A stretch of DNA of 64,000 nt from assembly GCF_014642835.1 (NCBI RefSeq), contig NZ_BMJA01000004.1, positions 3,678-67,677 on the forward strand. The letters are read 5' to 3'. Of the stretch, positions 1 through 64,000 are shown in pieces. The first letter of the stretch is position 1, and every line of letters starts with the position of its first letter. Below the pieces are notes generated by a model. It was given only the letters and a program-made list of their open reading frames with translations. It did not search any database and had not been told where the DNA came from. The stretch is from Dyella nitratireducens. GTDB taxonomy: Bacteria > Pseudomonadota > Gammaproteobacteria > Xanthomonadales > Rhodanobacteraceae. The translations under genes were made by a program, and so were the position numbers.

Positions 1-40
1 GCGGCAGTTTTATGAGCTTCAGCAAAATCTTCCCCGGACA

Positions 41-181
41 GCAATGGGCGAAGGCCGGAATCCATGGCAAGCACGGAGCATGGATTCCTCGCTCCTCAAA
101 GCCGAGCACATCCATGTGCTCTCCCCGCGTGCCGGCTTTCGCCGGAATGACGACTCGCTCTCAAACAGCATTGACGCGAAC
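41..181. repeat. 140-bp palindromic repeat, copy 1
   Basis: It opens with GGCGAAGGCCGGAATCCAT and closes with the inverted form GCCGGCTTTCGCCGGAATG. The inner part, including GCATGGATTCCTCGCTCCTC and an AGCACATCCATGTGCT palindrome, is almost identical to 12790-12940. The shared tail continues to an ACAGCATTGACGCG motif. It is a non-coding dispersed element of the Xanthomonadales type with ATTCCGG ends. Reading frames across it are fortuitous. Confidence 0.8.
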
Positions 182-534
182 TTTGACGATTGCCGGAATG
201 ACGGAAAAAGGGGGGATGCATCAACACGCTTTCTCCATCTCAATAGGGACCGATGAAGTCCGTGTGTGCACGTACACAGAGTAAGAAGGTGCGGAGGCGA
301 AAATGGGTTCGCCGCGGCCGTTTCCTGGATCGAAAATTATGTCGCGTTTATCTGGCCTATTCCCATAAAGGCTGCGCCACGCTGCCGAACGTCGTTTTCG
401 CAACGACGTTTGTCAACGCTTCGTCAAACACGCACGTTCGAAGACATGCACATCGGTCAGGGATTTTTTGTTCGACTTTGAGTGTCTGTTCTTCAGCCAG
501 ACCACTGGCATGTTGATGCAAAGAGGATGTCTGT
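182..534. other. Intergenic, no supported gene
   Basis: An arginine-rich frame runs from 253 to 516, but it has no good ribosome binding site, no domain-like pattern and competing frames on both strands. I see no RNA gene. The last 60 bases probably hold the promoter of the small gene at 535. Confidence 0.4.
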
Positions 535-804
535 ATGTCCGCGATCGAACTGCCCACGTCGAATACCGAATTTCATTCGTCGCCACTGGAAACTTTTGTG
601 GCTTGTGCACATCAATTACTGGATCCCGCTACGCCAGAGTCGGTACGCAAGCGGGTGGAGCCCGCACTGGTGGCGCAATTGCCGGTACTGCGCGCATTGG
701 GCATGTTCGACTTGTTCGAGGTGCGTGATCCCGCCATGCGAGCATGGCTTGGCAATGAGCTTTTGAAGCTCAAGACATGGGATTCCCGCATGGCGTCTGT
801 GTGA
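535..804 (+). CDS. Small hypothetical protein (89 aa)
   Basis: The 89-residue product has no signal peptide or membrane segment. It looks mostly helical, with alternating hydrophobic and charged residues and a motif RALGMFDLFEV near residues 55-65. The start is supported by AAGAGGA about nine bases upstream of the ATG. I do not recognise the family. It stands alone on the plus strand and converges on the AraC-type regulator that ends at 905. No function can be assigned, but codon use and the ribosome binding site make it a credible gene. Confidence 0.6.
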   Translation: MSAIELPTSNTEFHSSPLETFVACAHQLLDPATPESVRKRVEPALVAQLPVLRALGMFDLFEVRDPAMRAWLGNELLKLKTWDSRMASV

Positions 805-904
805 CGCTTATCGCGAAGAATAAGGAATCGCCGACCAGGTTGGGATGCCGATCCAAGCAGCACTCAACCGCAAAGAAGGGCAGCGGGAATGGCGCGCGAA
901 AGCG

Positions 905-1807
905 CTATGCCACTTGCTCCTGTGCATAGCGCGTTGGTGACACGCCGACGTGGCGGGTGAACGCAACGCTGAATGTGCTGGCGGAGCTGTAACCGACACG
1001 TTCGGCAACTTCAGCGACGCCAACCTCCTTCCGTCGCAACAGGTTCTTCGCCAATGCCATGCGCCAGGTGAGCAGGTATTCCATGGGGGCGACGCCGACC
1101 GCGCGGTTGAATCGCTCGAAGAACGCAGAGCGGGAGAGCGCGGCTTCTTTCGCCAGCTGCACGACTGTCCAAGCGCGGGTCGGGCTTTCGTGCATCCGCC
1201 GGATCGCGACCGCGAGGCGTGTATCGGCAAGCCCGCGCAGCAGGCCCGGTGATGCCGATGTGCCCGCCGTGGATCGCAAGGCTTCGATAAAAAGTACTTC
1301 CAGCAGACGTGCCAGGATGACGTCACGTGCGGGCCGCTGCGCGCGCGATTCGTCCCCTACCAACTGCACGAGAGTAGCCAGCCGCTTCTCGCCGCGAACG
1401 TGCACAAGCTGCGGTAAAAGAGAAACCAGCAAGGCTGCGTCCGGCGAATCGAAGACGCAGTGGCCTACCAGCAATCGAATATCAGGTGGCACGTCTTGTG
1501 TGCCGAGTCTGAATTCGCCATTGGGCAGTGCGGTGGGTGGTGTATCGATGTCCGTCGATACCGGTGGCTCGAGGCTTGTCATCGTGAAGTTGTGCGCGGC
1601 GGGCACCAGGACAAAGTCAGTTGCCTCGAGGGTGAGTGGCTCATGTCCGTCGACCGAGAGGCAGCAGGATCCTTCGAGGATCGCGCAGTAATAGGGTTGC
1701 CCGAACTCGGTCCGGCGAATGCGCCAGCGGCTGGCGCCACTGACGACTTTCGAGTACCGGGCGCCCGGCTGGAGCAGCGTGACCACCTCGGCTAGCGGAT
1801 CGGCCAT
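905..1807 (-). CDS. AraC-family transcriptional regulator with cupin N-domain
   Basis: A DNA-binding regulator of 300 residues, the usual AraC-family length. Residues 1-190 resemble the AraC_N/cupin_6 ligand-sensing half (for example the EGSCCLSVDGHEPL strand region). Residues 205-298 hold two helix-turn-helix units: WTVVQLAKEAALSRSAFFERF, then VAEVAERVGYSSASTFSVAF followed by the GVSPTRYA signature. It is divergent from the SDR gene starting at 1905, with 97 bases between the start codons. In this family that arrangement usually means the regulator controls the neighbouring oxidoreductase in response to a small molecule. The ligand cannot be deduced. Confidence 0.9.
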   Translation of the reverse strand: MADPLAEVVTLLQPGARYSKVVSGASRWRIRRTEFGQPYYCAILEGSCCLSVDGHEPLTLEATDFVLVPAAHNFTMTSLEPPVSTDIDTPPTALPNGEFRLGTQDVPPDIRLLVGHCVFDSPDAALLVSLLPQLVHVRGEKRLATLVQLVGDESRAQRPARDVILARLLEVLFIEALRSTAGTSASPGLLRGLADTRLAVAIRRMHESPTRAWTVVQLAKEAALSRSAFFERFNRAVGVAPMEYLLTWRMALAKNLLRRKEVGVAEVAERVGYSSASTFSVAFTRHVGVSPTRYAQEQVA

Positions 1808-1904
1808 TTTCGGACTCCTGCAAAAGAAAGCTGGACTCTTGATTGTAGTAAGTCCTGCCGCCTGGGCCTATCGTTTCGGCATGAAGCCCACCACAGGAAC
1901 CCTC

Positions 1905-2642
1905 ATGAAAACTGTTCTGATCACTGGATGCTCATCTGGATTCGGCCTTGAAATCGCCCGGTACTTCCTCGATCGCGACTGGAAGGTCATCGCCACGATG
2001 CGTACGCCGCGCGAAGACGTTCTGCCGCATTCCGAGCATCTGCGCGTGCTTGCTCTGGACGTTACCGATTCGGAAAGCATTCGCCAGGTGGTGGATGCGG
2101 CAGGGCCGATCGATGTGCTGGTCAACAATGCAGGTATTGGCATGCTGAACGCGCTTGAAGGTACGCCGATGACGATCGCACGCGAACTCTTCGAGACGAA
2201 CACGCTCGGTACGATCGCCATGACGCAGGCAGTGCTGCCGCAGTTTCGGCAACGAAACGCCGGTGTGATCGTGAATGTCACGTCGAGTGTGACGTTGCGG
2301 TCGCTGCCGTTGCTTTCCGTGTATACCGCGAGCAAGGCGGCGGTGAATGCGTTTACCGAGTCGCTGGCGTTGGAATTGAAGGCCTTCCATGTGCGAGTGA
2401 ACTTGGTGTTGCCAGGACGCGCGCCGGAGACGCGCTTTGGCGAAAACGCACGCTCGCGAATGCAGGCAGGCTTCCCCGAGCCCTATGCTGGCTTGGTGCA
2501 AAGCGTTTTCGCCGGATGGGAAACGGCAACGGCTGTCACGCGGTCGGTGGATGTCGCGGAAGCCGTGTGGCGTGCGGCGAATGATCCAGCGTGTCCGATT
2601 CGTGTGGTGGCTGGGGCTGATGCTTTGGCGTTGGTGGGCTGA
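1905..2642 (+). CDS. SDR-family NAD(P)-dependent oxidoreductase
   Basis: A classical short-chain dehydrogenase of 245 residues. The Rossmann motif TGCSSGFG is at residues 7-14, NNAG near residue 77, a serine-rich strand VTSSVTLR near 128 and the catalytic YTASK near 143. It should reduce or oxidise a carbonyl/alcohol with NAD(P)H; the substrate is unknown. ATG 1905 is preferred to the in-frame ATG at 1881 because AGGA lies six bases upstream of it and the glycine motif then sits at the normal distance from the N-terminus. It is divergent from the AraC-type regulator, which probably controls it. Confidence 0.88.
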   Translation: MKTVLITGCSSGFGLEIARYFLDRDWKVIATMRTPREDVLPHSEHLRVLALDVTDSESIRQVVDAAGPIDVLVNNAGIGMLNALEGTPMTIARELFETNTLGTIAMTQAVLPQFRQRNAGVIVNVTSSVTLRSLPLLSVYTASKAAVNAFTESLALELKAFHVRVNLVLPGRAPETRFGENARSRMQAGFPEPYAGLVQSVFAGWETATAVTRSVDVAEAVWRAANDPACPIRVVAGADALALVG

Positions 2643-2694
2643 ATTTTTTTAAGAGGCGCAGCGACTTTTGCCGGCAAATTCAACGCTTCCGATT

Positions 2695-2774
2695 CGTCGC
2701 CCCGGCGAAAGCCGGGGTCCAGTGACTTTGACGCTCTTCAAGTCGCTAGGTCCCGGCTTTCGCCGGGACGACGA
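2695..2774. repeat. 80-bp palindromic repeat with CCGGCGAAAGCCGGG arms
   Basis: CGTCGCCCCGGCGAAAGCCG at the left is matched by the inverted CGGCTTTCGCCGGGACGACG at the right. About 30 bases separate them, and each half can also fold on itself. It is related to, but shorter than, the elements at 41 and 12790. It lies between the SDR gene and the next gene and may act as an mRNA 3' hairpin. Confidence 0.75.
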
Positions 2775-3063
2775 ACTACCAAGCATAGCGGTGAGTGCGG
2801 GCGATATTTCCCCGGACAAAGCAGTGGGCCAGCGGTGACGTTTTTCAAAGTGGCCATGTCTGCTTACATCGAAGTGGCTATTTTTACAAGCCACTTATCG
2901 CTCTAGCTTCTATCCCGAACGTTTCCGCAAAAGCACATGGTGCTGATCAACAAGTCCTGGAACCAGGTGCGTTTGCTTGCCACTTGCTCCGCAACCGTCG
3001 GGCACGGGCACGCAAGGTTGAGTGACATGCGTCGAATCGCATTGGGCATAAAGGTGGCGTGCC

Positions 3064-3666
3064 ATGACTGCAATGAAGAAATTTTTTATCCCATGGCTGG
3101 CAGGTTGCTTGGTGATAGCCGCTGGCCTGTTGCCTGACAGGGCACAGTCAGACACCAGCGCAGCTACAACGGCGATGACAGCGCATGACGGTCAGCATGA
3201 TTTCGATTTTGAGTTCGGCACATGGAAGACGCATGTGTCGCTGCTGAAGCAGCCGTTGACGGGTTCAAAAAATTGGGTCGACTACGACGGCATTACCGTC
3301 GTGCATAAAGTATGGAATGGCCTGGCAAACCTGGTGGAGCTGGATATGAAGAATGCTTCCAGCCATCTACAGCTTGCGTCGTTCCGGCTCTACGACCCTG
3401 CCAGTCGCCAGTGGAATCTGTATGTAACCAATCGACGAAGCGGTACGTTTGGCGTTCCCAACGTGGGTGGCTTCACGAATGGACGCGGTGTGTTCTACGA
3501 CAAGGAAACCTTGGACGGCAAACCCATCACGGTACGTTTTGTGATTACGCCGCGCAGTGCCGACGCCATCCATTTCGAGCAGGCATTTTCTGCCGATGAC
3601 GGCAAGACCTGGGAAACAAACTGGATTGCCGACGATACCCGGATCAAAGACCACTCGAAGATCTGA
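3064..3666 (+). CDS. Secreted DUF1579-like hypothetical protein
   Basis: A 200-residue protein with a signal peptide: Lys-Lys at 5-6, a hydrophobic core at 8-23 and probable cleavage before residue 30. The mature part begins HDFDFEFGTWKTHVSLL and continues with alternating beta strands. This resembles the DUF1579 family (lipocalin-like secreted proteins of unknown function). AAAGGTGG eight bases upstream supports ATG 3064 over ATG 3073. It appears to be a single-gene unit, followed by a decayed copy of the 74-bp repeat. The DUF assignment is from memory of the family pattern and is moderately sure. Confidence 0.7.
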   Translation: MTAMKKFFIPWLAGCLVIAAGLLPDRAQSDTSAATTAMTAHDGQHDFDFEFGTWKTHVSLLKQPLTGSKNWVDYDGITVVHKVWNGLANLVELDMKNASSHLQLASFRLYDPASRQWNLYVTNRRSGTFGVPNVGGFTNGRGVFYDKETLDGKPITVRFVITPRSADAIHFEQAFSADDGKTWETNWIADDTRIKDHSKI

Positions 3667-3687
3667 TCGGTAGCCGTATGGGTTGAG

Positions 3688-3750
3688 ATGAAAACCCCAA
3701 CATTGCGCGGTGTGCAGATGGCAATGTTGGGATTTGCAATGCAACCTGCC
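3688..3750. repeat. Decayed copy of the 74-bp hairpin repeat
   Basis: AAAACCCCAACATTG on the left and CAATGTTGGGATTTGCAATG on the right still pair around a loop like that of the copy at 28458. The outer GTAGG end is lost and point changes have accumulated, suggesting an old insertion after the 3064 gene. Confidence 0.65.
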
Positions 3751-3753
3751 TGC

Positions 3754-3840
3754 TCAGGCAAGCATTGAGCCCAGCGCCGTCACACAGATAACCATGCATG
3801 CGACGAACAGGCTGTTGAGCATCATCGTTTCGAATTTCAT
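3754..3840 (-). CDS. 28-aa single-span membrane miniprotein
   Basis: The minus strand has GGAGAAC six bases before an ATG, followed by a 28-codon frame ending in TGA. The N-terminus is charged (MKFETMM). Residues 10-27 form one hydrophobic segment (LFVACMVICVTALGSML) long enough to cross the membrane. Such single-helix miniproteins often modulate larger membrane partners, but no partner is visible here. The ideal Shine-Dalgarno spacing and the clean hydrophobic segment argue for a gene. The short length keeps this uncertain. Confidence 0.5.
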   Translation of the reverse strand: MKFETMMLNSLFVACMVICVTALGSMLA

Positions 3841-4090
3841 GGCTGTTCTCCTTGGCGGATCGGTGGGCTTGCGTGGTAGGTACTGCATAGGCCATGCCAA
3901 GGTATGTGTTCTCAAAAACGGCCATTTTTAAGCTGTTTTTGCTTCACCCGAGAATGCATTCAAATGTCCGCGGACGGTTGCCCTGTGTGTCCGGACACTT
4001 GTTTGGACACACAGGGGCTGGCGAGCATATTTCGTGCCTGGACGCAGGTGCCCACAAGGTAGCGCCCTCAACTTGCGCGCCAGGAATGGA

Positions 4091-4561
4091 TCAGTGTGTA
4101 ACCACCGGTACGCTAGGTACCTTCGATAGCGTCCGCATCGCATCCAAGGTACGCACCAATTCGTGATAGCTGCGCGCAAGTTGTTCGTATAGCCCCGCAT
4201 AGGCTTGCCGCGTGGCGTCGGCAACACCTTGATAAGCACTGCGCCCGATGGTGATGAAGTAATCCACACTTACTCGCCGTCGCTCAGCCAGGCCGGGGAA
4301 CAGGCCGGCTACCAGCAGGCAACGATCGCCGACATCGCGGAGTGCATCGGTGCGTGCGCGGCCCACCAGTTCCAGCGCCTGCAGCCATTCCACACCTTGC
4401 GTATGCGACAGCAGTTGGTGGTCGGCTTGATATCGCAACAACACGAATACCAGGTAGCTCTCGCTCGACTCGTCGAGCCGCCGCCCGGTTTGTCCGTATG
4501 CCTCCTGCATCAGTGCTTGCCAGAGCTCTACTGGCGTGCCTTGCCGGAATGCTTCAAACAT
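4091..4561 (-). CDS. Conserved helical hypothetical protein (156 aa)
   Basis: A 156-residue soluble protein with no signal peptide. It appears almost entirely alpha-helical and arginine- and leucine-rich, with an aromatic cluster VDYFITIGRSAYQGVA around residue 100. A strong ribosome binding site (GGGGGAGGACGAC) directly precedes ATG 4561. I do not recognise a named family. It stands alone, with about 840 bases of non-coding sequence upstream of its start. A helical bundle or adaptor role is possible but unproven. Confidence 0.65.
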   Translation of the reverse strand: MFEAFRQGTPVELWQALMQEAYGQTGRRLDESSESYLVFVLLRYQADHQLLSHTQGVEWLQALELVGRARTDALRDVGDRCLLVAGLFPGLAERRRVSVDYFITIGRSAYQGVADATRQAYAGLYEQLARSYHELVRTLDAMRTLSKVPSVPVVTH

Positions 4562-5405
4562 GTCGTCCTCCCCCCTGGTCGTACGACGCTTCCAGCGTAG
4601 CGCGCTGAATGCGTCATTGCTTGGCAGCCGGGTAGGGAGACTGCTAATGCGCAGCCTTGGTTGCCCATGCCGTTGCTTTATTTAACGGCCGAAAATAAGG
4701 GCTCTTTAGTGCGTGGGCCTGGTTATTCCAAACCTGATCCGGGAGTAACCAAGCTGAGAGGGTCACCAGGTATGAGCTTTAACATCGCCAACGCAGGCTT
4801 CGACGTCACCTACAAAAAACTGTGATCTGTTCTGCAGTCATTGCGGGCCGTATTGCTTATCTCTACGGGCCAGATTTCTGTGTTGTCTCAAGGCAAAAAA
4901 ACATGTCTCGAAATTAGAGTTACTTGCCAATTTGGCGCAAGCTTTTGCGTAGGGCGCGTATCACGTTTCCTACACATATCGCTCTGCATCCTCCAAGAGC
5001 CAACCGAGCAAAGTCGAATTCCTGGCGAGGTTGCGAGGCTTGAACGTGATGTGGGAGACGCAATGCGAATGCGCCTTTAGGGTCTGAGGGGAAACCATTT
5101 CTGCACTGATTTTTGGCTGCGTTGATCGCAACGTGGCTGCTGGAGTTTGCTGTGTCCGAGAAATAGTTGAGCGCGAAAAACACGCGCCGCGGCAGGTAGG
5201 GGAACTACCGCCATGTACGTCTTCAGAGTGTAGGGATGATTTGGCGAAGCGACTGCGCTCTACGTCGATGAGTTTGTCATGGGGCCTCTTTGATCAAGAG
5301 GCTTGTTGTTGTGTTGCATGGATGCAGTCGCTGTTGTTGTACCGCGGCTCTCGGATGGTCCGGAGTCGAATTGATTGCCACTTTTGTTTCTGGGGAGAAT
5401 CAAAA
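4562..5405. other. Long non-coding stretch (844 bases)
   Basis: No frame here combines a ribosome binding site with protein-like composition. There is a small hairpin at 4669-4689 (GCCGTT / AACGGC). Around 4730-4775, thiamin-box-like words occur in the wrong order (rejected as a riboswitch). The stretch probably holds the promoters of the minus-strand gene at 4561 and the secreted protein at 5406. An unrecognised small RNA is possible. Confidence 0.4.
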
Positions 5406-6464
5406 ATGCAAGCAAAGTTCAAGTACGCGCTTTTGGCTGGTCTTATCAGTGCTGCCTGTGTTCCCGCGGCGTTTGCGGCGCAGCCTACGGATGTTCTGGG
5501 GCAGACGGATCAGCAAGTGGGCCCGATCGAAGCGGTCGCACGTCAAGCCTGGCGTGAAAACATGGGGCAGATCGCCACGCCGTCGGAAGGCTGCTTCGAA
5601 GCAAATTATCCAAGCATCATCTGGGAACAGGTGGCGTGCAAACAGTTGACGCCGCGCGTGCATACCCTGCCGGCCAAAGTGAAGCAACAGCATTTGCAGC
5701 CGGAAACCGCCGGCAATGGCAATGACTATGTGATGCAGGCGCCGGGTTCGGACCTGATCAGCAAGACCGTTGGCAGCTTCCCGACGGTAACGGGCGTGAC
5801 CTCAGAGCAGGGCGTGGGCGTTCCAGCTTATGGCGATGGCGGCATTCTCGGTGCGAACGAATACTCGCTGCAGGTCAACTCGCAGTTCACCTCTACCACG
5901 TCGGCATGCAAGAGCCACTCCGGTTGCACCGTGTGGCAGCAGTTCGTGTACGCGCCGGATTATGAGACCCAGGGTGAAGCCGCCGGCTTCATGCAGTATT
6001 GGTTGATCGGCTACGGCGGCACCAGCTGCCCGAGTGGCTGGGGCAGCGATGGTGGCGGCGATTGCTATCGCAACAGCTCCTACGTCAGCCTGCCGGACGT
6101 GCCGGCTACGTCGCTCGCCAGCTTGAGCGTTACGGGCTCGGCGGCGTCGGGTGGCAATGACACGATCACGGTGACCTACTCGGGCAAGGCTTACAGCGCG
6201 AGCGGCAAGGACAGCGTGGTGTATCTGGCCAAGGTATGGCACCAGTCGGAGTTCAACGTGGTGGGCAACGCGGGCGGTTCGGAAGCCGACTTCAACAGCG
6301 GCTCGTCGATCACGGTGAGGGTGGCCGGCACCTATGGTTCCACCACGGCGCCGACTTGCGTTGCCAATGATGGCAGCACGGGCGAGAGCAACAACCTGAA
6401 CCTGGGCAGCTGCAGTGCAGTGGGTGGTTCTTCGCCGTATATCCAGTTCACTGAGTCGAACTAA
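5406..6464 (+). CDS. Secreted protein with cysteine-bearing beta-rich domain
   Basis: A 352-residue exported protein. The signal peptide covers residues 1-23 (Lys-Phe-Lys start, hydrophobic core, cleavage after AFA). The mature protein has paired cysteines (GCFEANYPS, SACKSHSGCTVWQQF, SCPSGWGSDGGGDC, PTCVAND, GSCSAVG) consistent with disulphides. It contains many Gly/Ser/Thr strands and a conserved-looking core QVNSQFTST. GGGGAGAA eight bases upstream fixes ATG 5406; earlier in-frame starts would bury the signal peptide. A strong terminator follows, so it is probably monocistronic. I recall similar secreted proteins in Xanthomonas and Burkholderia but cannot name a function. Confidence 0.8.
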   Translation: MQAKFKYALLAGLISAACVPAAFAAQPTDVLGQTDQQVGPIEAVARQAWRENMGQIATPSEGCFEANYPSIIWEQVACKQLTPRVHTLPAKVKQQHLQPETAGNGNDYVMQAPGSDLISKTVGSFPTVTGVTSEQGVGVPAYGDGGILGANEYSLQVNSQFTSTTSACKSHSGCTVWQQFVYAPDYETQGEAAGFMQYWLIGYGGTSCPSGWGSDGGGDCYRNSSYVSLPDVPATSLASLSVTGSAASGGNDTITVTYSGKAYSASGKDSVVYLAKVWHQSEFNVVGNAGGSEADFNSGSSITVRVAGTYGSTTAPTCVANDGSTGESNNLNLGSCSAVGGSSPYIQFTESN

Positions 6465-6490
6465 GCGGCAAGCGGTGCGTTCGAAAGCAA

Positions 6491-6519
6491 AGCCGAGGGG
6501 GAGACCCCTCGGCTTTTTT
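6491..6519 (+). terminator. Rho-independent terminator
   Basis: AGCCGAGGGG and CCCCTCGGCT form a ten-pair stem around a GAGA loop, followed by six T residues. It lies 27 bases after the stop of the secreted-protein gene. Confidence 0.92.
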
Positions 6520-6977
6520 CGTCATCCTGCGAAGCCATGGTGAAATTTGGATCGATTCAACTACTGCAAGCTTTTTATCTGTTGCCTCGCAGGACAAAAG
6601 CACTGATTAATAGCGCGTAACGACAGGGGCAGGGGCTCGCAGATGCGAGGCGTTCAACACACTTCGCGCAAGCACGGCGTGACCTTCACGGCGAGCATGC
6701 CGGCTTCGCCGGTTGCTAAAGAAATGCCTCTCACTGCCGATTTTATGGCAGGTCTCGCGCAAGGGAGTTTCTGTTCATCCCGTGATGCTGGTACCTGCCA
6801 TGGGCATCTTGGGTGGCAGGCACATGCCCGGGTTTCTCCAAGACGACATTGACGGCACGAGTCATGCATGGGATTTGACCCTGCAGTTTGGTGTTTTAGG
6901 GGATAAGGACGTCGCATAACCCATATAGCAGTACGGCCGATTACATATGAGGTTTCCCACCGGCGTGGGGCGAGTGA
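6520..6977. other. Intergenic, probable promoter of the GGDEF gene
   Basis: About 460 bases without a credible gene. Short frames here lack ribosome binding sites. I looked for a c-di-GMP riboswitch upstream of the cyclase and saw no GGGCAAACC/GCAAAGC pair. Confidence 0.4.
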
Positions 6978-8240
6978 ATGTCCTGGAGAGAATTTCCTGA
7001 TCTGCTAGCGGTTGGATTGCTGATCTATGCGTTCGTGACGGTGTCGCGTCCCGCCGGCAATATGATGACGCGGCTTTGGCTGGCGGGCTGGATTTGCGTC
7101 GAGCTGCATTTCGCCGCTTATTCGTTCCTCGACCTGCCCGGATGGGGCGGCGTGCTTGCGGATATCGTCGGTACCTCCGCACTGGTGTGGTGCGCGGCAT
7201 TGTTCTGCTGGTCCGTGGACGCGCGACTCCATCAAAGGGAAAGCCGCTTGCTGTTCTGGGCCATGTCGGCCGTCTATACGTTTTATCTGGCGTTGACGTC
7301 GCTATCGTCGGTGCCGCATGGCCTGATGGTGGTGGCTGCCAGCCTGTTCGCGCTGGTGCCGCTGGCTATCGTCGCGATGACACCGCATGCCGAACGGCCT
7401 GCGACCCGATGGATTACCGTGGGGCTCAATACCGCACTGGCGATCGCCTTGTTGCGCTGGCAGTTCTCCGCGCACGGCGCCGATCTGATGGGTGTGCTGC
7501 CGCTATTCGTCGTTTATTTCATCTGCTGCCTGCAATTTGTTTTTTCCAAGCAGCGTAGGACCGGTGGATTCGTGGTCACGGCGCTTGGCTTGCTGGCATG
7601 GTCGCTGGTGTTTCCCGTCGGCATGCTGTTTGACCTGTTCTGGCCGAAGGTCCAGGTGGGCGCCGAGGTGTGGAACCTGCCCAAGTATCTGGTGGCCGTG
7701 GGCATGATCCTGCTGCTGCTGGAGGGGCAGGTGAAGCGCAACCAGCATCTGGCGCAGCACGATGCCTTGACGGGCTTGCCGAACCGGCGCCTGTTCCAGG
7801 ATCGCATCAGCGGCGCGATCGAGCGCGGGCGTCAGCGCCATGCGCGCATGGCCATGCTGGCCATCGATCTGGATGGCTTCAAGCAGGTGAACGATACCCT
7901 CGGGCATCACGTGGGCGATGCGGTTTTGCAGCAGGTGGCGCGCCTGTTCAACGGACGGTTGCGGCGCATCGACACGCTGGCGCGCACGGGTGGCGATGAA
8001 TTCTCGGTCGTACTGGAAGGGCCGATTACACGCAAGGAGGCTACCGACGTTGCCTGTGCACTCCAGCAATTACTGGACACACCACTGTCAATCGAGGGCC
8101 ATACCTTGCAGATTGGGGCAAGTATTGGCCTGGCGATATTTCCGGATGATGCGCAGACACCACACGGGTTGTGCATTCGCGCCGATGAGCGGATGTATAT
8201 GGCCAAGCGCAACGGGGGCTGTGCGGTGCAGGCGGGCTGA
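6978..8240 (+). CDS. Membrane diguanylate cyclase (GGDEF)
   Basis: Makes cyclic di-GMP from two GTP. Residues 1-250 contain about seven hydrophobic segments and would act as a membrane sensor module. The cytoplasmic GGDEF domain covers residues 258-415, with DALTGLPNRRLF, the metal-binding IDLDGFKQVND region and an intact GGDEF at 338-342. RRID lies five residues upstream, matching the RxxD inhibitory site, so product feedback is expected. The length (420 aa) is normal. The gene is 50 bases upstream of the YgiB-like gene on the same strand, but no functional link is known. Confidence 0.92.
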   Translation: MSWREFPDLLAVGLLIYAFVTVSRPAGNMMTRLWLAGWICVELHFAAYSFLDLPGWGGVLADIVGTSALVWCAALFCWSVDARLHQRESRLLFWAMSAVYTFYLALTSLSSVPHGLMVVAASLFALVPLAIVAMTPHAERPATRWITVGLNTALAIALLRWQFSAHGADLMGVLPLFVVYFICCLQFVFSKQRRTGGFVVTALGLLAWSLVFPVGMLFDLFWPKVQVGAEVWNLPKYLVAVGMILLLLEGQVKRNQHLAQHDALTGLPNRRLFQDRISGAIERGRQRHARMAMLAIDLDGFKQVNDTLGHHVGDAVLQQVARLFNGRLRRIDTLARTGGDEFSVVLEGPITRKEATDVACALQQLLDTPLSIEGHTLQIGASIGLAIFPDDAQTPHGLCIRADERMYMAKRNGGCAVQAG

Positions 8241-8290
8241 TGGCGTTTTGATTTACCATCGTCCCATCAAAATGCCTATCAGGGGATGGC

Positions 8291-8839
8291 ATGAAACGAT
8301 CCAGGACGGTGTCGCTGGTTGTCATGGGACTGACGCCGCTCGTCATCACAGCTTGTGATAACGGGCAAAAAAGCCAGCAGACCTTCACGTCATTGAGCAG
8401 TTGCACCGCCGCAGGTGTGCCGGAAGCCAGCTGCGAAGCGGCGTACGTCGAAGCCGTGGCGGATGCGACCGACGAAGGGCCTCGCTATGCAACGCGAGAA
8501 CAGTGCGCGCAGGATTACAGCCTGGACACCTGTCGTGAAAGTGCTGCCGCATTGGGCACGGCCTGGGCCCCGGTGATGAGCGGATTCCTGATCGGCCGCA
8601 TCATTCGCAGCAGCCAGACCACCTACTACCCAGCCGGCCCGGTGTTTCGCAAGCGCGACAATACGGATTATTCGCCGCACTACGGACACATTTATTCCGG
8701 TGGCGGCAGTGGTGGCGGATATACCGGCAGCGCAGGTGGATGGCGCTCCACCCCATCCAGTGAAGCCGTGGGCGAGGGCGACACCACCGGGCGCGGCGGC
8801 TTTGGTGGTGAGGGTGGCGAAGGTGGTCACGGCAGCTAA
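8291..8839 (+). CDS. ygiB: DUF1190 lipoprotein, YgiB-like
   Basis: A 182-residue protein with a lipoprotein-type signal: basic start MKRSRT, hydrophobic core and a Cys at 22 (VITACD). The DUF1190 pattern follows, with FTSLSSCTAAGVPEASCEAAY, a second cysteine pair EQCAQDYSLDTC, and a Gly/Ser-rich tail from residue 137. It belongs to the YgiB/YjfM family of envelope proteins. The next gene, twelve bases downstream, encodes its usual partner, a YgiC-type ATP-grasp enzyme. The pair is widespread in Gammaproteobacteria, and its exact role is unsettled. Confidence 0.85.
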   Translation: MKRSRTVSLVVMGLTPLVITACDNGQKSQQTFTSLSSCTAAGVPEASCEAAYVEAVADATDEGPRYATREQCAQDYSLDTCRESAAALGTAWAPVMSGFLIGRIIRSSQTTYYPAGPVFRKRDNTDYSPHYGHIYSGGGSGGGYTGSAGGWRSTPSSEAVGEGDTTGRGGFGGEGGEGGHGS

Positions 8840-8850
8840 GGTGCAGGTGC

Positions 8851-10011
8851 GTGAAGCGTATTGCCATTGATCCACGCCCGGATTGGCGGACGACTGCCGA
8901 GCGATACGGCTTTCAGTTTCATTCCATCAACGGCGAAGCTTATTGGGACGAATCCGCGTATTACGCGTTCACGCTGCAGCAGATCGAGCGTGATATCGAG
9001 GCGCCTACCGGTGAGCTGCATCAGATGGCCATGGCGTTGGTAGAGGAGGTCGTCGCTAGTGATTCTTTGATGACCAAGCTTGCCATTCCCGCGCAGTATT
9101 GGGATTGGATCGCTGCATCCTGGCGCCAACGACAGTCACATCTGTATGGCCGCATGGATCTGGTCTACGACGGCCACGGCCCGGTCAAGCTCTACGAGCT
9201 CAACTACGACACGCCTACCTCCGTCTACGAAGCGGCATTCTTTCAGTGGATCTGGTTGGAAGAACAACAGCAACGCGGCAAGCTTGCACCGAACACGGAT
9301 CAATACAATCAACTGCAGGAGTTGCTGATTCTGGCGTTTGCCACGATCGGCAAGTCGTTGCCGCGGCCGTTCTACTTCACGGCCGTACGCAGCAGCCTGG
9401 AAGACCAGGGCACCATTGAATACCTGCGCGATTGCGCCATGCAGGCCGGTGTCTATGGCGACATGATCGCCATCGAAGATATCGGGATAACGCGCCAGGG
9501 CCGGTTTACGGATTTGAACAACAAGATCATCGGCTCGCTGTTCAAGCTCTATCCGCTGGAACATCTCTTTGCCGACGCATATGGTTCCCATCTACCGGAT
9601 TCCGGCCTGCAGCTGATCGAGCCACCCTGGAAGGCTGTGTTGAGCAACAAGGGCATCATGCCGCTGCTATGGCAACGCCATCCCGGCCACCCCAATCTGC
9701 TGCCGGCTTACTTCGACGAACAACCTGCTCAGCTCTTGCCGCGAGGATGGGTAAGAAAGCCGCTGTTTTCGCGCGAAGGGGCGAATGTCGAGATCACCTT
9801 GCCCAATGGCGAAGGTGTCAGCTCGCCGGGACGATACACGCGGTGCCCGGTGATTCGGCAGGCCTTCCATCCACTGCCGCGCTTCGAAGGTGGTTTTCCG
9901 TTGATCGGCAGCTGGGTGGTTGGCGATACACCGGCGGGGATGGGGATTCGTGAGGATGCAACGCTGATTACACGGGATACGTCGCGGTTTGTGCCGCATG
10001 TGATTGTGTGA
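8851..10011 (+). CDS. ygiC: Glutathionylspermidine synthase-family ATP-grasp enzyme, YgiC-like
   Basis: A 386-residue cytosolic enzyme of the C-terminal glutathionylspermidine synthase family (YgiC/YjfC). Recognisable features are LYGRMDLVYDG near residue 105, the acidic KLYELNYDTPTSVYEA segment near 118, and the C-terminal FSREGANVEIT and GSWVVGDTPAGMGIRED motifs of the ATP-grasp fold. It probably forms a C-N bond between a peptide-like acid and an amine at the expense of ATP; the real substrate is unknown. GTG at 8851 is used, with AAGGTG upstream. It follows the YgiB-like gene in what should be an operon and converges with the cupin gene. Confidence 0.88.
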   Translation: MKRIAIDPRPDWRTTAERYGFQFHSINGEAYWDESAYYAFTLQQIERDIEAPTGELHQMAMALVEEVVASDSLMTKLAIPAQYWDWIAASWRQRQSHLYGRMDLVYDGHGPVKLYELNYDTPTSVYEAAFFQWIWLEEQQQRGKLAPNTDQYNQLQELLILAFATIGKSLPRPFYFTAVRSSLEDQGTIEYLRDCAMQAGVYGDMIAIEDIGITRQGRFTDLNNKIIGSLFKLYPLEHLFADAYGSHLPDSGLQLIEPPWKAVLSNKGIMPLLWQRHPGHPNLLPAYFDEQPAQLLPRGWVRKPLFSREGANVEITLPNGEGVSSPGRYTRCPVIRQAFHPLPRFEGGFPLIGSWVVGDTPAGMGIREDATLITRDTSRFVPHVIV

Positions 10012-10023
10012 GTGCCAAGTACA

Positions 10024-10389
10024 TTACGAGAGCTGTTCGTCCAGGCTGCGCGTCTGCGGAGTGATCTCATCGCCGGTGTGCTTGGTCGACGCGGGTTCGA
10101 TCAGCATGATCCAGCACTCTTCTTCCGCGACGGGATTGTGGCGAATGCCACGTGGCACGGTGAAGAAGTCACCTTCGCCCAGGTGGATGATTTGCTGTTC
10201 CAGCTCGATGCGCATCTGGCCTTTCACGACGTAGAACAGTTCATCCTCGTCATCGTGTGCGTGCCACACCAGATGGCCTTTCAGCTTCGCTACCTTGAGT
10301 AATTGATCGTTGACGCGGCCAATGACTTTGGGCGACCAGTAATCGGTGACGCGATCGAAAGCTTGTAGCAGGTTATGGGGTTGAAACAT
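10024..10389 (-). CDS. Cupin-domain protein
   Basis: A small beta-barrel protein of 121 residues, typical of single-domain cupins. The metal-binding motif 1 is HLVWHAHDDEDELFYVVKG and motif 2 is GEGDFFTVPRGIRHNP, so the His/Glu ligands are present. It may bind a sugar, phenolic or other small ligand; catalysis is not demonstrated. ATG 10389 is chosen because upstream in-frame ATGs lie in the repeat region and lack ribosome binding sites, and family members begin just before this point. It is convergent with the YgiC-like gene, with 12 bases between the stops. Confidence 0.82.
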   Translation of the reverse strand: MFQPHNLLQAFDRVTDYWSPKVIGRVNDQLLKVAKLKGHLVWHAHDDEDELFYVVKGQMRIELEQQIIHLGEGDFFTVPRGIRHNPVAEEECWIMLIEPASTKHTGDEITPQTRSLDEQLS

Positions 10390-10450
10390 GGGGTTGCCTG
10401 CGGGAGATGGGGAATCCTTATCGTATGCCATCTGGAGAGTCGGGGTTCGT

Positions 10451-11051
10451 CGGTTGGGGTTTACACCCTGGCGTATCCTCGCGTTTTTTGCGGTTTGAGA
10501 AGGCGATACTGCGAAGGAAGCGAGTCGCGCGTGGAGGCGAACCATTGCCTGCGGCGCTTTCGATCGCCGTAGGCGACCGAGTCACTTTTCTTTGTTGGCC
10601 CAAAGAAAAGTAACCCAAAGAAATGGCCTAAAAGGCTCGCGGCATGGGAGGGGTAAAAGCCTGAACGTTCACATCTATACGGAAAGTTGGCCGCCCAAGG
10701 TTACACGTCCCCGCTATGTCGCGAGGCGCCGTGACGCTGAGGGCTTAAAGCAGACCTCGGCGTTTGGCGGGCTTGCTTTAAGTCCTCAGTGCTTTGGCGC
10801 CTCGCGGTATCGCAACGTGGTGGAAGCGGGCGAGTCAACCATCATCGCAGGGCCTTAAACGTTCAGGCTTGTAACCTGCGTAGTGCCATGAGTTCTTCAG
10901 GCCATTTCTTTGGGTTACTTTTCTTTGGGCCAGCAAAGAAAAGTGACTCGGGCCCTTTAGGGTCCGAAAGCGCCGCAGGCAATGGTCCACCTCCACGTGC
11001 GCGTCCGTTTCCTCAGCAAATCGTGGGGATATATCAGGGTGCAAACCCCAA
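10451..11051. repeat. 600-bp long inverted repeat (MITE-like element)
   Basis: The left arm (10451-10670) and right arm (10859-11051) are inverted copies. Shared blocks in order include GAACGTTCAGGCTT, GGCCATTTCTTTGGGTTACT, AAGAAAAGTGACTCGG and GAAAGCGCCGCAGGCAATGG. The 188-base centre is itself partly palindromic (CGCGAGGCGCCG / TTGGCGCCTCGCGG). No coding sequence fits. Both outer ends carry pieces of the 74-bp hairpin repeat. It is probably a non-autonomous mobile element or composite of repeats and would fold into a very long RNA hairpin. Confidence 0.8.
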
Positions 11052-11102
11052 TATGGCGCGATGCCATACATGGCAATGTTGGGGTTTGCACCCCAACCTA
11101 CG
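11035..11102. repeat. 74-bp hairpin repeat, variant copy
   Basis: CAGGGTGCAAACCCCAATAT pairs with ATGTTGGGGTTTGCACCCCA across a short loop. It overlaps the right end of the long inverted repeat and lies about 80 bases before the TPR-sulfotransferase start. Confidence 0.8.
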
Positions 11103-11182
11103 CAGCAGGCATGTACCGATCGCGGACAAGACCCGTTACATTGGCCGATAGCATTCCTCTTGATGCATCGCCCGAATCCACC

Positions 11183-12754
11183 ATGACCGCCTTGCCCGAC
11201 CTCCAGGCCCGCCTCATCCACGCCTTCAACCGCAACGAATGGCCACGCGTGCTGCAGCTTGCCGGGGAGCTACAGCCGCTGGCGCCACGGGACGCGATGG
11301 CGCCATTCATGGCGGGCGTGGCGTACATGCAACTGCAGCAACCGCAGAAATCGGTAGACCTATTGCAGGTCGCGACGACGCTCGAACCCAACCGCGCCGA
11401 TTTCGCCGCGCAATATGCCAAAGCCCTGGCGCTTACCCGGCGGCTGCAGGAGGCACGACTGGTGGCGGATCGTGCGATGACATTGGGGCCGGGAGATCCG
11501 ATGACGTTGGACACGCTGGGTGTGGTTTACAGCCAGGCGCATGCGCACGAACAGTCCGTATCGGCTTTTCGCCGGTTGGTGACGATGGTGCCCAACCATC
11601 CGCAGGCGCGCTTCAATCTTGCCTATGCGTTGACGGCGATGGGTGATGAAGCAGCGGCTGAGCAGGAACTGGAGCATTGTGTCCGCATCGATCCTGGCTA
11701 CGGGATCGCACATCTCAATCTTGCGCAACTTCGCAGGCAGACGGCGGAGCGCAATCACGTCGAACGGCTGCGCGCGTTGTTGCCGCGTTATCCGAATCAG
11801 CCGGCTGCGCAGCTTTATCTGAATATGGCGCTGGCCAAGGAATTCGACGACCTCGGCGATTATGCGTCCGCCTTTGAGCACTACCGTCGTGGCAAATCCG
11901 TGGGGCGAGAGCGGCGTGTTCAATCGGTGCAGCGTGACGAGGCGATTTTTCAACGCTTGCAAGCAAGTTTTTCATCTGCGCCGGCAGGGCAGGGTGAAGC
12001 CGGGGATGGACCGATCTTCGTCATCGGCATGCCGCGCACCGGCACCACCTTGCTCGATCGCATCCTTTCCAGCCATCCGGATGTCTATTCAGCGGGCGAG
12101 CTGCAGGATTTCCCCGCAACGTTGCAGCGGCAATACGGCGGCAACGTACCATTGCTGCTTGATCCGTCATTGCCTGCACGTGCGCAACATATCGATTGGC
12201 GGCAGCTGGGCGCGGATTATCTGGCGGCCACGCGTCCGCATGCCGAGCACGCAAAACATTTCATCGACAAGCTGCCGCACAATTTTCTCTACGCCGGCTT
12301 TATCGCCAGTGCGTTGCCGGATGCGAAGATCATCTGCCTGCGCCGCCATCCGCTGGATACCTGCCTGGGCAACTTCCGGCATCTGTTCGAGCAGGAGACG
12401 TCCTACTACGACTACTCCTTCGATCTGCTCGATACAGGGCGCTATTACGTTGGCTTCGATCGCCTGATGGCGCACTGGCGTCGCGTGTTTCCGGGCAGGA
12501 TTTTCGAGGTTCGCTACGAAGATCTGGTGGCGGAGCAGGAAGCGACCGTGCGGGAGTTGCTCGCATTCTGCGGGCTGCCTTGGGATGATGCGTGTCTGCA
12601 ATCCGAGCGTAATGTGGCGCCGGTCAATACACCCAATGCGTGGCAGGTGCGGGCGCCGGTGTATCGCGATGCGGTTGGGCGTTGGAAGAGGTATGAGGCG
12701 CAGCTCGGCGAGTTGCGTAAGTTGCTGGAACAAGCTGGCGTTGCGATCGACTAG
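11183..12754 (+). CDS. TPR-repeat sulfotransferase
   Basis: A 523-residue protein of two parts. Residues 1-270 are tetratricopeptide-like helical repeats (for example HPQARFNLAYALTAMGDEAA). Residues 285-520 are a sulfotransferase domain. The PAPS-binding loop is GMPRTGTTLLDRIL near residue 290, and the 3'-phosphate region is around ICLRRHPLDTCLGN near 395. The family moves sulfate from PAPS to proteins or small molecules. ATG 11183 is favoured because upstream codons lie in repeat DNA, although its ribosome binding site is weak. A second, smaller sulfotransferase is at 59258. The substrate is unknown. Confidence 0.85.
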   Translation: MTALPDLQARLIHAFNRNEWPRVLQLAGELQPLAPRDAMAPFMAGVAYMQLQQPQKSVDLLQVATTLEPNRADFAAQYAKALALTRRLQEARLVADRAMTLGPGDPMTLDTLGVVYSQAHAHEQSVSAFRRLVTMVPNHPQARFNLAYALTAMGDEAAAEQELEHCVRIDPGYGIAHLNLAQLRRQTAERNHVERLRALLPRYPNQPAAQLYLNMALAKEFDDLGDYASAFEHYRRGKSVGRERRVQSVQRDEAIFQRLQASFSSAPAGQGEAGDGPIFVIGMPRTGTTLLDRILSSHPDVYSAGELQDFPATLQRQYGGNVPLLLDPSLPARAQHIDWRQLGADYLAATRPHAEHAKHFIDKLPHNFLYAGFIASALPDAKIICLRRHPLDTCLGNFRHLFEQETSYYDYSFDLLDTGRYYVGFDRLMAHWRRVFPGRIFEVRYEDLVAEQEATVRELLAFCGLPWDDACLQSERNVAPVNTPNAWQVRAPVYRDAVGRWKRYEAQLGELRKLLEQAGVAID

Positions 12755-12789
12755 AGCGGCCGCTGTTCACGATATCTATGACTCTCCTT

Positions 12790-12940
12790 GTCGTCATTCC
12801 GGCGAAGGCCGGAATCCATCGCAAGTACGAAGCATGGATTCCTCGCTCCTCAAAGCCGAGCACATCCATGTGCTCTCCCCGCGTGCCGGCCTTCGCCGGA
12901 ATGACGCCGTACTCTGAAACAGCATTGACGCGGACCTTAA
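12790..12940. repeat. 140-bp palindromic repeat, copy 2
   Basis: It starts TCGTCATTCCGGCGAAGGCC and ends with the inverted TTCGCCGGAATGACG plus the ACAGCATTGACGCG tail. It is nearly identical to 41-181 over the whole inner segment, a long shared sequence for a dispersed repeat, implying recent copying. Confidence 0.85.
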
Positions 12941-13336
12941 GTTCACGGCGTTGGTCCAAATGCGTCCTCTGAAGGACACAATATCTTCGACATTCGCTTT
13001 TCATCGGCAGATTTGATGAAGCAATACCGTGAGCATTCCGTCAAAGCAAACCATTTGCGGAAAGTTATACGCAAAAACGGAAATCGCACACCTTTTGTGC
13101 GGCAGTTCCTACTTATCGTACTTAACCGGCCATAGCATCGATCACGAAATCCGCTTGACGAAGTAAGGAGCATGCGTCCCCGCAACGGCATGCAAGCGGC
13201 ATGGCTTTTCGATTTGTTTGCGCAAACCGGATAACGGCAGGTTTGCCGCGCGTCATCGTCACCATCCTCGGGCTCCGTTTGATGCTCGAGCGGGCAGCTT
13301 TTTCTCATTGCCATGGACATGTCACAGGGGGTTCTC
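12941..13336. other. Intergenic, probable promoter region of the ThDP gene
   Basis: About 400 relatively AT-rich bases. A 20-codon frame at 13172-13234 follows AAGGAG but the spacing is too short, so I do not call it. I see no terminator or RNA gene. Confidence 0.4.
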
Positions 13337-15067
13337 ATGGTTGTCGTCGAACCACGCATCGGCTACGAGCATGTGCTCGATGCCATGGCGGAGTGGGGCA
13401 TCAAGGTTTGCGCCGGTGTCACGGGTGGCGGGCTGGTCCATTTGTTGAAGCATATGGACCCTTACCTGCCGCATCGCGCGCGCAGCGGCCAGATGGAGTT
13501 CTTTACCGTCGGCGAATATGCGGCAGGCTTCGTCCCGCTGGGCCACTATCTTGCAACCGGCGAAATCGCTGCCGCAGCGGCCACCACGGGCGCGGCAAGC
13601 AAGCTTCTGTTGTGCGGCCTGAGCGACGCCAAGTTTCACAATATCCCGGCCGTCTATCTGATCGCCGCCACGCCATCGAGCATGGCGTATCAATCGCCTC
13701 TGCAAGACACCACTGAATCCGGCAGCAACATGATCGGCCAGCTGATGGCGGAGCTGCCGCAAGGCACGTTCGTGCTGGATGACATCGAGATGCTAGATGA
13801 GCAACTCGCGGCTGCGCGGGATCAGTTGAATCAGTCGAAACCCGTGGTGCTGGTCATGCCGCCCGATGCGTTGTCGGAGATGACGTCTCGCGCGCCGGGT
13901 GGCGGTTTGGCGTTCCATCGGCAGAATGCGGTGAGTCATGAAAGTTTGGACGCGTTTCTTCAGCGCCATCTTTCGCCGCGGCGAAAGGGCCGAATCGTGG
14001 TCATGGCCGGTGACGAGGCATCGCGCTGCCGGAATCTGCCTTACCTTACGTCACGGCTGTGCGAGGTGCTGAAGGCGCCGATCGTATGGAGCATCAATGG
14101 CGCAAACGCGATAGCCAGAGACAATCCTTACGCCTGCGGTTATCTGGGTTTTGGTGGGAACGACTGCGCCACGGAGCTTTGGGATGGCTTGAATGAGCAT
14201 GACATGCTCATCACGATCGGCTTTTGCGGCGATGAATACACTGCCAATTTTTCTCCTGCCAAGGCCGGCCTGGTGTGGAACATCACGGGCAACGCGCACT
14301 TGTATGGGAGTTTGCATGGAAGTTTTCGACACCAGGTGACGGGGGAGTTCCAGCAGACGGCCGGCGACGTCGAGGCGATCCTGCGCGAGACGATTCTTTG
14401 GTGTCAGGCGCATCCTCAGGTTTGCAATGAGGACTTGCCGCTTTATACGAATCTCAACATGGGTATGCGTGGCGGCGTGCATGGTAGTGCCGTCGACATC
14501 GTGGCTTTCTATGAAAAGCTGGATGGTTTGTGGCAGCCGGACAGCGTAGGTTTCGACGATGTTTGCCTGGCCTACAAGGATCGCCAATATGTAACCCAGC
14601 GCCCTCACCCGCATGCGAGGATGTATTCCTTGTACCGCGGTTCCGCCATGGGTGGTGCCTACGGTCTTGGTTTGGGCGCAAAAATCGCCGCGCCGGACAA
14701 GCACGTTTTCGTGTTTTCCGGTGACGGTTGCTTTCGGCTCTACGGCGGTTGCCTGGTAGAAGCCCGGCAACTTGGCATCAGCTTGTTCGTGCTCGATAAC
14801 GCCAACTACGGGATCGTGGAGCAGGGGCTTTCGAAAGTTCTGCCCGATACACCGGCGCGTCGATATCACGGTGAGTTGGAGCGCATCGATTTCGGGGCGA
14901 TGGCACGCGCATGTGGATGGTCGAGCGTTCGGGTTTCGCCTGACTTGAGCAATCTTGCCGACATCATGCAGGAAGCCTATCGGCGCGATCGCCCTTCCAT
15001 GCTTGTCGAGGTGCCTGTCGACAGCCGCCAGATCGTTGGCCCCAATCCGCGGTTGAAGAATTTATAA
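13337..15067 (+). CDS. Thiamine diphosphate-dependent decarboxylase/synthase-like enzyme
   Basis: A 576-residue protein with the three-domain layout of the pyruvate decarboxylase/acetolactate synthase family. The N-terminal PYR domain carries a glutamate in VGEYAAGF near residue 60, the position that activates the cofactor. The central domain lies around residues 210-340. The C-terminal PP domain has the GDG...N motif starting FSGDGCFRLYGG and ending DNANYG (about residues 462-495), which binds Mg-ThDP. It should cleave or join 2-oxo acids; the substrate is uncertain. ATG 13337 has AGGGG seven bases upstream, better than ATG 13313. The MEKHLA protein follows within 65 bases, suggesting an operon. 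Confidence 0.8.
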   Translation: MVVVEPRIGYEHVLDAMAEWGIKVCAGVTGGGLVHLLKHMDPYLPHRARSGQMEFFTVGEYAAGFVPLGHYLATGEIAAAAATTGAASKLLLCGLSDAKFHNIPAVYLIAATPSSMAYQSPLQDTTESGSNMIGQLMAELPQGTFVLDDIEMLDEQLAAARDQLNQSKPVVLVMPPDALSEMTSRAPGGGLAFHRQNAVSHESLDAFLQRHLSPRRKGRIVVMAGDEASRCRNLPYLTSRLCEVLKAPIVWSINGANAIARDNPYACGYLGFGGNDCATELWDGLNEHDMLITIGFCGDEYTANFSPAKAGLVWNITGNAHLYGSLHGSFRHQVTGEFQQTAGDVEAILRETILWCQAHPQVCNEDLPLYTNLNMGMRGGVHGSAVDIVAFYEKLDGLWQPDSVGFDDVCLAYKDRQYVTQRPHPHARMYSLYRGSAMGGAYGLGLGAKIAAPDKHVFVFSGDGCFRLYGGCLVEARQLGISLFVLDNANYGIVEQGLSKVLPDTPARRYHGELERIDFGAMARACGWSSVRVSPDLSNLADIMQEAYRRDRPSMLVEVPVDSRQIVGPNPRLKNL

Positions 15068-15129
15068 AGCGTGGCGCATGCTCCGTCCTTTGCTTGATTT
15101 CCCCAGCATCATTGCTTGCATGGACTCTT

Positions 15130-15576
15130 ATGAATCTTCCCGGCGCAGCTTCGACGCTTTATCGCTTGCTTGCAGATAGTTATGCCCGCTGGCTTGGCCA
15201 GCCGCTGGTCGATCCCACCCTCACGGATGAGCAGGCGATTCGCTGGCTCTATGAGGAGGCGCCGTTCGGACTGCTGGCCCATGACACGCGTGCCGATCCC
15301 CGGTTCATCTACGGCAACGTTGCTGCGCAACGCTGCTTTGAATATTCCTGGGAGGAACTGATGGAGCTTCCGTCCCGATTGTCCGCGCCGCCGCAGCAAG
15401 TGGAAGACAGAAGACAGTTTCTGGAGCAGGTCAGCAAGCAAGGGTTTGCAACCGGCTATCGCGGATTGCGTATCAGCAAATCGGCGCGCACTTTTTGGAT
15501 CAACGACGGGACTGTCTGGCAGTTGGTCGACCAGGCGGGTGTGTTGCGCGGGCAGGCGGCCTTGTTCAGGACGTAA
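15130..15576 (+). CDS. MEKHLA-domain protein
   Basis: A 148-residue PAS-like protein of the MEKHLA family, which was first described at the C-terminus of plant HD-ZIP III factors and is found free-standing in bacteria. The pattern includes PFGLLAHDTRADPRFIYGN, then RCFEYSWEELMELPSRLSA and GYRGLRISKSARTFWINDGT. A small ligand or redox/light-sensing role is usual for PAS folds, but none is shown here. ATG 15130 lacks a strong ribosome binding site; an upstream TTG at 15094 is the alternative. The gene follows the ThDP enzyme and may be co-transcribed. Confidence 0.78.
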   Translation: MNLPGAASTLYRLLADSYARWLGQPLVDPTLTDEQAIRWLYEEAPFGLLAHDTRADPRFIYGNVAAQRCFEYSWEELMELPSRLSAPPQQVEDRRQFLEQVSKQGFATGYRGLRISKSARTFWINDGTVWQLVDQAGVLRGQAALFRT

Positions 15577-15585
15577 CGGTAAGGC

Positions 15586-16251
15586 TCAAGCGTGCTTGGG
15601 CTGCCGCGTTGCAGCCTGGCATTCCCGCACCATCGCCAGCAAAGCCTCGCCCGAAATCAGCTCGATCGGCTTGCCGTGCACGAAGCGTTGCGCATCATCG
15701 GTGTAATGGCCGATGGCGACGATTTTTACCGCGTCGGCGCGGTGATGCATGAGCAGGCCGTACATTTCGCGCACCACGCGTACGTCGACCAGCTTGGTGC
15801 GCCATTGCTTGCACTGCACGAGGATGGTCGCGCTGTCTTTGTGCAGGATCAGATCGATGCCGCCGTCTGCACCGCCAAGCCCGATTTCACGCACCTTGTA
15901 ACCTTGTCGCCGAAAGGCTTCGCCGACCAGCATTTCGAATTCGCGCCAATCCATCGCACTCAAGCTGCGCAGGCCGGTTTGCGAGGCAAGCAGCCGGTGC
16001 CGGCGCCGGCTGTCGAGATAGGAAATCAGTGCGGCAAGCCAGCAGGCGATCAGCAGCAACCAGGCAGCGGGAGCGTAGGCACCATCGTCGAGCGAGCTGC
16101 CCAGCGCCTGGCCGGTGGGGCCGCCAAACGTGGTCATGCACCAGGCCAGTCCATAGCGCATGGCGACATAGCCCGCTGCGCCGAGGACGAGGCCGGCCTG
16201 CCAGGGCAGTTTGGAAACCATCTCGATGCCGCCGTCTTTGCGCCTTGACAC
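15586..16251 (-). CDS. Membrane-anchored Mrr-type restriction endonuclease-like protein
   Basis: A 221-residue protein with two hydrophobic segments (about residues 17-37 and 60-78), then a Mrr-cat/PD-(D/E)xK domain at 98-205. Motifs are FEMLVGEAFRRQGYKV, the acidic GGIDLIL and VQCKQW, which supply the D and the Q-x-K of the nuclease active site. It is predicted to be an active nuclease facing the cytosol. GTG 16251 is chosen for the strong GGGAGGGGGCG just upstream. A paralogue with the same layout but without the lysine is at 47696. It converges with the MEKHLA gene (nine bases apart). Possibly DNA quality control or phage defence (inference). Confidence 0.8.
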   Translation of the reverse strand: MSRRKDGGIEMVSKLPWQAGLVLGAAGYVAMRYGLAWCMTTFGGPTGQALGSSLDDGAYAPAAWLLLIACWLAALISYLDSRRRHRLLASQTGLRSLSAMDWREFEMLVGEAFRRQGYKVREIGLGGADGGIDLILHKDSATILVQCKQWRTKLVDVRVVREMYGLLMHHRADAVKIVAIGHYTDDAQRFVHGKPIELISGEALLAMVRECQAATRQPKHA

Positions 16252-16537
16252 CGCCCCCTCCCGAGCGTCTGCTTTTTCTTGAATGCTTCAGTGACTCGCA
16301 GGTGCGGTCTTGATTTCGTCAAGCAGGAAGTGCGCCAAGGGTGGAGCGTGGCCGGGTTGCTTAAAGAGTGCTCAGCCGGTTTTAGAGCGCGCGGTGATAG
16401 TGCGTGGAAGTGCTTGTTTTGCCTAAATCAGCGAGTTACCTGCGGATGTCCGCAATACCAGCTGCGGGGCGTTGACCCGCGGTGCTCCTGTGACTTCCTG
16501 CGTCACCTGACGCAATGGGTAGGGCGCAGTGTGTCGC

Positions 16538-17050
16538 CTAGACCAATGAGCGGCGATAACGGATTTCGTGCACGGTCACGCCCCAGATGTTCTCCGTGCG
16601 GGCCTGTCCGTCGGGAGCCCAGCCGTCTGCGCGATACAGGCTGCTAGCGCGTAGATTGCCGGCCAGCAGCCAGAGTGTGGCATGGCGGTATCCCTGTTCG
16701 ACGAGGCGGTGCCGTGCAGCGGATAGCAATGCGGTGCCGAGGCCATGGCCCCACCAATCGGGATCCACGTAAAGTGCGCACAGCTCGCCGCATCCGGGCA
16801 TATCCGCATCGCGTGCCGGTGACGTGGTGGCAAAGCCACGAATGGCGCCGTCTTCTTCCACGACCAAGGTCTTGGGGCGTTGCATGTCCTGGTTGGCGAA
16901 GTCGTAGCGTCGAGCGCGTTCTTCCGGATGCAGTTGGGTAAGGTAGTCGTCGGGCAGCAGATGGCGATAGCCCACTTGCCATGCGCGCACGTGCACGCGC
17001 GCTACGCTCAACGTATCTTCGGGTTGCGCCGGCCGGATCAGCATGCGCAT
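16538..17050 (-). CDS. GNAT-family N-acetyltransferase
   Basis: A 170-residue acetyltransferase that uses acetyl-CoA. Strand beta-4 plus motif A reads LCALYVDPDWWGHGLGTALL (about residues 92-111), with the Gly-rich pyrophosphate loop G-H-G-L-G. The C-terminal N-x-x-A-x-x-x-Y pattern (NLRASSLYRADGW) is present. The start may be 17050 or the second Met at 17044. The acceptor is unknown. It lies 30 bases downstream of the dehydroquinase-like gene on the same strand, so the two may share a transcript. Confidence 0.87.
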   Translation of the reverse strand: MRMLIRPAQPEDTLSVARVHVRAWQVGYRHLLPDDYLTQLHPEERARRYDFANQDMQRPKTLVVEEDGAIRGFATTSPARDADMPGCGELCALYVDPDWWGHGLGTALLSAARHRLVEQGYRHATLWLLAGNLRASSLYRADGWAPDGQARTENIWGVTVHEIRYRRSLV

Positions 17051-17080
17051 CAGTCTCGCATGCTCCGGGTGGTGGCGTGA

Positions 17081-17497
17081 TCAGGCGGCGAGTCGTTTCA
17101 GTGCAATGCCTAGCGCAATGCTATAGCTGGTGCACGCATCGCCGTTGACGACCACGGTGGCCAGTGGTCCGTGGTGCGAAGCGCTGCCGGCTTCCAGCGA
17201 ATCCTCGCCGTCCTGCACCTCGACGTAAGGCATGTTCAGCGCATCGAGCGCATCGCCAAGGCCGGCTTCCGGATGCAACTGCGATTGCTGGGCAAGCATG
17301 CCGGGTGCGAGCACCATGAATTCCGTATGGTGTGGACGAGCGGTGCGTACCCGGGCGACGAACTCGCGCAAGCCCGTGCAGGTACACACTTCAACCGTCC
17401 GCCCCGCCGCCAATGCCAATTGCTTCAGCTGCCCCAATAGTTCGCGGCTTAGGGAGGACGCCTGAGCCTGGGGGCCTTGCACGATCATGATGGTCAC
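17081..17497 (-). CDS. Degenerate type II dehydroquinase-like protein
   Basis: A 138-residue protein whose order of strands matches type II 3-dehydroquinate dehydratase (AroQ, about 145 aa). An N-terminal IVQGPQ stands where AroQ has INGPN, a central APGMLAQQ where AroQ has NPGAYTH, then LNMPYVEVQ where AroQ has IPxxEVH, and a closing SIALGIAL. The catalytic Tyr loop, Arg and His positions are not conserved, so it is probably a non-catalytic relative. GTG 17497 gives the N-terminus expected for the fold. It precedes the GNAT gene by 30 bases. The fold assignment is from pattern only. Confidence 0.5.
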   Translation of the reverse strand: MTIMIVQGPQAQASSLSRELLGQLKQLALAAGRTVEVCTCTGLREFVARVRTARPHHTEFMVLAPGMLAQQSQLHPEAGLGDALDALNMPYVEVQDGEDSLEAGSASHHGPLATVVVNGDACTSYSIALGIALKRLAA

Positions 17498-17683
17498 GGT
17501 AACGCACCTGCATCGCATGTTTTGCGGATGGCGCATGGTCGCGCCTGCCCAGGTAAAAGCGCTATATGCGATGGCACCTGGCTGCGTAAATTCTTCGCAA
17601 AGCGGGCGGCGGCAGGGCCTGGTCACTCGTCAATGCAGCGGCATTGCGGCAAGATGCCGCCAATATCAGGAAGGGGATCGTTC

Positions 17684-18601
17684 ATGCTCAGCTTGCCGCC
17701 CAAGGACCCTCGCGCGTTCTTCGCCCGCTTTCGCTTCGGCGGGCTGCTGGTCGTGCTTGTCGTCATCATTTTGCTGTTGAACAGTGTTTTCGTGGTGTCA
17801 CCCAGTGAGGAAGTCGGCACGCGCTGGATGGGCGGTACGCCGATGACTTCCGCGCCCCTCACGACGGGCGTGCACTTCAAGGTGCCGTTCTTTGAAACGG
17901 TGGATCGCCTGCAAACGAGCCGTTCGGTTTATACCTTGAACGGATTGGACGTCTATACCAATGACAACCAGAAGGTCACCATCGACGTCAGCTTGATCTA
18001 CCAGATACCGACCTCCGCGGTGATGAACCTGCTCTATCACGTCGGGCGGGCCGGATCGGTGGATATTGAAGCCACCATCCTGCCGGTAGTGCGTGATCGG
18101 GCATTGGCCGCATTCGCGCGCTACAACACGCTGACCATTTCCGACCAGCGCGCGCAGATCACGACGCAAATGCGCAAGGACATCAGTGAAGCCTTGCAGC
18201 GCCTGTTCGATGTCGAGGTGATCGATGTGCAACTGGTCGGCATTCACTACTCGCCGGTTTTCGATCAATCCATCGAGGAGGCCGTGCGCGCCAAGAATCT
18301 GGCGGTGCAGGCCGAAAACACGGTGGCGCAGAAACGCTACGAAGGCGAACAGAAAACCGTCACTGCCCAGGCCGAAGCAACCGCCGCGGTGGAGCGTGCC
18401 AACGGTGAGGCGCAGGCTACCGTGCTGCAGGCACAAGCCCAGGCAAAGGCCATCGAAACGGTGGGGCAGGCGCTGAAGAATGATCCGGAATACACCCGTT
18501 TCTACGGTCTGCAGCATTGGAACGGGATTCTTCCGCAGGTGGTGGGTGCGGGTTCCATTCCGATGATTGATTTGAGCAAGGGCCAGGACGCTGGCAAATA
18601 G
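17684..18601 (+). CDS. SPFH/prohibitin-family membrane protein
   Basis: A 305-residue protein with one N-terminal membrane helix (about residues 17-37: LLVVLVVIILLLNSVFVV) and an SPFH/Band-7 domain at 40-210. A charged Ala/Glu/Gln-rich coiled coil (AENTVAQKRYEGEQKTVTAQ) runs from about 215 to 260. Members form oligomeric scaffolds at the membrane, often linked to FtsH-type proteolysis or lipid domains. ATG 17684 follows AGGAAGGGG. It appears to be a single gene, with a 40-base hairpin after the stop that may end transcription. Confidence 0.88.
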   Translation: MLSLPPKDPRAFFARFRFGGLLVVLVVIILLLNSVFVVSPSEEVGTRWMGGTPMTSAPLTTGVHFKVPFFETVDRLQTSRSVYTLNGLDVYTNDNQKVTIDVSLIYQIPTSAVMNLLYHVGRAGSVDIEATILPVVRDRALAAFARYNTLTISDQRAQITTQMRKDISEALQRLFDVEVIDVQLVGIHYSPVFDQSIEEAVRAKNLAVQAENTVAQKRYEGEQKTVTAQAEATAAVERANGEAQATVLQAQAQAKAIETVGQALKNDPEYTRFYGLQHWNGILPQVVGAGSIPMIDLSKGQDAGK

Positions 18602-18621
18602 TGCTGTGATCTAACAAGGTG

Positions 18622-18664
18622 ACACACGCGCCGATGTGCGTTGAGGCACATTTCGGCGTGTGTG
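18622..18664 (+). terminator. Strong hairpin after the SPFH gene, without T-tract
   Basis: ACACACGCGCCGATGTGC pairs with GCACATTTCGGCGTGTGT around a six-base loop. It starts 21 bases after the stop codon. No run of T follows, so it may stabilise the mRNA end or be a weak terminator. Confidence 0.55.
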
Positions 18665-19226
18665 CATGTGTGAAGACGATGCTTGCAGAAAGCTTGCGGC
18701 GAAGATGTGCGTATGGTTTGCGATGATCATCGCGCTGTTGAAAAACCTCGCGCGAGGTCATTCCTTCACGATTCGAAAATGTTTCAAACAAACGCAAGGT
18801 GTGCGTGACTCAGGCACTGGCTGTCGTTGAGCTTGCTGCTGCAGCGTGATGCGTGACAGAGCTGTGAAGCCTGATCCTCCCAAACATGCGTGACCCCGAA
18901 TCGTTTCGCGTGTACACACTGATGAACCCTGGTTAATTTGCAACGGCCAACCCGCGCGGCAGCAATTGACGCGCATCGATTTGCACACCTAATGTCTCGG
19001 CCGTTCGCCACAGGGAGTGAGCGAATGATTTCCGTAGCGGCACTGAAATGCCTGTGCGCCGCTTGAGTGTTCCGTCGGTACTGCTCGCATGGGGAGCGCA
19101 GGGAGGAGCAGCAGTTCACCGAGACTCGGGGAGTCGCGTGATTTTTTAATTGCGATTGCGATAAGTCATGGGGCCTTGCATGGCTCCATCGGGTTCGTTC
19201 GTCCTCAATTCTTGTGGGAGGTAAAC
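18665..19226. other. Intergenic before the S53 protease
   Basis: About 560 bases with no supported gene; frames on both strands overlap heavily and lack ribosome binding sites. It presumably contains the protease promoter and a long 5' leader. Confidence 0.4.
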
Positions 19227-20840
19227 ATGGCAAGTCTTCGTATCAAGTCGCTGGTGGTTGCTTTGACTGTGGCGAGCGCCACGTCGGTATTTGCCGCTGC
19301 GCAGAGCAATGTGGATGCGATGGTGAGCGTCAAGCATGCAACGGTCTTGCATAAGGGAGATACGGTGGTTGGTCCACTGGCCTTCTCGCGGCCGATGCAC
19401 ATCGTGGTGTCGCTGAAGTTGCGCAACAAGGCGCAGTTGGATGCCTATCTGGCCAAGCCCGGCCACAAGCCGCTGACGCCGGAGCAGTTCAAGGCGCAAT
19501 ACGCGCCGACGGCAAGCCAGGCCAAGGCAGTGGCCGATTATTTGACCAAGGCCGGTTTCAGCAAGGTCACGATCGCGCCCAACCGTATGCTGGTGGAAGG
19601 CTATGGCCATGCCGATACCGCGCAGGCAGCTTTCAACACCACGTTCGTGCACGTGCATACGCACGATGGCCGTGATGCGTACGCCAACGCCAGCGACGTG
19701 AAGATTCCTGCCGCGTTGCAGGATACGGTGCTGGAAGTGTTGGGCACGCAGACCGTGCATATTGCGCACACCTTTGCGCATCGCGTGAATCCGCATGCCG
19801 TGCATACGGACGCCAACGGCTCGGCCGTGGCGCACAATCCCACGGACTACAACGCCATCTATGGTGCAAGCAGCCTTGCCGCGGCCACCTCGGTTTCCGT
19901 GGGCATCATCACCGAAGGCAGCATGACCAATGTGGAGAGCGATCTGCAGCAGTTCACCAGCAACAATGGTCTTGCGACCGTCAACGTGCAGGTGGTCGGC
20001 AGCGGCAGCAGCGATACCAGTGGTGATGGCGAATGGGATCTGGATTCGCAGGATATCGTCGGCATGACCGGTGGCGTGCAGCAGCTGGTGCTGTATGACG
20101 CGGCGTCGCTCAACGATTCGGACCTCACTACCGACTACAACGCCGTGGTCTCTGCCAACGCTGTGCCGGTGATCAACGTGTCTCTGGGCGAGTGCGAAAC
20201 CAATGCACCGACGTCAACGGATGATCAGATTTTCGAGCAGGCGGAATCGCAAGGACAGACCTTCTCGGTATCGTCCGGCGACTCGGGTGCTGATGAGTGT
20301 GGCACTGGCGGCATCACACCGAGCTATCCGGCCAGCTCGCCGTATGTGGTCGCGGTGGGTGGCACCGAGCTCTACACCAACAACACTACGACCTGGGCGG
20401 ATGAAACGGTCTGGAACAACCTCAGCGAAAACGAAGGTGCCACAGGCGGCAGCCCCAGCACGATCGAGTCGATTCCAAGCTGGCAGCAAGGTGTGGGACA
20501 GAATGGCAGCTCGCAGTTCCGCGGCGTGCCGGACATTGCGTTCAATGCCAGCCCGGATACCGGTTCGCAGGTGATCGTGGATGGGCAATCCCAGCAGATC
20601 GGCGGCACCAGCTTGGCGTCACCGCTGTTCGTTGGGTCGTGGGCGCTCATCATCCAGGCGAAGGGCAGCAATCCCGGCTTTGCCGCGCCGCTGATCTACC
20701 AGGATGCCGCGTCCAACTATTCGACCGACTTCCATGATGTGACGTCGGGTAACAACAACGGTGAAAGCGCAGCGGCAGGCTGGGATTACACCACCGGCTT
20801 CGGCAGCTTGATTGTCGGCAACGTGGCGTCTCACCTATGA
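19227..20840 (+). CDS. Secreted S53 (sedolisin/kumamolisin) peptidase
   Basis: A 537-residue exported acid-type serine-carboxyl protease. The signal peptide ends after VFA (residue 22), followed by a pro-kumamolisin activation domain to about residue 185. The catalytic domain follows: GDGEWDLDSQ gives Glu269 and Asp273 (E-x3-D), SSGDSGADE gives the oxyanion Asp352, and GGTSLASP gives the nucleophile Ser462. Near the C-terminus, FHDVTSG and AGWDYTTGFG form the calcium site. It degrades proteins outside the cell, probably for nutrition. GGGAGG before ATG 19227 fixes the start. It fits with the secreted chitinases near 56-59 kb. Confidence 0.93.
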   Translation: MASLRIKSLVVALTVASATSVFAAAQSNVDAMVSVKHATVLHKGDTVVGPLAFSRPMHIVVSLKLRNKAQLDAYLAKPGHKPLTPEQFKAQYAPTASQAKAVADYLTKAGFSKVTIAPNRMLVEGYGHADTAQAAFNTTFVHVHTHDGRDAYANASDVKIPAALQDTVLEVLGTQTVHIAHTFAHRVNPHAVHTDANGSAVAHNPTDYNAIYGASSLAAATSVSVGIITEGSMTNVESDLQQFTSNNGLATVNVQVVGSGSSDTSGDGEWDLDSQDIVGMTGGVQQLVLYDAASLNDSDLTTDYNAVVSANAVPVINVSLGECETNAPTSTDDQIFEQAESQGQTFSVSSGDSGADECGTGGITPSYPASSPYVVAVGGTELYTNNTTTWADETVWNNLSENEGATGGSPSTIESIPSWQQGVGQNGSSQFRGVPDIAFNASPDTGSQVIVDGQSQQIGGTSLASPLFVGSWALIIQAKGSNPGFAAPLIYQDAASNYSTDFHDVTSGNNNGESAAAGWDYTTGFGSLIVGNVASHL

Positions 20841-20880
20841 GCGATTGATGTTGCGTGCAGCAAGTCCATGGAAGGTGCAA

Positions 20881-20909
20881 GAAAACGAACCGGCCTGTTG
20901 GCCGGTTCG
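20881..20909 (-). terminator. Terminator for the TPR-GGDEF/borosin unit
   Basis: CGAACCGGCC and GGCCGGTTCG form a ten-pair stem with a four-base loop. Read on the minus strand it is followed by TTTTC, so it suits the minus-strand gene ending at 21023. It may also stop the S53 transcript. Confidence 0.75.
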
Positions 20910-21022
20910 TCCTGTCAGCCGATGGAATGTCAGAAGCAGTATTCCGCCCTGATCAAAGCACAACCTATGCTGCTGGATGTTGCTGCCGTCATGCGCTTGC
21001 GTGCTGGATGGGAAGCGACGCG

Positions 21023-22849
21023 TTATTCCGTGGAGTTGGCATAGGGGGATGTATCGGCATGCTTGCTGTTGCCGGTGCTCGGGGCAGTACGCGGTGCATG
21101 GTCGTCCATGCTGACGACTACGCGGTTGCGGCCGTCGTTCTTGGCACGATAGAGCGCACTATCCGCGGCGACCAGCAAGCGGCGCAGATCGTATCCGTAG
21201 TGCGCGGTGGCAGCGATGCCGAAACTTGCGGTCAGCGGAACATCCTCGCTGTCATCCACTTGCTGGATGGACAGGCGGATGCGTTCCGCCCGCTCCAGTG
21301 CCTGGATGACCGTGCATTCCGGCAGAAGAATGCCGAATTCCTCGCCGCCAAGGCGGCCGAATACATCGCAGGAATTCAAGTGGCATTGGCAAACCGCCAC
21401 GGCGCGCTTCAGCACCGCGTCGCCCACGACGTGGCCGTGGGTGTCGTTGATGTCTTTGAAATGATCGAGGTCGATCAGGATCAGGCAGGCGCCGCGTAGG
21501 GACTTTGCCACATAGCGCAGTATCTGTTCGGCTTCTTCGACGAAGTGCTGGCGGTTGAAGATGCCGGTGAGGCCATCGCGGCGTGCCAGGCGCATGAAGC
21601 GTAGTTGTGAGCGCTTGAGGCGGTAGAGCCAGAAGGCGATGGAGGCGAGTACCGTAAGCAGCAAGGCGATGTAAAGGCGGCTGGTAACTACGGCCTTGCG
21701 GTCGAGTGCTTGCTGTAATTGCAGGATCTGATTTTGCTTGTTTAGCGTGCCAAGTTCGATCTTCTTGGCTTCGACTTCTTGCTTGACGATTTGGTAGGCG
21801 AGGGCTTTTTCCCGGATGTCATCTAGGTGTTCTTTATCGGCTGCTACATACTTTTCGTGATAAGCGAGTGCGTCGCGTAGATTGCCGTATTGCCTTTCAA
21901 TCTGATACAGCAATTGGTAAGCAGTTATAAGGGGTTCTATGAGGTCGCTCTTGGAGGCAATGTCGACTGTGGTCATGGCATATTTTTGCGCCAGAGCAAT
22001 ATTGTCTTTTTTCCAATAGGTCTGCGCCAAAAGAACGTTGTATTCCGAGGTCAAGTCGGGATAGTCGAGACCTTTTACCTCTTGATAATTTACTTGCAGA
22101 AGTGAAAGTGCGTCATCCAGCTTGTTTTGCTGCATGGCAAGAATTGCCATGTCACGTCGAATCGTATCGGCGGCTAACTTTTCTTTGACTTCAAGGCAGC
22201 GATTTATGGCGTCCTGAAATACGTCATTGGATATATTTGTTTGCCCGCCACGAAGTTCGGCATGCAATTTGAGCATGCGACCGATGCAACCATATCTTCC
22301 AGTCGGAAATTCAGTAACTATCTGATTGGCGTAGCCGGTGGCAAGGTCATATTGACCGGCTTCGACCAATAGCTGCGACGCCTCGCCCAAAAGAGGGAAA
22401 CGCGCCTGTTTGTCGGTGACCTGGGGGAGGTTATCTAGAGCGCGATCCAGATACTCGAAGGCTTCTTCGTAGTGGTGACCGACACCAAGGACATTTATCA
22501 GCGTGGCAGTTGCACGCGTTCTTAGACTGCTATCAGGTGCTTGCTTCGCAACAGCTTCCAGTAATAGCTTGGCTTTCTCGTCTTGGCCGCTATAGGTAGC
22601 CTGCCAGCCCTCCATAAAGCGCAACTGCCATTTCTGCGGTTCTGATAATTCACTTGTGCGGCTTTCGAGCTCCTGAAGCAGCTTCAAAAAATTTGCGTAG
22701 TCTGAGGTTTTTATGTTTTCTGCGCGCGTCAGAAGTTGTGAAACATCACTAGGTGCAGGTGCGGCAGCTATGGCCACACCTGCAAACACGATAAGCAGCA
22801 GGAAGATTCCTGTGCAGTGTTTCCGGCGGTTGTTGCCGGCCCAGTGCAT
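21023..22849 (-). CDS. TPR-repeat diguanylate cyclase (GGDEF) in the borosin locus
   Basis: A 608-residue protein. An N-terminal signal or anchor (about 12-30) precedes tetratricopeptide-like repeats to about residue 370 that would be periplasmic. A coiled coil leads to one membrane helix (LYIALLLTVLASIAFWLYRL, about 390-410), then a cytoplasmic GGDEF domain with RDGLTGIFNRQHF, LIDLDHFKDIND and an intact GGEEF. The RxxD inhibitory site is replaced by NSCD, so feedback control is probably absent. Its ATG follows the precursor stop codon with no gap (TAA then ATG), and it has no obvious ribosome binding site of its own, which points to translational coupling to the precursor gene. Confidence 0.88.
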   Translation of the reverse strand: MHWAGNNRRKHCTGIFLLLIVFAGVAIAAAPAPSDVSQLLTRAENIKTSDYANFLKLLQELESRTSELSEPQKWQLRFMEGWQATYSGQDEKAKLLLEAVAKQAPDSSLRTRATATLINVLGVGHHYEEAFEYLDRALDNLPQVTDKQARFPLLGEASQLLVEAGQYDLATGYANQIVTEFPTGRYGCIGRMLKLHAELRGGQTNISNDVFQDAINRCLEVKEKLAADTIRRDMAILAMQQNKLDDALSLLQVNYQEVKGLDYPDLTSEYNVLLAQTYWKKDNIALAQKYAMTTVDIASKSDLIEPLITAYQLLYQIERQYGNLRDALAYHEKYVAADKEHLDDIREKALAYQIVKQEVEAKKIELGTLNKQNQILQLQQALDRKAVVTSRLYIALLLTVLASIAFWLYRLKRSQLRFMRLARRDGLTGIFNRQHFVEEAEQILRYVAKSLRGACLILIDLDHFKDINDTHGHVVGDAVLKRAVAVCQCHLNSCDVFGRLGGEEFGILLPECTVIQALERAERIRLSIQQVDDSEDVPLTASFGIAATAHYGYDLRRLLVAADSALYRAKNDGRNRVVVSMDDHAPRTAPSTGNSKHADTSPYANSTE

Positions 22850-23149
22850 TTAAGACCGAGAGGCAAATCGAACGCGTGGCAAACAGCGTGCGTCTTTGAG
22901 TTGCCCTTTCTCGCCGGGCTCCTCTTCGCCTTCTTCTTCCTCTTCTTCCTCACCTGGAATTACAAAGCAGACAGGTTCCTTCTGCTGCAGAAGCACCTGC
23001 AACTGCGCAACATCCTTATTCAAGATGGCTGAGCGGAACGGACCTTCGATATCAGCTTCTGCCAGAGCCAGTTCCAACTTGCCTTCGGTAACGTCGTCCC
23101 ATTGGGCTGCGTTACCTACTTTTTCCAAGAATTGAATGACATTCGACAT
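22850..23149 (-). CDS. Candidate split-borosin precursor peptide
   Basis: A 99-residue protein with no signal peptide. Residues 2-57 look like a small helical borosin-binding domain: FLEKVG near the start, a middle helix ALAEADIEGPF, and AILNKDVAQLQVLLQ, compared from memory with precursors such as SonA of Shewanella. A hydrophobic stretch PVCFVIPG (59-66) follows, then a glutamate-rich tail (67-80) and a basic end. The hydrophobic stretch is the likely site of backbone N-methylation. AGGGG precedes ATG 23149. It lies 173 bases downstream of the methyltransferase gene and abuts the TPR-GGDEF start. The precursor role is inference from sequence and context. Confidence 0.72.
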   Translation of the reverse strand: MSNVIQFLEKVGNAAQWDDVTEGKLELALAEADIEGPFRSAILNKDVAQLQVLLQQKEPVCFVIPGEEEEEEEGEEEPGEKGQLKDARCLPRVRFASRS

Positions 23150-23270
23150 CTAATTACCCCTGTATTGCTTGCTGTAGTTCCCCCTTATCGGCCACCGTAC
23201 TCGGTCCTGGGCACGACAGGGGCCTCATCATATCGCGCGCCGAGCAAACGCGCCGTCGATGCCGAAACTA

Positions 23271-23286
23271 ACGTACTGTCGTACGT
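23271..23286 (-). promoter_or_regulatory. Hairpin between methyltransferase and precursor genes
   Basis: A perfect six-pair inverted repeat ACGTAC-TGTC-GTACGT lies 36 bases after the methyltransferase stop and 121 bases before the precursor start. It could be an attenuator or processing site that lets precursor outnumber enzyme, or an operator for an internal promoter. Confidence 0.35.
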
Positions 23287-23322
23287 GTATTTGCCTCGAT
23301 TTATATGTCGGAAAGACTGCGA

Positions 23323-24111
23323 TCAGACCAACGCTGCCAGACGGCTGCGGATCTCGTCGTCGGCCTCCAGCGGGCGGGCCGGCGGAATGGCCAGAGTATC
23401 GGCCATGCCTACTTCTGCGAGCGGCAGCCTTTCAAGCGCGAGGCACTCGATACGCGGGGATTGGAAGGGCAAGGTAGCAGCGCGATAGACAACCACCTCG
23501 TGATCCAAGGGGTAATGCCGGGCGAGCACATCGACCAGAACTTGCCGATGGGCCTCGCCGGTAGAGAAACGCTTGAGTGTTCGATCGCCGGCGATACCGA
23601 TCTGCCACAGGATCAACCACGCACTTGGATCGATACAACGACGATAAAGCATGAACTGGCTGGCTTCGTAGTGCTGGCAGCCGCGTGCGCCGGGGTCGAT
23701 GCCGAGGTCGGCGTACAGGCAATCCTCGGAGGAGATGCCGGGTTCCATATGGGCGGAGAAGCCTTCGCTGCGCGCAGTCTCGATGGCCTTGTGCGGGACC
23801 CAGGCGAACACGCCGGGGTGACCATAGAACACACCGCAGACGCGCTTGCCGGCACGCACCTCGGTCAGCATGGCCTCCACCATCTGGCGGTAAGTCTTCA
23901 TCCGCGACTTGCCTTCCTGGTAATACGGCTGCAGGCTGCGCACGTCCTTGTTCATGTCTTGCAGCCACAGCTCGATGATGCCGTCTGACACCAGGACGAA
24001 GGCTACATCCGCTTGTTCGATGTAGCTGCGCGTGCGTGCGCTCAGGTGGGAGCCCAGCGTCATGCCTATGCCCACGCAGGCCAGGCTGCCCTTGGCAGGT
24101 GTGTTGTTCAA
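23323..24111 (-). CDS. Borosin-type peptide backbone N-methyltransferase (TP-methylase family)
   Basis: A 262-residue enzyme of the tetrapyrrole methylase fold. Motifs match the borosin branch (OphMA, SonM) rather than cobalamin enzymes: a VGIGM SAM loop at 13-17, R70 and Y74 in SRMKTYRQM (equivalent in pattern to the catalytic Arg/Tyr pair), YGHPGVFAWVPHKAI from 96, EPGISSEDCLYADLGIDPG from 123 and DPSAWLILWQ at 161-170. It should methylate backbone amides of a separate precursor using SAM, since no core peptide is fused at its C-terminus. The start is TTG 24111 with GGGGA upstream. It is first in a minus-strand unit of three genes. Confidence 0.82.
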   Translation of the reverse strand: MNNTPAKGSLACVGIGMTLGSHLSARTRSYIEQADVAFVLVSDGIIELWLQDMNKDVRSLQPYYQEGKSRMKTYRQMVEAMLTEVRAGKRVCGVFYGHPGVFAWVPHKAIETARSEGFSAHMEPGISSEDCLYADLGIDPGARGCQHYEASQFMLYRRCIDPSAWLILWQIGIAGDRTLKRFSTGEAHRQVLVDVLARHYPLDHEVVVYRAATLPFQSPRIECLALERLPLAEVGMADTLAIPPARPLEADDEIRSRLAALV

Positions 24112-24125
24112 AACGGTATTTCCCC

Positions 24126-24145
24126 TACTGCTTTGCGTAGCAGTA
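24126..24145. promoter_or_regulatory. Candidate operator in the divergent borosin promoter
   Basis: TACTGCT-TTGCGT-AGCAGTA is a perfect 20-base inverted repeat with seven-base arms. It sits in the 90-base gap between the divergent methyltransferase and GIY-YIG-like genes. Its position suits a dimeric repressor controlling both, but no regulator gene is adjacent. Confidence 0.4.
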
Positions 24146-24201
24146 TTGCGTGGCGAGGGGCGATCGTCGAGCGCCCGTCATCTCTCAGGACAGGAGCCGG
24201 C

Positions 24202-24834
24202 TTGAGCGAGCGCGAAACACTGGGTGATTGGGGTTTGCCTGATCCTGCACGACGCGGGCGAACGTTCGTTTACGTGCTGCCTTCCCTGGGCGAGGACCTG
24301 ACCAAAGTAGGCTTCACGCAAGATCCGGTTCAGCGGTTCCGCAGCTTTCATCCCCGCTTCTTTGCGCTGTTCGATCTGCAGAAGGGGCTGCTGGTCGAGA
24401 CCGGGCGACTGCGGGATGCGCGGCGGCTGGAGCGGCTGTTGATTGAGCGATGGCCGGAACATCGCGCCGCAGCCCCCTTGCTGATCGCGGAGGCGGCTGG
24501 CGGGCATACCGAGTGGTTTCGAGGTATCGGCGAGGAAGTGGATGCTTTGGTGCGGCGGATGGTAGACCGGTATGACTACGTCTTGCATGCGCCGTTGAGC
24601 GGCTGGTTGCATGCGCGCTTTTCGGAGCGGGCGGACCAACTCTATGAGTGGTCGCAGCGTCTGCTGGAGATGATCGAGTGGCAGGACGCGAACGTATCGG
24701 CGCAAGCGCGCGATACGCGTTATGCCAGGGCGCTGATCGACAACCTCGATGCTTGCCGTGCGGTTGGCATGGCGTTGGATGAGTTGCTTCCCGCCAAGGT
24801 GCTGGCCTGGTATGCATCCGCTTGCGGTATGTAG
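24202..24834 (+). CDS. GIY-YIG/T5orf172-like protein divergent from the borosin genes
   Basis: A 210-residue soluble protein. Residues 18-90 look like the T5orf172 branch of the GIY-YIG nuclease superfamily: FVYVLPSLGEDLTKVGFTQD, an Arg in VQRFRSFHP, and a downstream LERLLIERW helix carrying the Glu. The rest is helical with no known domain. TTG 24202 is the likely start because CAGGAGCCGG directly precedes it. It shares a 90-base divergent promoter with the methyltransferase. Its TAG stop lies inside the 74-bp repeat that begins at 24831, so the repeat may have replaced the original C-terminus. Confidence 0.65.
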   Translation: MSERETLGDWGLPDPARRGRTFVYVLPSLGEDLTKVGFTQDPVQRFRSFHPRFFALFDLQKGLLVETGRLRDARRLERLLIERWPEHRAAAPLLIAEAAGGHTEWFRGIGEEVDALVRRMVDRYDYVLHAPLSGWLHARFSERADQLYEWSQRLLEMIEWQDANVSAQARDTRYARALIDNLDACRAVGMALDELLPAKVLAWYASACGM

Positions 24835-24903
24835 GTTGGGGTGCAAACCCCAACATCGCCATGCCTGTCGTCGCGCCATGTTGGGGTTTGCACCCCAACC
24901 TGC
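24831..24903. repeat. 74-bp hairpin repeat; contains the stop of the upstream gene
   Basis: GTAGGTTGGGGTGCAAACCC pairs with GGGTTTGCACCCCAACCTGC around a 25-base loop. The TAG at 24832-24834 ends the GIY-YIG-like gene. Confidence 0.93.
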
Positions 24904-24975
24904 GAACTGCTGACAGTAGGTTGTCAGCAGCAAGGGGCCACGCTATGCGCTCCTTCCTGCGTGGACCTCAAGGAC

Positions 24976-25722
24976 ATGACCACACCGAGCATCACTTTGT
25001 ACGCAACCCGCCCTGGCTTCGGCATGCCGGAAACCAGCCCTTTCGTGATTAAAACCGAAGTGCAGTTGAAGATGGCGGGTCTGGATTATGTGAGGAACTC
25101 CACCACACCTCCGCAGGCGCCCAAGGGCAAGGTGCCTTACATGGTGGACGATGGCGAAGTGGTCTGCGACTCCACTTTCATCCGCGCGCATATCGAACGC
25201 AAATATGGCGTAGACCTGGACGAGGGCCTGGATACGCGCCAGCGTGCCGAATCCTGGGCGATAGAGCGGATGCTGGAGGATCACCTCTACTTCGCCATGG
25301 TGTGGTTCCGCTGGATCGTTCCGGAGAACTTCGCCAAGGGCCCGGCGAATTTCGCCAATGGCGCACCGGAGGAAGAGCGTGAACAACTGCGTCGCGACAT
25401 GCAGGCGCGCAAGGATGGCGACATGCGAAGCCATGGCATCGGCCGTCATTCGGCCGGTGAAATTGCTGCGCTGGGTGTGCGATCGATCGATGCGATCGCC
25501 GCGCTACTGGGTGACAAGCCTTACATCATGGGGGACAGGTTGACGGCCGTGGATGCGACGGCATTTGGCGTGCTTGCCTCCATTCTTACCCCGTTCTTCG
25601 ATACGCCGCTGAGGGATGCGGTGGCAGGCAGGCCCCATTTGGTGGCGTATGTGAACAAGCTGATGCGGCAGTATTACCCGGAGCATGCGTGGGAGCCGCT
25701 GCGGCACGTGGAGGTGGCATAA
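24976..25722 (+). CDS. Glutathione S-transferase-family protein
   Basis: A 248-residue protein of the thioredoxin-fold/all-helical GST architecture. The N-domain (1-80) has the cis-Pro region KGKVPYMVDDGEVVCDSTFI, which binds the gamma-glutamyl group. The C-domain (95-245) ends with YIMGDRLTAVDATAFGVLA, the conserved N-capping box of GSTs. The N-terminus (TLYATRPGFGMPETSPFVIK) resembles the Fax/metaxin-like branch. It conjugates or reduces electrophiles with glutathione; the substrate is unknown. ATG 24976 is preceded by AAGGA. It is a single gene. Confidence 0.83.
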   Translation: MTTPSITLYATRPGFGMPETSPFVIKTEVQLKMAGLDYVRNSTTPPQAPKGKVPYMVDDGEVVCDSTFIRAHIERKYGVDLDEGLDTRQRAESWAIERMLEDHLYFAMVWFRWIVPENFAKGPANFANGAPEEEREQLRRDMQARKDGDMRSHGIGRHSAGEIAALGVRSIDAIAALLGDKPYIMGDRLTAVDATAFGVLASILTPFFDTPLRDAVAGRPHLVAYVNKLMRQYYPEHAWEPLRHVEVA

Positions 25723-25962
25723 CGCGATTGCCAGGGACGACTCCCTGCCTTATTGCAGTCTGGTTGGCACCGGTCCCTTCCCCCGCAAGCAGGGGAGGGG
25801 ATTTTTTCGTTGTCTCGACATGAAACCCCATAGCCTACGTAACAGCGGCTGACCATGGCGGTTAGTCCCTGTGAACAAGCTCATTCACATACGGCGCGCC
25901 TACACAGAATTGATCGACCACTCCCTAGGCTGTAGCCGTCTCCCAGAACCGAGGAGTCGCCC

Positions 25963-26280
25963 ATGGAAGTTAGTTTCAATAACTGGGGCGAGGCTGTCGC
26001 GTTCCTCTCCGAGCGCACTGATATTGCGCTGGAAGGATTGATGGCACTCAGCGCGCAACAAATGGTGGACCAGCAGGTGATCGCTGCGCTGCTGGCGTCC
26101 CACTCCCACTTGAAAGCCGCCGCGGATGCGTGGCGGCAGATGGCTTCGGCGACGTTGCCGATCACTCACGTGCGCAGCCTGCAGAACGACCAGCCTGAGT
26201 CGGTGCGCGAAGCCTATTCCGAACGCATGGCCTATTGGGAGGAGATCTTCCGCCGGGCTATTCCACAGGAGAGCGAGTGA
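25963..26280 (+). CDS. Hypothetical helical protein (105 aa)
   Basis: A 105-residue soluble protein, helical throughout, with two methionine- and alanine-rich segments (LEGLMALSAQQMVDQQ and AADAWRQMASATLP) and an acidic C-terminus. GAGGAG lies about seven bases before ATG 25963. No named domain is recognised; the length and helix pattern would suit a small dimeric bundle. It lies between the GST and creatininase-like genes on the same strand, with gaps over 100 bases, so probably separate. Confidence 0.65.
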   Translation: MEVSFNNWGEAVAFLSERTDIALEGLMALSAQQMVDQQVIAALLASHSHLKAAADAWRQMASATLPITHVRSLQNDQPESVREAYSERMAYWEEIFRRAIPQESE

Positions 26281-26389
26281 ATAAGAAATAGGGCAAAACC
26301 GAGGCAATGAGCGTCAAAGGGATGCGAAGACGTCAACGGCGTGCAACCATATGCACCGTTGTTCTTCACATCCCCTTTGCGCCTGCCCC

Positions 26390-27211
26390 ATGACTCAGCG
26401 CCATGCATTCCGACGCATCATTGCGTCTGTCTTTTTCCTTGTCACCGCGCAAGCTGCGTTCGCACAAGCACCTTCCACCGTACAGTTGCAGAACCTCACC
26501 TGGACCGAGCTGCGCGACCAGGTTCACGCTGGCAAGACGACGATCATCATTCCCATCGGCGGCACCGAGCAAAGCGGTCCTTACGTCGCGGTGGGCAAGC
26601 ACAACGTGCGTGCGGCCTATCTCGCCGACAAGATCGCGCAAAAACTCGGCAACGCCTTGGTGGCGCCGGTAGTGGCTTACGTACCGGAAGGCGGCTATGC
26701 GCCACCTACGTCGCATATGCGCTTTCCGGGCACCATCACTATTCCGGATGACGTCTTCGAAAAAATGCTCGAGTCGGCGGCCAACAGTTTCGCCGTGCAT
26801 GGTTTTCGCAACATTGTTTTTCTCGGTGACCACGGCGGTTATCAGAAAGACCTGAAACAGGTAGTGGCTCACCTCAACAAAGCATGGGCAGGAACGAATG
26901 CGCGGGCAATCCTGCCGGCGGCGTATTACGAAACATCGTCGGATGGCTATGCCCAATTGCTACGCCAACGTGGTTTTCGCGACGATGAAATCGGCACGCA
27001 TGCAGGGCTGGCGGATACCTCGCTGCAGCTTGCCGTCGCGCCGCAAATGGTGCGGATGAGTGAGATGCGCAATGCGCCGAAGCCCGGCGCGGCCGATGGT
27101 GTGTACGGCGGCGATCCGCGGCGTTCCACCGCGGAACTCGGCCAATTGGGCGTGGATGCTATAGTTTCGCGCACGGTCGATGCCATTCGCCAGGAAACGG
27201 CAGGGCGTTGA
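26390..27211 (+). CDS. Secreted creatininase-family amidohydrolase-like protein
   Basis: A 273-residue protein with a signal peptide (residues 1-25, cleavage near AFAQA). The body has the creatininase fold pattern: IIPIGGTEQSGPYVAVGKHN near residue 60, GDHGGYQ near 145 and THAGLADTS near 203. In typical members the first motif is E-x-H-G with a later Asp; here it reads EQSGP and GKHN, so metal ligands differ. The family opens cyclic or linear amides with two metal ions. Periplasmic location plus altered ligands makes the substrate unpredictable. ATG 26390 begins the signal peptide. Confidence 0.78.
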   Translation: MTQRHAFRRIIASVFFLVTAQAAFAQAPSTVQLQNLTWTELRDQVHAGKTTIIIPIGGTEQSGPYVAVGKHNVRAAYLADKIAQKLGNALVAPVVAYVPEGGYAPPTSHMRFPGTITIPDDVFEKMLESAANSFAVHGFRNIVFLGDHGGYQKDLKQVVAHLNKAWAGTNARAILPAAYYETSSDGYAQLLRQRGFRDDEIGTHAGLADTSLQLAVAPQMVRMSEMRNAPKPGAADGVYGGDPRRSTAELGQLGVDAIVSRTVDAIRQETAGR

Positions 27212-27262
27212 TGCGAGCTTTGGGAAATAAATCGTTGTCCTCTTCAAATACGGGAATCTGCC

Positions 27263-28426
27263 GTGAGATTTGATTGCTTTGGGCGTTTTGCCTTGCGTGC
27301 CGGCGCCGTGCTGGCCGGTTTGTGTGTCACCGCCGTGGCTGCGGCGCAAACGGTGCAAACCGTTCCCGGCATGCCGCCGGTGACCAACCCGAACAACATG
27401 TACAGCAATGCGGGCTTCAACATGTTCAGCCCGGTGGTGAAGGGCGATCTGCCGCGCATCTACGTACCCAACCTGCGTTCGAACGATGTGTATGTGATCG
27501 ATCCGAGCACGTTCACGGTGGTGGATAAGTTTCCGGTCGGCCGCAGCCCACAGCATGTGGTGCCATCGTGGGATCTGAGAACACTGTGGGTAACCAACAA
27601 CGCCGAAGGCCATAACGATGGCAGCCTGACGCCGATCGATCCCAAGACCGGCAAGCCGGGCAAGGCCGATCCGGTGGATGATCCGTACAACATGTACTTC
27701 ACGCCGGATGGCAAAGAAGCCATCGTGGTGGCCGAAGCCTTCGCGCGCCTCGACTTCCGCAACCCGCACACCATGGCGCTGATTTCCCGCTTGTCCGCAC
27801 CGGAATGCAAGGGCATCAATCACGCGGATTTCTCGATCGACGGCAAGTACGCCATCTTTACCTGCGAATTCGGCGGCAAGCTGGTGAAGATCGACATGGT
27901 CAACCAGAAGGTGCTCGGCTACCTGCAGCTCAGCAAGCACGGCATGCCGCAAGACATCCGTGTGTCGCCCGATGGCAAGGTGTTCTACGTTGCCGACATG
28001 ATGGCCAACGGCGTGTATCTGATTGACGGCGACAGCTTCAAGCAGATCGGCTTTATCAAGACCGGCATCGGCACGCATGGCATGTATCCGAGCCGCGACG
28101 GCACCAAGCTGTATGTCGCCAACCGCGGTTCAAACAAGGTGCACGGTCCGCCGCATGGTCCGGGCAGCGTGTCGGTGATCGATTTCGCCACGCGCAAGGT
28201 GGTGGCCAACTGGCCGATTCCGGGCGGCGGCAGCCCTGATATGGGCAATGTCACGGCGGACGGCAAGTGGTTGTGGTTGTCGGGCCGTTTTGATGACGTG
28301 GTGTATGCGTTCGATACCACCACCGGCAAGGTGAAGATCATCAAGGTGGGCATGGAGCCGCATGGCCTGGCGGTATGGCCACAGCCTGGGCGGTATTCGC
28401 TGGGGCATACGGGCATCATGCGGTGA
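27263..28426 (+). CDS. Secreted YVTN-type beta-propeller protein
   Basis: A 387-residue exported protein. The signal peptide is about residues 1-28 (ending AVAAAQ). Repeated blade motifs follow: RIYVPNLRSNDVYVIDP, LWVTNNAEGHNDGSLTPIDP, KVFYVADMMANGVYLIDG, KLYVANRGSNKV and WLWLSGRFDDVVYAFD, about seven blades of the YVTN/NHL-like propeller. Such proteins bind ligands or partners in the periplasm or at the surface. GTG 27263 is preceded by GGGAA. It lies 51 bases after the creatininase-like gene and may be co-transcribed with it. A terminator follows. Confidence 0.85.
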   Translation: MRFDCFGRFALRAGAVLAGLCVTAVAAAQTVQTVPGMPPVTNPNNMYSNAGFNMFSPVVKGDLPRIYVPNLRSNDVYVIDPSTFTVVDKFPVGRSPQHVVPSWDLRTLWVTNNAEGHNDGSLTPIDPKTGKPGKADPVDDPYNMYFTPDGKEAIVVAEAFARLDFRNPHTMALISRLSAPECKGINHADFSIDGKYAIFTCEFGGKLVKIDMVNQKVLGYLQLSKHGMPQDIRVSPDGKVFYVADMMANGVYLIDGDSFKQIGFIKTGIGTHGMYPSRDGTKLYVANRGSNKVHGPPHGPGSVSVIDFATRKVVANWPIPGGGSPDMGNVTADGKWLWLSGRFDDVVYAFDTTTGKVKIIKVGMEPHGLAVWPQPGRYSLGHTGIMR

Positions 28427-28429
28427 TGC

Positions 28430-28457
28430 AAAAAGGCCGGCGAAAGCCGGCCTTTTT
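28430..28457. terminator. Bidirectional terminator
   Basis: AAAAAGGCCGGC-GAAA-GCCGGCCTTTTT: an eight-pair GC stem flanked by A and T runs. It lies between the plus-strand propeller gene and the minus-strand fabV gene. Confidence 0.92.
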
Positions 28458-28532
28458 GTAGGTTGGGGTGCAAACCCCAACGTATCGGTACACATCCAGA
28501 TGGCAATGTTGGGGTTTGCACCCCAACCTACG
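28458..28532. repeat. 74-bp hairpin repeat
   Basis: A full copy with intact GTAGG and CCTACG ends, directly after the terminator and 29 bases before the fabV stop. Confidence 0.93.
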
Positions 28533-28560
28533 ATCTGCCATGCACCACGAAGGTGTGAGG

Positions 28561-29766
28561 CTAGAGCTGGATCACATCAAAACTTACATCCGGATTCACA
28601 TCCGCGTTGTAATCCACATCCTTGCGATCGAAGCCGAACAAACGCAGAAACTCATTCTTGTAGCCGGCATAGTCGGTCGCTTCCCACAGATTCTCCGTGC
28701 TGACCTGCGGCCATAGCGCTTTGCAGGTTTGCTGCACGTCGTCGCGCAATTCCCAATCGTCCAGGCGCAGGCGGCCTTCCTCATCGGTGGGTGGCGCCTT
28801 GCCATCTTCGCGATACAGGAAATCGTGGAACAGGCGATTGGCCTGTTCGATGGTGCCTTCGTGGATGCCTTTGTCTTTCATGATGCGGAACACCATGGAG
28901 ACGTACAGCGGAATCACCGGAATGGCCGAGCTGGCCTGCGTCACCACCGACTTCATCACGCCCACGTAGGCGTGCAGATGTTGTGCCGCGTAGCGCTGGC
29001 TGAGTTCGTGCGCGGTGTTGTCCAGGTGCTGCTTGGCCTGGCCGATGGTGCCGTGCCAGTAGATGGGCCAGGTGATTTCGGTGCCGACGTAGCTGTAGGC
29101 GACGGTGGAGGCGTTGTCGGCCAGCACGCCGGCCTTGCTGAGTGCGTCGATCCACAGGGCCCAGTCTTCGCCACCCATCACGGTAACGGTGTCCTTGATT
29201 TCCTGCTCGTTGGCCGGCTCCACGGTGACCTGCACCACGGCATCCTTGTTGGTATCCACCGAGGACGCGGTGAATGGCTTGCCGATGGTCTTCAGCGTGG
29301 AACGCACCATTTCGCCGCTGTCGGGCAGCTTGCGCACGGGCGAGGCCAGCGAATAGATCACCAGGTCGATCGGGCCACCCATTTCGTTCTTGATCAGCTC
29401 GATCGCGCGAGTGCGGGTTTCGTGGGAGAACGCATCGCCGTTGATGGAGCGGGAGTACAGCCCCGCCTGCTTGGCCAGCTTGTCGAACGCCGCGGAGTTG
29501 TACCAGCCCGCGGTACCGGGCTTGCTGTCGCTGGAAGGCTTTTCGAAGAACACGCCCAGAGTGGCGGCGCCGTAGCCAAAGGCTGCCGTGACACGCGTGG
29601 CCAGGCCGTATCCCGTGGATGCGCCGATCACCAGTACGCGTTTAGGACCGGAGGCGGCAGCGCCTTTGGCCTTGGTGATGCCGATCTGTTCGACCACGTT
29701 CTTCTCGCAGCCGACCGGATGCGCCGTGACACAGATAAAGCCGCGAACCTTGGGATGGATGACCAC
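28561..29766 (-). CDS. fabV: Enoyl-[acyl-carrier-protein] reductase FabV
   Basis: A 401-residue, NADH-using enzyme that carries out the last step of each fatty-acid elongation cycle in the cytosol. It matches FabV over its full length: start [20 protein letters not shown], a glycine loop [15 protein letters not shown] near residue 45 and the unusual Y-x8-K active site in [11 protein letters not shown]. The C-terminal region includes [13 protein letters not shown]. FabV is naturally insensitive to triclosan. GTG 29766 is the probable start with GAGGG upstream. It is a single gene flanked by hairpin repeats. Confidence 0.95.
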
Positions 29767-29879
29767 GAATAACCCTCACCGGATGGAGACAAGGGCGCCA
29801 TTCTAAAGGGGGAGAGGGACCATGCGCTTCCGCAGGGAGGGTGTTTTGGGGCCCGCTTCCTCCCGGGGGAAGTGAGTTC

Positions 29880-29954
29880 GTAGGTTGGGGTGAAAACCCC
29901 AACGGCATCCTCTCTGCACGCACAGCCATGTTGGGGTTTGCACCCCAACCTACG
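29880..29954. repeat. 74-bp hairpin repeat
   Basis: A full copy with one change in the left arm (GGTGAAAACC), 110 bases upstream of the fabV start. The rest of the 356-base gap between fabV and the small gene at 30123 shows nothing else. Confidence 0.92.
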
Positions 29955-30122
29955 CGTTGCCGCAGAGGGAAGTCACCGTGAGAGCCCGCTGAGGCACGGT
30001 ACTAATCAGGTCCCCGGAGGGAAATAGTGCGCTCTGCACAGATTCTTTGCGCAACTAGTACCAAGCCTTCCGCATGCCGGTTGGATAGTTATCTCCCATC
30101 GCAAGCACAAGAGGAGCCAGCC

Positions 30123-30284
30123 ATGCCTGCTCCCAATCAACATGACGAACGCCGCGAAGCCGGCGAACCCTACGATCCGCGCAAACGCCGTGGTCCACCG
30201 CAGCGCCTGGAAGATACCAACGCCAGCGGCGATGCCTTGAACGACACCGGCGAAGACAACCAGCGCTGCAAGGAAGAAGACTGA
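30123..30284 (+). CDS. Small highly charged protein (53 aa)
   Basis: A 53-residue hydrophilic protein, probably disordered: a basic middle (PYDPRKRRGPPQR) and an acidic end (NQRCKEED). GAGGAG lies eight bases before ATG 30123. Similar short, charged proteins are common in Xanthomonadales and often stress-related, but none has a firm function known to me. Its TGA stop is part of TGATCA, which also provides the stop of the opposite-strand gene. Confidence 0.6.
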   Translation: MPAPNQHDERREAGEPYDPRKRRGPPQRLEDTNASGDALNDTGEDNQRCKEED

Positions 30285-32261
30285 TCACGCGCCGTCGGCG
30301 GTGAATCCCACCTTGGCGTGACTGCCGTCGCAGAACGGTTTGTTCTGGCTATGCCCGCAGCGGCACAGGTACGTGCTGGTAACGCGCGCCACCATGCGGC
30401 CCGTGCCGCTGATGATTTCCAGATTGCCGCGCACGCACAACGGACCGTTCAATTGCGGATCGATCCGCAACGGGCCGTCACGCGCGGCCAAATCATCGGT
30501 AGCGTTGCCGGTTGGCGGTTCGCCGCTGGCGGTGAAACCGATGTCGTGATGCGAGCCGTCGCAGAAGGGCTTGTTCTTCGACGCGCCGCAGCGGCATAGC
30601 GTGGCGCGGAATCCCGCAGGTTTGCCGCTCAGGCGCAGATCACCGCGAAACGCATACGGTCCTGCTTCGCGTGTCGCTGCCAGATTCACGGGTGGCGCGG
30701 ATTCGTCCGGACGCCCATCGCGCCTTTTGTATTGAATGGCGCCGGACGGGCACGCATGCGCAATGTCCGCCAGGCGCTCCACATCCATCGCATCGGGATG
30801 GAGCCACGGGCCTTTCACATTGGCCAGGAAAACCTTGGGTGCACCGGTCACGCAGAAGCGCGCGTGGATGCATCGCTTGGCTTCGAACATCAGCGTCAGC
30901 TTGTCGCCTTCGACTTGCTCGATGCCGTCGTTCGTGGTGCTTGGTGCAGCTGAGGCGGGCGTCGCTGCTGTTTGCTCGGTAACAACGGCTGACGGTGCAG
31001 GACGGGAAAGGTCGAAACCTTCTTCGGCCTGCCTGGAAAGGCCAGCAAGTACTCGTGCCGCCGTGATGGTGCGTGCATCGCCCGACGCGCTCAAGCGTTC
31101 GGCCGCTTCTGTCAGCTGCTGGAAGCGCTCGCGGAAGAAACGCCCCGCGCTTGGGCCAGGTGGCAGCGGCGCGGTATCGCGCAGGGTGATGAACGTCACC
31201 CCTGCATGGCAATCCGGATTTGAAGGGCCAGCCGGCAGCCGCGCCGCACGTTCGGCCAAGGGCACCAAGGCACGCATCAAGCCGATGCCGAGTTCGAGCG
31301 AAAGGTTCTTGTCCGGGTCCGGTTGCGGTATGGAATAGGTATAAGCGAGCAGCCGCTGCATCAGTCCGTAGGCGCTATTGGCGACATCGACGGTAGCGAT
31401 CGCATCGGCATCTTCCAGCCATACGCGGCCTTCGGGCCGTGGCGGCCGGCGGAATACTGGATTGGTCGCCGCCGGGAACGCCGGCTTGAAGGAAGGATCG
31501 GCGGTGAGCAGCGCCTGGTATTCCGTGCGGATTGCTGCGAAACGCTGGTAATGCGAATTCTCCGTATTCTCCAGCGCGCCCTCGCCCTGCGTGATGATGG
31601 ACTCGAACGCGGCCAAGGCGGTTTTCAGGCAAATCACCTTCTTCGCGCCGGGCAGCGATACCTCGGCGCTGGACAGTTGCAAGGCAGGATTGCCGCACAT
31701 CGCGCCCGCTTCACCATGTGCTTCCACCAGCCGGCGCAAACCCGTGCCCAAGGTCTGATAGAACTCGCCAACGGTGTCGTAATTGAGGCCCATCGGCGTA
31801 AGGCGCGGACCGTCTGCGCCGCGTACGAAATGGCGTTCGGGCTCGAAGCCTGCGCCATCGGGTTCGGTGGATCCTGCCGGGCGCTCCAGGTAGATGAAGT
31901 GCTGCAGCGTCGCCATATTGAACGGTGCCAGCTTCACCACCACGCCGGCCGGCAGGTAGCCGGGATCGAGGGGGAAATTGGAGCGTCCCACACGTGGCGC
32001 CCCACCCAGCGCGATGGTGATATTCCACACCGACATCAGATGGCCCATTTCTTCGATGGCCACCTGCAGGATGTTGTGCCTCCAGCGCGTGATCGCTTCG
32101 AGCTGCTCTGCCGTCACGCCTTCGTCTACCGACGACTTCAGCGAGAACGCCGCGTAGAGGTAGGTGCACATCAGACAGTGTTCGAGTTCGGCCGCTTCGT
32201 AGAGCGCATGCAGCGCTTGCTCGCGGCTGGGAGTGATATGCGCTGGGCTGTAGCTGACCAC
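30285..32261 (-). CDS. Ferritin-like / ferredoxin-like / double CDGSH fusion protein
   Basis: A 658-residue cytosolic protein with three kinds of metal module. Residues 10-230 are a ferritin-like four-helix domain of the VioB/iminophenylpyruvate-synthase type (AAELEHCLMCTY, then AIEEMGHLMSVWN). Residues 455-520 are a divergent mono-cluster ferredoxin domain (CIHARFC ... ACPSGAI). Residues 560-655 carry two CDGSH modules (LCRCGASKNKPFCDGSHHD and LCRCGHSQNKPFCDGSHAK) that each bind a 2Fe-2S cluster. It could transfer electrons from its own clusters to a di-iron site; the substrate is unknown. It stands alone. Confidence 0.85.
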   Translation of the reverse strand: MVSYSPAHITPSREQALHALYEAAELEHCLMCTYLYAAFSLKSSVDEGVTAEQLEAITRWRHNILQVAIEEMGHLMSVWNITIALGGAPRVGRSNFPLDPGYLPAGVVVKLAPFNMATLQHFIYLERPAGSTEPDGAGFEPERHFVRGADGPRLTPMGLNYDTVGEFYQTLGTGLRRLVEAHGEAGAMCGNPALQLSSAEVSLPGAKKVICLKTALAAFESIITQGEGALENTENSHYQRFAAIRTEYQALLTADPSFKPAFPAATNPVFRRPPRPEGRVWLEDADAIATVDVANSAYGLMQRLLAYTYSIPQPDPDKNLSLELGIGLMRALVPLAERAARLPAGPSNPDCHAGVTFITLRDTAPLPPGPSAGRFFRERFQQLTEAAERLSASGDARTITAARVLAGLSRQAEEGFDLSRPAPSAVVTEQTAATPASAAPSTTNDGIEQVEGDKLTLMFEAKRCIHARFCVTGAPKVFLANVKGPWLHPDAMDVERLADIAHACPSGAIQYKRRDGRPDESAPPVNLAATREAGPYAFRGDLRLSGKPAGFRATLCRCGASKNKPFCDGSHHDIGFTASGEPPTGNATDDLAARDGPLRIDPQLNGPLCVRGNLEIISGTGRMVARVTSTYLCRCGHSQNKPFCDGSHAKVGFTADGA

Positions 32262-32393
32262 GACCTAATCCCTCTTGGTGTCAGGAGGAAGAAGGTACAC
32301 CGATTGGGTTACATGCGCTTTGTCGGCGAAGGAATTACAGAAATTCCTGGAAGGCTGGTAACGCCCCTATCGTCATGCCTGCGAATGGCAAAC

Positions 32394-32467
32394 GTAGGTT
32401 GGGGTGCAAACCCCAACCTGTCGCGATAACAGGCATGGCGATGTTGGGGTTCGCACCCCAACCTACG
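32394..32467. repeat. 74-bp hairpin repeat
   Basis: A full copy, four bases beyond the stop of the SDR gene. Its loop is the inverted form of the loop at 24831, so copies insert in both orientations. Confidence 0.92.
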
Positions 32468-32471
32468 AAGC

Positions 32472-33251
32472 TCAGACGAACATACCGCCTGATGCTTCGA
32501 TCCGCTGTGCATTGATCCATCCGCTGTCCTTCGACAGCAACATGGCCACCACGCCGCCGATATCGTCCGGCAAACCCACGCGCCCCAGCGCCGTCTGCGA
32601 AGCGACGTAGGCATTCACGTCCGCGTTGTCACGCACCGTGCCGCCGCCGAAGTCGGTCTCGATGGCGCCGGGAGCGAGTGTGTTGACGGCGATGCGGCGT
32701 GGGCCCAGTTCCTTGGCGAGATAGCGCGTCAGCACTTCGATCGCGCCCTTCATCGACGCATAGGCCGAGTAGCCGGGCAAAGCAAAGCGTGCCAGGCCGC
32801 TGGAGACGTTGAGGATGCGTCCGCCATCTTCGATCAACGGCAGCAGCGTCTGAGTCAGGAAGAACGTGCCCTTGAAATGAATGTTCACCAATTCGTCGAA
32901 CTGCGCTTCGGTGGTCTCCGCGAAGCCGGCATGGATGCCGATGCCCGCGTTGTTGACCAGATAGTCGAAGCGATTGCGTTGCCATGACTCCTTCAGCACC
33001 ACGCGCAACTGTTCGGCGAAGGAGGTGAAGCTGGAAGCCTTGCCCACGTCCAGCGGCAGGGCGACCGCGCGGCGGCCAAGCTTGTGGATACGCTCGACCA
33101 CGGCATTCGCCTCGGCCTGGTTGGAGCGATAGGTCAGCACCACATCGGTACCGTGTTCGGCCAGCTTCAGCGCCATGCTCTTGCCAAGGCCGCGGCTGCC
33201 GCCGGTGATCAGGGCGATGGGGGCGTTATGGATAGGCGAATTCGTGCTCAT
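32472..33251 (-). CDS. SDR-family oxidoreductase under LysR control
   Basis: A 259-residue short-chain dehydrogenase. The nucleotide loop TGGSRGLGKSMA is near residue 17, NNAGIGIHAG near 95, the catalytic serine in NVSSGLARF near 145, YSAYASMK near 160 (YxxxK as Y-A-S-M-K), and the C-terminal GVVAMLLSKDSGWINAQRIEASGGMFV typical of the family. GGAG precedes ATG 33251; longer in-frame starts cross the divergent promoter. It is divergent from a LysR-type regulator, the usual arrangement for LysR-activated reductases that handle quinones, aldehydes or xenobiotics (inference). Confidence 0.88.
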   Translation of the reverse strand: MSTNSPIHNAPIALITGGSRGLGKSMALKLAEHGTDVVLTYRSNQAEANAVVERIHKLGRRAVALPLDVGKASSFTSFAEQLRVVLKESWQRNRFDYLVNNAGIGIHAGFAETTEAQFDELVNIHFKGTFFLTQTLLPLIEDGGRILNVSSGLARFALPGYSAYASMKGAIEVLTRYLAKELGPRRIAVNTLAPGAIETDFGGGTVRDNADVNAYVASQTALGRVGLPDDIGGVVAMLLSKDSGWINAQRIEASGGMFV

Positions 33252-33343
33252 GAGTGTCTCCTTCGAACCTAAGGGAGGGAACCAACGGCGAGCAGGATAT
33301 TGATCTGTACTCCGCGTATAAATCGTCCGATCATGAGTGCTGT

Positions 33344-33360
33344 GTTCGTAAATGGCGAAC
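33344..33360. promoter_or_regulatory. Candidate LysR-binding site
   Basis: GTTCG-TAAATGG-CGAAC is a perfect 17-base inverted repeat that contains the T-N11-A pattern of LysR boxes. It lies in the divergent SDR/LysR gap, close to the LysR start. Confidence 0.5.
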
Positions 33361-33378
33361 AATCGGGCGAGGCGAGCG

Positions 33379-34281
33379 ATGAACCGGATCGAGGCCATGC
33401 ACATCTTCGTGCGGGTGGCGGAACTGGCCAGTTTCACCAAGGCAGCCGATAGCCTGGGCCTGCCCAAGGCCAGTGCCTCCACCGCCGTACAGCACCTGGA
33501 GGCGCAGCTCGGCACGCAACTCTTGCACCGGACGACGCGCCGCGTGCAATTGACGCAAGACGGCCAGCGTTACTACGAGCGCTGCAAGGACGTGCTGGCG
33601 GATCTGGACGAGTTGAGCACGATGTTCCAGCAGGCGCCGCAAGCGTTGAGCGGACGCTTGCGCGTGGACACGAACAGCGGTGTCGCCAGGCGCGTCATCG
33701 AGCATCTGCCGCAATTTCTACGTGAACACCCGGGCATCCAGGTGGAGTTGAGTTGCACCGACCGCCGTGTGGATGTGGTGGCAGAGGGTTTTGATTGCGT
33801 GGTGCGTGTGGGCACGCTCACCGATTCCAATTTGATCGCCAGGCCACTGGGGCAGTACCGCATCGTCAACTGCGCGAGCTCCGCTTATCTGGAGGAACAC
33901 GGTGTGCCGCAGACGCTGGAGGATTTGGCGCATCACAAGCTGATCCATTACGTCTCCGTGCTGGGACAACGACCGCCCGGTTTCGAATACATGGAAGGTT
34001 CGCGTTGCCACTACATGCCGATGCAAGGCGTGCTGACGGTCAACGGTGTCGAAGCGTATGCCAGCGGATGCCTGGCTGGTTTGGGTATCACGCAGACGCC
34101 CAGAGAGGGCGTTGCACATTGGTTGCGTTCCGGGCGTCTGGTTGAAGTGTTGCCGCAATACGAAGCCGAACCGATGCCGGTATCGCTGCTGTATGCGCAC
34201 CGGCGCAACCTTTCGGTACGCGTGCAGGTGTTCATGGATTGGCTGGCGAATACCCTTGCGCCATATCTGGATCGTGTCTGA
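33379..34281 (+). CDS. LysR-family transcriptional regulator
   Basis: A 300-residue regulator of standard length. The N-terminal winged helix (residues 1-60) reads MNRIEAMHIFVRVAELASFT, then a recognition helix region KASASTAVQHLEAQLG and RTTRRVQLTQDG. Residues 90-295 form the periplasmic-binding-protein-like effector domain. It belongs to the CrgA/YhcS-like branch judging by the RLRVDTNSGVARR segment. ATG 33379 has GGCGAGGCGAG upstream and starts right at the helix. It is divergent from the SDR gene at 33251 and is expected to autoregulate and control it. Confidence 0.93.
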   Translation: MNRIEAMHIFVRVAELASFTKAADSLGLPKASASTAVQHLEAQLGTQLLHRTTRRVQLTQDGQRYYERCKDVLADLDELSTMFQQAPQALSGRLRVDTNSGVARRVIEHLPQFLREHPGIQVELSCTDRRVDVVAEGFDCVVRVGTLTDSNLIARPLGQYRIVNCASSAYLEEHGVPQTLEDLAHHKLIHYVSVLGQRPPGFEYMEGSRCHYMPMQGVLTVNGVEAYASGCLAGLGITQTPREGVAHWLRSGRLVEVLPQYEAEPMPVSLLYAHRRNLSVRVQVFMDWLANTLAPYLDRV

Positions 34282-34396
34282 ATCGCGAACCGCGTTCGCG
34301 GAAAACTGTCATCGTGATTCACTAAGGTAGCGCTGCTCAATGAGATAGACGCGCGCGAGCGCAATGACATTCCCTTCACACACGAGGCTGCACGTC

Positions 34397-35830
34397 ATGG
34401 CGACTTCCAGCAACTCGCTGTCTGCGATCAACCACATCGTTGTCTTGATGCTGGAGAATCGCTCTTTCGATCATATGCTCGGTTTTCTCTATACCGATGC
34501 CGGCAATGTTTCGCCGGCAGGGCAAGCGTATGAAGGGCTCACCGGCAACGAATCGAATCCGGATGCCAGTGGCACGGCGGTAAGTGTGTTCAAGATCCAA
34601 GGTGGCACCAGCAGCACGTATTTCATGCCGGGCGCCGATCCTGGCGAAGGCTATACCGCGACGAATTCGCAGCTGTTCGGCAGCAATACGGCGCCGACAC
34701 CCCCGGTGGCAACCGGTCAAGGCTTCGTCACCAATTTCGCTTACACCTTGAGCTGGGAGTCGAAGAGCAAAGGCTATTCCATTCTGCCCGGCACGACCGC
34801 CAACGACATCATGGGCATGCACACGCCGCAGACCTTGCCGGTGCTCTCCGCGCTGGCGCGTGGTTTTGCGGTATGTGATCACTGGTACGGCTCGGTGCCG
34901 ACGGAAACCTTGCCCAATCGCGCGTTCGCCCATGCGGCCACGTCGCAAGGCCACATGGACGACAAGACCAAAACCTTCACGGCGCCCAGTATCTTCGGCG
35001 CACTCAGCAAGCAGAACATCAGCTGGAAAATCTACGGCTACAACGCCGAGCCGCTGACCCGGCAAACTTTTACCGACATCACCAATCTGGCTGACACCTA
35101 TTTCGGGCAGTTCACGGATTTCCAATCGGATGCGGCGAACGGCTCGCTGCCGTCGTACGTCTTCCTCGAGCCGAGCTGGGGTTCCAGCGGCAACAGCCAG
35201 CATCCCAACTACGACGTTGCGCTCGGTGAGCAGTTCATCCACGACGTGTATTACGCGCTACGCAACAGTCCATCGTGGAGTCAGACGTTGTTGATCATCA
35301 CCTATGACGAGCACGGCGGCTGCTATGACCACGTCTCTCCGCCCACCAATGCCGTGCCGCCGGACAGTTCGGCAGGCGAATACGGATTCGATTTCAAGCG
35401 TTTCGGACCGCGTGTGCCCACGTTGTTGATCTCGCCACTGATTCCGGCCGGAACGGTATTTCGTACATCGAGCGCGATACCGTTCGATCACACGTCGATT
35501 CTGAAAACCGTAGAGTTGCGCTGGAACGTGCCTGCGCTGACGGCGCGCGATGCTGCGGCGCCGGATGTGAGTGCGGTGCTCAGCCTTACGGCGGCACGCA
35601 CCGACGATCCGCTATCCGGCGTGGCCGTGCCGCAGTCGAAGGGCACGAATCCTTCGGCGAACAAGCCTTCGCATCTGCAGCAGGTGTATGCGGAACTGGC
35701 CGCGCATTTGCCGATGCCTGACCCTGCACCTGGCGCGCAGCCAGGTATTGCGAAGCTGGAAACGTCTGACGACTACGACCGGTATATCAAACAGCGGGTG
35801 GATGCGTGGAAGGCGCATCGCAAGCAGTGA
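34397..35830 (+). CDS. Phosphoesterase-family protein (phospholipase C/acid phosphatase type)
   Basis: A 477-residue protein of the phosphoesterase family that includes bacterial phospholipases C and AcpA. Key motifs are HIVVLMLENRSFDHMLG at 13-29, which carries the metal-binding Glu/Asn, and TYDEHGGCYDHVSPP near 305, with Asp, Glu and His ligands. There is no clear signal peptide after ATG 34397; the alternative ATG 34364 adds only eleven residues and no hydrophobic core, so export is uncertain. It hydrolyses phosphomono- or diesters such as phospholipid head groups. It is a single gene, with the 74-bp repeat one base after its stop. Confidence 0.85.
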   Translation: MATSSNSLSAINHIVVLMLENRSFDHMLGFLYTDAGNVSPAGQAYEGLTGNESNPDASGTAVSVFKIQGGTSSTYFMPGADPGEGYTATNSQLFGSNTAPTPPVATGQGFVTNFAYTLSWESKSKGYSILPGTTANDIMGMHTPQTLPVLSALARGFAVCDHWYGSVPTETLPNRAFAHAATSQGHMDDKTKTFTAPSIFGALSKQNISWKIYGYNAEPLTRQTFTDITNLADTYFGQFTDFQSDAANGSLPSYVFLEPSWGSSGNSQHPNYDVALGEQFIHDVYYALRNSPSWSQTLLIITYDEHGGCYDHVSPPTNAVPPDSSAGEYGFDFKRFGPRVPTLLISPLIPAGTVFRTSSAIPFDHTSILKTVELRWNVPALTARDAAAPDVSAVLSLTAARTDDPLSGVAVPQSKGTNPSANKPSHLQQVYAELAAHLPMPDPAPGAQPGIAKLETSDDYDRYIKQRVDAWKAHRKQ

Positions 35831-35831
35831 T

Positions 35832-35905
35832 GTAGGTTGGGGTGCAAACCCCAACATCACCATGCTTGGACACACGTCATGTTGGGGTTTGCACCCCAAC
35901 CTACG
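35832..35905. repeat. 74-bp hairpin repeat, left bracket of the dioxygenase gene
   Basis: A full copy. Its loop is nearly the exact inverse of that at 36696, so the two form an inverted pair around the 2OG-Fe dioxygenase gene. Confidence 0.93.
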
Positions 35906-35912
35906 GTTTGCG

Positions 35913-36647
35913 TCACGGCTTGGCGTGAAAGGTCACCACCAGCACATCACGATGCGCAGGCTCGCCGGCTACCAGTGGTGTCACCGGCGTTACGCCATGG
36001 AAGACGCGCGGATCATGGATCAACGCCGAGTCGAACGGATGGGTAAGGGTGAAATCGCCCAGTGGCTTGCCATCCGGCGCGTGGATGGTGGTGGTGCCGC
36101 TGGCGATGTTGTGGCGATCGATCAGCAGCACCAGCACGAAATCCACGCCATCGCGGTGACTGCCTTCGGGCGTGGGTTCGCCCGCTTCAGTGGAACTTGC
36201 TTCGATGCGGAACTGGTGCACTTCCACGTGCCAAGTGGCGATGCCGGGCGCCAGCGAGCTGAAAAAACCATTGCAGAACGCAAGGATGGTGCGCAGGCTC
36301 GCACCGTTTGCAACGTCCGGCTCGACCGGTTCGAACCAGCGCTCGATATCGCCTTGCAGGCGGTTGTATTGCAGTGACTGGTAATGCGGTTGATGTGGCG
36401 CAAGCTCGACCTTGCCGTGTGCGGTAGCGGCATAGGTGGCATGGCGCCGACGCCGTTGCCGCCCGGTGGCGGCAAGGTAGGGATCGGGGCCGAGCTGACT
36501 CCAGCTTGCGGTGAAGGCGTTCCAATCCGACAGTTCGCCTGACGCTTGCAGCAGCGGTTGCATGACATCTGCGGTGACGAAGGCGAAGCCGTCGTGCTCC
36601 ATGGCGTCGAATAGCGTTGGGATAGGTGAATCGATGCGCTTTTGCAT
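35913..36647 (-). CDS. 2OG-Fe(II) dioxygenase-family protein
   Basis: A 244-residue non-heme iron enzyme. The iron ligands appear as SHRDGVDFVLVLL (H-x-D) near residue 170 and a distal HDPRVFHGVTPV, with a final AHRDVLVVTFH strand that should hold the 2-oxoglutarate-binding Arg. This is the pattern of the 2OG-Fe dioxygenase family whose members include amino-acid hydroxylases. It should hydroxylate a small substrate while converting 2-oxoglutarate to succinate. ATG 36647 lacks a good ribosome binding site, so the start is tentative. The gene sits between two inverted copies of the 74-bp repeat. Confidence 0.82.
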   Translation of the reverse strand: MQKRIDSPIPTLFDAMEHDGFAFVTADVMQPLLQASGELSDWNAFTASWSQLGPDPYLAATGRQRRRRHATYAATAHGKVELAPHQPHYQSLQYNRLQGDIERWFEPVEPDVANGASLRTILAFCNGFFSSLAPGIATWHVEVHQFRIEASSTEAGEPTPEGSHRDGVDFVLVLLIDRHNIASGTTTIHAPDGKPLGDFTLTHPFDSALIHDPRVFHGVTPVTPLVAGEPAHRDVLVVTFHAKP

Positions 36648-36695
36648 GGAGGAATTGTACAGCCGGCGCCTGCCGTTCCTGCCTGTTCGCAATAT

Positions 36696-36769
36696 GTAGG
36701 TTGGGGTGCAAACCCCAACATGACGTGTGTCCAAGCCTGGCGATGTTGGGGTTTGCACCCCAACCTACG
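36696..36769. repeat. 74-bp hairpin repeat, right bracket of the dioxygenase gene
   Basis: A full copy in the opposite orientation to that at 35832 (loop ATGACGTGTGTCCAAGCCTG). It lies 49 bases upstream of the dioxygenase start. Confidence 0.93.
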
Positions 36770-36833
36770 TGCTACGTGCCCAGTGCCACCTCCCCTGAAA
36801 TCAAGGGAGGTGGCAGTGACATCTCGCACGGAT

Positions 36834-37232
36834 TCACCGCACGCCAAACATGTCTATCCTGGCCAATCCTTGCGCCTTTGCGTCGGCCAGCACCCTTGCT
36901 ACGGCGTCGTAAGCCACGCCATCCGCCGCATCGATTTCCAGCGTCGGTTGCTTGGATTGCATCGCGGCAACGCTCAACTGTGTTCTCAACTGATCCAGGT
37001 TGACAGCCGTGTCGTTCCAGTACATTGCGCCATCCGCTTGAATAGCCAGGTGGATGGAGGTGGGCGCTTCTGTAAGTGTGGTGGAGCCCTGAGGTAAATC
37101 CAGTTTCGTTTTATGCGTAATGATCGGCGCGCTGATCATGAAGATGATCAACAGCACCAGCATGACGTCGACCAGCGGTGTCACATTGATCTGGGCCATG
37201 ACGTCGTTAGATGCACGAACAGAGAAAGCCAT
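36834..37232 (-). CDS. ExbD/TolR-family proton-channel subunit
   Basis: A 132-residue inner-membrane protein: a short cytoplasmic start, one membrane helix (VTPLVDVMLVLLIIFMISA, about 17-35) with the proton-path Asp22, and a periplasmic domain of about 95 residues (for example LDQLRTQLSVAAMQ). With ExbB it would use the proton gradient to energise TonB-dependent import. No exbB or tonB gene is near, so it must work with a distant partner. The length is normal for ExbD. It lies downstream of the Spy-like gene on the same strand, but a terminator separates them. Confidence 0.9.
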   Translation of the reverse strand: MAFSVRASNDVMAQINVTPLVDVMLVLLIIFMISAPIITHKTKLDLPQGSTTLTEAPTSIHLAIQADGAMYWNDTAVNLDQLRTQLSVAAMQSKQPTLEIDAADGVAYDAVARVLADAKAQGLARIDMFGVR

Positions 37233-37359
37233 ACTTCCTCCTGAGCGAACGTGTTGATGTCGATGTGCACCCGGCAGATGGTTGGGGAACCGGGCGAGGC
37301 CAGCGTAGCGCAGCGTTGGTCGGTGGGATAGTGGTGGTCACGGTACGGCAGAGATAAAC

Positions 37360-37393
37360 AAAAAGGCCGAAGGCTGTGATGCCTCCGGCCTTT
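37360..37393 (-). terminator. Terminator after the Spy-like gene
   Basis: GGCCGAAGGC and GCCTCCGGCC form a stem with one mismatch around TGTGAT. On the minus strand a T-rich TTTTTGTTT follows. Confidence 0.82.
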
Positions 37394-37417
37394 GCGTGCG
37401 AGATGCAAAACTGCGGG

Positions 37418-37957
37418 TCAGCCGCCGGCTGTCGACGAGGTGCTGGCCGGCTTGCTTTCCTTGCTCCCCTTTGCCCCGTGTCCCCCCCGCTCCTTCGGCG
37501 GACGATTCTTGAACAGCTCATCGGCTGTTTGCTTTTGTTCCGGCGAAAGCACGGCATACAGAGAGCTGAAGGCTGACGACAGTTTCTGCATGTTGTCCGC
37601 ATTGAGCTGGGCGATCTTCGCATAGGACTTCATGGAGTCGTCTGCGTTCATGCTTTCCATCTGCTGATGACGTTCGTGCAGTGCTTTGCCCGTGTTTTGC
37701 GCGTTGTCGCGCATGACCTGGGCATAGGCATCCCACTGACTGGATTCCGCGTCAGTGATACCAAGCTCTTCGTGCAAATCGCTGATCTGCTGTTCCACCT
37801 CATCCATGCGCTTCTGCATATGGGATTTCTTGGCAGTCGGCGCGGTCGCGGACGATGCGGCTGAAGCCGGTGCCGTGCTCTGCGCCATGGCGGTGCCGCC
37901 AAGCAGGACCAGGGATAGCGCGATGGGTAAGGCGGCCTTGCTAAAGAGGTTTTTCAT
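37418..37957 (-). CDS. Periplasmic Spy/CpxP-like LTxxQ protein
   Basis: A 179-residue exported protein with a signal peptide (residues 1-25, cleavage after AMA). The mature part is helical, with QISDLHEELGITDAESSQW and, near the end, LYAVLSPEQKQTADELF, the LTxxQ-type motif of Spy and CpxP. These act as periplasmic chaperones or stress modulators. The tail (from about 152) is Lys/Gly/Ser-rich and disordered. ATG 37957 begins the signal peptide with GGAGC upstream. It lies 92 bases after a proline-rich envelope protein gene, a likely two-gene unit. Confidence 0.82.
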   Translation of the reverse strand: MKNLFSKAALPIALSLVLLGGTAMAQSTAPASAASSATAPTAKKSHMQKRMDEVEQQISDLHEELGITDAESSQWDAYAQVMRDNAQNTGKALHERHQQMESMNADDSMKSYAKIAQLNADNMQKLSSAFSSLYAVLSPEQKQTADELFKNRPPKERGGHGAKGSKESKPASTSSTAGG

Positions 37958-38049
37958 GATGGGAAGCTCCGATTCATGAGTACGGTCCAGGAGCGGACCA
38001 ACCAGGGCATGACGTGGCTGGATGCGCAGGGACAATCAATATCCCTGGC

Positions 38050-38409
38050 TCAATATCCTTGCTGTGGCGGATAGCCATTGTCGTAATAGACCACACCGGG
38101 CGGAGGAGGAGGAGGCGGTGCCGATGACTGATAAACCACGCCCGGCGGCGGCTGTGACGCGGAGGCGGCGGAGTTGGCGATGACGGCGCCGGCCACCACG
38201 CCGAGCAGGCCGGCGGCGATGGCCACACCTGCGTTGTTGCCGCCACGATCGCGATGGCGATTATCCCAGCGCGGTGGCGGTGGTGGTGGCGGGCGATGCC
38301 AGCCGCGGTCCGGACCGCGATGTTGGGCCTGGACCGGCATGGAAGGTGCAACGACCGCCACGGCGATGGCAATCGCAGCAAGCTGTCGGTATAGCGGGGT
38401 GCGAGTCAT
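38050..38409 (-). CDS. Proline-rich exported protein with glycine-zipper helix
   Basis: A 119-residue protein with a signal peptide (about residues 1-29, ending VQAQ). A basic proline-rich stretch follows (PPPPPPPRWDNRHRDRGG), then a small-residue helix (VAIAAGLLGVVAGAVIANSA, about 63-82) that could insert in a membrane as a glycine-zipper-like segment. A second proline-rich tail ends in YPPQQGY. GGAGGG lies before ATG 38409. Its function is unknown; the company of a Spy-like protein suggests envelope maintenance. Confidence 0.75.
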   Translation of the reverse strand: MTRTPLYRQLAAIAIAVAVVAPSMPVQAQHRGPDRGWHRPPPPPPPRWDNRHRDRGGNNAGVAIAAGLLGVVAGAVIANSAASASQPPPGVVYQSSAPPPPPPPGVVYYDNGYPPQQGY

Positions 38410-38699
38410 CAACTTACCCTCCTCACTATGCAACGTTATGCAACGTTTGTCGCACACATCAGGCCAGCCTCGAATGCGTGCGAAGATGGATATCGCAAAG
38501 ATGCCGCTGCAACCGATGAGCTTGGCGCGTCGCAGCGGTCAACCGTGGCCGGAGTGTATGACAAACGCCGTGCAGGTTGATGGCAGGCCGCAAGTGACGC
38601 TGGGAACGGTTCATGTAGCGGCCGTGGGTTGTGACGCACAAACAAAATAACGGGCACTTATCCTTTGCCCGGTTTATGGGATCTGACCAGGAGAACAGC

Positions 38700-39185
38700 A
38701 TGCAAAGATTTCGGGCGTACTGGGTTTTCGCGCTGGCCGCTTTCGCAGGTGGCATCCACGCGCAAGAGCAGGCTGCCAAGCCTCATGCCATCGAAGCGTT
38801 CGCCAAAGGCGCGCAGATCTATAGCTGCAAAGCCGCCAACGGCAATTATGCGTGGGCCTTGAAGGCGCCGGACGCAACCTTGAGCGACGCCAAGGGGCAT
38901 GCCATCGGCAAGCATTTCGCCGGCCCTAGCTGGCAAGCCGAGGACGGTAGCGTGGTGGTGGGCGAGCCGATCAGCGTATCGCCTTCGCCCGATGCCGGTG
39001 CCGTCGCGTGGATCGTGATGCATGCCAAGTCGCATACGGGACAGGGCGAGATGGCGAGCGTGCAATACATTGTGCGCACCCGCACGGAGGGTGGCGTGGC
39101 GCCTGCTACGGGTTGCGATGCCGCGCATGTGGGTACGGAAACGCGTGTGTCGTACAGTGCGGTTTATTTGTTCTTCCGTGGCTGA
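38700..39185 (+). CDS. Secreted DUF3455 protein
   Basis: A 161-residue exported protein. The signal peptide covers residues 1-21 (AFAGGIHA cleavage). The DUF3455 pattern follows: AQIYSCKAANGNYAWALKAP, then GHAIGKHFAGPSWQAEDGS and a C-terminal GCDAAHVGTETRVSYSAVY with the second cysteine. The family is found in bacteria and fungi as secreted beta-sandwich proteins of unknown function. CAGGAG is seven bases before ATG 38700. It converges with the ChaA gene, four bases apart. Confidence 0.85.
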   Translation: MQRFRAYWVFALAAFAGGIHAQEQAAKPHAIEAFAKGAQIYSCKAANGNYAWALKAPDATLSDAKGHAIGKHFAGPSWQAEDGSVVVGEPISVSPSPDAGAVAWIVMHAKSHTGQGEMASVQYIVRTRTEGGVAPATGCDAAHVGTETRVSYSAVYLFFRG

Positions 39186-39189
39186 GTAT

Positions 39190-40305
39190 TCATGGGCTGA
39201 ACACCAGCACGATAAACACCGCAAATAGCGAAAGGTGTACCGCACCCTCCAGCATGGTGGTGCGGGTGTTGGAAAACGTCATGGCGCTGAGGATCAGCGT
39301 TGCCATCAGCATCACGATGCTGGACGGCGGCACGCCGAGCAGCACGGACTGGCCGGTGTACAGGCTGATGGCGAGCACGGCGGGTACGGTGAGCCCCAGT
39401 GTGGAGGCCACCGACCCCAGGCAAAGATTGATGGCGCGGGTCAACCGGTCTGCGCGTGCTGCAATCAAGGCGGAAATGCCTTCCGGCGCGAACACCAGGA
39501 TGGCGATGATGATGCCGCCCAAGGCCTTGGGCGCGCCGGTGACGGCAATACCGTAGTCGAGAATTTTCGCCAGACTCTTGGACAGAATGACGATGGGTAG
39601 GATGTTCAACAGCAACAGGCCAAAGTGCAGCAACCGTTTTTTCTTGTCGATCGTGGCTGACTGCTGATGCGCCATGTCCTCGGCATCCATCGGCTGCTCA
39701 TCGGTCGTCACGAAGTAGCCGCGATGCCGTCCCGTTTGCAGCCACAGGAAAACACCATACAAAGCGATGGTAAGCAGCGAGAAGGCAAATGCCTGCGGAG
39801 GAGCCAGCGAACCATCGGATGTGGACGTGGTGAAGTCCGGCAGCACCAGCGCAATGATGGTCAGTGGAATGATCACCGACAGATACGCCGACGCACCTTT
39901 GAGGTTGTACGACTGTTCGTAATGGCGAAAGCCGCCCAGCAGCAAGCCCAGGCCCACGACGCCGTTGAGCACGATCATCAGCACCGCATACATGGTGTCG
40001 CGTGCTAGGGTGGAACTGCCGCTTGAGCCGAGCATCACGGCCGAGATCAGCACCACTTCGATGATCACGATGGAGAGCGTCAGCACCAAGGTGCCGAGCG
40101 GTTCGCCCAACATGTCCGCCAGCTCTTCGGCCTCATGCACGACGCCGAAGGCGACCCACACGATGACCAGGAACAGCCAGGCAAACAGCAGCAGGGCTGC
40201 CAGAGGGCTGCTTACGTTGCCTACCCATGCCGAGCCGAACAGCAGGAAGAGTGCCACGGTCAGCCAGGCGGCAAAGGGTCGCATCGTTGTCATGGTCTTC
40301 TGCAT
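39190..40305 (-). CDS. chaA: ChaA-type Ca2+(Na+,K+)/H+ antiporter
   Basis: A 371-residue inner-membrane protein with about eleven hydrophobic helices in two homologous halves. The CaCA-superfamily signature is in HEAEELADMLGEPLGTL (about 57-73) and again in LVFAPEGISALIAARADRL (about 270-288), with the acidic residues that bind cation. It exports calcium, sodium or potassium in exchange for protons, mainly at alkaline pH. The length and helix layout match E. coli ChaA. ATG 40305 follows GGGGC. It is a single gene. Confidence 0.9.
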   Translation of the reverse strand: MQKTMTTMRPFAAWLTVALFLLFGSAWVGNVSSPLAALLLFAWLFLVIVWVAFGVVHEAEELADMLGEPLGTLVLTLSIVIIEVVLISAVMLGSSGSSTLARDTMYAVLMIVLNGVVGLGLLLGGFRHYEQSYNLKGASAYLSVIIPLTIIALVLPDFTTSTSDGSLAPPQAFAFSLLTIALYGVFLWLQTGRHRGYFVTTDEQPMDAEDMAHQQSATIDKKKRLLHFGLLLLNILPIVILSKSLAKILDYGIAVTGAPKALGGIIIAILVFAPEGISALIAARADRLTRAINLCLGSVASTLGLTVPAVLAISLYTGQSVLLGVPPSSIVMLMATLILSAMTFSNTRTTMLEGAVHLSLFAVFIVLVFSP

Positions 40306-40372
40306 GCAATGCCCCGGGGAATCTCCAAGCTGGGCAGCATATTACCGAGCTGGCCGGTAACCATCCTAACAA

Positions 40373-40405
40373 CCTGTCCCCGTTATTCGACCTGTCCCCG
40401 TTATG
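40373..40405. repeat. Tandem 15-base direct repeat upstream of the RAYT gene
   Basis: ACCTGTCCCCGTTAT occurs at 40373 and again at 40391 (18-base period). Similar words precede REP-associated transposase genes in related bacteria, to my recollection. No other copy was noticed in this window. The rest of the 335-base gap shows nothing clear. Confidence 0.6.
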
Positions 40406-40640
40406 CGCTGCACCATGCAACGCGTTTCCCGTCACGGTTTTTTCATCGCCACGCGATAGGCTTATGCCGCAGCTTCTGTATAAGCCTGCTTGCGTTGCGC
40501 CGTAGAGCAGGTCGCTATTCGATTCACCCACGCAGATTCGCAGAAGAACGCGACGTTTCAGCGTGCCACGGTCTCGAAGCAACAGGGCGACATCTTTAAT
40601 AAAGACGACCGCACACGCATCGCCGCATGGAGGCTACACG

Positions 40641-41339
40641 ATGCCACGATCGCCACGGTTCGATCTTGCTTACGTGCCCCAGCACATCATCCAGCGCGGT
40701 CATGACGGCTGCGCATGCTTTTACAGTCCGGCCGATTACCGGTGTTACCTCGTGCAATTGCTGCATGCCAGCTTCCGCTGGGAATGCGCCGTGCATGCCT
40801 ACGTGTTGATGCCAAACCATGTGCATCTGCTGGTAACGCCGTCGCACGTAGGGGCGCTGGCGCACATGATGCAATCTATCGGCCGCAACTACGTGAGTTA
40901 CTTCAACGCCACCTACCATCGGTCCGGTACGCTATGGGAAGGGCGTTATAAATCCTGCTTGATCGGCGTGGATTATCTGCTGATCTGCCAGCGCTATATC
41001 GAGCTCAACCCGGTGCGCAGCGGATTGGTGGGTGAGCCGTCGTCCTATCCTTGGTCAAGTTATGCCTGCAACGCGCTGGGTGCTGTCGAGCCGGTGGTTG
41101 TTCCGCACGCGGAGTACGTGGCGCTGGGCCTTTACAGTGAGCAGCGCATGCGCGCGTATCGCCAGTTGTTTGAATGGGATATCCAGCCGGAGGTCTTGCG
41201 GGACATTCGCACATACATCCAACAGCAGCGCGCGCTGGGTTCGGCGACGTTCCAGGCGAGGGTGGAAGAAACGCTTGGCCGATGCGCAAGGGCCAGGCCT
41301 GCGCACCGGCCGCGCAAGCAGCCGCAGATGTTTGAGTAA
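40641..41339 (+). CDS. REP-associated tyrosine transposase (RAYT)
   Basis: A 232-residue single-strand DNA transposase of the Y1/HUH family (transposase 17, TnpA_REP). The metal-binding HUH motif is PNHVHLLVTP near residue 68; the probable nucleophile is a Tyr in GRNYVSYFN near 94, followed by GTLWEGRYKS and QRYIELNPVRSG. These enzymes cut and move REP hairpins and are usually single-copy chromosomal genes. GGAGG precedes ATG 40641. No perfect copy of the 74-bp repeat flanks the gene, only the ACCTGTCCCC pair upstream. It converges with the ArsR gene (four bases). Confidence 0.92.
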   Translation: MPRSPRFDLAYVPQHIIQRGHDGCACFYSPADYRCYLVQLLHASFRWECAVHAYVLMPNHVHLLVTPSHVGALAHMMQSIGRNYVSYFNATYHRSGTLWEGRYKSCLIGVDYLLICQRYIELNPVRSGLVGEPSSYPWSSYACNALGAVEPVVVPHAEYVALGLYSEQRMRAYRQLFEWDIQPEVLRDIRTYIQQQRALGSATFQARVEETLGRCARARPAHRPRKQPQMFE

Positions 41340-41343
41340 ACCC

Positions 41344-41694
41344 TTAGGACTCGAGCGTCGTTTTCAACCGAAGCAACGCTTGGTCCCACTGTTCCGTGAT
41401 CACGTCGAGCGAGCGCCGTGCCTCGTCCAGGCGCGACGCTTGCAACTCCCACAAGCGTTCGCGCCCTTGCCGGATGTCACGCACCAGCCCTGCATCGGAG
41501 AGCACCTGCAAATGCTTGGTGACGGCTTGCCGCGTGATGTCGGTGCCGGCCGTAAGCTGTGCGATGGATAGCGCGCTGCCGGCGCAGAGCAGCGCGATCA
41601 GGCGCAGGCGCGTTTCGTCGCCCAACGCTGCGAATACCGGCACGGCTTTGCGCAGCAGCGGAAATTTTCCGCCCGCGTTAGTGCGTGGCGACAT
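41344..41694 (-). CDS. ArsR-family regulator
   Basis: A 116-residue winged-helix repressor. The DNA-binding region is FAALGDETRLRLIALLC then SIAQLTAGTDITRQAVTKHLQVLSDAGLV (about 22-70), followed by a basic wing RQGRERLWEL. There are no cysteine pairs for arsenic, so it belongs to the group paired with SRPBCC proteins, which sense other signals. It overlaps the SRPBCC gene start-to-end by 17 bases and is translated second in that unit. Two GCAAC-N6-GTTGC palindromes upstream are its likely operators. Confidence 0.92.
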   Translation of the reverse strand: MSPRTNAGGKFPLLRKAVPVFAALGDETRLRLIALLCAGSALSIAQLTAGTDITRQAVTKHLQVLSDAGLVRDIRQGRERLWELQASRLDEARRSLDVITEQWDQALLRLKTTLES

Positions 41695-42139
41695 AGGCGT
41701 CGATATTGGTCATCTGCTCGTCCCAGCCGCTGCTGTTCATGCGGAAGGCTTCCAATCGCCGGTGAGCCGGGATCTGGTCGAAACCGGATTCCACCAGGCG
41801 CAGCAGTGTGCCTTCGGCGGTTTCTTCCAGTTCAAAGCTCACCAGCGTGGCGGGTTCCTGGGAGTAATCCACATTGGGATCGACCGCGTACGGATGCCAG
41901 CGGAAGGAAAGCAGGCGTTCCGGTTCGACGCGCTCCACCGTCACCTTCCAGGTCAGATGCTCGTAGCCGGGATAGGTGATGTTTCCCTCGCAGGGTTCGC
42001 CGGCGACGAAATGCTTTCCCTTCAGCGCGACGCCAAACCATTCGCCGAAGGATTCGGCGTTCGCCAACGCACGCCACACTTTCGAGCGTGCTGCCTTGAT
42101 ATGGATCTGTCGTTCAATGCGATCTGTCGATGTGTTCAT
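41678..42139 (-). CDS. SRPBCC/AHSA1-domain protein
   Basis: A 153-residue START-like protein with a deep hydrophobic pocket: IERQIHIKAARSKVWRALAN at the start, FGVALKGKHFVAGEPCEG in the middle and EETAEGTLLRLVESGFDQIP followed by the C-terminal helix with WDEQM. It is of the Aha1-like group, which binds lipophilic ligands; no catalytic role is sure. GGAGG lies seven bases before ATG 42139, inside the first palindrome, so a bound repressor would block expression. It forms an overlapping operon with the ArsR gene. Confidence 0.88.
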   Translation of the reverse strand: MNTSTDRIERQIHIKAARSKVWRALANAESFGEWFGVALKGKHFVAGEPCEGNITYPGYEHLTWKVTVERVEPERLLSFRWHPYAVDPNVDYSQEPATLVSFELEETAEGTLLRLVESGFDQIPAHRRLEAFRMNSSGWDEQMTNIDAYVATH

Positions 42140-42141
42140 GG

Positions 42142-42199
42142 GCAACCTCCTGGTTGCATATTAGATCCACGCTCGCGATTAATGCAACTGTTTGGTTGC
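42142..42199. promoter_or_regulatory. Two matching 16-base ArsR operator candidates
   Basis: GCAACCTCCTGGTTGC (42142-42157) and GCAACTGTTTGGTTGC (42184-42199) are both GCAAC-N6-GTTGC palindromes, 42 bases (four helical turns) apart. One covers the SRPBCC ribosome binding site. The other faces the divergent YCII/sigma operon. Confidence 0.7.
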
Positions 42200-42323
42200 T
42201 CTTCTATGCCATGCCGGCTAAAGATGGACTGGCTATGCTGCGCGGGATGTCCGATGGGCGATGGCTCGTGCGTCATCGGAGTGGCGGCGCATGTTGCCCG
42301 CCTCGAACCGACGGAGACTATCC

Positions 42324-42689
42324 ATGCAATATCTACTGTTGTTGTTTGCCGACGAAACGGGCTGGCATCGCATGTCCAGCGAAGAACAGACGCGCGGTGT
42401 GGCGGCTTACCGCGCCTATACGGAGACGTTGAAAGAAGCCGGCGTGTATGTGGGTTCCAACCGGCTGCAGGACACGAATACGGCCACTACCGTGCGCCTG
42501 GTCGATGGCAAATCGCAGGTGCTGGACGGCACGTATGCCGATACCAAGGAACAGCTCGGCGGCTATTTCCTGATCGACGCCCCCGACCTGGATGCCGCAC
42601 TGGGCTGGGCCGCGCGCTGCCCCGGCGCAAGCCACGGCACGATCGAAGTACGGCCGGTATGGCCCACGCCAGGGGCCAGTTCGCCGTGA
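42324..42689 (+). CDS. YCII-related protein (DGPF domain)
   Basis: A 121-residue alpha/beta protein of the YCII/DGPF family. Features are MQYLLLLFADETGW at the start, a central LKEAGVYVGSNRLQ and a closing GTIEVRPVW. It starts an operon with an ECF sigma factor, whose GTG start overlaps its TGA; this pair is widespread. The YCII protein may act as a small enzyme or sensor for the sigma factor, which is not established. GGAG precedes ATG 42324. The promoter region carries the ArsR palindromes, so the divergent units may be co-regulated. Confidence 0.88.
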   Translation: MQYLLLLFADETGWHRMSSEEQTRGVAAYRAYTETLKEAGVYVGSNRLQDTNTATTVRLVDGKSQVLDGTYADTKEQLGGYFLIDAPDLDAALGWAARCPGASHGTIEVRPVWPTPGASSP

Positions 42690-43951
42690 GCGACGACGCG
42701 CGGGCAGCCGCCAATGCCGTAGCTCGCCACAGCTACGGCAAACTGCTCGCCTATCTCGCCGCCGACATGCGTGACGTGTCGGCGGCCGAAGATGCGTTAT
42801 CGGAAGCCTTCGCCGCCGCACTGGCGGATTGGCCGGTGCACGGTTGCCCGGACAGCCCGGAGTCCTGGCTGATGACGGTAGCGCGGCGCAAAGGCATCGA
42901 TGGCGTCCGGCGGCGACGTAGCGGTGAGGCCGTCTCGGCACAGTTGCAGGCGATCGCGGATATGCACGCCGAATGTACGGGCACGAGCGAGGAGGAGGTA
43001 TTTCCCGATCGCCGCCTTGCCTTGCTGTTCGCTTGCGCGCATCCAGCGATCGACGTGAGCATTCGTGCGCCGTTGATGCTGCAGACCGTGCTGGGGCTCG
43101 AAGCAAAAACCATTGCCTGCGCGTTCCTGGTATCGCCCGAAGCGATGAGCAAACGGCTGGGCCGCGCGAAGCAAAAAATCCGCGAGGCCGGTATTCCCTT
43201 TGTGATTCCCGAGCGCGATGCATGGAACGAACGGCTGGAAGCGGTGCTGGCGGCGATCTATGCCTCATACGCCGAAGGCTGGAGCGAGCCGGACGATGCC
43301 GATCTGACTCGCCGTGATCTGGTCGAAGAAGCGCTCTTTCTTGCCCGCTTGTTGGCCGAGCTGTTGCCGCAAGAACCGGAAACGCTGGGCTTGCTTGCAG
43401 GCATGCTGTACACCGAAGCCCGCCGGCGTGCGCGACGCAACGTGGAAGGCGAGTACGTGCCCTTCGCCGAACAGGACACGCGCCTGTGGGATGCCGGCAT
43501 GATCGATGACGCCGAGGACTTGTTGCGGCGTGCGAGCGCATTCGGCCGGATCGGCCGCTATCAACTCGAAGCCGCGTTGCAATCGGCGCATATCGAGCGC
43601 CGGCGTTCCGGACGCAGTGACTGGTCGCCGGAAGTGCAGCTTTACGATGCGTTGTACGCGCTCACTCGTTCCCCCGTCGTTGCGCTGAATCGTGCGTTGG
43701 CGGTTGCGGAATTGAATGGGCCTGATGCGGCTGTCGCGATCATCCGCACTTTGTCCGAAGACAAGCGACTGGCCGAGTATCAGCCGTATTGGGCGGCACG
43801 TGCGGCCTTGTTTGCACGTGCAGGCGACGAACGTGAAGCCTTGCATGCCTACGAGATGGCGATTGGTCTGGCATGCGATCCAGCGGTGCGGCGGTTTTTG
43901 CAACGGAAGCAAGAGGCAATCCTTTCGCAAACACCCCCATCCGTTGCGTAG
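42686..43951 (+). CDS. ECF RNA polymerase sigma factor with DUF6596-type C-terminal extension
   Basis: A 421-residue sigma factor, longer than classic ECFs. Region 2 (about 10-75) includes LLAYLAADMRDVSAAEDALSE. Region 4 (about 125-175) includes AKTIACAFLVSPEAMSKRL. A helical C-terminal extension (about 185-410) has TPR-like segments such as VALNRALAVAELNGPDAAVA. These ECF factors pair with YCII proteins instead of classical anti-sigma factors. GTG 42686 overlaps the YCII stop (GTGA). Its TAG stop (43949-43951) falls inside the 74-bp repeat that begins at 43948. Confidence 0.9.
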   Translation: MSDDARAAANAVARHSYGKLLAYLAADMRDVSAAEDALSEAFAAALADWPVHGCPDSPESWLMTVARRKGIDGVRRRRSGEAVSAQLQAIADMHAECTGTSEEEVFPDRRLALLFACAHPAIDVSIRAPLMLQTVLGLEAKTIACAFLVSPEAMSKRLGRAKQKIREAGIPFVIPERDAWNERLEAVLAAIYASYAEGWSEPDDADLTRRDLVEEALFLARLLAELLPQEPETLGLLAGMLYTEARRRARRNVEGEYVPFAEQDTRLWDAGMIDDAEDLLRRASAFGRIGRYQLEAALQSAHIERRRSGRSDWSPEVQLYDALYALTRSPVVALNRALAVAELNGPDAAVAIIRTLSEDKRLAEYQPYWAARAALFARAGDEREALHAYEMAIGLACDPAVRRFLQRKQEAILSQTPPSVA

Positions 43952-44022
43952 CTTGGGGTGTAAACCCCACCATCGCCATGTTGGTCAGGATCAGGATGTT
44001 GGGGTTTGCACCCCAACCTACA
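43948..44022. repeat. 74-bp hairpin repeat; contains the sigma-factor stop
   Basis: A full copy with slight decay (GTAGCTTGGGGTGTAAACCC left, GGGTTTGCACCCCAACCTAC right). TAG at 43949-43951 is the sigma-factor stop. It lies 51 bases before the MFS transporter. Confidence 0.9.
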
Positions 44023-44073
44023 AAAGCGCTTGTCTGGCAGAATCGGCCTTCTGCTTATCGGGAAGCCAAGCAC

Positions 44074-45336
44074 ATGCGTGATGCCGTAACCACTCCGGCC
44101 AATTCACCAGGCCGAGTTCTGTTTGCCAGCCTGATTGGCACCACCATCGAGTTCTTCGATTTCTACATCTACGCCACGGCGGCGGTGCTGGTATTTCCGA
44201 AGTTGTTCTTCCCGGCGGGCGATGCGGCGACGGCGACCTTGCAATCCTTCGCCACGTTCGCGCTGGCATTCGTGGCGCGCCCGATCGGTTCGGCCTTGTT
44301 CGGCCATTTCGGCGATCGCATCGGCCGCAAGGCGACGTTGGTGGCTGCCTTGCTCACCATGGGCATCTCCACGGTAGCGATCGGCGTGCTGCCCACGTAC
44401 GACCATATCGGCCTGATGGCGCCCGCGTTGCTCGCTCTGTGCCGTTTGGGGCAAGGGCTTGGGCTGGGTGGCGAGTGGGGCGGTGCGGTGCTGCTGGCGA
44501 TCGAGAATGCGCCGCCGGGCAAGCGCGCCTGGTACGGCATGTTTCCACAGCTTGGCGCACCACTCGGCTTTCTTGCCGCGACGGGCTTGTTTCTCTGGAT
44601 CACGGAGAAGATGGGCGACGCCGCCTTTTTCGCATGGGGATGGCGCGTACCATTCCTGGCTAGCTCGGTGCTGGTGCTGATGGGTTTGTGGATGCGTTTG
44701 CGCCTGACTGAAACCCCCGAGTTCGCGCGTTCGATGGCGATGCATGAGCGCGTGAAAGTACCCATGCTCAATGTGTTCGCGCAGCACCCGCGTGCGCTCA
44801 TCTCGGGCACATTCGCAGCGTTGGCGACGTTCGTCATCTTCTATCTGATGACGGTGTTCGCGCTGAGCTGGGCTACTTCCAAGCTTGGCTATTCACGCGA
44901 AGCTTTCCTGATCGTGCAGATGGTGGGCGTGCTGTTTTTTGCCCTGTTGATTCCGTTCTCGGCATGGCTGGCGGACAAGCGCGGCGGGCATTTCGTGATG
45001 CTGCTGGCCACGGCGCTGATCTTTGTGTTCGGCATCGCCTATGCTCCGCTGTTCGCGCAGAGCGGCATGCTGTTCATGGTGGTGGGCATGTGCGTGGTCG
45101 GCATCACCTACGGGCCGCTGGGCACGGTGCTGGCGCAGATGTTTCCTACTGCCGTGCGCTATACCGGCGCGTCGCTGGCGTTCAATCTGGCGGGCATTTT
45201 TGGTGCGTCGCTGGCGCCCTATATCGCCACGTGGCTGGCCAAGACCTACGGTTTGGCGTACGTGGGGTATTACCTTTCTGTGGCGGCTGCGCTGACCTTG
45301 CTTGCCTTGTTGGTCAAACCGCGCGAAGCGACGTAG
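44074..45336 (+). CDS. MFS transporter, metabolite:H+ symporter type
   Basis: A 420-residue inner-membrane protein with twelve predicted helices. The metabolite:proton symporter branch (ProP, ShiA, KgtP-like) is shown by GTTIEFFDFYIYATAA at 16-31, RPIGSALFGHFGDRIGRKA after helix 2, and LGLGGEWGGAVLLAIENAP near 130. It would import an organic acid, amino acid or betaine with protons; the substrate cannot be chosen. The start at ATG 44074 follows GGGAAGC. It is a single gene with a strong terminator downstream. Confidence 0.9.
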   Translation: MRDAVTTPANSPGRVLFASLIGTTIEFFDFYIYATAAVLVFPKLFFPAGDAATATLQSFATFALAFVARPIGSALFGHFGDRIGRKATLVAALLTMGISTVAIGVLPTYDHIGLMAPALLALCRLGQGLGLGGEWGGAVLLAIENAPPGKRAWYGMFPQLGAPLGFLAATGLFLWITEKMGDAAFFAWGWRVPFLASSVLVLMGLWMRLRLTETPEFARSMAMHERVKVPMLNVFAQHPRALISGTFAALATFVIFYLMTVFALSWATSKLGYSREAFLIVQMVGVLFFALLIPFSAWLADKRGGHFVMLLATALIFVFGIAYAPLFAQSGMLFMVVGMCVVGITYGPLGTVLAQMFPTAVRYTGASLAFNLAGIFGASLAPYIATWLAKTYGLAYVGYYLSVAAALTLLALLVKPREAT

Positions 45337-45364
45337 CGGTTTGCTTTTTTGATGGCAAAAAAAG

Positions 45365-45395
45365 AAGCCCTGGTCAGCGCGAGCTGCCAGGGCTT
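45365..45395. terminator. Bidirectional terminator
   Basis: AAGCCCTGG and CCAGGGCTT enclose an inner CAGC/GCTG pair. On the minus strand a run of seven T follows. It serves the convergent MFS and YXWGXW genes. Confidence 0.88.
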
Positions 45396-45411
45396 TGTTG
45401 TCGAGTGAGGC

Positions 45412-46608
45412 TTATCCGCCCTGAGGGTGCTGTTCCTCGTGTTTGTTCTCATGGGGCGGCGGAGCCTGACGCGGCGGTGCGGCGGGGTGGGGCGCCTGCG
45501 CTGGGCGAGGTTCCGGGTGATACGCCGGTGCCGGCTGCGGGGCAGGGCGATAAGCGGGTTCCGGCCGAGGTGCAGGGTGGTAGGCCGGTGCCGGTTGAGC
45601 TTCAGGACGCGGCCGTTCCGGCGCCATGTCGCGTGGTGCTGGCGCTGCCTCCGGATGCGGCGGCGTGCGTGGTGCGAAGTTTTCAGGTCGTTCGGCCGGA
45701 CGATTAGGTTCTACCGGTGCACGTGATGGCGCTGCACTAGGGTACTGCCCAGGATGGGGTGCGAAGTGCGCTGAGCGCAGCTCGGGATTTTGCGCAGATT
45801 GCGGACGTGCTTCCGGACCTGGATGCGGAGCGCCAGCCGATGCACCATGCGCTGCGACAATGCCAGCGCCCGTAAAAGCGGCTGCCCGCGCCGTGGCTGC
45901 GATCGGCGGAGCACCATGGTTGACCGAGGCGCGCAACGCCGGATTCTGGCGGGCCATCGTCATCTGCTGCTGTTGTGCCGCTACTGGCGGCGTGTGTTGC
46001 GCACGCTGGTAGGCGACTTGCTGCGCTGTAGGCTCTGCACGCACACCGCCATTGCCACCGTTGTAGCTCACACGATTGACGGTGACGTTGTTGATCACGG
46101 TCTGGTTGTACACGTTGGTCACGTGCACGTTGGTGATGTTGTTGACCGTGCGGTTGTAATAGAAGCCGTGCTGTCCCCAGTGGCCGCCTTCATAGCCGTG
46201 GCCGCCATAACCGTAGCCATAGTCGATGCCGCCGTAGTAGCCCACTTCGCGGCCCCAGTAGCCTTCATGGAAGACGTACACGCCATCGCTCCAGCCCCAA
46301 TAGGCCGGCGTCCACAAGGCGCCGGTAAATGGTGCAAGCACCCAAGTGCCCGGCACCCAGTAATACTCGGCGCCGTCCCAGGCCCAATAACCCGGCACCC
46401 ACATGTAGCCATCGTCGGGAATCGGTGGCTGGTCGTAAACCGGCAAGGGCGGCGGCGGCGAGCCCACGGTGACGGAAACGCCAATGGACACTTGCGCCTG
46501 CACCGGCGTTGTCACGAACGCGAATGCTGCTGCCGATAGCACGCAAGCGCCGAGCGCCAGCGCGCTGCAACGTGTTGCAGCTTTCCGCATCAATGCGTGG
46601 TGTTTCAT
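45412..46608 (-). CDS. YXWGXW-repeat exported protein, paralogue A
   Basis: A 398-residue protein with a signal peptide (about 1-39, ending PVQA). The next 130 residues are Tyr/Trp/Gly-rich with several Y-x-W-G/D-x units (GYWAWDGAEYYWVPGTW, LWTPAYWGWSDGVYVFHEGY), the YXWGXW repeat family, followed by Gly/Tyr strands and NRTVNNITNVHVTNVYNQT. The C-terminal 150 residues are Pro/Ala/His-rich and likely disordered. It is probably an outer-envelope or surface protein. GAGGACCATCC precedes ATG 46608. It is paralogous to the gene at 61286. The function is unknown. Confidence 0.82.
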   Translation of the reverse strand: MKHHALMRKAATRCSALALGACVLSAAAFAFVTTPVQAQVSIGVSVTVGSPPPPLPVYDQPPIPDDGYMWVPGYWAWDGAEYYWVPGTWVLAPFTGALWTPAYWGWSDGVYVFHEGYWGREVGYYGGIDYGYGYGGHGYEGGHWGQHGFYYNRTVNNITNVHVTNVYNQTVINNVTVNRVSYNGGNGGVRAEPTAQQVAYQRAQHTPPVAAQQQQMTMARQNPALRASVNHGAPPIAATARAAAFTGAGIVAAHGASAGAPHPGPEARPQSAQNPELRSAHFAPHPGQYPSAAPSRAPVEPNRPAERPENFAPRTPPHPEAAPAPRDMAPERPRPEAQPAPAYHPAPRPEPAYRPAPQPAPAYHPEPRPAQAPHPAAPPRQAPPPHENKHEEQHPQGG

Positions 46609-46920
46609 GGATGGTCCTCTTCTGGCGTGGTTTGTGGGAGACAAACTAGCGCATGCCATGCGACGGAGAACTGAGCAGGAGTGAGGGCTGTTCCAGTTCA
46701 ATTAAGCAGAGCGATGACGCTGGACACGGCATTCACATGCAAGCACTTGTATGGCTTGCGCAATCGGCAAATGAATCGCGCGTAAAACGCCTGGCAGCGA
46801 TGTGCATGCGATGGATGCCAGGGGACTGCGTCGCGTGAAAATGACCTGCCCATCCCGGCAATAATCGGAGTGTGATGCCTCAAGGTGCGCGATAGTTTGA
46901 AGGTTTATAAGGAGCTTTCG
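46609..46920. other. Intergenic between divergent genes
   Basis: About 310 bases between the YXWGXW gene and the 2OG oxygenase. Promoters for both are expected. No repeat or RNA is evident. Confidence 0.4.
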
Positions 46921-47658
46921 ATGAAGAGCCGTCACGCCGGATTAGCCGCACAGACGCAGAGCGTCGATCAGGACAAGCTCGATTGGCTTCGCATGGCTGC
47001 AGACCTTGATTGTTACGGTGCCGCCATCATTCCCGGACTGCTGCAAGCGGACGCATGCGATTCACTGGCTGCGTTGTATGGCGATGATCGCCATTTCAGA
47101 AGCCGGGTGGTGATGGCGCGGCACAGCTTCGGTAGCGGCGAATACAAGTATTTCGCTTATCCGTTGCCGGCGCGGATCCAGGAACTTCGCACTGCCTTTT
47201 ATCCACCCTTGGCCGAAATCGCCAATCGCTGGAACCAGGCGATGGACATCGCCGTGCATTATCCGGCGACCCACGAGCAATACATCAAGCATTGCCACGC
47301 GGCCGGACAACGTCGCCCCACGCCTCTGCTGTTGCAGTACGGTGCCGGCGACTACAACTGCCTGCATCAGGATCTTTACGGTGAGCATGTCTTCCCGTTG
47401 CAGATGGCGATCCTGCTTTCCCAACCCGGCAAGGATTTCACCGGCGGCGAGTTCGTGCTCACCGAGCAGCGGCCGCGCATGCAATCGCGTGCGGAGGTGG
47501 TGCCGCTAGAGCAGGGCGACGCGGTGGTGTTTGCCGTGCATCACCGCCCCATGCAAGGCACGCGCGGGACGTACCGGGTGATGATGCGGCATGGCGTGAG
47601 CCGGATCCGCTCCGGGCACCGGCATACGTTAGGGATTATTTTTCATGATGCGACGTGA
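46921..47658 (+). CDS. 2OG-Fe(II) oxygenase (prolyl-hydroxylase-like)
   Basis: A 245-residue non-heme iron enzyme. A double-stranded beta-helix core has LHQDLYGEHVFPLQMAILL (H-x-D near residue 145), then GGEFVLTEQRPRMQSR, and VHHRPMQGTRGTYRVMMRHG with the distal His and the Arg that holds 2-oxoglutarate. The later HGVSRIRSGHRHTLGIIFHD is also typical of this group. It hydroxylates a protein or nucleotide-type substrate; some relatives act on alkylated bases, but that is not shown. AAGGAG precedes ATG 46921. It is a single gene ending in a terminator. Confidence 0.87.
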   Translation: MKSRHAGLAAQTQSVDQDKLDWLRMAADLDCYGAAIIPGLLQADACDSLAALYGDDRHFRSRVVMARHSFGSGEYKYFAYPLPARIQELRTAFYPPLAEIANRWNQAMDIAVHYPATHEQYIKHCHAAGQRRPTPLLLQYGAGDYNCLHQDLYGEHVFPLQMAILLSQPGKDFTGGEFVLTEQRPRMQSRAEVVPLEQGDAVVFAVHHRPMQGTRGTYRVMMRHGVSRIRSGHRHTLGIIFHDAT

Positions 47659-47664
47659 TCAAAA

Positions 47665-47689
47665 GAAAACCGCGCATCGCGCGGTTTTC
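47665..47689. terminator. Bidirectional terminator
   Basis: GAAAACCGCGC-ATC-GCGCGGTTTTC is a near-perfect palindrome with A and T flanks, between the convergent 2OG oxygenase and Mrr-like genes. Confidence 0.9.
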
Positions 47690-47695
47690 CATGGA

Positions 47696-48370
47696 TCATG
47701 TATGCATCGCCGTGCGCGCCCGATGATGCATCGGCGGCGGTGAAGAAGGTGCCCGGAACGGCACCACGCTCGCATCGATTGGCAGCTGTGCATCGCTCAG
47801 CATGGCCAGTAGCGTCTCACCATAAATCAGCTCGAACGGCTTGCCGGTGACGAACTTCCACGCATCCTCGGTGTAGTCGCCGCAAGCAACGATCTTCACG
47901 GCGGAAGCGTGGTGGTATTTCATCAGGTTATGCATCTCGCGCACGTCTCTCACCGCGACGTTGCGATGTTTCCAATGGCGGCACTGCACCAGCGTCGTCA
48001 TGCTGTGCTTGTGCAGGATGAGATCCAGGCCGTCATCCGCATCGGCACGACCTGCACGCTCCACTACATAACCGCGAAAGCGGAAAGCCTGCGCGACGCG
48101 TTCCTCGAAAACGCGCCAGTGCATCTGGCTCAGGTCGGACAGCTTGTCACGCACGATCAGGCGATGCATGCGCTTGCGATAGCCGACACAGGTCGCGAAG
48201 GCGGCGAACCAGCAGGCGATCAGAGCCATCCATAACAAGGTCATGTAGCTGGCACTATGGGGACCGTTCCCATAATGCAGGCCCAAGTAGACGCTCGTGC
48301 CGAACAAGGCGCCCGCGGGCCAATGCACCCGAGCGAACCGTTCAATGCGATGTGTTCCGTGCTTCGCCAT
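47696..48370 (-). CDS. Membrane-anchored Mrr-like protein lacking the catalytic lysine
   Basis: A 224-residue paralogue of the protein at 15586: two hydrophobic segments (about 20-62), then a Mrr-like domain at 80-190 with FEERVAQAFRFRGYVVE, DDGLDLIL and VQCRHW. In the other copy the last motif is VQCKQW, so the active-site Lys is Arg here and nuclease activity is doubtful. It may have kept DNA binding or a structural role. GGGGGAG precedes ATG 48370. It converges with the 2OG oxygenase gene. Confidence 0.75.
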   Translation of the reverse strand: MAKHGTHRIERFARVHWPAGALFGTSVYLGLHYGNGPHSASYMTLLWMALIACWFAAFATCVGYRKRMHRLIVRDKLSDLSQMHWRVFEERVAQAFRFRGYVVERAGRADADDGLDLILHKHSMTTLVQCRHWKHRNVAVRDVREMHNLMKYHHASAVKIVACGDYTEDAWKFVTGKPFELIYGETLLAMLSDAQLPIDASVVPFRAPSSPPPMHHRARTAMHT

Positions 48371-48735
48371 CAACTCCCCCGAGCTGTGAACGCTGCTGCT
48401 GAACCGCGAGTTGACCTTAGCGCGGACCATGGTTGAGATCAGCGTGCAGCGCGGCATTCAGACGCAGCGCTGTTCTGTCGCGGCGTAGCGCGTTTTTACG
48501 GCACGCTTTTGTGCGGCGCAGCGATATTTTTCATGCCAACGTGGGCCATGGACGACATGAAGGCCAGCTGTCGCCACGCTTTTCACGTTTTCTCCATGCT
48601 TTGCCGCAGGGGTATGCTCTGACACGCGTCAATGGCCAACGACCGGATTTCCACGGCCTTTTCACATCTCGCATGCCACACCGGACACGCGGCATCGCCG
48701 CCTCGTCAATCCGCCTCGATGGGGAAGCATGGCTT
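48371..48735. other. Intergenic between divergent genes
   Basis: About 365 bases, no credible gene. Presumed promoters for the Mrr-like gene and the small paralogue pair. Confidence 0.4.
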
Positions 48736-49125
48736 ATGAGCAAGACAGATACCTGGGGCAGCAACGCCACCGTCAACTGGGACGATCCGCAGCTGGTATC
48801 GCTGCTCAGTCGTAGCGAGAGCTGGAGCATCGACAACCGTGGCGGCTTTACGCCCCAGCATGTCCAGGTCTACCTCGGCTGGAGCGGTTCGGTAGGCCGC
48901 TCGGCCACCCTGGTGTGGGAGCGCGATAGTGCCGTGGTGGTAGAGACCACGTTCACTCTCCCGCAAGGCGAGCAAGTACGTGTGGACAAGCACCTGGGCC
49001 ATCGCATCCGCACACTGTGGGGTGTGGTGATAGAAGGGCGCGAAGGGCATCGCGACGAGGATCGCCGCAAAGGCATCCACGTGTATTGGCTGCAGGTGCT
49101 GAACAAGACCCACGACGCATCCTAA
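48736..49125 (+). CDS. Small hypothetical protein, tandem paralogue 1
   Basis: A 129-residue soluble protein. It opens with a WDDPQLVSLLSRSESWSIDN segment and continues as beta strands: HVQVYLGWSGSVGRSATLVW, ETTFTLPQGEQVRVDK and LWGVVIEGREGHRDEDRRKG. The downstream protein (49248) has the same order of motifs, so the two arose by duplication. GGGGAAGC precedes ATG 48736. No named domain is recognised. The basic, Gly-flanked turn before the last strand is shared with the copy and may bind a ligand or nucleic acid (speculation). Confidence 0.68.
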   Translation: MSKTDTWGSNATVNWDDPQLVSLLSRSESWSIDNRGGFTPQHVQVYLGWSGSVGRSATLVWERDSAVVVETTFTLPQGEQVRVDKHLGHRIRTLWGVVIEGREGHRDEDRRKGIHVYWLQVLNKTHDAS

Positions 49126-49247
49126 AGAAACCCCGTCACGGGCCGATAACCGGCTGAAGCACGCCAGCCGTCCAAAGCGTCTACTCGACTTGCCGCATGC
49201 GGCAACGGGAAGCTGCTGGCTTGCTGTTCGCAGGAACAAAAAGCTGT

Positions 49248-49622
49248 ATGAGCCAGATCAAATCCATGCCGAAGGTGTCGAACAATCAGGTGGACTGGAG
49301 CGATCCGCGCCTGGAAGCGCTACTACGCAAGACCGAGGAATGGAAACTCGATAATCGCGGCGCCTTTCCCTCCCAGGATGTGCAAATCCATCTCGGCTGG
49401 GGCGCCAGCGCCGTGCGCAAGGCAGTGCTGGTATGGGAAACCGATCGCGTGATGGTGCTGGAAACGACGTTTCAGATACCTCAGGGTGAGCATGTGCGCG
49501 TGGATCGTATCTCGGCCGGCAGCATGCGTACTGCGTGGGGTGTGGTGGCGGAAGGGCGCGAAGGGTTTCGGGAAGAGGACAAGCAGAACGGGGTGTACGT
49601 GCATTGGTTGCACCTGTCGTAG
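49248..49622 (+). CDS. Small hypothetical protein, tandem paralogue 2
   Basis: A 124-residue paralogue of the gene just upstream. Aligned motifs are VDWSDPRLEALLRKTEEW, DVQIHLGWGASAVRKAVLVW, ETTFQIPQGEHVRVDR and TAWGVVAEGREGFREEDKQ. Roughly half of the residues agree by eye. AGGAA precedes ATG 49248. The protein ends LHLS, and its TAG stop (49620-49622) is part of the 74-bp repeat, so the repeat probably defines the present C-terminus. The function is unknown. Confidence 0.7.
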   Translation: MSQIKSMPKVSNNQVDWSDPRLEALLRKTEEWKLDNRGAFPSQDVQIHLGWGASAVRKAVLVWETDRVMVLETTFQIPQGEHVRVDRISAGSMRTAWGVVAEGREGFREEDKQNGVYVHWLHLS

Positions 49623-49693
49623 GTTGGGGTGCAAACCCCAACCTTGCCATCGACATCGACACGACGATGCTGGGGTTTGCACGCCAACCTACG
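49619..49693. repeat. 74-bp hairpin repeat with stop codons for both convergent genes
   Basis: A full copy (GTAGGTTGGGGTGCAAACCC left, GGGTTTGCACGCCAACCTAC right). TAG at 49620-49622 ends the plus-strand gene; the complementary CTA at 49689-49691 ends the minus-strand EAL-GGDEF gene. Confidence 0.93.
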
Positions 49694-51473
49694 CCAGCAA
49701 TGAGGCTTCTCCCGCCAACAGATAAAATCCTACCTGTGCTCGCTTGGCATGCCGTTTTGCCCGCGCTGCCAAGGTTGCCAGCGTTTCCGGATGCCCAGGG
49801 AAGGGCGGCAATACACGCACGGCGCCGATCGCCACCGTGGTCAGCGGAAAGAACTGCGTATTGCCATGACGATCTTCACCCACGATGCCATGCCGGGCGA
49901 CATCCTCATCGGCGAACAGACTGCGTGCCCGTTGGTTGAACAACGCCACCATGTGGCGGCAGCGCGCTTCCCAATCCTCGCTTTGCAGCACCAGCAGAAA
50001 ATCATCGCCGCCGATATGGCCGACGAAATCGCAGCGCGGATTGACGTGTGCCGTGAGGATGCCGGCCAACAGCCGGATCATTTCATCGCCGCGGAAATAG
50101 CCGTATTGATCGTTGAACGGCTTGAAGTGATTGAGATCGACGTAAGCCACCGTGAAGGGCAGCTCGGCACGCAACAGCCGGGCGACATGTTCGGTGACCG
50201 GGATATTGCCTGGCAGAAAGGTGAGCGGATTGGCATAGCGTGCGGCTTCGATGCGCAATTCAGTCACGCGCCTTACCAGCGACTCGCCGGTGCCCAAGCC
50301 CAGATATTGCCCCTCGCGGGTGATCACGAAACCATCGCTGAGATAGCGCTGGTCTTGCCCGCGCAGGATATCGGCCATGCTTTCCAACGACTGGCGCACG
50401 TCGCACAGCAGTGGCGCTTCGTGCATGAAGGCGGTGCAGCTTTTGCGGCCGTAGAGTTCGCGCGTAAAGGGTTGCGCCATGCGTTCGCTGAACACGCGGC
50501 GGTTGATCAATCCGATCGGACGATCATCTTCCACCACGGCCAGGGCGTGCAGTTCGGGTTGCTGCGAGAAGATGGTGATCACGTCGTGGTTGGTATGGAG
50601 CGCGGTCAGTGCCGGCGCTTCGATCACCAGGTAGCCCAGATGCATCGGCCGTTGCGTCACCGGTCCGCGCGGACGCGGCAGCACGGACAGCGTGTTGGCG
50701 TCCAGCGCATCGCGCACGCTATCGCAGACGGCGTCGATGGTCTGCGTGGCAGGGTGGCCGAGCAGAAACCCTTGCGCATAGGGAATGCCCAGCTCGCGCA
50801 GCATGCGCAGATCGTCGATGTCTTCCACGCCCTCGCCGACCAGATCGGCACCGAGCGTTTCCGCCACCTGGCACAGCGCGCGCACGATGGCCAGGCGTTC
50901 AGCGCTCTTGGATAACCCGTGAATGAGATAACGGTCGATCTTCACCACCTCTGGATGAATCTCGTTCCACATCTCGAAATTGGAATGCCCGTTGCCGAAA
51001 TCGTCCAGCGCGAAGCGCACGCCGTGGGCACGCAAGTAGCCCAAGGCATGCGCAAGACGCGCAGGTTCTTCGACGATGTCGCGCTCGGTGAGTTCGATGG
51101 TGATGCGGCTCAGATCCGTGCCGCCGCTGCTGAGTGCAGCGAGCAGATCGTCGGGCTTGATGGCTTCCTGCATGAACGCCTGGGCGCTCATATTGACCAG
51201 CAGGCGGCCGTGCGTCTTTTGTACGCCAAACGCGCGGCATACCGTCCGCGCGGCAGTCAGTTCGAATTCGCCCAGGCGACCTTCGGCACGCGCCAGATTC
51301 AACAACTCCGGCGTGCTGATATTGCCCAACTGCTCGGTGGAGCGAGCCAAGCCTTCATGCGCAACCACGTCCATGGTGTCCAGCCGGATCAGCGGCTGGA
51401 ACATGGCTACCAGGCCGCTTTGTGCGCGGTCCAGCAGCGAAGCGAAGCGGGCGTTGTCGCGCAGGAAGACCAT
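49689..51473 (-). CDS. EAL-CBS-GGDEF c-di-GMP protein
   Basis: A 594-residue cytosolic protein. The EAL domain (15-250) keeps the phosphodiesterase residues: AHEGLAR (EGL in place of EAL), LLVNMSAQAF, IELTERD, LDDFGNG, VKIDRYL, GEGVED and AQGFLLG. A CBS-type pair lies at about 270-400, then a GGDEF domain at 410-580 with VDLNHFKPFNDQYG and GGDDF in place of GGDEF. It probably degrades c-di-GMP, with the altered GGDEF as a GTP sensor. It starts eight bases after the MCP stop, so it is co-transcribed with that receptor. Its stop lies inside the 74-bp repeat. Confidence 0.9.
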   Translation of the reverse strand: MVFLRDNARFASLLDRAQSGLVAMFQPLIRLDTMDVVAHEGLARSTEQLGNISTPELLNLARAEGRLGEFELTAARTVCRAFGVQKTHGRLLVNMSAQAFMQEAIKPDDLLAALSSGGTDLSRITIELTERDIVEEPARLAHALGYLRAHGVRFALDDFGNGHSNFEMWNEIHPEVVKIDRYLIHGLSKSAERLAIVRALCQVAETLGADLVGEGVEDIDDLRMLRELGIPYAQGFLLGHPATQTIDAVCDSVRDALDANTLSVLPRPRGPVTQRPMHLGYLVIEAPALTALHTNHDVITIFSQQPELHALAVVEDDRPIGLINRRVFSERMAQPFTRELYGRKSCTAFMHEAPLLCDVRQSLESMADILRGQDQRYLSDGFVITREGQYLGLGTGESLVRRVTELRIEAARYANPLTFLPGNIPVTEHVARLLRAELPFTVAYVDLNHFKPFNDQYGYFRGDEMIRLLAGILTAHVNPRCDFVGHIGGDDFLLVLQSEDWEARCRHMVALFNQRARSLFADEDVARHGIVGEDRHGNTQFFPLTTVAIGAVRVLPPFPGHPETLATLAARAKRHAKRAQVGFYLLAGEASLLA

Positions 51474-51481
51474 AGGGACTG

Positions 51482-53128
51482 TCAGGCGGCCTCATCCCAG
51501 AGGGGTTCGGCATACGGTTCGCTGGGCACGGCATGGCCGTTGTGTGTCAGCCTCGGTTTCGCGCCGTGTTCCTCGATGCGGAAGAAATCCATTTGGTGCA
51601 GCAAAGCTTCGGCACCGCTGCGCATCGCCAGGCTCATGCTGGCTGTGTGCTCGACGAGTGCCGCGTTTTGTTGCGTGGCGCTGTCCATGTTGGCGATGGC
51701 GTGATTGACCTGTTCGATGCCCGCTTTCTGTTCGCGGCCGGACCATGCCATGCCCGCCACTTTCTCGGAAACCTGCACTGCGCTCGCTACGATGTTGGCC
51801 AGTGCCTCGCCGGAACGTTGGGCATGACAGCGGCCGTCGTGCACGGCATCGGCGCTTTCTTCGATGGATTGTTTCACTTCGCGCGCAGCCACTGAGCAGC
51901 GTTGTGCGAGTTGCCGCACCTCTGCCGCCACCACCGCGAAACCACGGCCATGCTCACCGGCGCGTGCCGCTTCCACCGCGGCATTGAGTGCGAGCAGGTT
52001 GGTCTGGAAGGCGACGTCGTTGATCAGGCCGACGAACTCGGCGATGCGCTGGCCCGAGCGGTCGATGGCGTTCATGGCCGTGACCGTCTCGCCGACGATG
52101 TGTTGCCCTTGCTCGGCCAGTTCGCGTGAAGCGGTCGCGACATGATTCGCTTGTTCGGCCATCGCAGCAGCTTCGGCTACGTTGGCCGCCATCTGCTCCA
52201 TGGAGGCAGAACTTTCTTCCAAGCTGGCAGCTTGCGATTGCGTGCGCTGGCTCAACGCTTGCGTGTCCTGTTCCAGCCGCTGCGCGTCGTCACGCACGCT
52301 GGCGGCGCTCAGGCGAACTTTGCGCACCACGTCGGCAAGCTGGTTGTCCATGGCTGCGAGTGCACGCAGCAGTTCGCCGATTTCATCCTCGCGGCCGACG
52401 GCTACCGGCTCACCTAGTTCACCGCGCGCAATGCGCTGGGCGACACCGGCAGCGAGGCGCAGGCGTGCACCGAGCAAGCGAATGAGGACGCCGTCACTGA
52501 CCGAAGCCAGCAGCAAGGCGCCGGCGAATACCGCCAGCACCACGAGCAGACCCTGGCGATTGGCGACATGCTGACTTTCCGCCGTGCTTTTGCCTGCGGC
52601 GAGGGCGTTTTCGAACAGATTGGTGAAATCGCTCTGCAGCGGCACCAGCGCAGGTTGCACGTCGGTGGCCAGCTTCAGTTGTGCGATATCGAATTGCCCG
52701 GCTTGCAATAGGGTGAGCGTGTCATCCATGGCTTGTTCGGCATCCTTGCGATGCTCCGCCGCCACGGTGAGCAGCGCTTTCTGTTGCATGCCGAGCCCGC
52801 TTTGCAGCAGCGGTTTCCAGTAGCGATCGATATCCACGCGATTGCTTTTGAGCGCGGTGGCGGCATCGTCGGCAGCGGAGGGGAGGCGCATCAGTACTGC
52901 GTGCGAAAGTGCCTGGAAGTCGTTGTTGAAATCACTCTGGATGCGGCCGACATCGGAAATCGGCGCCAGCGTACCGCCGACGACGGATTGAATGCGCTGG
53001 TCCGCTTTCATCAGCAGCACGGTACACGACGCACCGATCGCGATCAGCAGAAGCAGGATGCCGGCGAGGCGAAGCAACAGCAGCCGGCGAAGCGTGAGAC
53101 GGGATAAGCCGGAGGGAAGTCGAAGCAT
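51482..53128 (-). CDS. Methyl-accepting chemotaxis protein
   Basis: A 548-residue chemoreceptor. A membrane helix (about 16-40), a periplasmic four-helix-bundle-type sensor (45-190), a second helix (about 192-214) and a HAMP segment (215-265) precede the signalling domain. The hairpin tip is the conserved [20 protein letters not shown] then [17 protein letters not shown], which binds CheA/CheW. No CheR-binding pentapeptide is seen at the C-terminus. The next gene encodes an EAL-CBS-GGDEF protein, eight bases downstream, so ligand sensing may feed both chemotaxis and c-di-GMP (inference). Confidence 0.94.
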
Positions 53129-53250
53129 GGGGCACCTGGGGAAGGGGATGCTTTCTGTTCGGCAGAAACGGCTTCGACTTGAGCTGGGAAAATCCTAAAA
53201 AGTATTATGTTTCAAAGGTTTGACAGAAGCGTTGCGGTCTTGATACCGCG

Positions 53251-54486
53251 CTAGCCGTTTTTCGGTCCGGGATGCGCCAGCGCCGGCTCCTTCATGGCCT
53301 GCACCTGCAACACCAGCGCAAGCACCACCGAAGCCACCGCCGCCAACGCGGCAAAACCATAGATGGCGTTGTAGCCCATGCCGCCGGCCACCCAGCCACC
53401 GAGCGGGCCGGTGATGGCCATGGCGACATCCATGAAAACCGAATACACGCCGAGCGCCGAGCCGCTGCTATGCGCGGGTACGCGATGCACGGCTTCCACG
53501 CCGAGTGCAGGGAATACCAGCGAGAAGCCGAGACCGGCGATGGCCGCACCAATACCAGCCAGCATGGCGGTGGAGGCCAGGCACAGGACGATCAGGCCGA
53601 CGGCTTCAATCGAGAGCGACACCATCGCGACGCGATAGCCACCCACCCTTGGAATGGTGCGCGCAAAGATGAAGCGCACACCCACGAACACCACGCCGAA
53701 CACGGTGAGCGCCAACGCCGCGTTCGACCAACCGTGTGCGGCGTAGAACAACGTGATGAAGGTGGCTATGCAACCAAAGCCGATCGAGCCGAGCGCCAGC
53801 CCGATGCCGTACGGCACCACGCGTGCTGCCACGGTGCGGAACGATGCCCGTTCGCCGGCTGCGCTCATGGTGGCGCGCTTACGTTGCGCAAACGGCAAGG
53901 CGGCCAGCGGCAGCAATAAACTGACCGCCCCGATGGCGGCAAAACTGAACTGATGATCGAGCAGTACGCCGAGCGGTGCACCCGCCGCCAGCGCACCGTA
54001 GGTCGCTACGCCGTTCCACGAAATGACGCGCGCGGTATGACGATGTCCCACCTGGCCCATGCCCCAAGCGATAGCGCCGGTACCGACACAGCTTTCTGCA
54101 CACCCCAGCGCCAATCGCGCGAGGAAGATCAGGCTCAAGCTAAGCCACGGTGTATGCGGAGCCAGTGCGGCCAGCAACAAAAGCGCGCCGCTGGCTGCAC
54201 ACATCGTGAGCCCGGTCATCACCGTGCGCTTGGGCCCTTTCGTATCGGCCATGCGCCCGGCGTGCGGGCGGCTGAGCAAGGTGGCCACGTACTGCATGCT
54301 GATCGCCAGGCCCGCGAGCATCGCGCCGAGGCCGAGGTTCGTATTGACGAACCCGGGCAGCACGGCCAGCGAAAGACCAATGGTGAGATAGGCCATGAAG
54401 GTGAACGCGACGGTGCTGAGGATCGCCAGCAGCACGCCGGACTGGCGACCTTCCAGGGTCGCTGGAGAATGAGAGGCGTCGGCCAT
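53251..54486 (-). CDS. MFS transporter (drug/sugar efflux type)
   Basis: A 411-residue inner-membrane protein with twelve predicted helices. The MFS loop 2-3 motif appears as SRPHAGRMADTKGPKRT (about 72-88), and helix 4-5 has ALGCAESCVGTGAIAWGMG. It resembles the arabinose-efflux/YfcJ-YhhS branch, exporters of sugars or drugs. A perfect TATAAT on the minus strand at 54522-54527 lies 36 bases before ATG 54486 and may be the promoter -10 element, giving a short leader without a clear ribosome binding site. The substrate is unknown. Confidence 0.88.
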   Translation of the reverse strand: MADASHSPATLEGRQSGVLLAILSTVAFTFMAYLTIGLSLAVLPGFVNTNLGLGAMLAGLAISMQYVATLLSRPHAGRMADTKGPKRTVMTGLTMCAASGALLLLAALAPHTPWLSLSLIFLARLALGCAESCVGTGAIAWGMGQVGHRHTARVISWNGVATYGALAAGAPLGVLLDHQFSFAAIGAVSLLLPLAALPFAQRKRATMSAAGERASFRTVAARVVPYGIGLALGSIGFGCIATFITLFYAAHGWSNAALALTVFGVVFVGVRFIFARTIPRVGGYRVAMVSLSIEAVGLIVLCLASTAMLAGIGAAIAGLGFSLVFPALGVEAVHRVPAHSSGSALGVYSVFMDVAMAITGPLGGWVAGGMGYNAIYGFAALAAVASVVLALVLQVQAMKEPALAHPGPKNG

Positions 54487-54597
54487 GATGGAAAGGGCAG
54501 GAGAAGCCGGATGGCGGCGACATTATAAGCCTGTCATGGTGCGGTGCGTCATGCATGGATCGGTACGAAGCTTGCCCAATCCGTCATGGGGTCTCCA

Positions 54598-55095
54598 TCA
54601 GGCCGCTGCTGCCTCCAACTTATTCAGATCCAGCTTCTTCATGGCTAACACCGCTTTCATCACGCGCTGGGCTTTGGCGGTGTCGCCGGAGGTGAGCAGC
54701 TCGATCAGCTGCAACGGCACTATCTGCCAGGAAACCCCGAAGCGGTCCGCCAGCCAACCGCATTGCTGTGCGGCAGGAGCACCGCCTTTCGACAGTGCGT
54801 CCCAGTAACGATCGATGTCCTCCTGCGTGCGGCAGTTCACCACCAGCGATATAGCGGGGGTGAATGCGAACACTGGCCCGCCGTTGAGCGCGGTGAAGTG
54901 CTGGCCATCCAGCTCAAAAGCCACGGTCATCACGGACCCTGCCGGCCGATGGGCTGCCTTGGCGCTTTCGCTGTCGTAGCGGGTGCTGGCCAGGATGCGG
55001 GAGTTGTCGAACACCGACACGTAATAGCTGGCGGCTTCTTCCGCTTCTTCGTTGAACCAAAGGAATGGGGAGATGCGTTGGAAGCGATCGCTCAT
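54598..55095 (-). CDS. PhnB/VOC-superfamily protein
   Basis: A 165-residue protein of the 3-demethylubiquinone-9 methyltransferase-like (PhnB) branch of the vicinal oxygen chelate superfamily. It shows ISPFLWFNEEAEEAASYYVS at the start, FELDGQHFTALNGG in the middle, and CGWLADRFGVSWQIVP near the end. The C-terminal tail (KAQRVMKAVLAMKKLDL) is the usual helix of this group. The true reaction is unknown for most members. GGAGAAACAGCC precedes ATG 55095. It is a single gene. Confidence 0.88.
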   Translation of the reverse strand: MSDRFQRISPFLWFNEEAEEAASYYVSVFDNSRILASTRYDSESAKAAHRPAGSVMTVAFELDGQHFTALNGGPVFAFTPAISLVVNCRTQEDIDRYWDALSKGGAPAAQQCGWLADRFGVSWQIVPLQLIELLTSGDTAKAQRVMKAVLAMKKLDLNKLEAAAA

Positions 55096-55674
55096 GGCTG
55101 TTTCTCCAATGGGGAAGGGCTCTATCAATGCGACGAGCATCGTCGCTTGAAATCGACAGCAACGTTGACGTTTTGGATCACATGAAAGGCCACACGTGAT
55201 ACGACGTGCTGGCTATCGTTGTCACTTATGTCTGGCCATTTGTGTACTGCGCAACCGGCTCTCGTGTATCTATCCTGCGGCAGCGTTTCCGGTCGATATC
55301 GGATTTACGCATGAAAGATTGTCCCGGGGCATCGCAGCGCGTCTACGTGGCCAGTGCTGCAATGCGGCGGTAAAACCTGCTTTTCCAAGGTGTTGCGGGT
55401 TATCGGCGTGCATGCAATGTGAATGCATGACGCGAGCGACATGACATTTTTTCCTTTGCGATGGGAATCACGTTCTGGCGTGGGCAAATCGGCCAATCGC
55501 ACTGGACAACGTTGTCATGAGAGGCCGATACTCGCGCCGCTTTTGCAGCTTCATGACAACAAGCGGTGCCACGCAGGAAGCGGCTGGCGACTGTCCCCCA
55601 TGGCCGTCCGGAGTGCGGTTGTGAATCGCCGATGTTCTTTTCACTTGTCCGTTCATCCGTCTGGAGACAGTCAC
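55096..55674. other. Intergenic with conserved chitinase leader
   Basis: About 580 bases between divergent genes. The last 75 bases share blocks with the leader of the second chitinase (ATGGCCGTCCGG, GTTCATCC, TGGAGACAGTC in the same order and spacing). I see no other gene. Confidence 0.5.
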
Positions 55675-57021
55675 ATGCTTGAGAAGAAGAAGTCGACGAA
55701 GTGGTCCACCCTGGCCTTGAGTTCGTTGAGCACCGCGATCGGTGCGGCGATTTCCACCACCGTGCTGACGGTGGCGCCAGTTCAAGTCGTACATGCACAA
55801 AGCACCTGCGCAGCACCATGGAGCGCAAGCGCGATTTACACGGCTGGCAATACGGCCAGCGAGAACGGCATCAACTACAAAGCGAACTGGTGGACGCAGG
55901 GGAATGACCCGGCCACCAACAATGGCGGCCCGGGCAGCGGGCAGCCGTGGACATCGCAGGGCGCATGTACATCGACGCCGACGCCGACCCCGACCCCCAC
56001 GCCGACTCCAACACCCACGCCCACGCCTACCCCGACGCCTACGCCCACTCCAACACCGACGCCTGCACCGAGCGGCTTCGTGTTCAGTCCGTACAAAGAC
56101 ATCACCATCAATCTCAACTGGAACACCAACGTCATGCAGACGGCGGTGACGGGTTCCACGATCCCGGTGGTTGGCAGCGGCAGCTTGTATTCCAACTATG
56201 AGCCGAATCTCCCGGCGATTACGCTGGCGTTCGCTACCGGCACGTGCGGCAGTGAAAACTGGGGCGGCGTATCGGCATCCGGTTTCGTCTCCGGCAACAT
56301 CAATGCGCTCAACAGCGCCGGCCTGAACTACATCGTGTCGACGGGTGGCCAAGCAGGCACGTTTACCTGTTCGTCGCCTTCGGCATTCGAGAGTTTTATC
56401 GCGACTTATTACACGTCGCACATGGTCGGTGTGGACTTCGACATCGAAGGTGGCCAGTCGCAGGCGGATATCCAGCAATTGGTAGCTGACGCGGCAGCTG
56501 CGCAATCGCAGTATCCGAATCTGCGCTTCTCCTTCACGGTGGCGACCCTGGGTGCCTCGGATGGCAGTTATGGCAGCGTCAACCAGCTGGGGCAGTGGGT
56601 GATCCAGGCAATCCAGGCGTCCAGCCCGGCCATCAACCACTACACCGTCAACCTGATGACGATGGACTACGGCGGTACCAGTGCAGCCAACTGCGTGGTG
56701 GTGAATGGTGCGTGCGAAATGGGGCAATCCGCGATCCAGGCGGCGACCAACGTGGAGCACACCTATGGCATCCCGGCCAGCCATATCGAACTGACGCCGA
56801 TGATCGGCCAGAACGATTCGCAAGGTGAAATCACTACGCTGGCGGATATCGACGCCATCACCAACTACGCCACGGCAAACGGCTTGGCCGGTGTGCATTT
56901 CTGGTCGCTGGATCGCGACACGCCGTGCGCAGCGGGCTCGGCCTCGGCCACGTGCAACTCGTATCCCAGTGTGGGGGCGTTGGGATACACCAATGAGATC
57001 CTGAAGGATCTCGGCAAATAA
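55675..57021 (+). CDS. Secreted GH18 chitinase with one chitin-binding module
   Basis: A 448-residue exported enzyme. The signal peptide is long (about 1-41, ending VHAQ). A CBM5/12-like chitin-binding module (43-97) has APWSASAIYTAGNTASENG and [14 protein letters not shown] Thr-Pro linker (about 100-131) leads to the GH18 barrel (about 135-448). The catalytic motif is VDFDIEGG with Glu258 as acid/base; YTVNLMTMDYGG and [10 protein letters not shown] are further barrel strands. It hydrolyses chitin. GGAGACAGTC precedes ATG 55675. The second copy follows directly. Confidence 0.93.
   Translation: MLEKKKSTKWSTLALSSLSTAIGAAISTTVLTVAPVQVVHAQSTCAAPWSASAIYTAGNTASENGINYKANWWTQGNDPATNNGGPGSGQPWTSQGACTSTPTPTPTPTPTPTPTPTPTPTPTPTPTPTPAPSGFVFSPYKDITINLNWNTNVMQTAVTGSTIPVVGSGSLYSNYEPNLPAITLAFATGTCGSENWGGVSASGFVSGNINALNSAGLNYIVSTGGQAGTFTCSSPSAFESFIATYYTSHMVGVDFDIEGGQSQADIQQLVADAAAAQSQYPNLRFSFTVATLGASDGSYGSVNQLGQWVIQAIQASSPAINHYTVNLMTMDYGGTSAANCVVVNGACEMGQSAIQAATNVEHTYGIPASHIELTPMIGQNDSQGEITTLADIDAITNYATANGLAGVHFWSLDRDTPCAAGSASATCNSYPSVGALGYTNEILKDLGK
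55974..56066 (+). repeat. In-frame 6-base tandem repeat encoding Thr-Pro linker
   Basis: Around fifteen ACN-CCN units. Being multiples of six bases, length changes would alter the linker but not the frame. Confidence 0.85.
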
Positions 57022-57049
57022 CAAGCAGGGACATTCAGGGGGAATCCCG

Positions 57050-57080
57050 CAGCGGTCCGGCGTGCGTACCGGACCGCTGC
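57050..57080 (+). terminator. Hairpin after the first chitinase
   Basis: GCAGCGGTCCGG and CCGGACCGCTGC form a twelve-pair stem around an eight-base loop. No T-tract follows, so termination is uncertain; it may protect the mRNA end. Confidence 0.55.
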
Positions 57081-57274
57081 GGATGCAACAGCGCGGAAGG
57101 CGGATTGGCGAGGCGCGCCGCGCATCGATGTGAGTCATCGCAAAACCATTGCAACGCAACACCGGTGCATGGATGCGTGACGGCGTCCGCTCCCGCATGG
57201 CCGTCCGGAATGCGGCCATCACCACGCCGCTATTTCTCACCTGTAACGGTTCATCCAACTGTGGAGACAGTCCC

Positions 57275-58867
57275 ATGCAAGTGAAGAGATCAACGAAGTG
57301 GTCCACCCTGACAATGAGTTCGTTGGGCACCGCCATATGCGCGGCGCTTTCCACCACTGTGCTGACAGTTGCACCTGTGCAAACCGTGCACGCGCAATCC
57401 ACCTGTGCCGCGCCGTGGGTTTCAACCGATGTTTATGTCGCCGGCAACGAAGCCAGCGAGAACGGCGTCAACTACGTCGCGAACTTCTGGACGCAAGGCA
57501 ACGATCCGGCCACCAACAATGGTGGTGCAGGGAGCGGTCAACCATGGACGTCGCAAGGCTCATGTAGCGGCGCGCCAACGCCGACGCCCACACCGACGCC
57601 GTCGGGCTGCGATCCGGCCTGGAATGCTTCCACGGCTTACAACGGCGGTGCGGAGGTCAGCGAGAACAGCGTCAATTACAAGGCAAATTTCTGGACGCAA
57701 GGAAATAATCCAGCCACCAACAATGGCGCGGCCGGCAGCGGTGCGCCGTGGACGTCGCTAGGCGCTTGCAGCGGTGCGCCGACACCCACGCCTACGCCAA
57801 CTCCCACGCCGACACCCACGCCGACACCCACCCCAACGCCGACTCCGACACCTACCCCAACGCCGACACCCACTCCAACACCGACGCCCACTCCGACACC
57901 CAGCGGCTTCGTGTTCAGTCCCTACAAGGACATGAGCATCAACATGAATTGGAATACCTACGCCATGTCGACGGAGGTGACCGGTTCACTGATTCCGGTC
58001 GTTGGTAGCGGCAGCCTGTATTCCAACTATGTGCCGCAGCTGCCGGCGATTTCCCTGGCGTTCGCCACTGGTGAATGCGGCAGCGAGAGCTGGGCAGGCG
58101 TGACGCCATCGGAATTCATCTCCGCCAACATCACGCCAGGCGCTGCGAACTCGCTCGCCAGTGCAGGTTTGAACTACATCGTTTCCACCGGCGGCGCGGA
58201 TGGTGTGTTCACGTGCGGATCGGCATCCGCGTTCGAGAGCTTCATCGCCAAGTACTACACCGCGCAGATGATCGGCGTGGATTTCGATATTGAAGGTGGA
58301 CAATCGCAAGCGGAAATCCAGCAGCTGGTGGCAGACGTGGCAGCAGCGCAATCGGAGTATCCAAACCTGCGGTTCTCTTTCACCGTTGCTTCGCTGGGCG
58401 GGCCAGACAGCGGCACGGGTACGGTCAACGAACTGGGCCAGTGGGTGGTGCAGGCGATTCAGGCATCGAGTCCGGCGATCAATCACTACACCATCAACCT
58501 GATGGTGATGGACTACGGCAGCGCCGGCAGCTCCAATTGCGTGGTGGTGAATGGCGTATGCGAAATGGGCCAATCCGCGGTGCAGGCGGTGAAGAACCTG
58601 GAGCAGTACTACAACGTTCCAGCGAGCCACATCGAACTGACGCCGATGATCGGTCAGAACGATACGTCAGGTGAAATTACTACGCTGGCGGATATCGACA
58701 CCATCACCAACTACGCCACGGCGAATGGCCTGGCCGGCGTACACTTCTGGTCGCTGGATCGCGATACGCCGTGCGCAGCGGGTTCGTCATCGCCCACCTG
58801 CAACTCGTACCCGAGCGTGGGCCAGTTGGGCTACACCAACGAAATCCTCAAGGACATCGGCAAGTAA
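57275..58867 (+). CDS. Secreted GH18 chitinase with two chitin-binding modules
   Basis: A 530-residue paralogue of the preceding enzyme. Signal peptide about 1-40. The first CBM5/12-like module (42-98) has [20 protein letters not shown] short Thr-Pro linker leads to a second module (about 110-165) with [21 protein letters not shown] longer Thr-Pro linker (about 170-209) precedes the GH18 barrel with VDFDIEGG (Glu340), [12 protein letters not shown] and [10 protein letters not shown]. Catalytic residues are intact. Extra binding capacity may target less accessible chitin. Its own leader and GGAGACAGTC before ATG 57275 suggest independent transcription. Confidence 0.93.
57775..57900 (+). repeat. 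In-frame 6-base tandem repeat encoding long Thr-Pro linker
   Basis: About twenty ACN-CCN units, longer than in the first chitinase, with mixed third bases that indicate some age. Confidence 0.85.
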
Positions 58868-58933
58868 TGACAGGGACAGGGGAATCCGCGCTGGCCGGGA
58901 GGCATGCCTGGCCAGCGCGGCGAGGCGAAGGCG

Positions 58934-58963
58934 GCCACCGGCACGTAAGTGCCGGTGGCTTTC
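58934..58963 (+). terminator. Terminator after the second chitinase
   Basis: GCCACCGGCAC-GTAA-GTGCCGGTGGC gives an eleven-pair stem followed by TTTC. A second hairpin (GCGCTGGCC / GGCCAGCGC) lies just upstream at 58887-58919. Confidence 0.75.
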
Positions 58964-59257
58964 TGCAACCGCTGAGAAGCCAACGAACACGCGCCTGTGA
59001 CGTCTTGCGCACTAGGGTTTGCGTCGCAGTCTGCAGGGGAAATCAAACTATACGAAACGCCGTGGCCGGTCGTTGCCAGCAAGCGAGCGGACTCGACTTA
59101 ACATTTTGCAACACAAGCATTTTTTGTAGACAGAACGATGACGGGTGTGTAAGTTGTGTCAACTTACGGCAACCTGACGCGTTAGCTTGTTTTCACGAGC
59201 CGGCTGCGACGCAGGTTTAGTAGCCAATAATAAGTAAGCAGGGGGCGCCAGCTGCTC
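58964..59257. other. Intergenic before the sulfotransferase
   Basis: About 290 bases, AT-richer than its surroundings near 59100-59160. Only promoter function is likely. Confidence 0.4.
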
Positions 59258-60244
59258 ATGCAAAGAACGTTTGTTGTTGGGTGTCCGCGTTCGGGCACCA
59301 CCCTTGTGCAGGCCATGCTGGCGCGTCATCCGCAAGTTTTTACTCTTCCCGAAACGGATTTTTTCCCTCGGCTGCTTGGCGGTCTCGATCATCGTTTTGG
59401 CGATGACGGAGCCAAGCCGCGTCGGCGCAATCTTGCTCGTCGCCTTGGTTTGACGCGCCGCTATGGCCGGCGTCAATACACCGCGTTGCAGCGTTCGCTG
59501 CTTGGCGAGGATCGGGCAACTGCGCGCGCGCCGTGGCTGGTGGATACCTGTGTAAAGCGCTTCTTCGCCACGCTGGACCAGCTTGCCGAACGTGCAGGGC
59601 GTGCGACGTGGATCGAGAAAACGCCGCATCATCTGCTCTATCTGCCTGAGATTGAGCATCATCTTCCGGATGCACGTTTCATCCATGTGATCCGTCCCGG
59701 CATGGATGTGCTGGCATCGATCATGGATGCGTATCTGCGCTACAACAACCAGTCTTTCAGCGGCGGCCTGCTTATGTGGGCACGCCGCTGGAATCGCGCG
59801 ATGGACATACACCGCACATGCATCGGCGTGCGCAATCACTACTTCGTCTTTCTGGAAGATCTGGTGCGGCAGCCGGCGGTGGAATGGCAACGCCTTTGCA
59901 AGTTCCTGGAACTGCCGACCGATCTCGAACTGGACCAGACCTGCCATCAACATATTGCCGATCCCAAGGCAGAACCTTGGAAACAGGCCGCGCTCACCGG
60001 TTTGCCGCAGCAAGCGGATAGCAAGGTGGAACAGCTGTTTGGTCCGCAGTTGCGCGAATGGCTGCGTGAAAAGCTAAGCAGCTACGAAGATCTATACGCG
60101 GCCAGCAGCCTGGCCTACAACCGCGACGACAGCTTTGGCATGCCGGTTCCTGTTCCGCCGAAAAAGCGCGAAAGCAAGGTTGCCGTCGAAGCCGATACGC
60201 GCGCGCCGGCAGCGGCGACGGAAGGGCGTTTTCGCGTGGCTTGA
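59258..60244 (+). CDS. Sulfotransferase-family protein
   Basis: A 328-residue sulfotransferase without TPR repeats. The PAPS 5'-loop is VVGCPRSGTTLVQAML at 6-21. The 3'-phosphate site region is RFIHVIRPGMDVLASIMDAY near 145-165. A later LEDLVRQPAVEWQRLCKFL block is typical of the Sulfotransfer_3-type group. The last 40 residues are basic and Ala-rich (PPKKRESKV), perhaps disordered. It may sulfate a glycan or small molecule. The ribosome binding site is weak (GGGGGCGCC). It is a single gene upstream of DUF3014. Confidence 0.85.
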   Translation: MQRTFVVGCPRSGTTLVQAMLARHPQVFTLPETDFFPRLLGGLDHRFGDDGAKPRRRNLARRLGLTRRYGRRQYTALQRSLLGEDRATARAPWLVDTCVKRFFATLDQLAERAGRATWIEKTPHHLLYLPEIEHHLPDARFIHVIRPGMDVLASIMDAYLRYNNQSFSGGLLMWARRWNRAMDIHRTCIGVRNHYFVFLEDLVRQPAVEWQRLCKFLELPTDLELDQTCHQHIADPKAEPWKQAALTGLPQQADSKVEQLFGPQLREWLREKLSSYEDLYAASSLAYNRDDSFGMPVPVPPKKRESKVAVEADTRAPAAATEGRFRVA

Positions 60245-60342
60245 TGGATGTCGCGTGACGTTGCGTGCTTTACGCGCGGTTCGAACGAATACGCAGCATG
60301 CCTGTCACAATGGATGTTCTCCACTGTGAAACAGGCAGCATC

Positions 60343-61185
60343 GTGAATCGTAGAGCCCCCCAACAGACTTCGTACGGCGGCTGGATCGCAGCCATCATCG
60401 TCGTGCTCGCCGTAGTGGTGGCGGGCATCTATCTGGTGCAGCGCGCCATGCATCCGGCTTCATCACCGGCGCCTTCGCCGAGTCCGCCATCGACGCAAGC
60501 GGTTCAGCAACCAGCAAGCGCGTCGTCGACCATCCAGCATCCCATTGCACAGGCGAACGCCGGGCCGGCGTCGGCATCCACCGCATCGTTACCGGCCTTG
60601 ACCGACAGCGATGCCAGCGTGCGGGAGATGTTGGAAAGCATGGCCCATGGCAGCAGTTTCGGCTCGCTGCTGCAAAGCCAGATCATTTCGCGTGTCGTTG
60701 CAACGGTCGATGCGTTGCCGCGCCAAGGCATGGGCAGCACCAACATCCTGCCGTTGCGCACGCCCAGCGGCACGATGTTGACGCAACAGGTCAACGGCGC
60801 CACCGTGATCACTGCCAACAATGGAGGGCGTTATGCGCCTTACATGACAGTGCTGAATGACGTCGACCCGCACGCACTGGTTGCCTGGTACAAGCACAAC
60901 TACCCGCTGTTCCAGGAAGCCTATCGCGAGCTGGGTTATCCGCATGGCTACTTCAACGATCGTCTCATCGTAGCGATCGACGACATGCTGGCCGCGCCCG
61001 ACGTGCGTGATCCGGTAGCGGTGGTGCGGTCAGGCCCGCACTACCATTTCGTCGATCCGCAGTTGCAATCGCTGTCGAACGGCCAAAAGCTGATGGTGCG
61101 GATGGGGCCTGGGAACGAAGAGCAGTTCAAGGCGAAGTTGCGCATGATTCGCGCGTTGCTGGCAGGTGCGCAGGTGGCGCATTAG
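60343..61185 (+). CDS. DUF3014 membrane-anchored protein
   Basis: A 280-residue protein with one membrane helix near the N-terminus (about 14-34: GWIAAIIVVLAVVVAGIYLV). A Pro/Ser/Ala-rich stalk of about 60 residues leads to the DUF3014 domain with LTDSDASVREMLESM, PLRTPSGTMLTQQVN, YKHNYPLFQEAYRELGYP and HYHFVDPQLQSLSNGQKLM. It is expected to be periplasmic; its function is unknown. GTG 60343 is preferred since ACAGGC lies upstream and the membrane helix then begins at a normal distance. ATG 60310 is the alternative. Confidence 0.83.
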   Translation: MNRRAPQQTSYGGWIAAIIVVLAVVVAGIYLVQRAMHPASSPAPSPSPPSTQAVQQPASASSTIQHPIAQANAGPASASTASLPALTDSDASVREMLESMAHGSSFGSLLQSQIISRVVATVDALPRQGMGSTNILPLRTPSGTMLTQQVNGATVITANNGGRYAPYMTVLNDVDPHALVAWYKHNYPLFQEAYRELGYPHGYFNDRLIVAIDDMLAAPDVRDPVAVVRSGPHYHFVDPQLQSLSNGQKLMVRMGPGNEEQFKAKLRMIRALLAGAQVAH

Positions 61186-61207
61186 CCGGTAGCGATGTGC
61201 GTGGCAA

Positions 61208-61233
61208 CGTTGGGGTTTTGCACTCCAGCCTAC
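61208..61233. repeat. Half copy of the 74-bp hairpin repeat
   Basis: AACGTTGGGGTTTTGCACTC followed by CAGCCTAC matches the right half of the repeat with several changes; the left half is missing. Confidence 0.65.
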
Positions 61234-61264
61234 AAAAAAGGCCCGCGACATGCGGGCCTTTTCA
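61233..61264. terminator. Bidirectional terminator
   Basis: AAAAAAGGCCCGC and GCGGGCCTTTT flank a four-base loop. It serves the convergent DUF3014 and YXWGXW genes. Confidence 0.9.
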
Positions 61265-61285
61265 TGACTGTCGATGTTGCTGCAA

Positions 61286-62494
61286 TCATCCATGATGTGA
61301 CTCATGTCCGCCGCCACCGCCACGCGGTGCGCCGCCACTGGACGGATGCGGTGCGGGCGCCGCGCGATAGGCATGGTATTGCGGTGTCGGCGCACGGTAC
61401 TGAGGCTGCGGCTGCGGGTGATACGCAGGGGCCGGATGGAAAGCCGGTGCTGCGTGATAAGCCGTCGCAGGTGCGCGGTAGGTATTCATGACGGGCCGGG
61501 CAGCATGGCTTGCGGGTGCGACACCGGTAACGCCGCCTGGCCGATAGGCATTGCTGTAGTTGCCGGCCGGACGTGCCACGTTTGCCGAGGCAGGTGTATT
61601 CGCATGCGGCGCAAAGTTCGACGAGCGCAAGGCCATGCCATTATTTGGCTGCGCCGCTTGCGGTGCATGCACCAGGTTGTTGTTCATGCGCTGTGCGTTG
61701 AATGCGGCAGGCGTGAATTGACTACCGTGGGCTGGCGTCACGCCAGCGCCAGTGAAAGCACCAGGGCGTTGCGTGGCCGCGACCGACGGATCGCCATGAT
61801 TGAACGAGGCGCGCATCGCAGGATTGTGACTGGCCAGGTTCATCTGCTGCTGTTGCGCGGCGATCGGTCCCATGCGCGCTTGGCGAGCGAAGGCGGTCTC
61901 CTGCGGTGTTGCATGCGCCATGACACCGCCGTGACCGCCGTTGTAGCTGACGCGGTTGACGTTGACGTTGTTGATCACCGTCCTGTTGTAGACGTTGGTG
62001 ATATGCACATTGTTGATGTGGTTGACGGTGCGGTTGTAATAGAAGCCGCCATGGCCCCAGTACCCGCCGCCATAACCGACGCCGGTATAACCGCAGCCGT
62101 AATTGATGCCGCCGTAGAAACCCACGTGATAGCCCCAGTAACCGCGGTGGAAGACATAGAAGCCGTCATTCCAGCCCCAATAGCCCGGCGTCCACAACGC
62201 ACCATAGAACGGTGCGATCACCCAGGTACCAGGCACCCAGTAATACTCGGCGCCATCCCATGCCCAATAGCCGGGCGTCCACATATAGCCAGGGCCTGGA
62301 ATCGGCGGTTGATCGTAGATGGGCAGTGGCGGAGGCGGTACGCCAACCGAAACGCCGACGCCGATGAACACACCGGCATCTGCTTTCTGTGGCAGTGCGG
62401 CGAACGCGGCAACGGCACCAAGCAGACCTGCCAGCGCACGCACGAGCAAGGTGCGCTTTGTAGAGACTTGCTGCGTAAGGCTGATGGCTTTCAT
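61286..62494 (-). CDS. YXWGXW-repeat exported protein, paralogue B
   Basis: A 402-residue paralogue of the protein at 45412. Signal peptide about 1-40. The Tyr/Trp-rich part (about 55-150) has GYWAWDGAEYYWVPGTW, LWTPGYWGWNDGFYVFHRGY and NRTVNHINNVHITNVYNRT, nearly the same as the other copy. The C-terminal half is longer in Asn/Ala/His and less Pro-rich, ending in a Gly/His tail. It is probably a surface or outer-envelope structural protein. A strong CAGGAGG lies before ATG 62494. The function is unknown. Confidence 0.83.
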   Translation of the reverse strand: MKAISLTQQVSTKRTLLVRALAGLLGAVAAFAALPQKADAGVFIGVGVSVGVPPPPLPIYDQPPIPGPGYMWTPGYWAWDGAEYYWVPGTWVIAPFYGALWTPGYWGWNDGFYVFHRGYWGYHVGFYGGINYGCGYTGVGYGGGYWGHGGFYYNRTVNHINNVHITNVYNRTVINNVNVNRVSYNGGHGGVMAHATPQETAFARQARMGPIAAQQQQMNLASHNPAMRASFNHGDPSVAATQRPGAFTGAGVTPAHGSQFTPAAFNAQRMNNNLVHAPQAAQPNNGMALRSSNFAPHANTPASANVARPAGNYSNAYRPGGVTGVAPASHAARPVMNTYRAPATAYHAAPAFHPAPAYHPQPQPQYRAPTPQYHAYRAAPAPHPSSGGAPRGGGGGHESHHG

Positions 62495-62806
62495 GGTGTT
62501 TCCTCCTGGGTCTGCACCGTACTAGAGAAAACGCAGAAGAGATCGCCACGTTGCCTTCACGACGCGTGACAAGTTCGCAGCGGTTCAGCAGCATAGGCAG
62601 GCATTTCACTTTTACGAAGCGCGCAACTCACTGTGCGAATGCGGGTTTGATGCTTTCCGAATCATCGTTAAACGGAAAAGTGACTGTTTGCTTAGTTGAG
62701 CCTTAGCGATGCCGATCGTTTAAGGTTCGTCATCCCGCCACAAGCCGAGGCGAGGAAGGAGCGGTTGTTGAAGTTCGGCGCCGATCAGGAAAACCAAGGA
62801 CAGCTC
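62495..62806. other. Intergenic between divergent genes
   Basis: About 310 bases between the YXWGXW and DinB genes. No repeat or RNA seen. An in-frame upstream extension of the DinB gene (from 62696) lacks a ribosome binding site. Confidence 0.4.
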
Positions 62807-63307
62807 ATGCCACAGCTTCACCATCTCCAAACACTTACCCGTTACCGCGCCTGGGCTGATCACCTGCTTTTCCAGGCGCTGGCCAATATGCCCGAAGCAT
62901 CGCTGACCGCTGCGCAGCCGATCGTGTTCGGGAGCCTGCTGCGCACGCTTAACCATGCCTACTGCATGGACAAGGTGTGGGCGGCGCACCTGCAAGGCGT
63001 GCCGCATGGTTTCACCTCCCGTAATCCGGAAGAGTGCCCAACATTCGACGTGCTGCGTGCTGCCCAGGCGGAGATCGACGAGTGGTACGTGCGCTACGCC
63101 GAAACGCTCGACGATCAGGCTCGCGAGGAAGCCGTGCGATTCACCTTCATCGGTGGTGGCGAGGGTGAGATGCGCCGCGGCGACATCGTGCTGCACGTCG
63201 TCAACCACGCGACCTATCACCGCGGGCATGTGGCGATGATGATGTACGGCATGTCGGTGCCGCCGCCGACCACCGATCTTCCCGTGTTTCTGCGCGATGC
63301 TGGCTAA
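62807..63307 (+). CDS. DinB-family four-helix protein
   Basis: A 166-residue protein of the DinB/YfiT metal-binding fold. The three histidines that hold a metal appear in TLNHAYCMDKVW (near 47) and HVVNHATYHRGHVAMMM (near 128-144). The start LTRYRAWADHLLFQAL is typical. Members include thiol-dependent transferases using mycothiol or bacillithiol; in proteobacteria the co-substrate is usually unknown. AAGGA precedes ATG 62807. It is followed 54 bases on by the ThpR gene on the same strand. Confidence 0.88.
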   Translation: MPQLHHLQTLTRYRAWADHLLFQALANMPEASLTAAQPIVFGSLLRTLNHAYCMDKVWAAHLQGVPHGFTSRNPEECPTFDVLRAAQAEIDEWYVRYAETLDDQAREEAVRFTFIGGGEGEMRRGDIVLHVVNHATYHRGHVAMMMYGMSVPPPTTDLPVFLRDAG

Positions 63308-63361
63308 GCGATTACACGTACTGCATCTTGATCGTCATGCATGATGCGCTACCCTTCGCAC

Positions 63362-63967
63362 ATGAGCAGGACCGCACCACCTACGGCTCAGGCTGAACTC
63401 TTTCACTCATCCGTCGGCGCGTTTGCCGAAACGCATCGGTTGTTCTTTGCGCTGGTGCCGGATGTTGCCACGCGTCATGAGATCAATCATGGCGCTGCAG
63501 CGGTGCAACAGCAGCATCCGAAGTTGCGCGCACGCTGGGTCAGGCCTGAGCGTTTTCATGCCACGTTGAACTTCCTCGGTGACTTTCCCGCTGTGCCGGA
63601 TGAAGTGGTGGAAAAGGCGATGGCGGTGGCCGATCAAATGCGCGTGGCACCGTTTGCCTGGACGCTGGATTATGTCGCCAGCTTCCGTGGTCGTGAGCCG
63701 CCTTGCGTGTTGCGCAGTTCGCAAGTGCCGGAGCCGTTGCTGGCGCTATGGCAGGGCATGCATGCCGCGCTTGTCGAAGCCGGTTTGCGTCTGCGCAACG
63801 AACGTCAGTTCACGCCGCATGTCACGCTTGCCTATGGCCGGCATGAATTGCCTCAGGCGACACCAGTGACTCCTATCGTCTGGCAGGTCGACCGGTTCGT
63901 GCTGATCCATAACGTGGTGGGGAAGGGCAACTATCAGGTCCTGGGGTGTTGGAAGCTGTCCGAATAA
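63362..63967 (+). CDS. thpR: RNA 2',3'-cyclic phosphodiesterase (ThpR/LigT)
   Basis: A 201-residue member of the 2H phosphoesterase superfamily. The two H-x-T-x motifs are FHATLNFLGD near residue 68 and PHVTLAYGRH near 150, the pair of catalytic histidines. The start RLFFALVPDVATR is typical of LigT/ThpR. It opens 2',3'-cyclic phosphates to 2'-phosphates and can ligate tRNA halves in vitro. The N-terminal 25 residues extend beyond the E. coli form; ATG 63362 is the first plausible start. The gene is complete. Confidence 0.9.
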   Translation: MSRTAPPTAQAELFHSSVGAFAETHRLFFALVPDVATRHEINHGAAAVQQQHPKLRARWVRPERFHATLNFLGDFPAVPDEVVEKAMAVADQMRVAPFAWTLDYVASFRGREPPCVLRSSQVPEPLLALWQGMHAALVEAGLRLRNERQFTPHVTLAYGRHELPQATPVTPIVWQVDRFVLIHNVVGKGNYQVLGCWKLSE

Positions 63968-64000
63968 ACCGTTCCATGGGCCACAAGTCACTAGGCATGC

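Follow-up and report, generated by a model that had tools for sequence, protein, structure and literature searches.

A TPR-GGDEF sensor gene linked to split-borosin genes in Dyella nitratireducens and other bacteria, and a possible receptor role for its product

The window considered here is the whole analysed stretch of 64,000 nucleotides from Dyella nitratireducens. It contains three consecutive genes on the reverse strand, which we call E (enzyme), P (precursor) and G (the third gene, encoding a sensor protein); other loci are referred to by our own L numbers and, where necessary, genomes by G numbers. P has a leader formed by a borosin binding domain (BBD), and G contains tetratricopeptide repeats (TPR). 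The genes and their parts are as follows.

23323-24111, reverse strand: E, predicted SonM-type peptide backbone alpha-N-methyltransferase, 262 aa, TTG start
22850-23149, reverse strand: P, predicted borosin precursor, 99 aa, ATG start; BBD leader, short core, acidic tail
22991-23149, reverse strand: borosin binding domain of P (residues 1-53), predicted helices; the BBD of SonA is likewise residues 1-53
22952-22975, reverse strand: putative core PVCFVIPG (P residues 59-66), placed relative to the SonA core, residues 62-71
22904-22951, reverse strand: acidic tail (P residues 67-82), read from the sequence and common among the precursors of related loci
21023-22849, reverse strand: G, signal/anchor-TPR-transmembrane-GGDEF protein, 608 aa
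21794-22744, reverse strand: TPR sensor of G (residues 36-352), predicted to be extracytoplasmic, with invariant C188 and C218
21614-21694, reverse strand: transmembrane segment of G (about residues 386-412), from hydropathy
21122-21583, reverse strand: GGDEF domain of G (residues 423-576), GGEEF motif intact, inhibitory-site Arg replaced by Asn492

Comparison with phmmer places E among the peptide methyltransferases of borosin biosynthesis: SonM (7ltc_A) scores 276 bits (E-value 2.7e-81), with homology spanning residues 7-257, and OphMA scores 177 bits. By these alignments the resemblance of E to SonM is beyond chance. E also matches PF00590 (67.7 bits, Pfam), from which it might be argued that it is a tetrapyrrole-type methylase and that P is an unrelated small protein. 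We consider this barely credible, since the best tetrapyrrole methylase (2e0k, a precorrin-2 methyltransferase) reaches 19 bits against the 276 bits of SonM, P is SonA-like, and the positions aligned with the catalytic residues Y58, R67 and Y71 of SonM (mapped onto E via the pairwise SonM-E alignment) are invariant in 18 of 18 sequences, namely E and 17 relatives. Precorrin and siroheme methyltransferase models, applied to E in a profile scan, all fell far under their own cut-offs. Aligned in this way, the catalytic residues of E are intact, as in peptide methyltransferases. A divergent gene beside E (24013-24834, forward strand, start uncertain), which we have presumptively labelled 'GIY', recurs at L039, L040, L041, L043, L044 and L045.

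Structure prediction gives P helices at residues 3-13, 15-19, 22-31, 37-43 and 47-53, and the resulting five-helix model aligns to SonA, which also matches the P profile at an E-value of 8e-6. A first-pass annotation of this DNA had described a TP-methylase-fold enzyme with YGHPGVFAWVPHKAI, GISSEDCLYADLGIDPG and the pair R70 and Y74 (Met = 1), and downstream a 99-aa protein with a small helical N-terminal domain, the hydrophobic PVCFVIPG and an acidic tail; all of these are present in the two genes. Its interpretation as a split borosin is borne out by the homology to SonM and OphMA, by the catalytic residues and by a SonA-like leader recognized both by profile and by predicted fold, and the placement among corrin or porphyrin methylases that would have spoken against it is not what the scores indicate. 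Judged on sequence, E and P form an unexceptional split-borosin pair.

Among 180 loci examined, in which some genomes are counted twice, 170 have at least one match to the precursor profile, and five of the ten profile-negative loci (L094, L095 and L100-L102) have short, legible BBD-like frames following E. A second class of precursors has hydrophilic cores, many of them PPQSTQTPGHEE-like (L038, L057-L064, L137, L138 and L140-L142). The present genome has two further borosin loci; the core at L038 belongs to this class, and that at L037 is hydrophilic and different. Precursors with two core-like stretches containing cysteine occur at L118 (7372-7746) and L119 (7381-7695), the former with an apparent repeat of part of the leader between the two stretches. 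L075 (1-15001) has one E and one TPR-GGDEF gene with a row of twelve precursor-like ORFs between them; in many of these the core is short and of the PQxxQ type.

The range given in the first-pass annotation (22850..24111) does contain E and P; it omits the tightly linked third gene, G, which follows the stop codon of P with a gap of 0 nt. This omission matters because G bears on the role of the peptide, which had been called undescribed. Pfam finds a GGDEF domain (E-value 2.2e-38) and TPR_12 (2.9e-7) in G, together with a weak, sub-cut-off match to a Cas10 palm that overlaps the GGDEF part. The N-terminus is hydrophobic, and the structural model (pLDDT 88.2, pTM 0.59) consists of helical repeats at residues 36-321, a long stalk and a GGDEF fold. 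GGEEF and residues D460, D462, K465, D469 and D477, which we take to be those of the metal and GTP site of a diguanylate cyclase, are conserved in all 54 aligned G sequences. The RxxD inhibitory site lacks its arginine here (Asn492) and has it in 40 of the 54; this site is not required of an active diguanylate cyclase. So far as the alignment can indicate, the residues of an active diguanylate cyclase are intact in G. C188 and C218 are invariant in the same 54 proteins; the present G has no other cysteine from its signal/anchor segment to the membrane, and an extracytoplasmic disulphide would fit this. When the TPR sensor is compared with known structures, the unrelated degron receptor APPBP2 scores as well, and a high score against Rap proteins may be reached by any TPR superhelix; this counts against the signal-receptor reading. 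Tail to tail with G lies a gene for a protein with a pro-kumamolisin activation domain (19089-20840, forward strand, E-value 4.7e-22), and elsewhere in the window a 658-aa ORF (30285-32261, reverse strand) has two CRCGxxxNKPFCDGSH-like motifs, presumably of the CDGSH iron-sulphur type.

In many bacteria a sensor gene stands beside the genes for enzyme and precursor, and this hints that the peptide could be a signal and G its receptor. The linkage was followed in several sets of loci that overlap in genomes, so that their counts are not additive. G lies 3' of E on the same strand at 40 of 40 loci (39 from the same family and the present one; two G are cut by contig ends) and downstream of E at 14 of 14 loci in the order-level set. 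Among 13 loci from beyond the order, G is downstream at seven (L091 and L093-L098) and the arrangement at L099 is P-G-E; at L100-L102 its place is taken by a TPR kinase, in which the repeats are joined to HisKA, HATPase and two receiver domains. The divergent G of L092, and L103, which has neither G nor a TPR kinase, count against the signal-receptor reading. The enzyme match at L103, a locus from another class, falls within an open frame of 1177 aa that may represent a fused architecture. A scan of named genomes, of which the best 80 loci were retained (from Dyella, Rhodanobacter, Luteibacter, Fulvimonas, Lysobacter, Arenimonas, Tahibacter, Peristeroidobacter, Rheinheimera, Alkalimonas, Arsukibacterium and others), gave G downstream of E at 78, a few of them cut by contig ends; at the remaining two the contigs end at most 3 bp from E.

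The genus of SonM, which we infer to be Shewanella, has E at an E-value of 1e-40 or below in 67 of 77 genomes, and G is downstream at all 33 loci fetched, in two pieces at L199 and L215. The SonA of one of these (L186) is identical over 69 residues to the SonA of the PDB, and a TPR-GGDEF frame starts from a TTG directly after the sonA stop codon; the SonMA model locus therefore appears to be laid out like the E-P-G cassette. The commonest order among the 180 loci is EPG (120), followed by EPPG (13), EPGG (8), EPGPG (8), E (7), EP (5), EPPGPG (3), EPGEPG, EGP, EG and PEPG (2 each) and eight single ones; contig ends truncate several of the E and EP loci, and P and G recur as units. From the stop codon of P to the nearest in-frame start of G, with G starts assigned mechanically, the median is 8 nt, with 147 of 187 distances no longer than 20 nt and overlapping genes in 26 cases. 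An exporter or protease gene was not seen in the cassette, a point against the signal-receptor reading: beyond three widely shared clusters of mechanically called ORFs, none occurs in more than eight of 40 loci. The gene order and the linkage of E, P and G are directly established.

The output domain of the sensor varies. We selected 40 more distant loci by eye to cover a wide spread, 35 of them from the G520 family and five from other families, and searched them with a profile of the G sensor. The first protein downstream of E that this profile matches ends in GGDEF at 21 loci and in a hybrid histidine kinase at 12; at seven there is none. Pfam confirmed TPR and kinase domains in eight of nine kinases scanned; the ninth is a CHASE/MASE1 kinase, and its locus, L250, is one of the seven without a sensor match. 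Five further proteins with kinase or GGDEF domains encoded in these stretches serve as a small control; none of them matched the sensor profile. A sensor more constant than its output is what would be expected if the peptide addresses the sensor. It should be noted that the TPR profile may match unrelated TPR proteins, so that homology between the two sensor types is not established. The lack of a matching downstream sensor at L242, L244, L250, L262, L263, L265 and L266 counts against the signal-receptor reading; of the five loci from other families, four belong to this group, and outside the G520 family the link looks weak or unrecognized. Two loci (L230 and L231) have two tandem methyltransferase genes and then one TPR hybrid kinase, with no precursor detected by profile.

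The sensor part of G largely keeps to borosin loci. In the present genome 28 places match G; four include the sensor (E-value below 1e-120), all at the three borosin loci, and the other 24 align from residue 391 onward only. Forty control genomes were chosen for the absence of a detected E, and 39 have no sensor-containing match to G at an E-value of 1e-30 or below; the exception is G080, a genome 86% complete in which G is present and E went undetected, and it counts against the signal-receptor reading. For the ten of the forty that belong to the Shewanella genus the test is weaker, since with this query the known G there, those of a second type apart, give E-values no better than about 1e-34 to 1e-50. 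In 16 Dyella genomes there are 44 G (E-value at most 1e-45) and 33 E (at most 1e-20). Paired by coordinates, 35 of the G are at E loci, and nine, at seven loci, are away from E; at these seven P is directly upstream of G, in one case degenerate (55 aa, E-value 0.0075), and no E lies within the 10-13 kb fetched. G accompanies 30 of the 33 E. The exceptions, L224 (E-P-P without G) and the divergent E of L225 and L226, likewise without G, count against the signal-receptor reading.

Alternatively, the product could be an ordinary secreted borosin, for example metal-binding or antimicrobial, with G only regulating its production or release via c-di-GMP while sensing something else. Such an arrangement would account for the co-encoding of G with E and P and for the acidic tails of many precursors, and regulators often adjoin RiPP genes. 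It agrees poorly with the P-G pairs kept without a nearby E, with the retention of the TPR sensor where the output becomes a histidine kinase, and with the finding of full-length G in only one of 40 genomes lacking a detected E; we regard it as unlikely, if worth bearing in mind.

The interpretation that we favour, at a probability of roughly 55%, is that E, P and G form a three-gene split-borosin signalling cassette in which the TPR sensor of G, lying outside the cytoplasm, has the methylated peptide as its ligand. By homology to SonM-SonA, the helical leader of P would be bound by E and backbone amides of the core methylated; the core would then be cut free by a protease encoded outside the cassette. 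The N-methylated peptide would reach the periplasm or the outside, and backbone methylation could aid both membrane crossing and resistance to proteases. There it would dock in the TPR superhelix of G, and the signal would travel along the single transmembrane helix of G to the diguanylate cyclase in the cytoplasm. Where more distant relatives have a TPR sensor in the same place joined to a hybrid histidine kinase, that kinase would be the output. Two further observations count against this scheme. Hydrophilic, PPQSTQTPGHEE-like cores are frequent among the precursors, and the divergence of core and TPR sensor shows a partial rank correlation of 0.008 after the divergence of E, GGDEF and BBD is taken into account.

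The corresponding partial correlation between BBD and TPR is 0.26, calculated without a significance test. Together with the small spacing between the adjoining P and G, this is what might be expected if P were a cytoplasmic partner, with the BBD protein itself, whether or not it is methylated, attaching to the cytoplasmic portion of G and no peptide released. The TPR domain is predicted to be extracytoplasmic, though, and the N-terminus of P is, from sequence and model, a BBD helix that leaves no space for a signal peptide; the output domain, moreover, is swapped among distant loci. We consider such a partnership distinctly improbable. More improbable still is that the TPR protein is a periplasmic platform for maturation or transport, whose GGDEF or kinase domain reports on the process: the predicted location of G and its linkage to P are compatible with it, but Pfam finds only TPR and GGDEF in G besides the sub-cut-off Cas10 palm match, and two unrelated signalling outputs are difficult to reconcile with it.

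The class of split borosins is well established (PMC8429565); PMC11285071 mentions types V-X, and PMC11395268 classifies types 0-XI. The type IV system SonM-SonA of Shewanella oneidensis (PMC8429565) has, as here, a separate BBD-core precursor and an enzyme homologous to E, and in PMC11395268 the split class likewise has BBD and core in one protein with a separate methyltransferase. Relative to SonA, P is longer and has an acidic tail and a different core, although the SonA-identical locus L186 shares with the present cassette the TPR-GGDEF frame directly after the precursor. In the fungal OphMA borosins the homologous methyltransferase is fused to its core, whereas here the two are separate. 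The legend to Figure 1 of PMC11395268 defines a GGDEF-sequence-containing domain, so some association of borosins with GGDEF is already in print; the abstract, introduction, discussion and legends of that paper give the domain no role, and GGDEF and diguanylate are absent from the main text of PMC8429565. In the literature searched, whose coverage excludes the main split-borosin surveys, borosin was never paired with c-di-GMP or diguanylate and was paired with GGDEF in PMC11395268 alone, and we make no claim to a first report; a search for diguanylate cyclases with periplasmic tetratricopeptide repeats and a peptide signal yielded nothing related by title.

The better known peptide receptors built of TPR are those of Rap-Phr and the other RRNPP systems of Firmicutes, which are cytoplasmic and have phosphatase or HTH/DNA-binding outputs. 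G differs from these in its predicted signal/anchor and transmembrane segments, its extracytoplasmic TPR domain and its GGDEF output, or histidine kinase output in relatives, and the peptide differs in being predicted to be backbone-methylated. What is surprising is the cassette of E, P and TPR sensor with interchangeable outputs, and the signal-receptor function that it suggests. A wider version of the proposal, which we put forward more tentatively and at somewhat less than even odds, is that the split borosins of Gammaproteobacteria, including SonMA, are ribosomally made signals with a methylated backbone, each encoded immediately upstream of its own extracytoplasmic TPR receptor with a diguanylate cyclase or a hybrid histidine kinase as exchangeable output. 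In any event, the conserved, receptor-like partner provides a testable signal-receptor hypothesis for bacterial borosin function in a tractable host. If it is true, these cassettes would be a Gram-negative counterpart of the peptide-pheromone TPR receptors, and backbone N-methylation, so far a matter of peptide chemistry, would be tied to c-di-GMP and two-component signalling.
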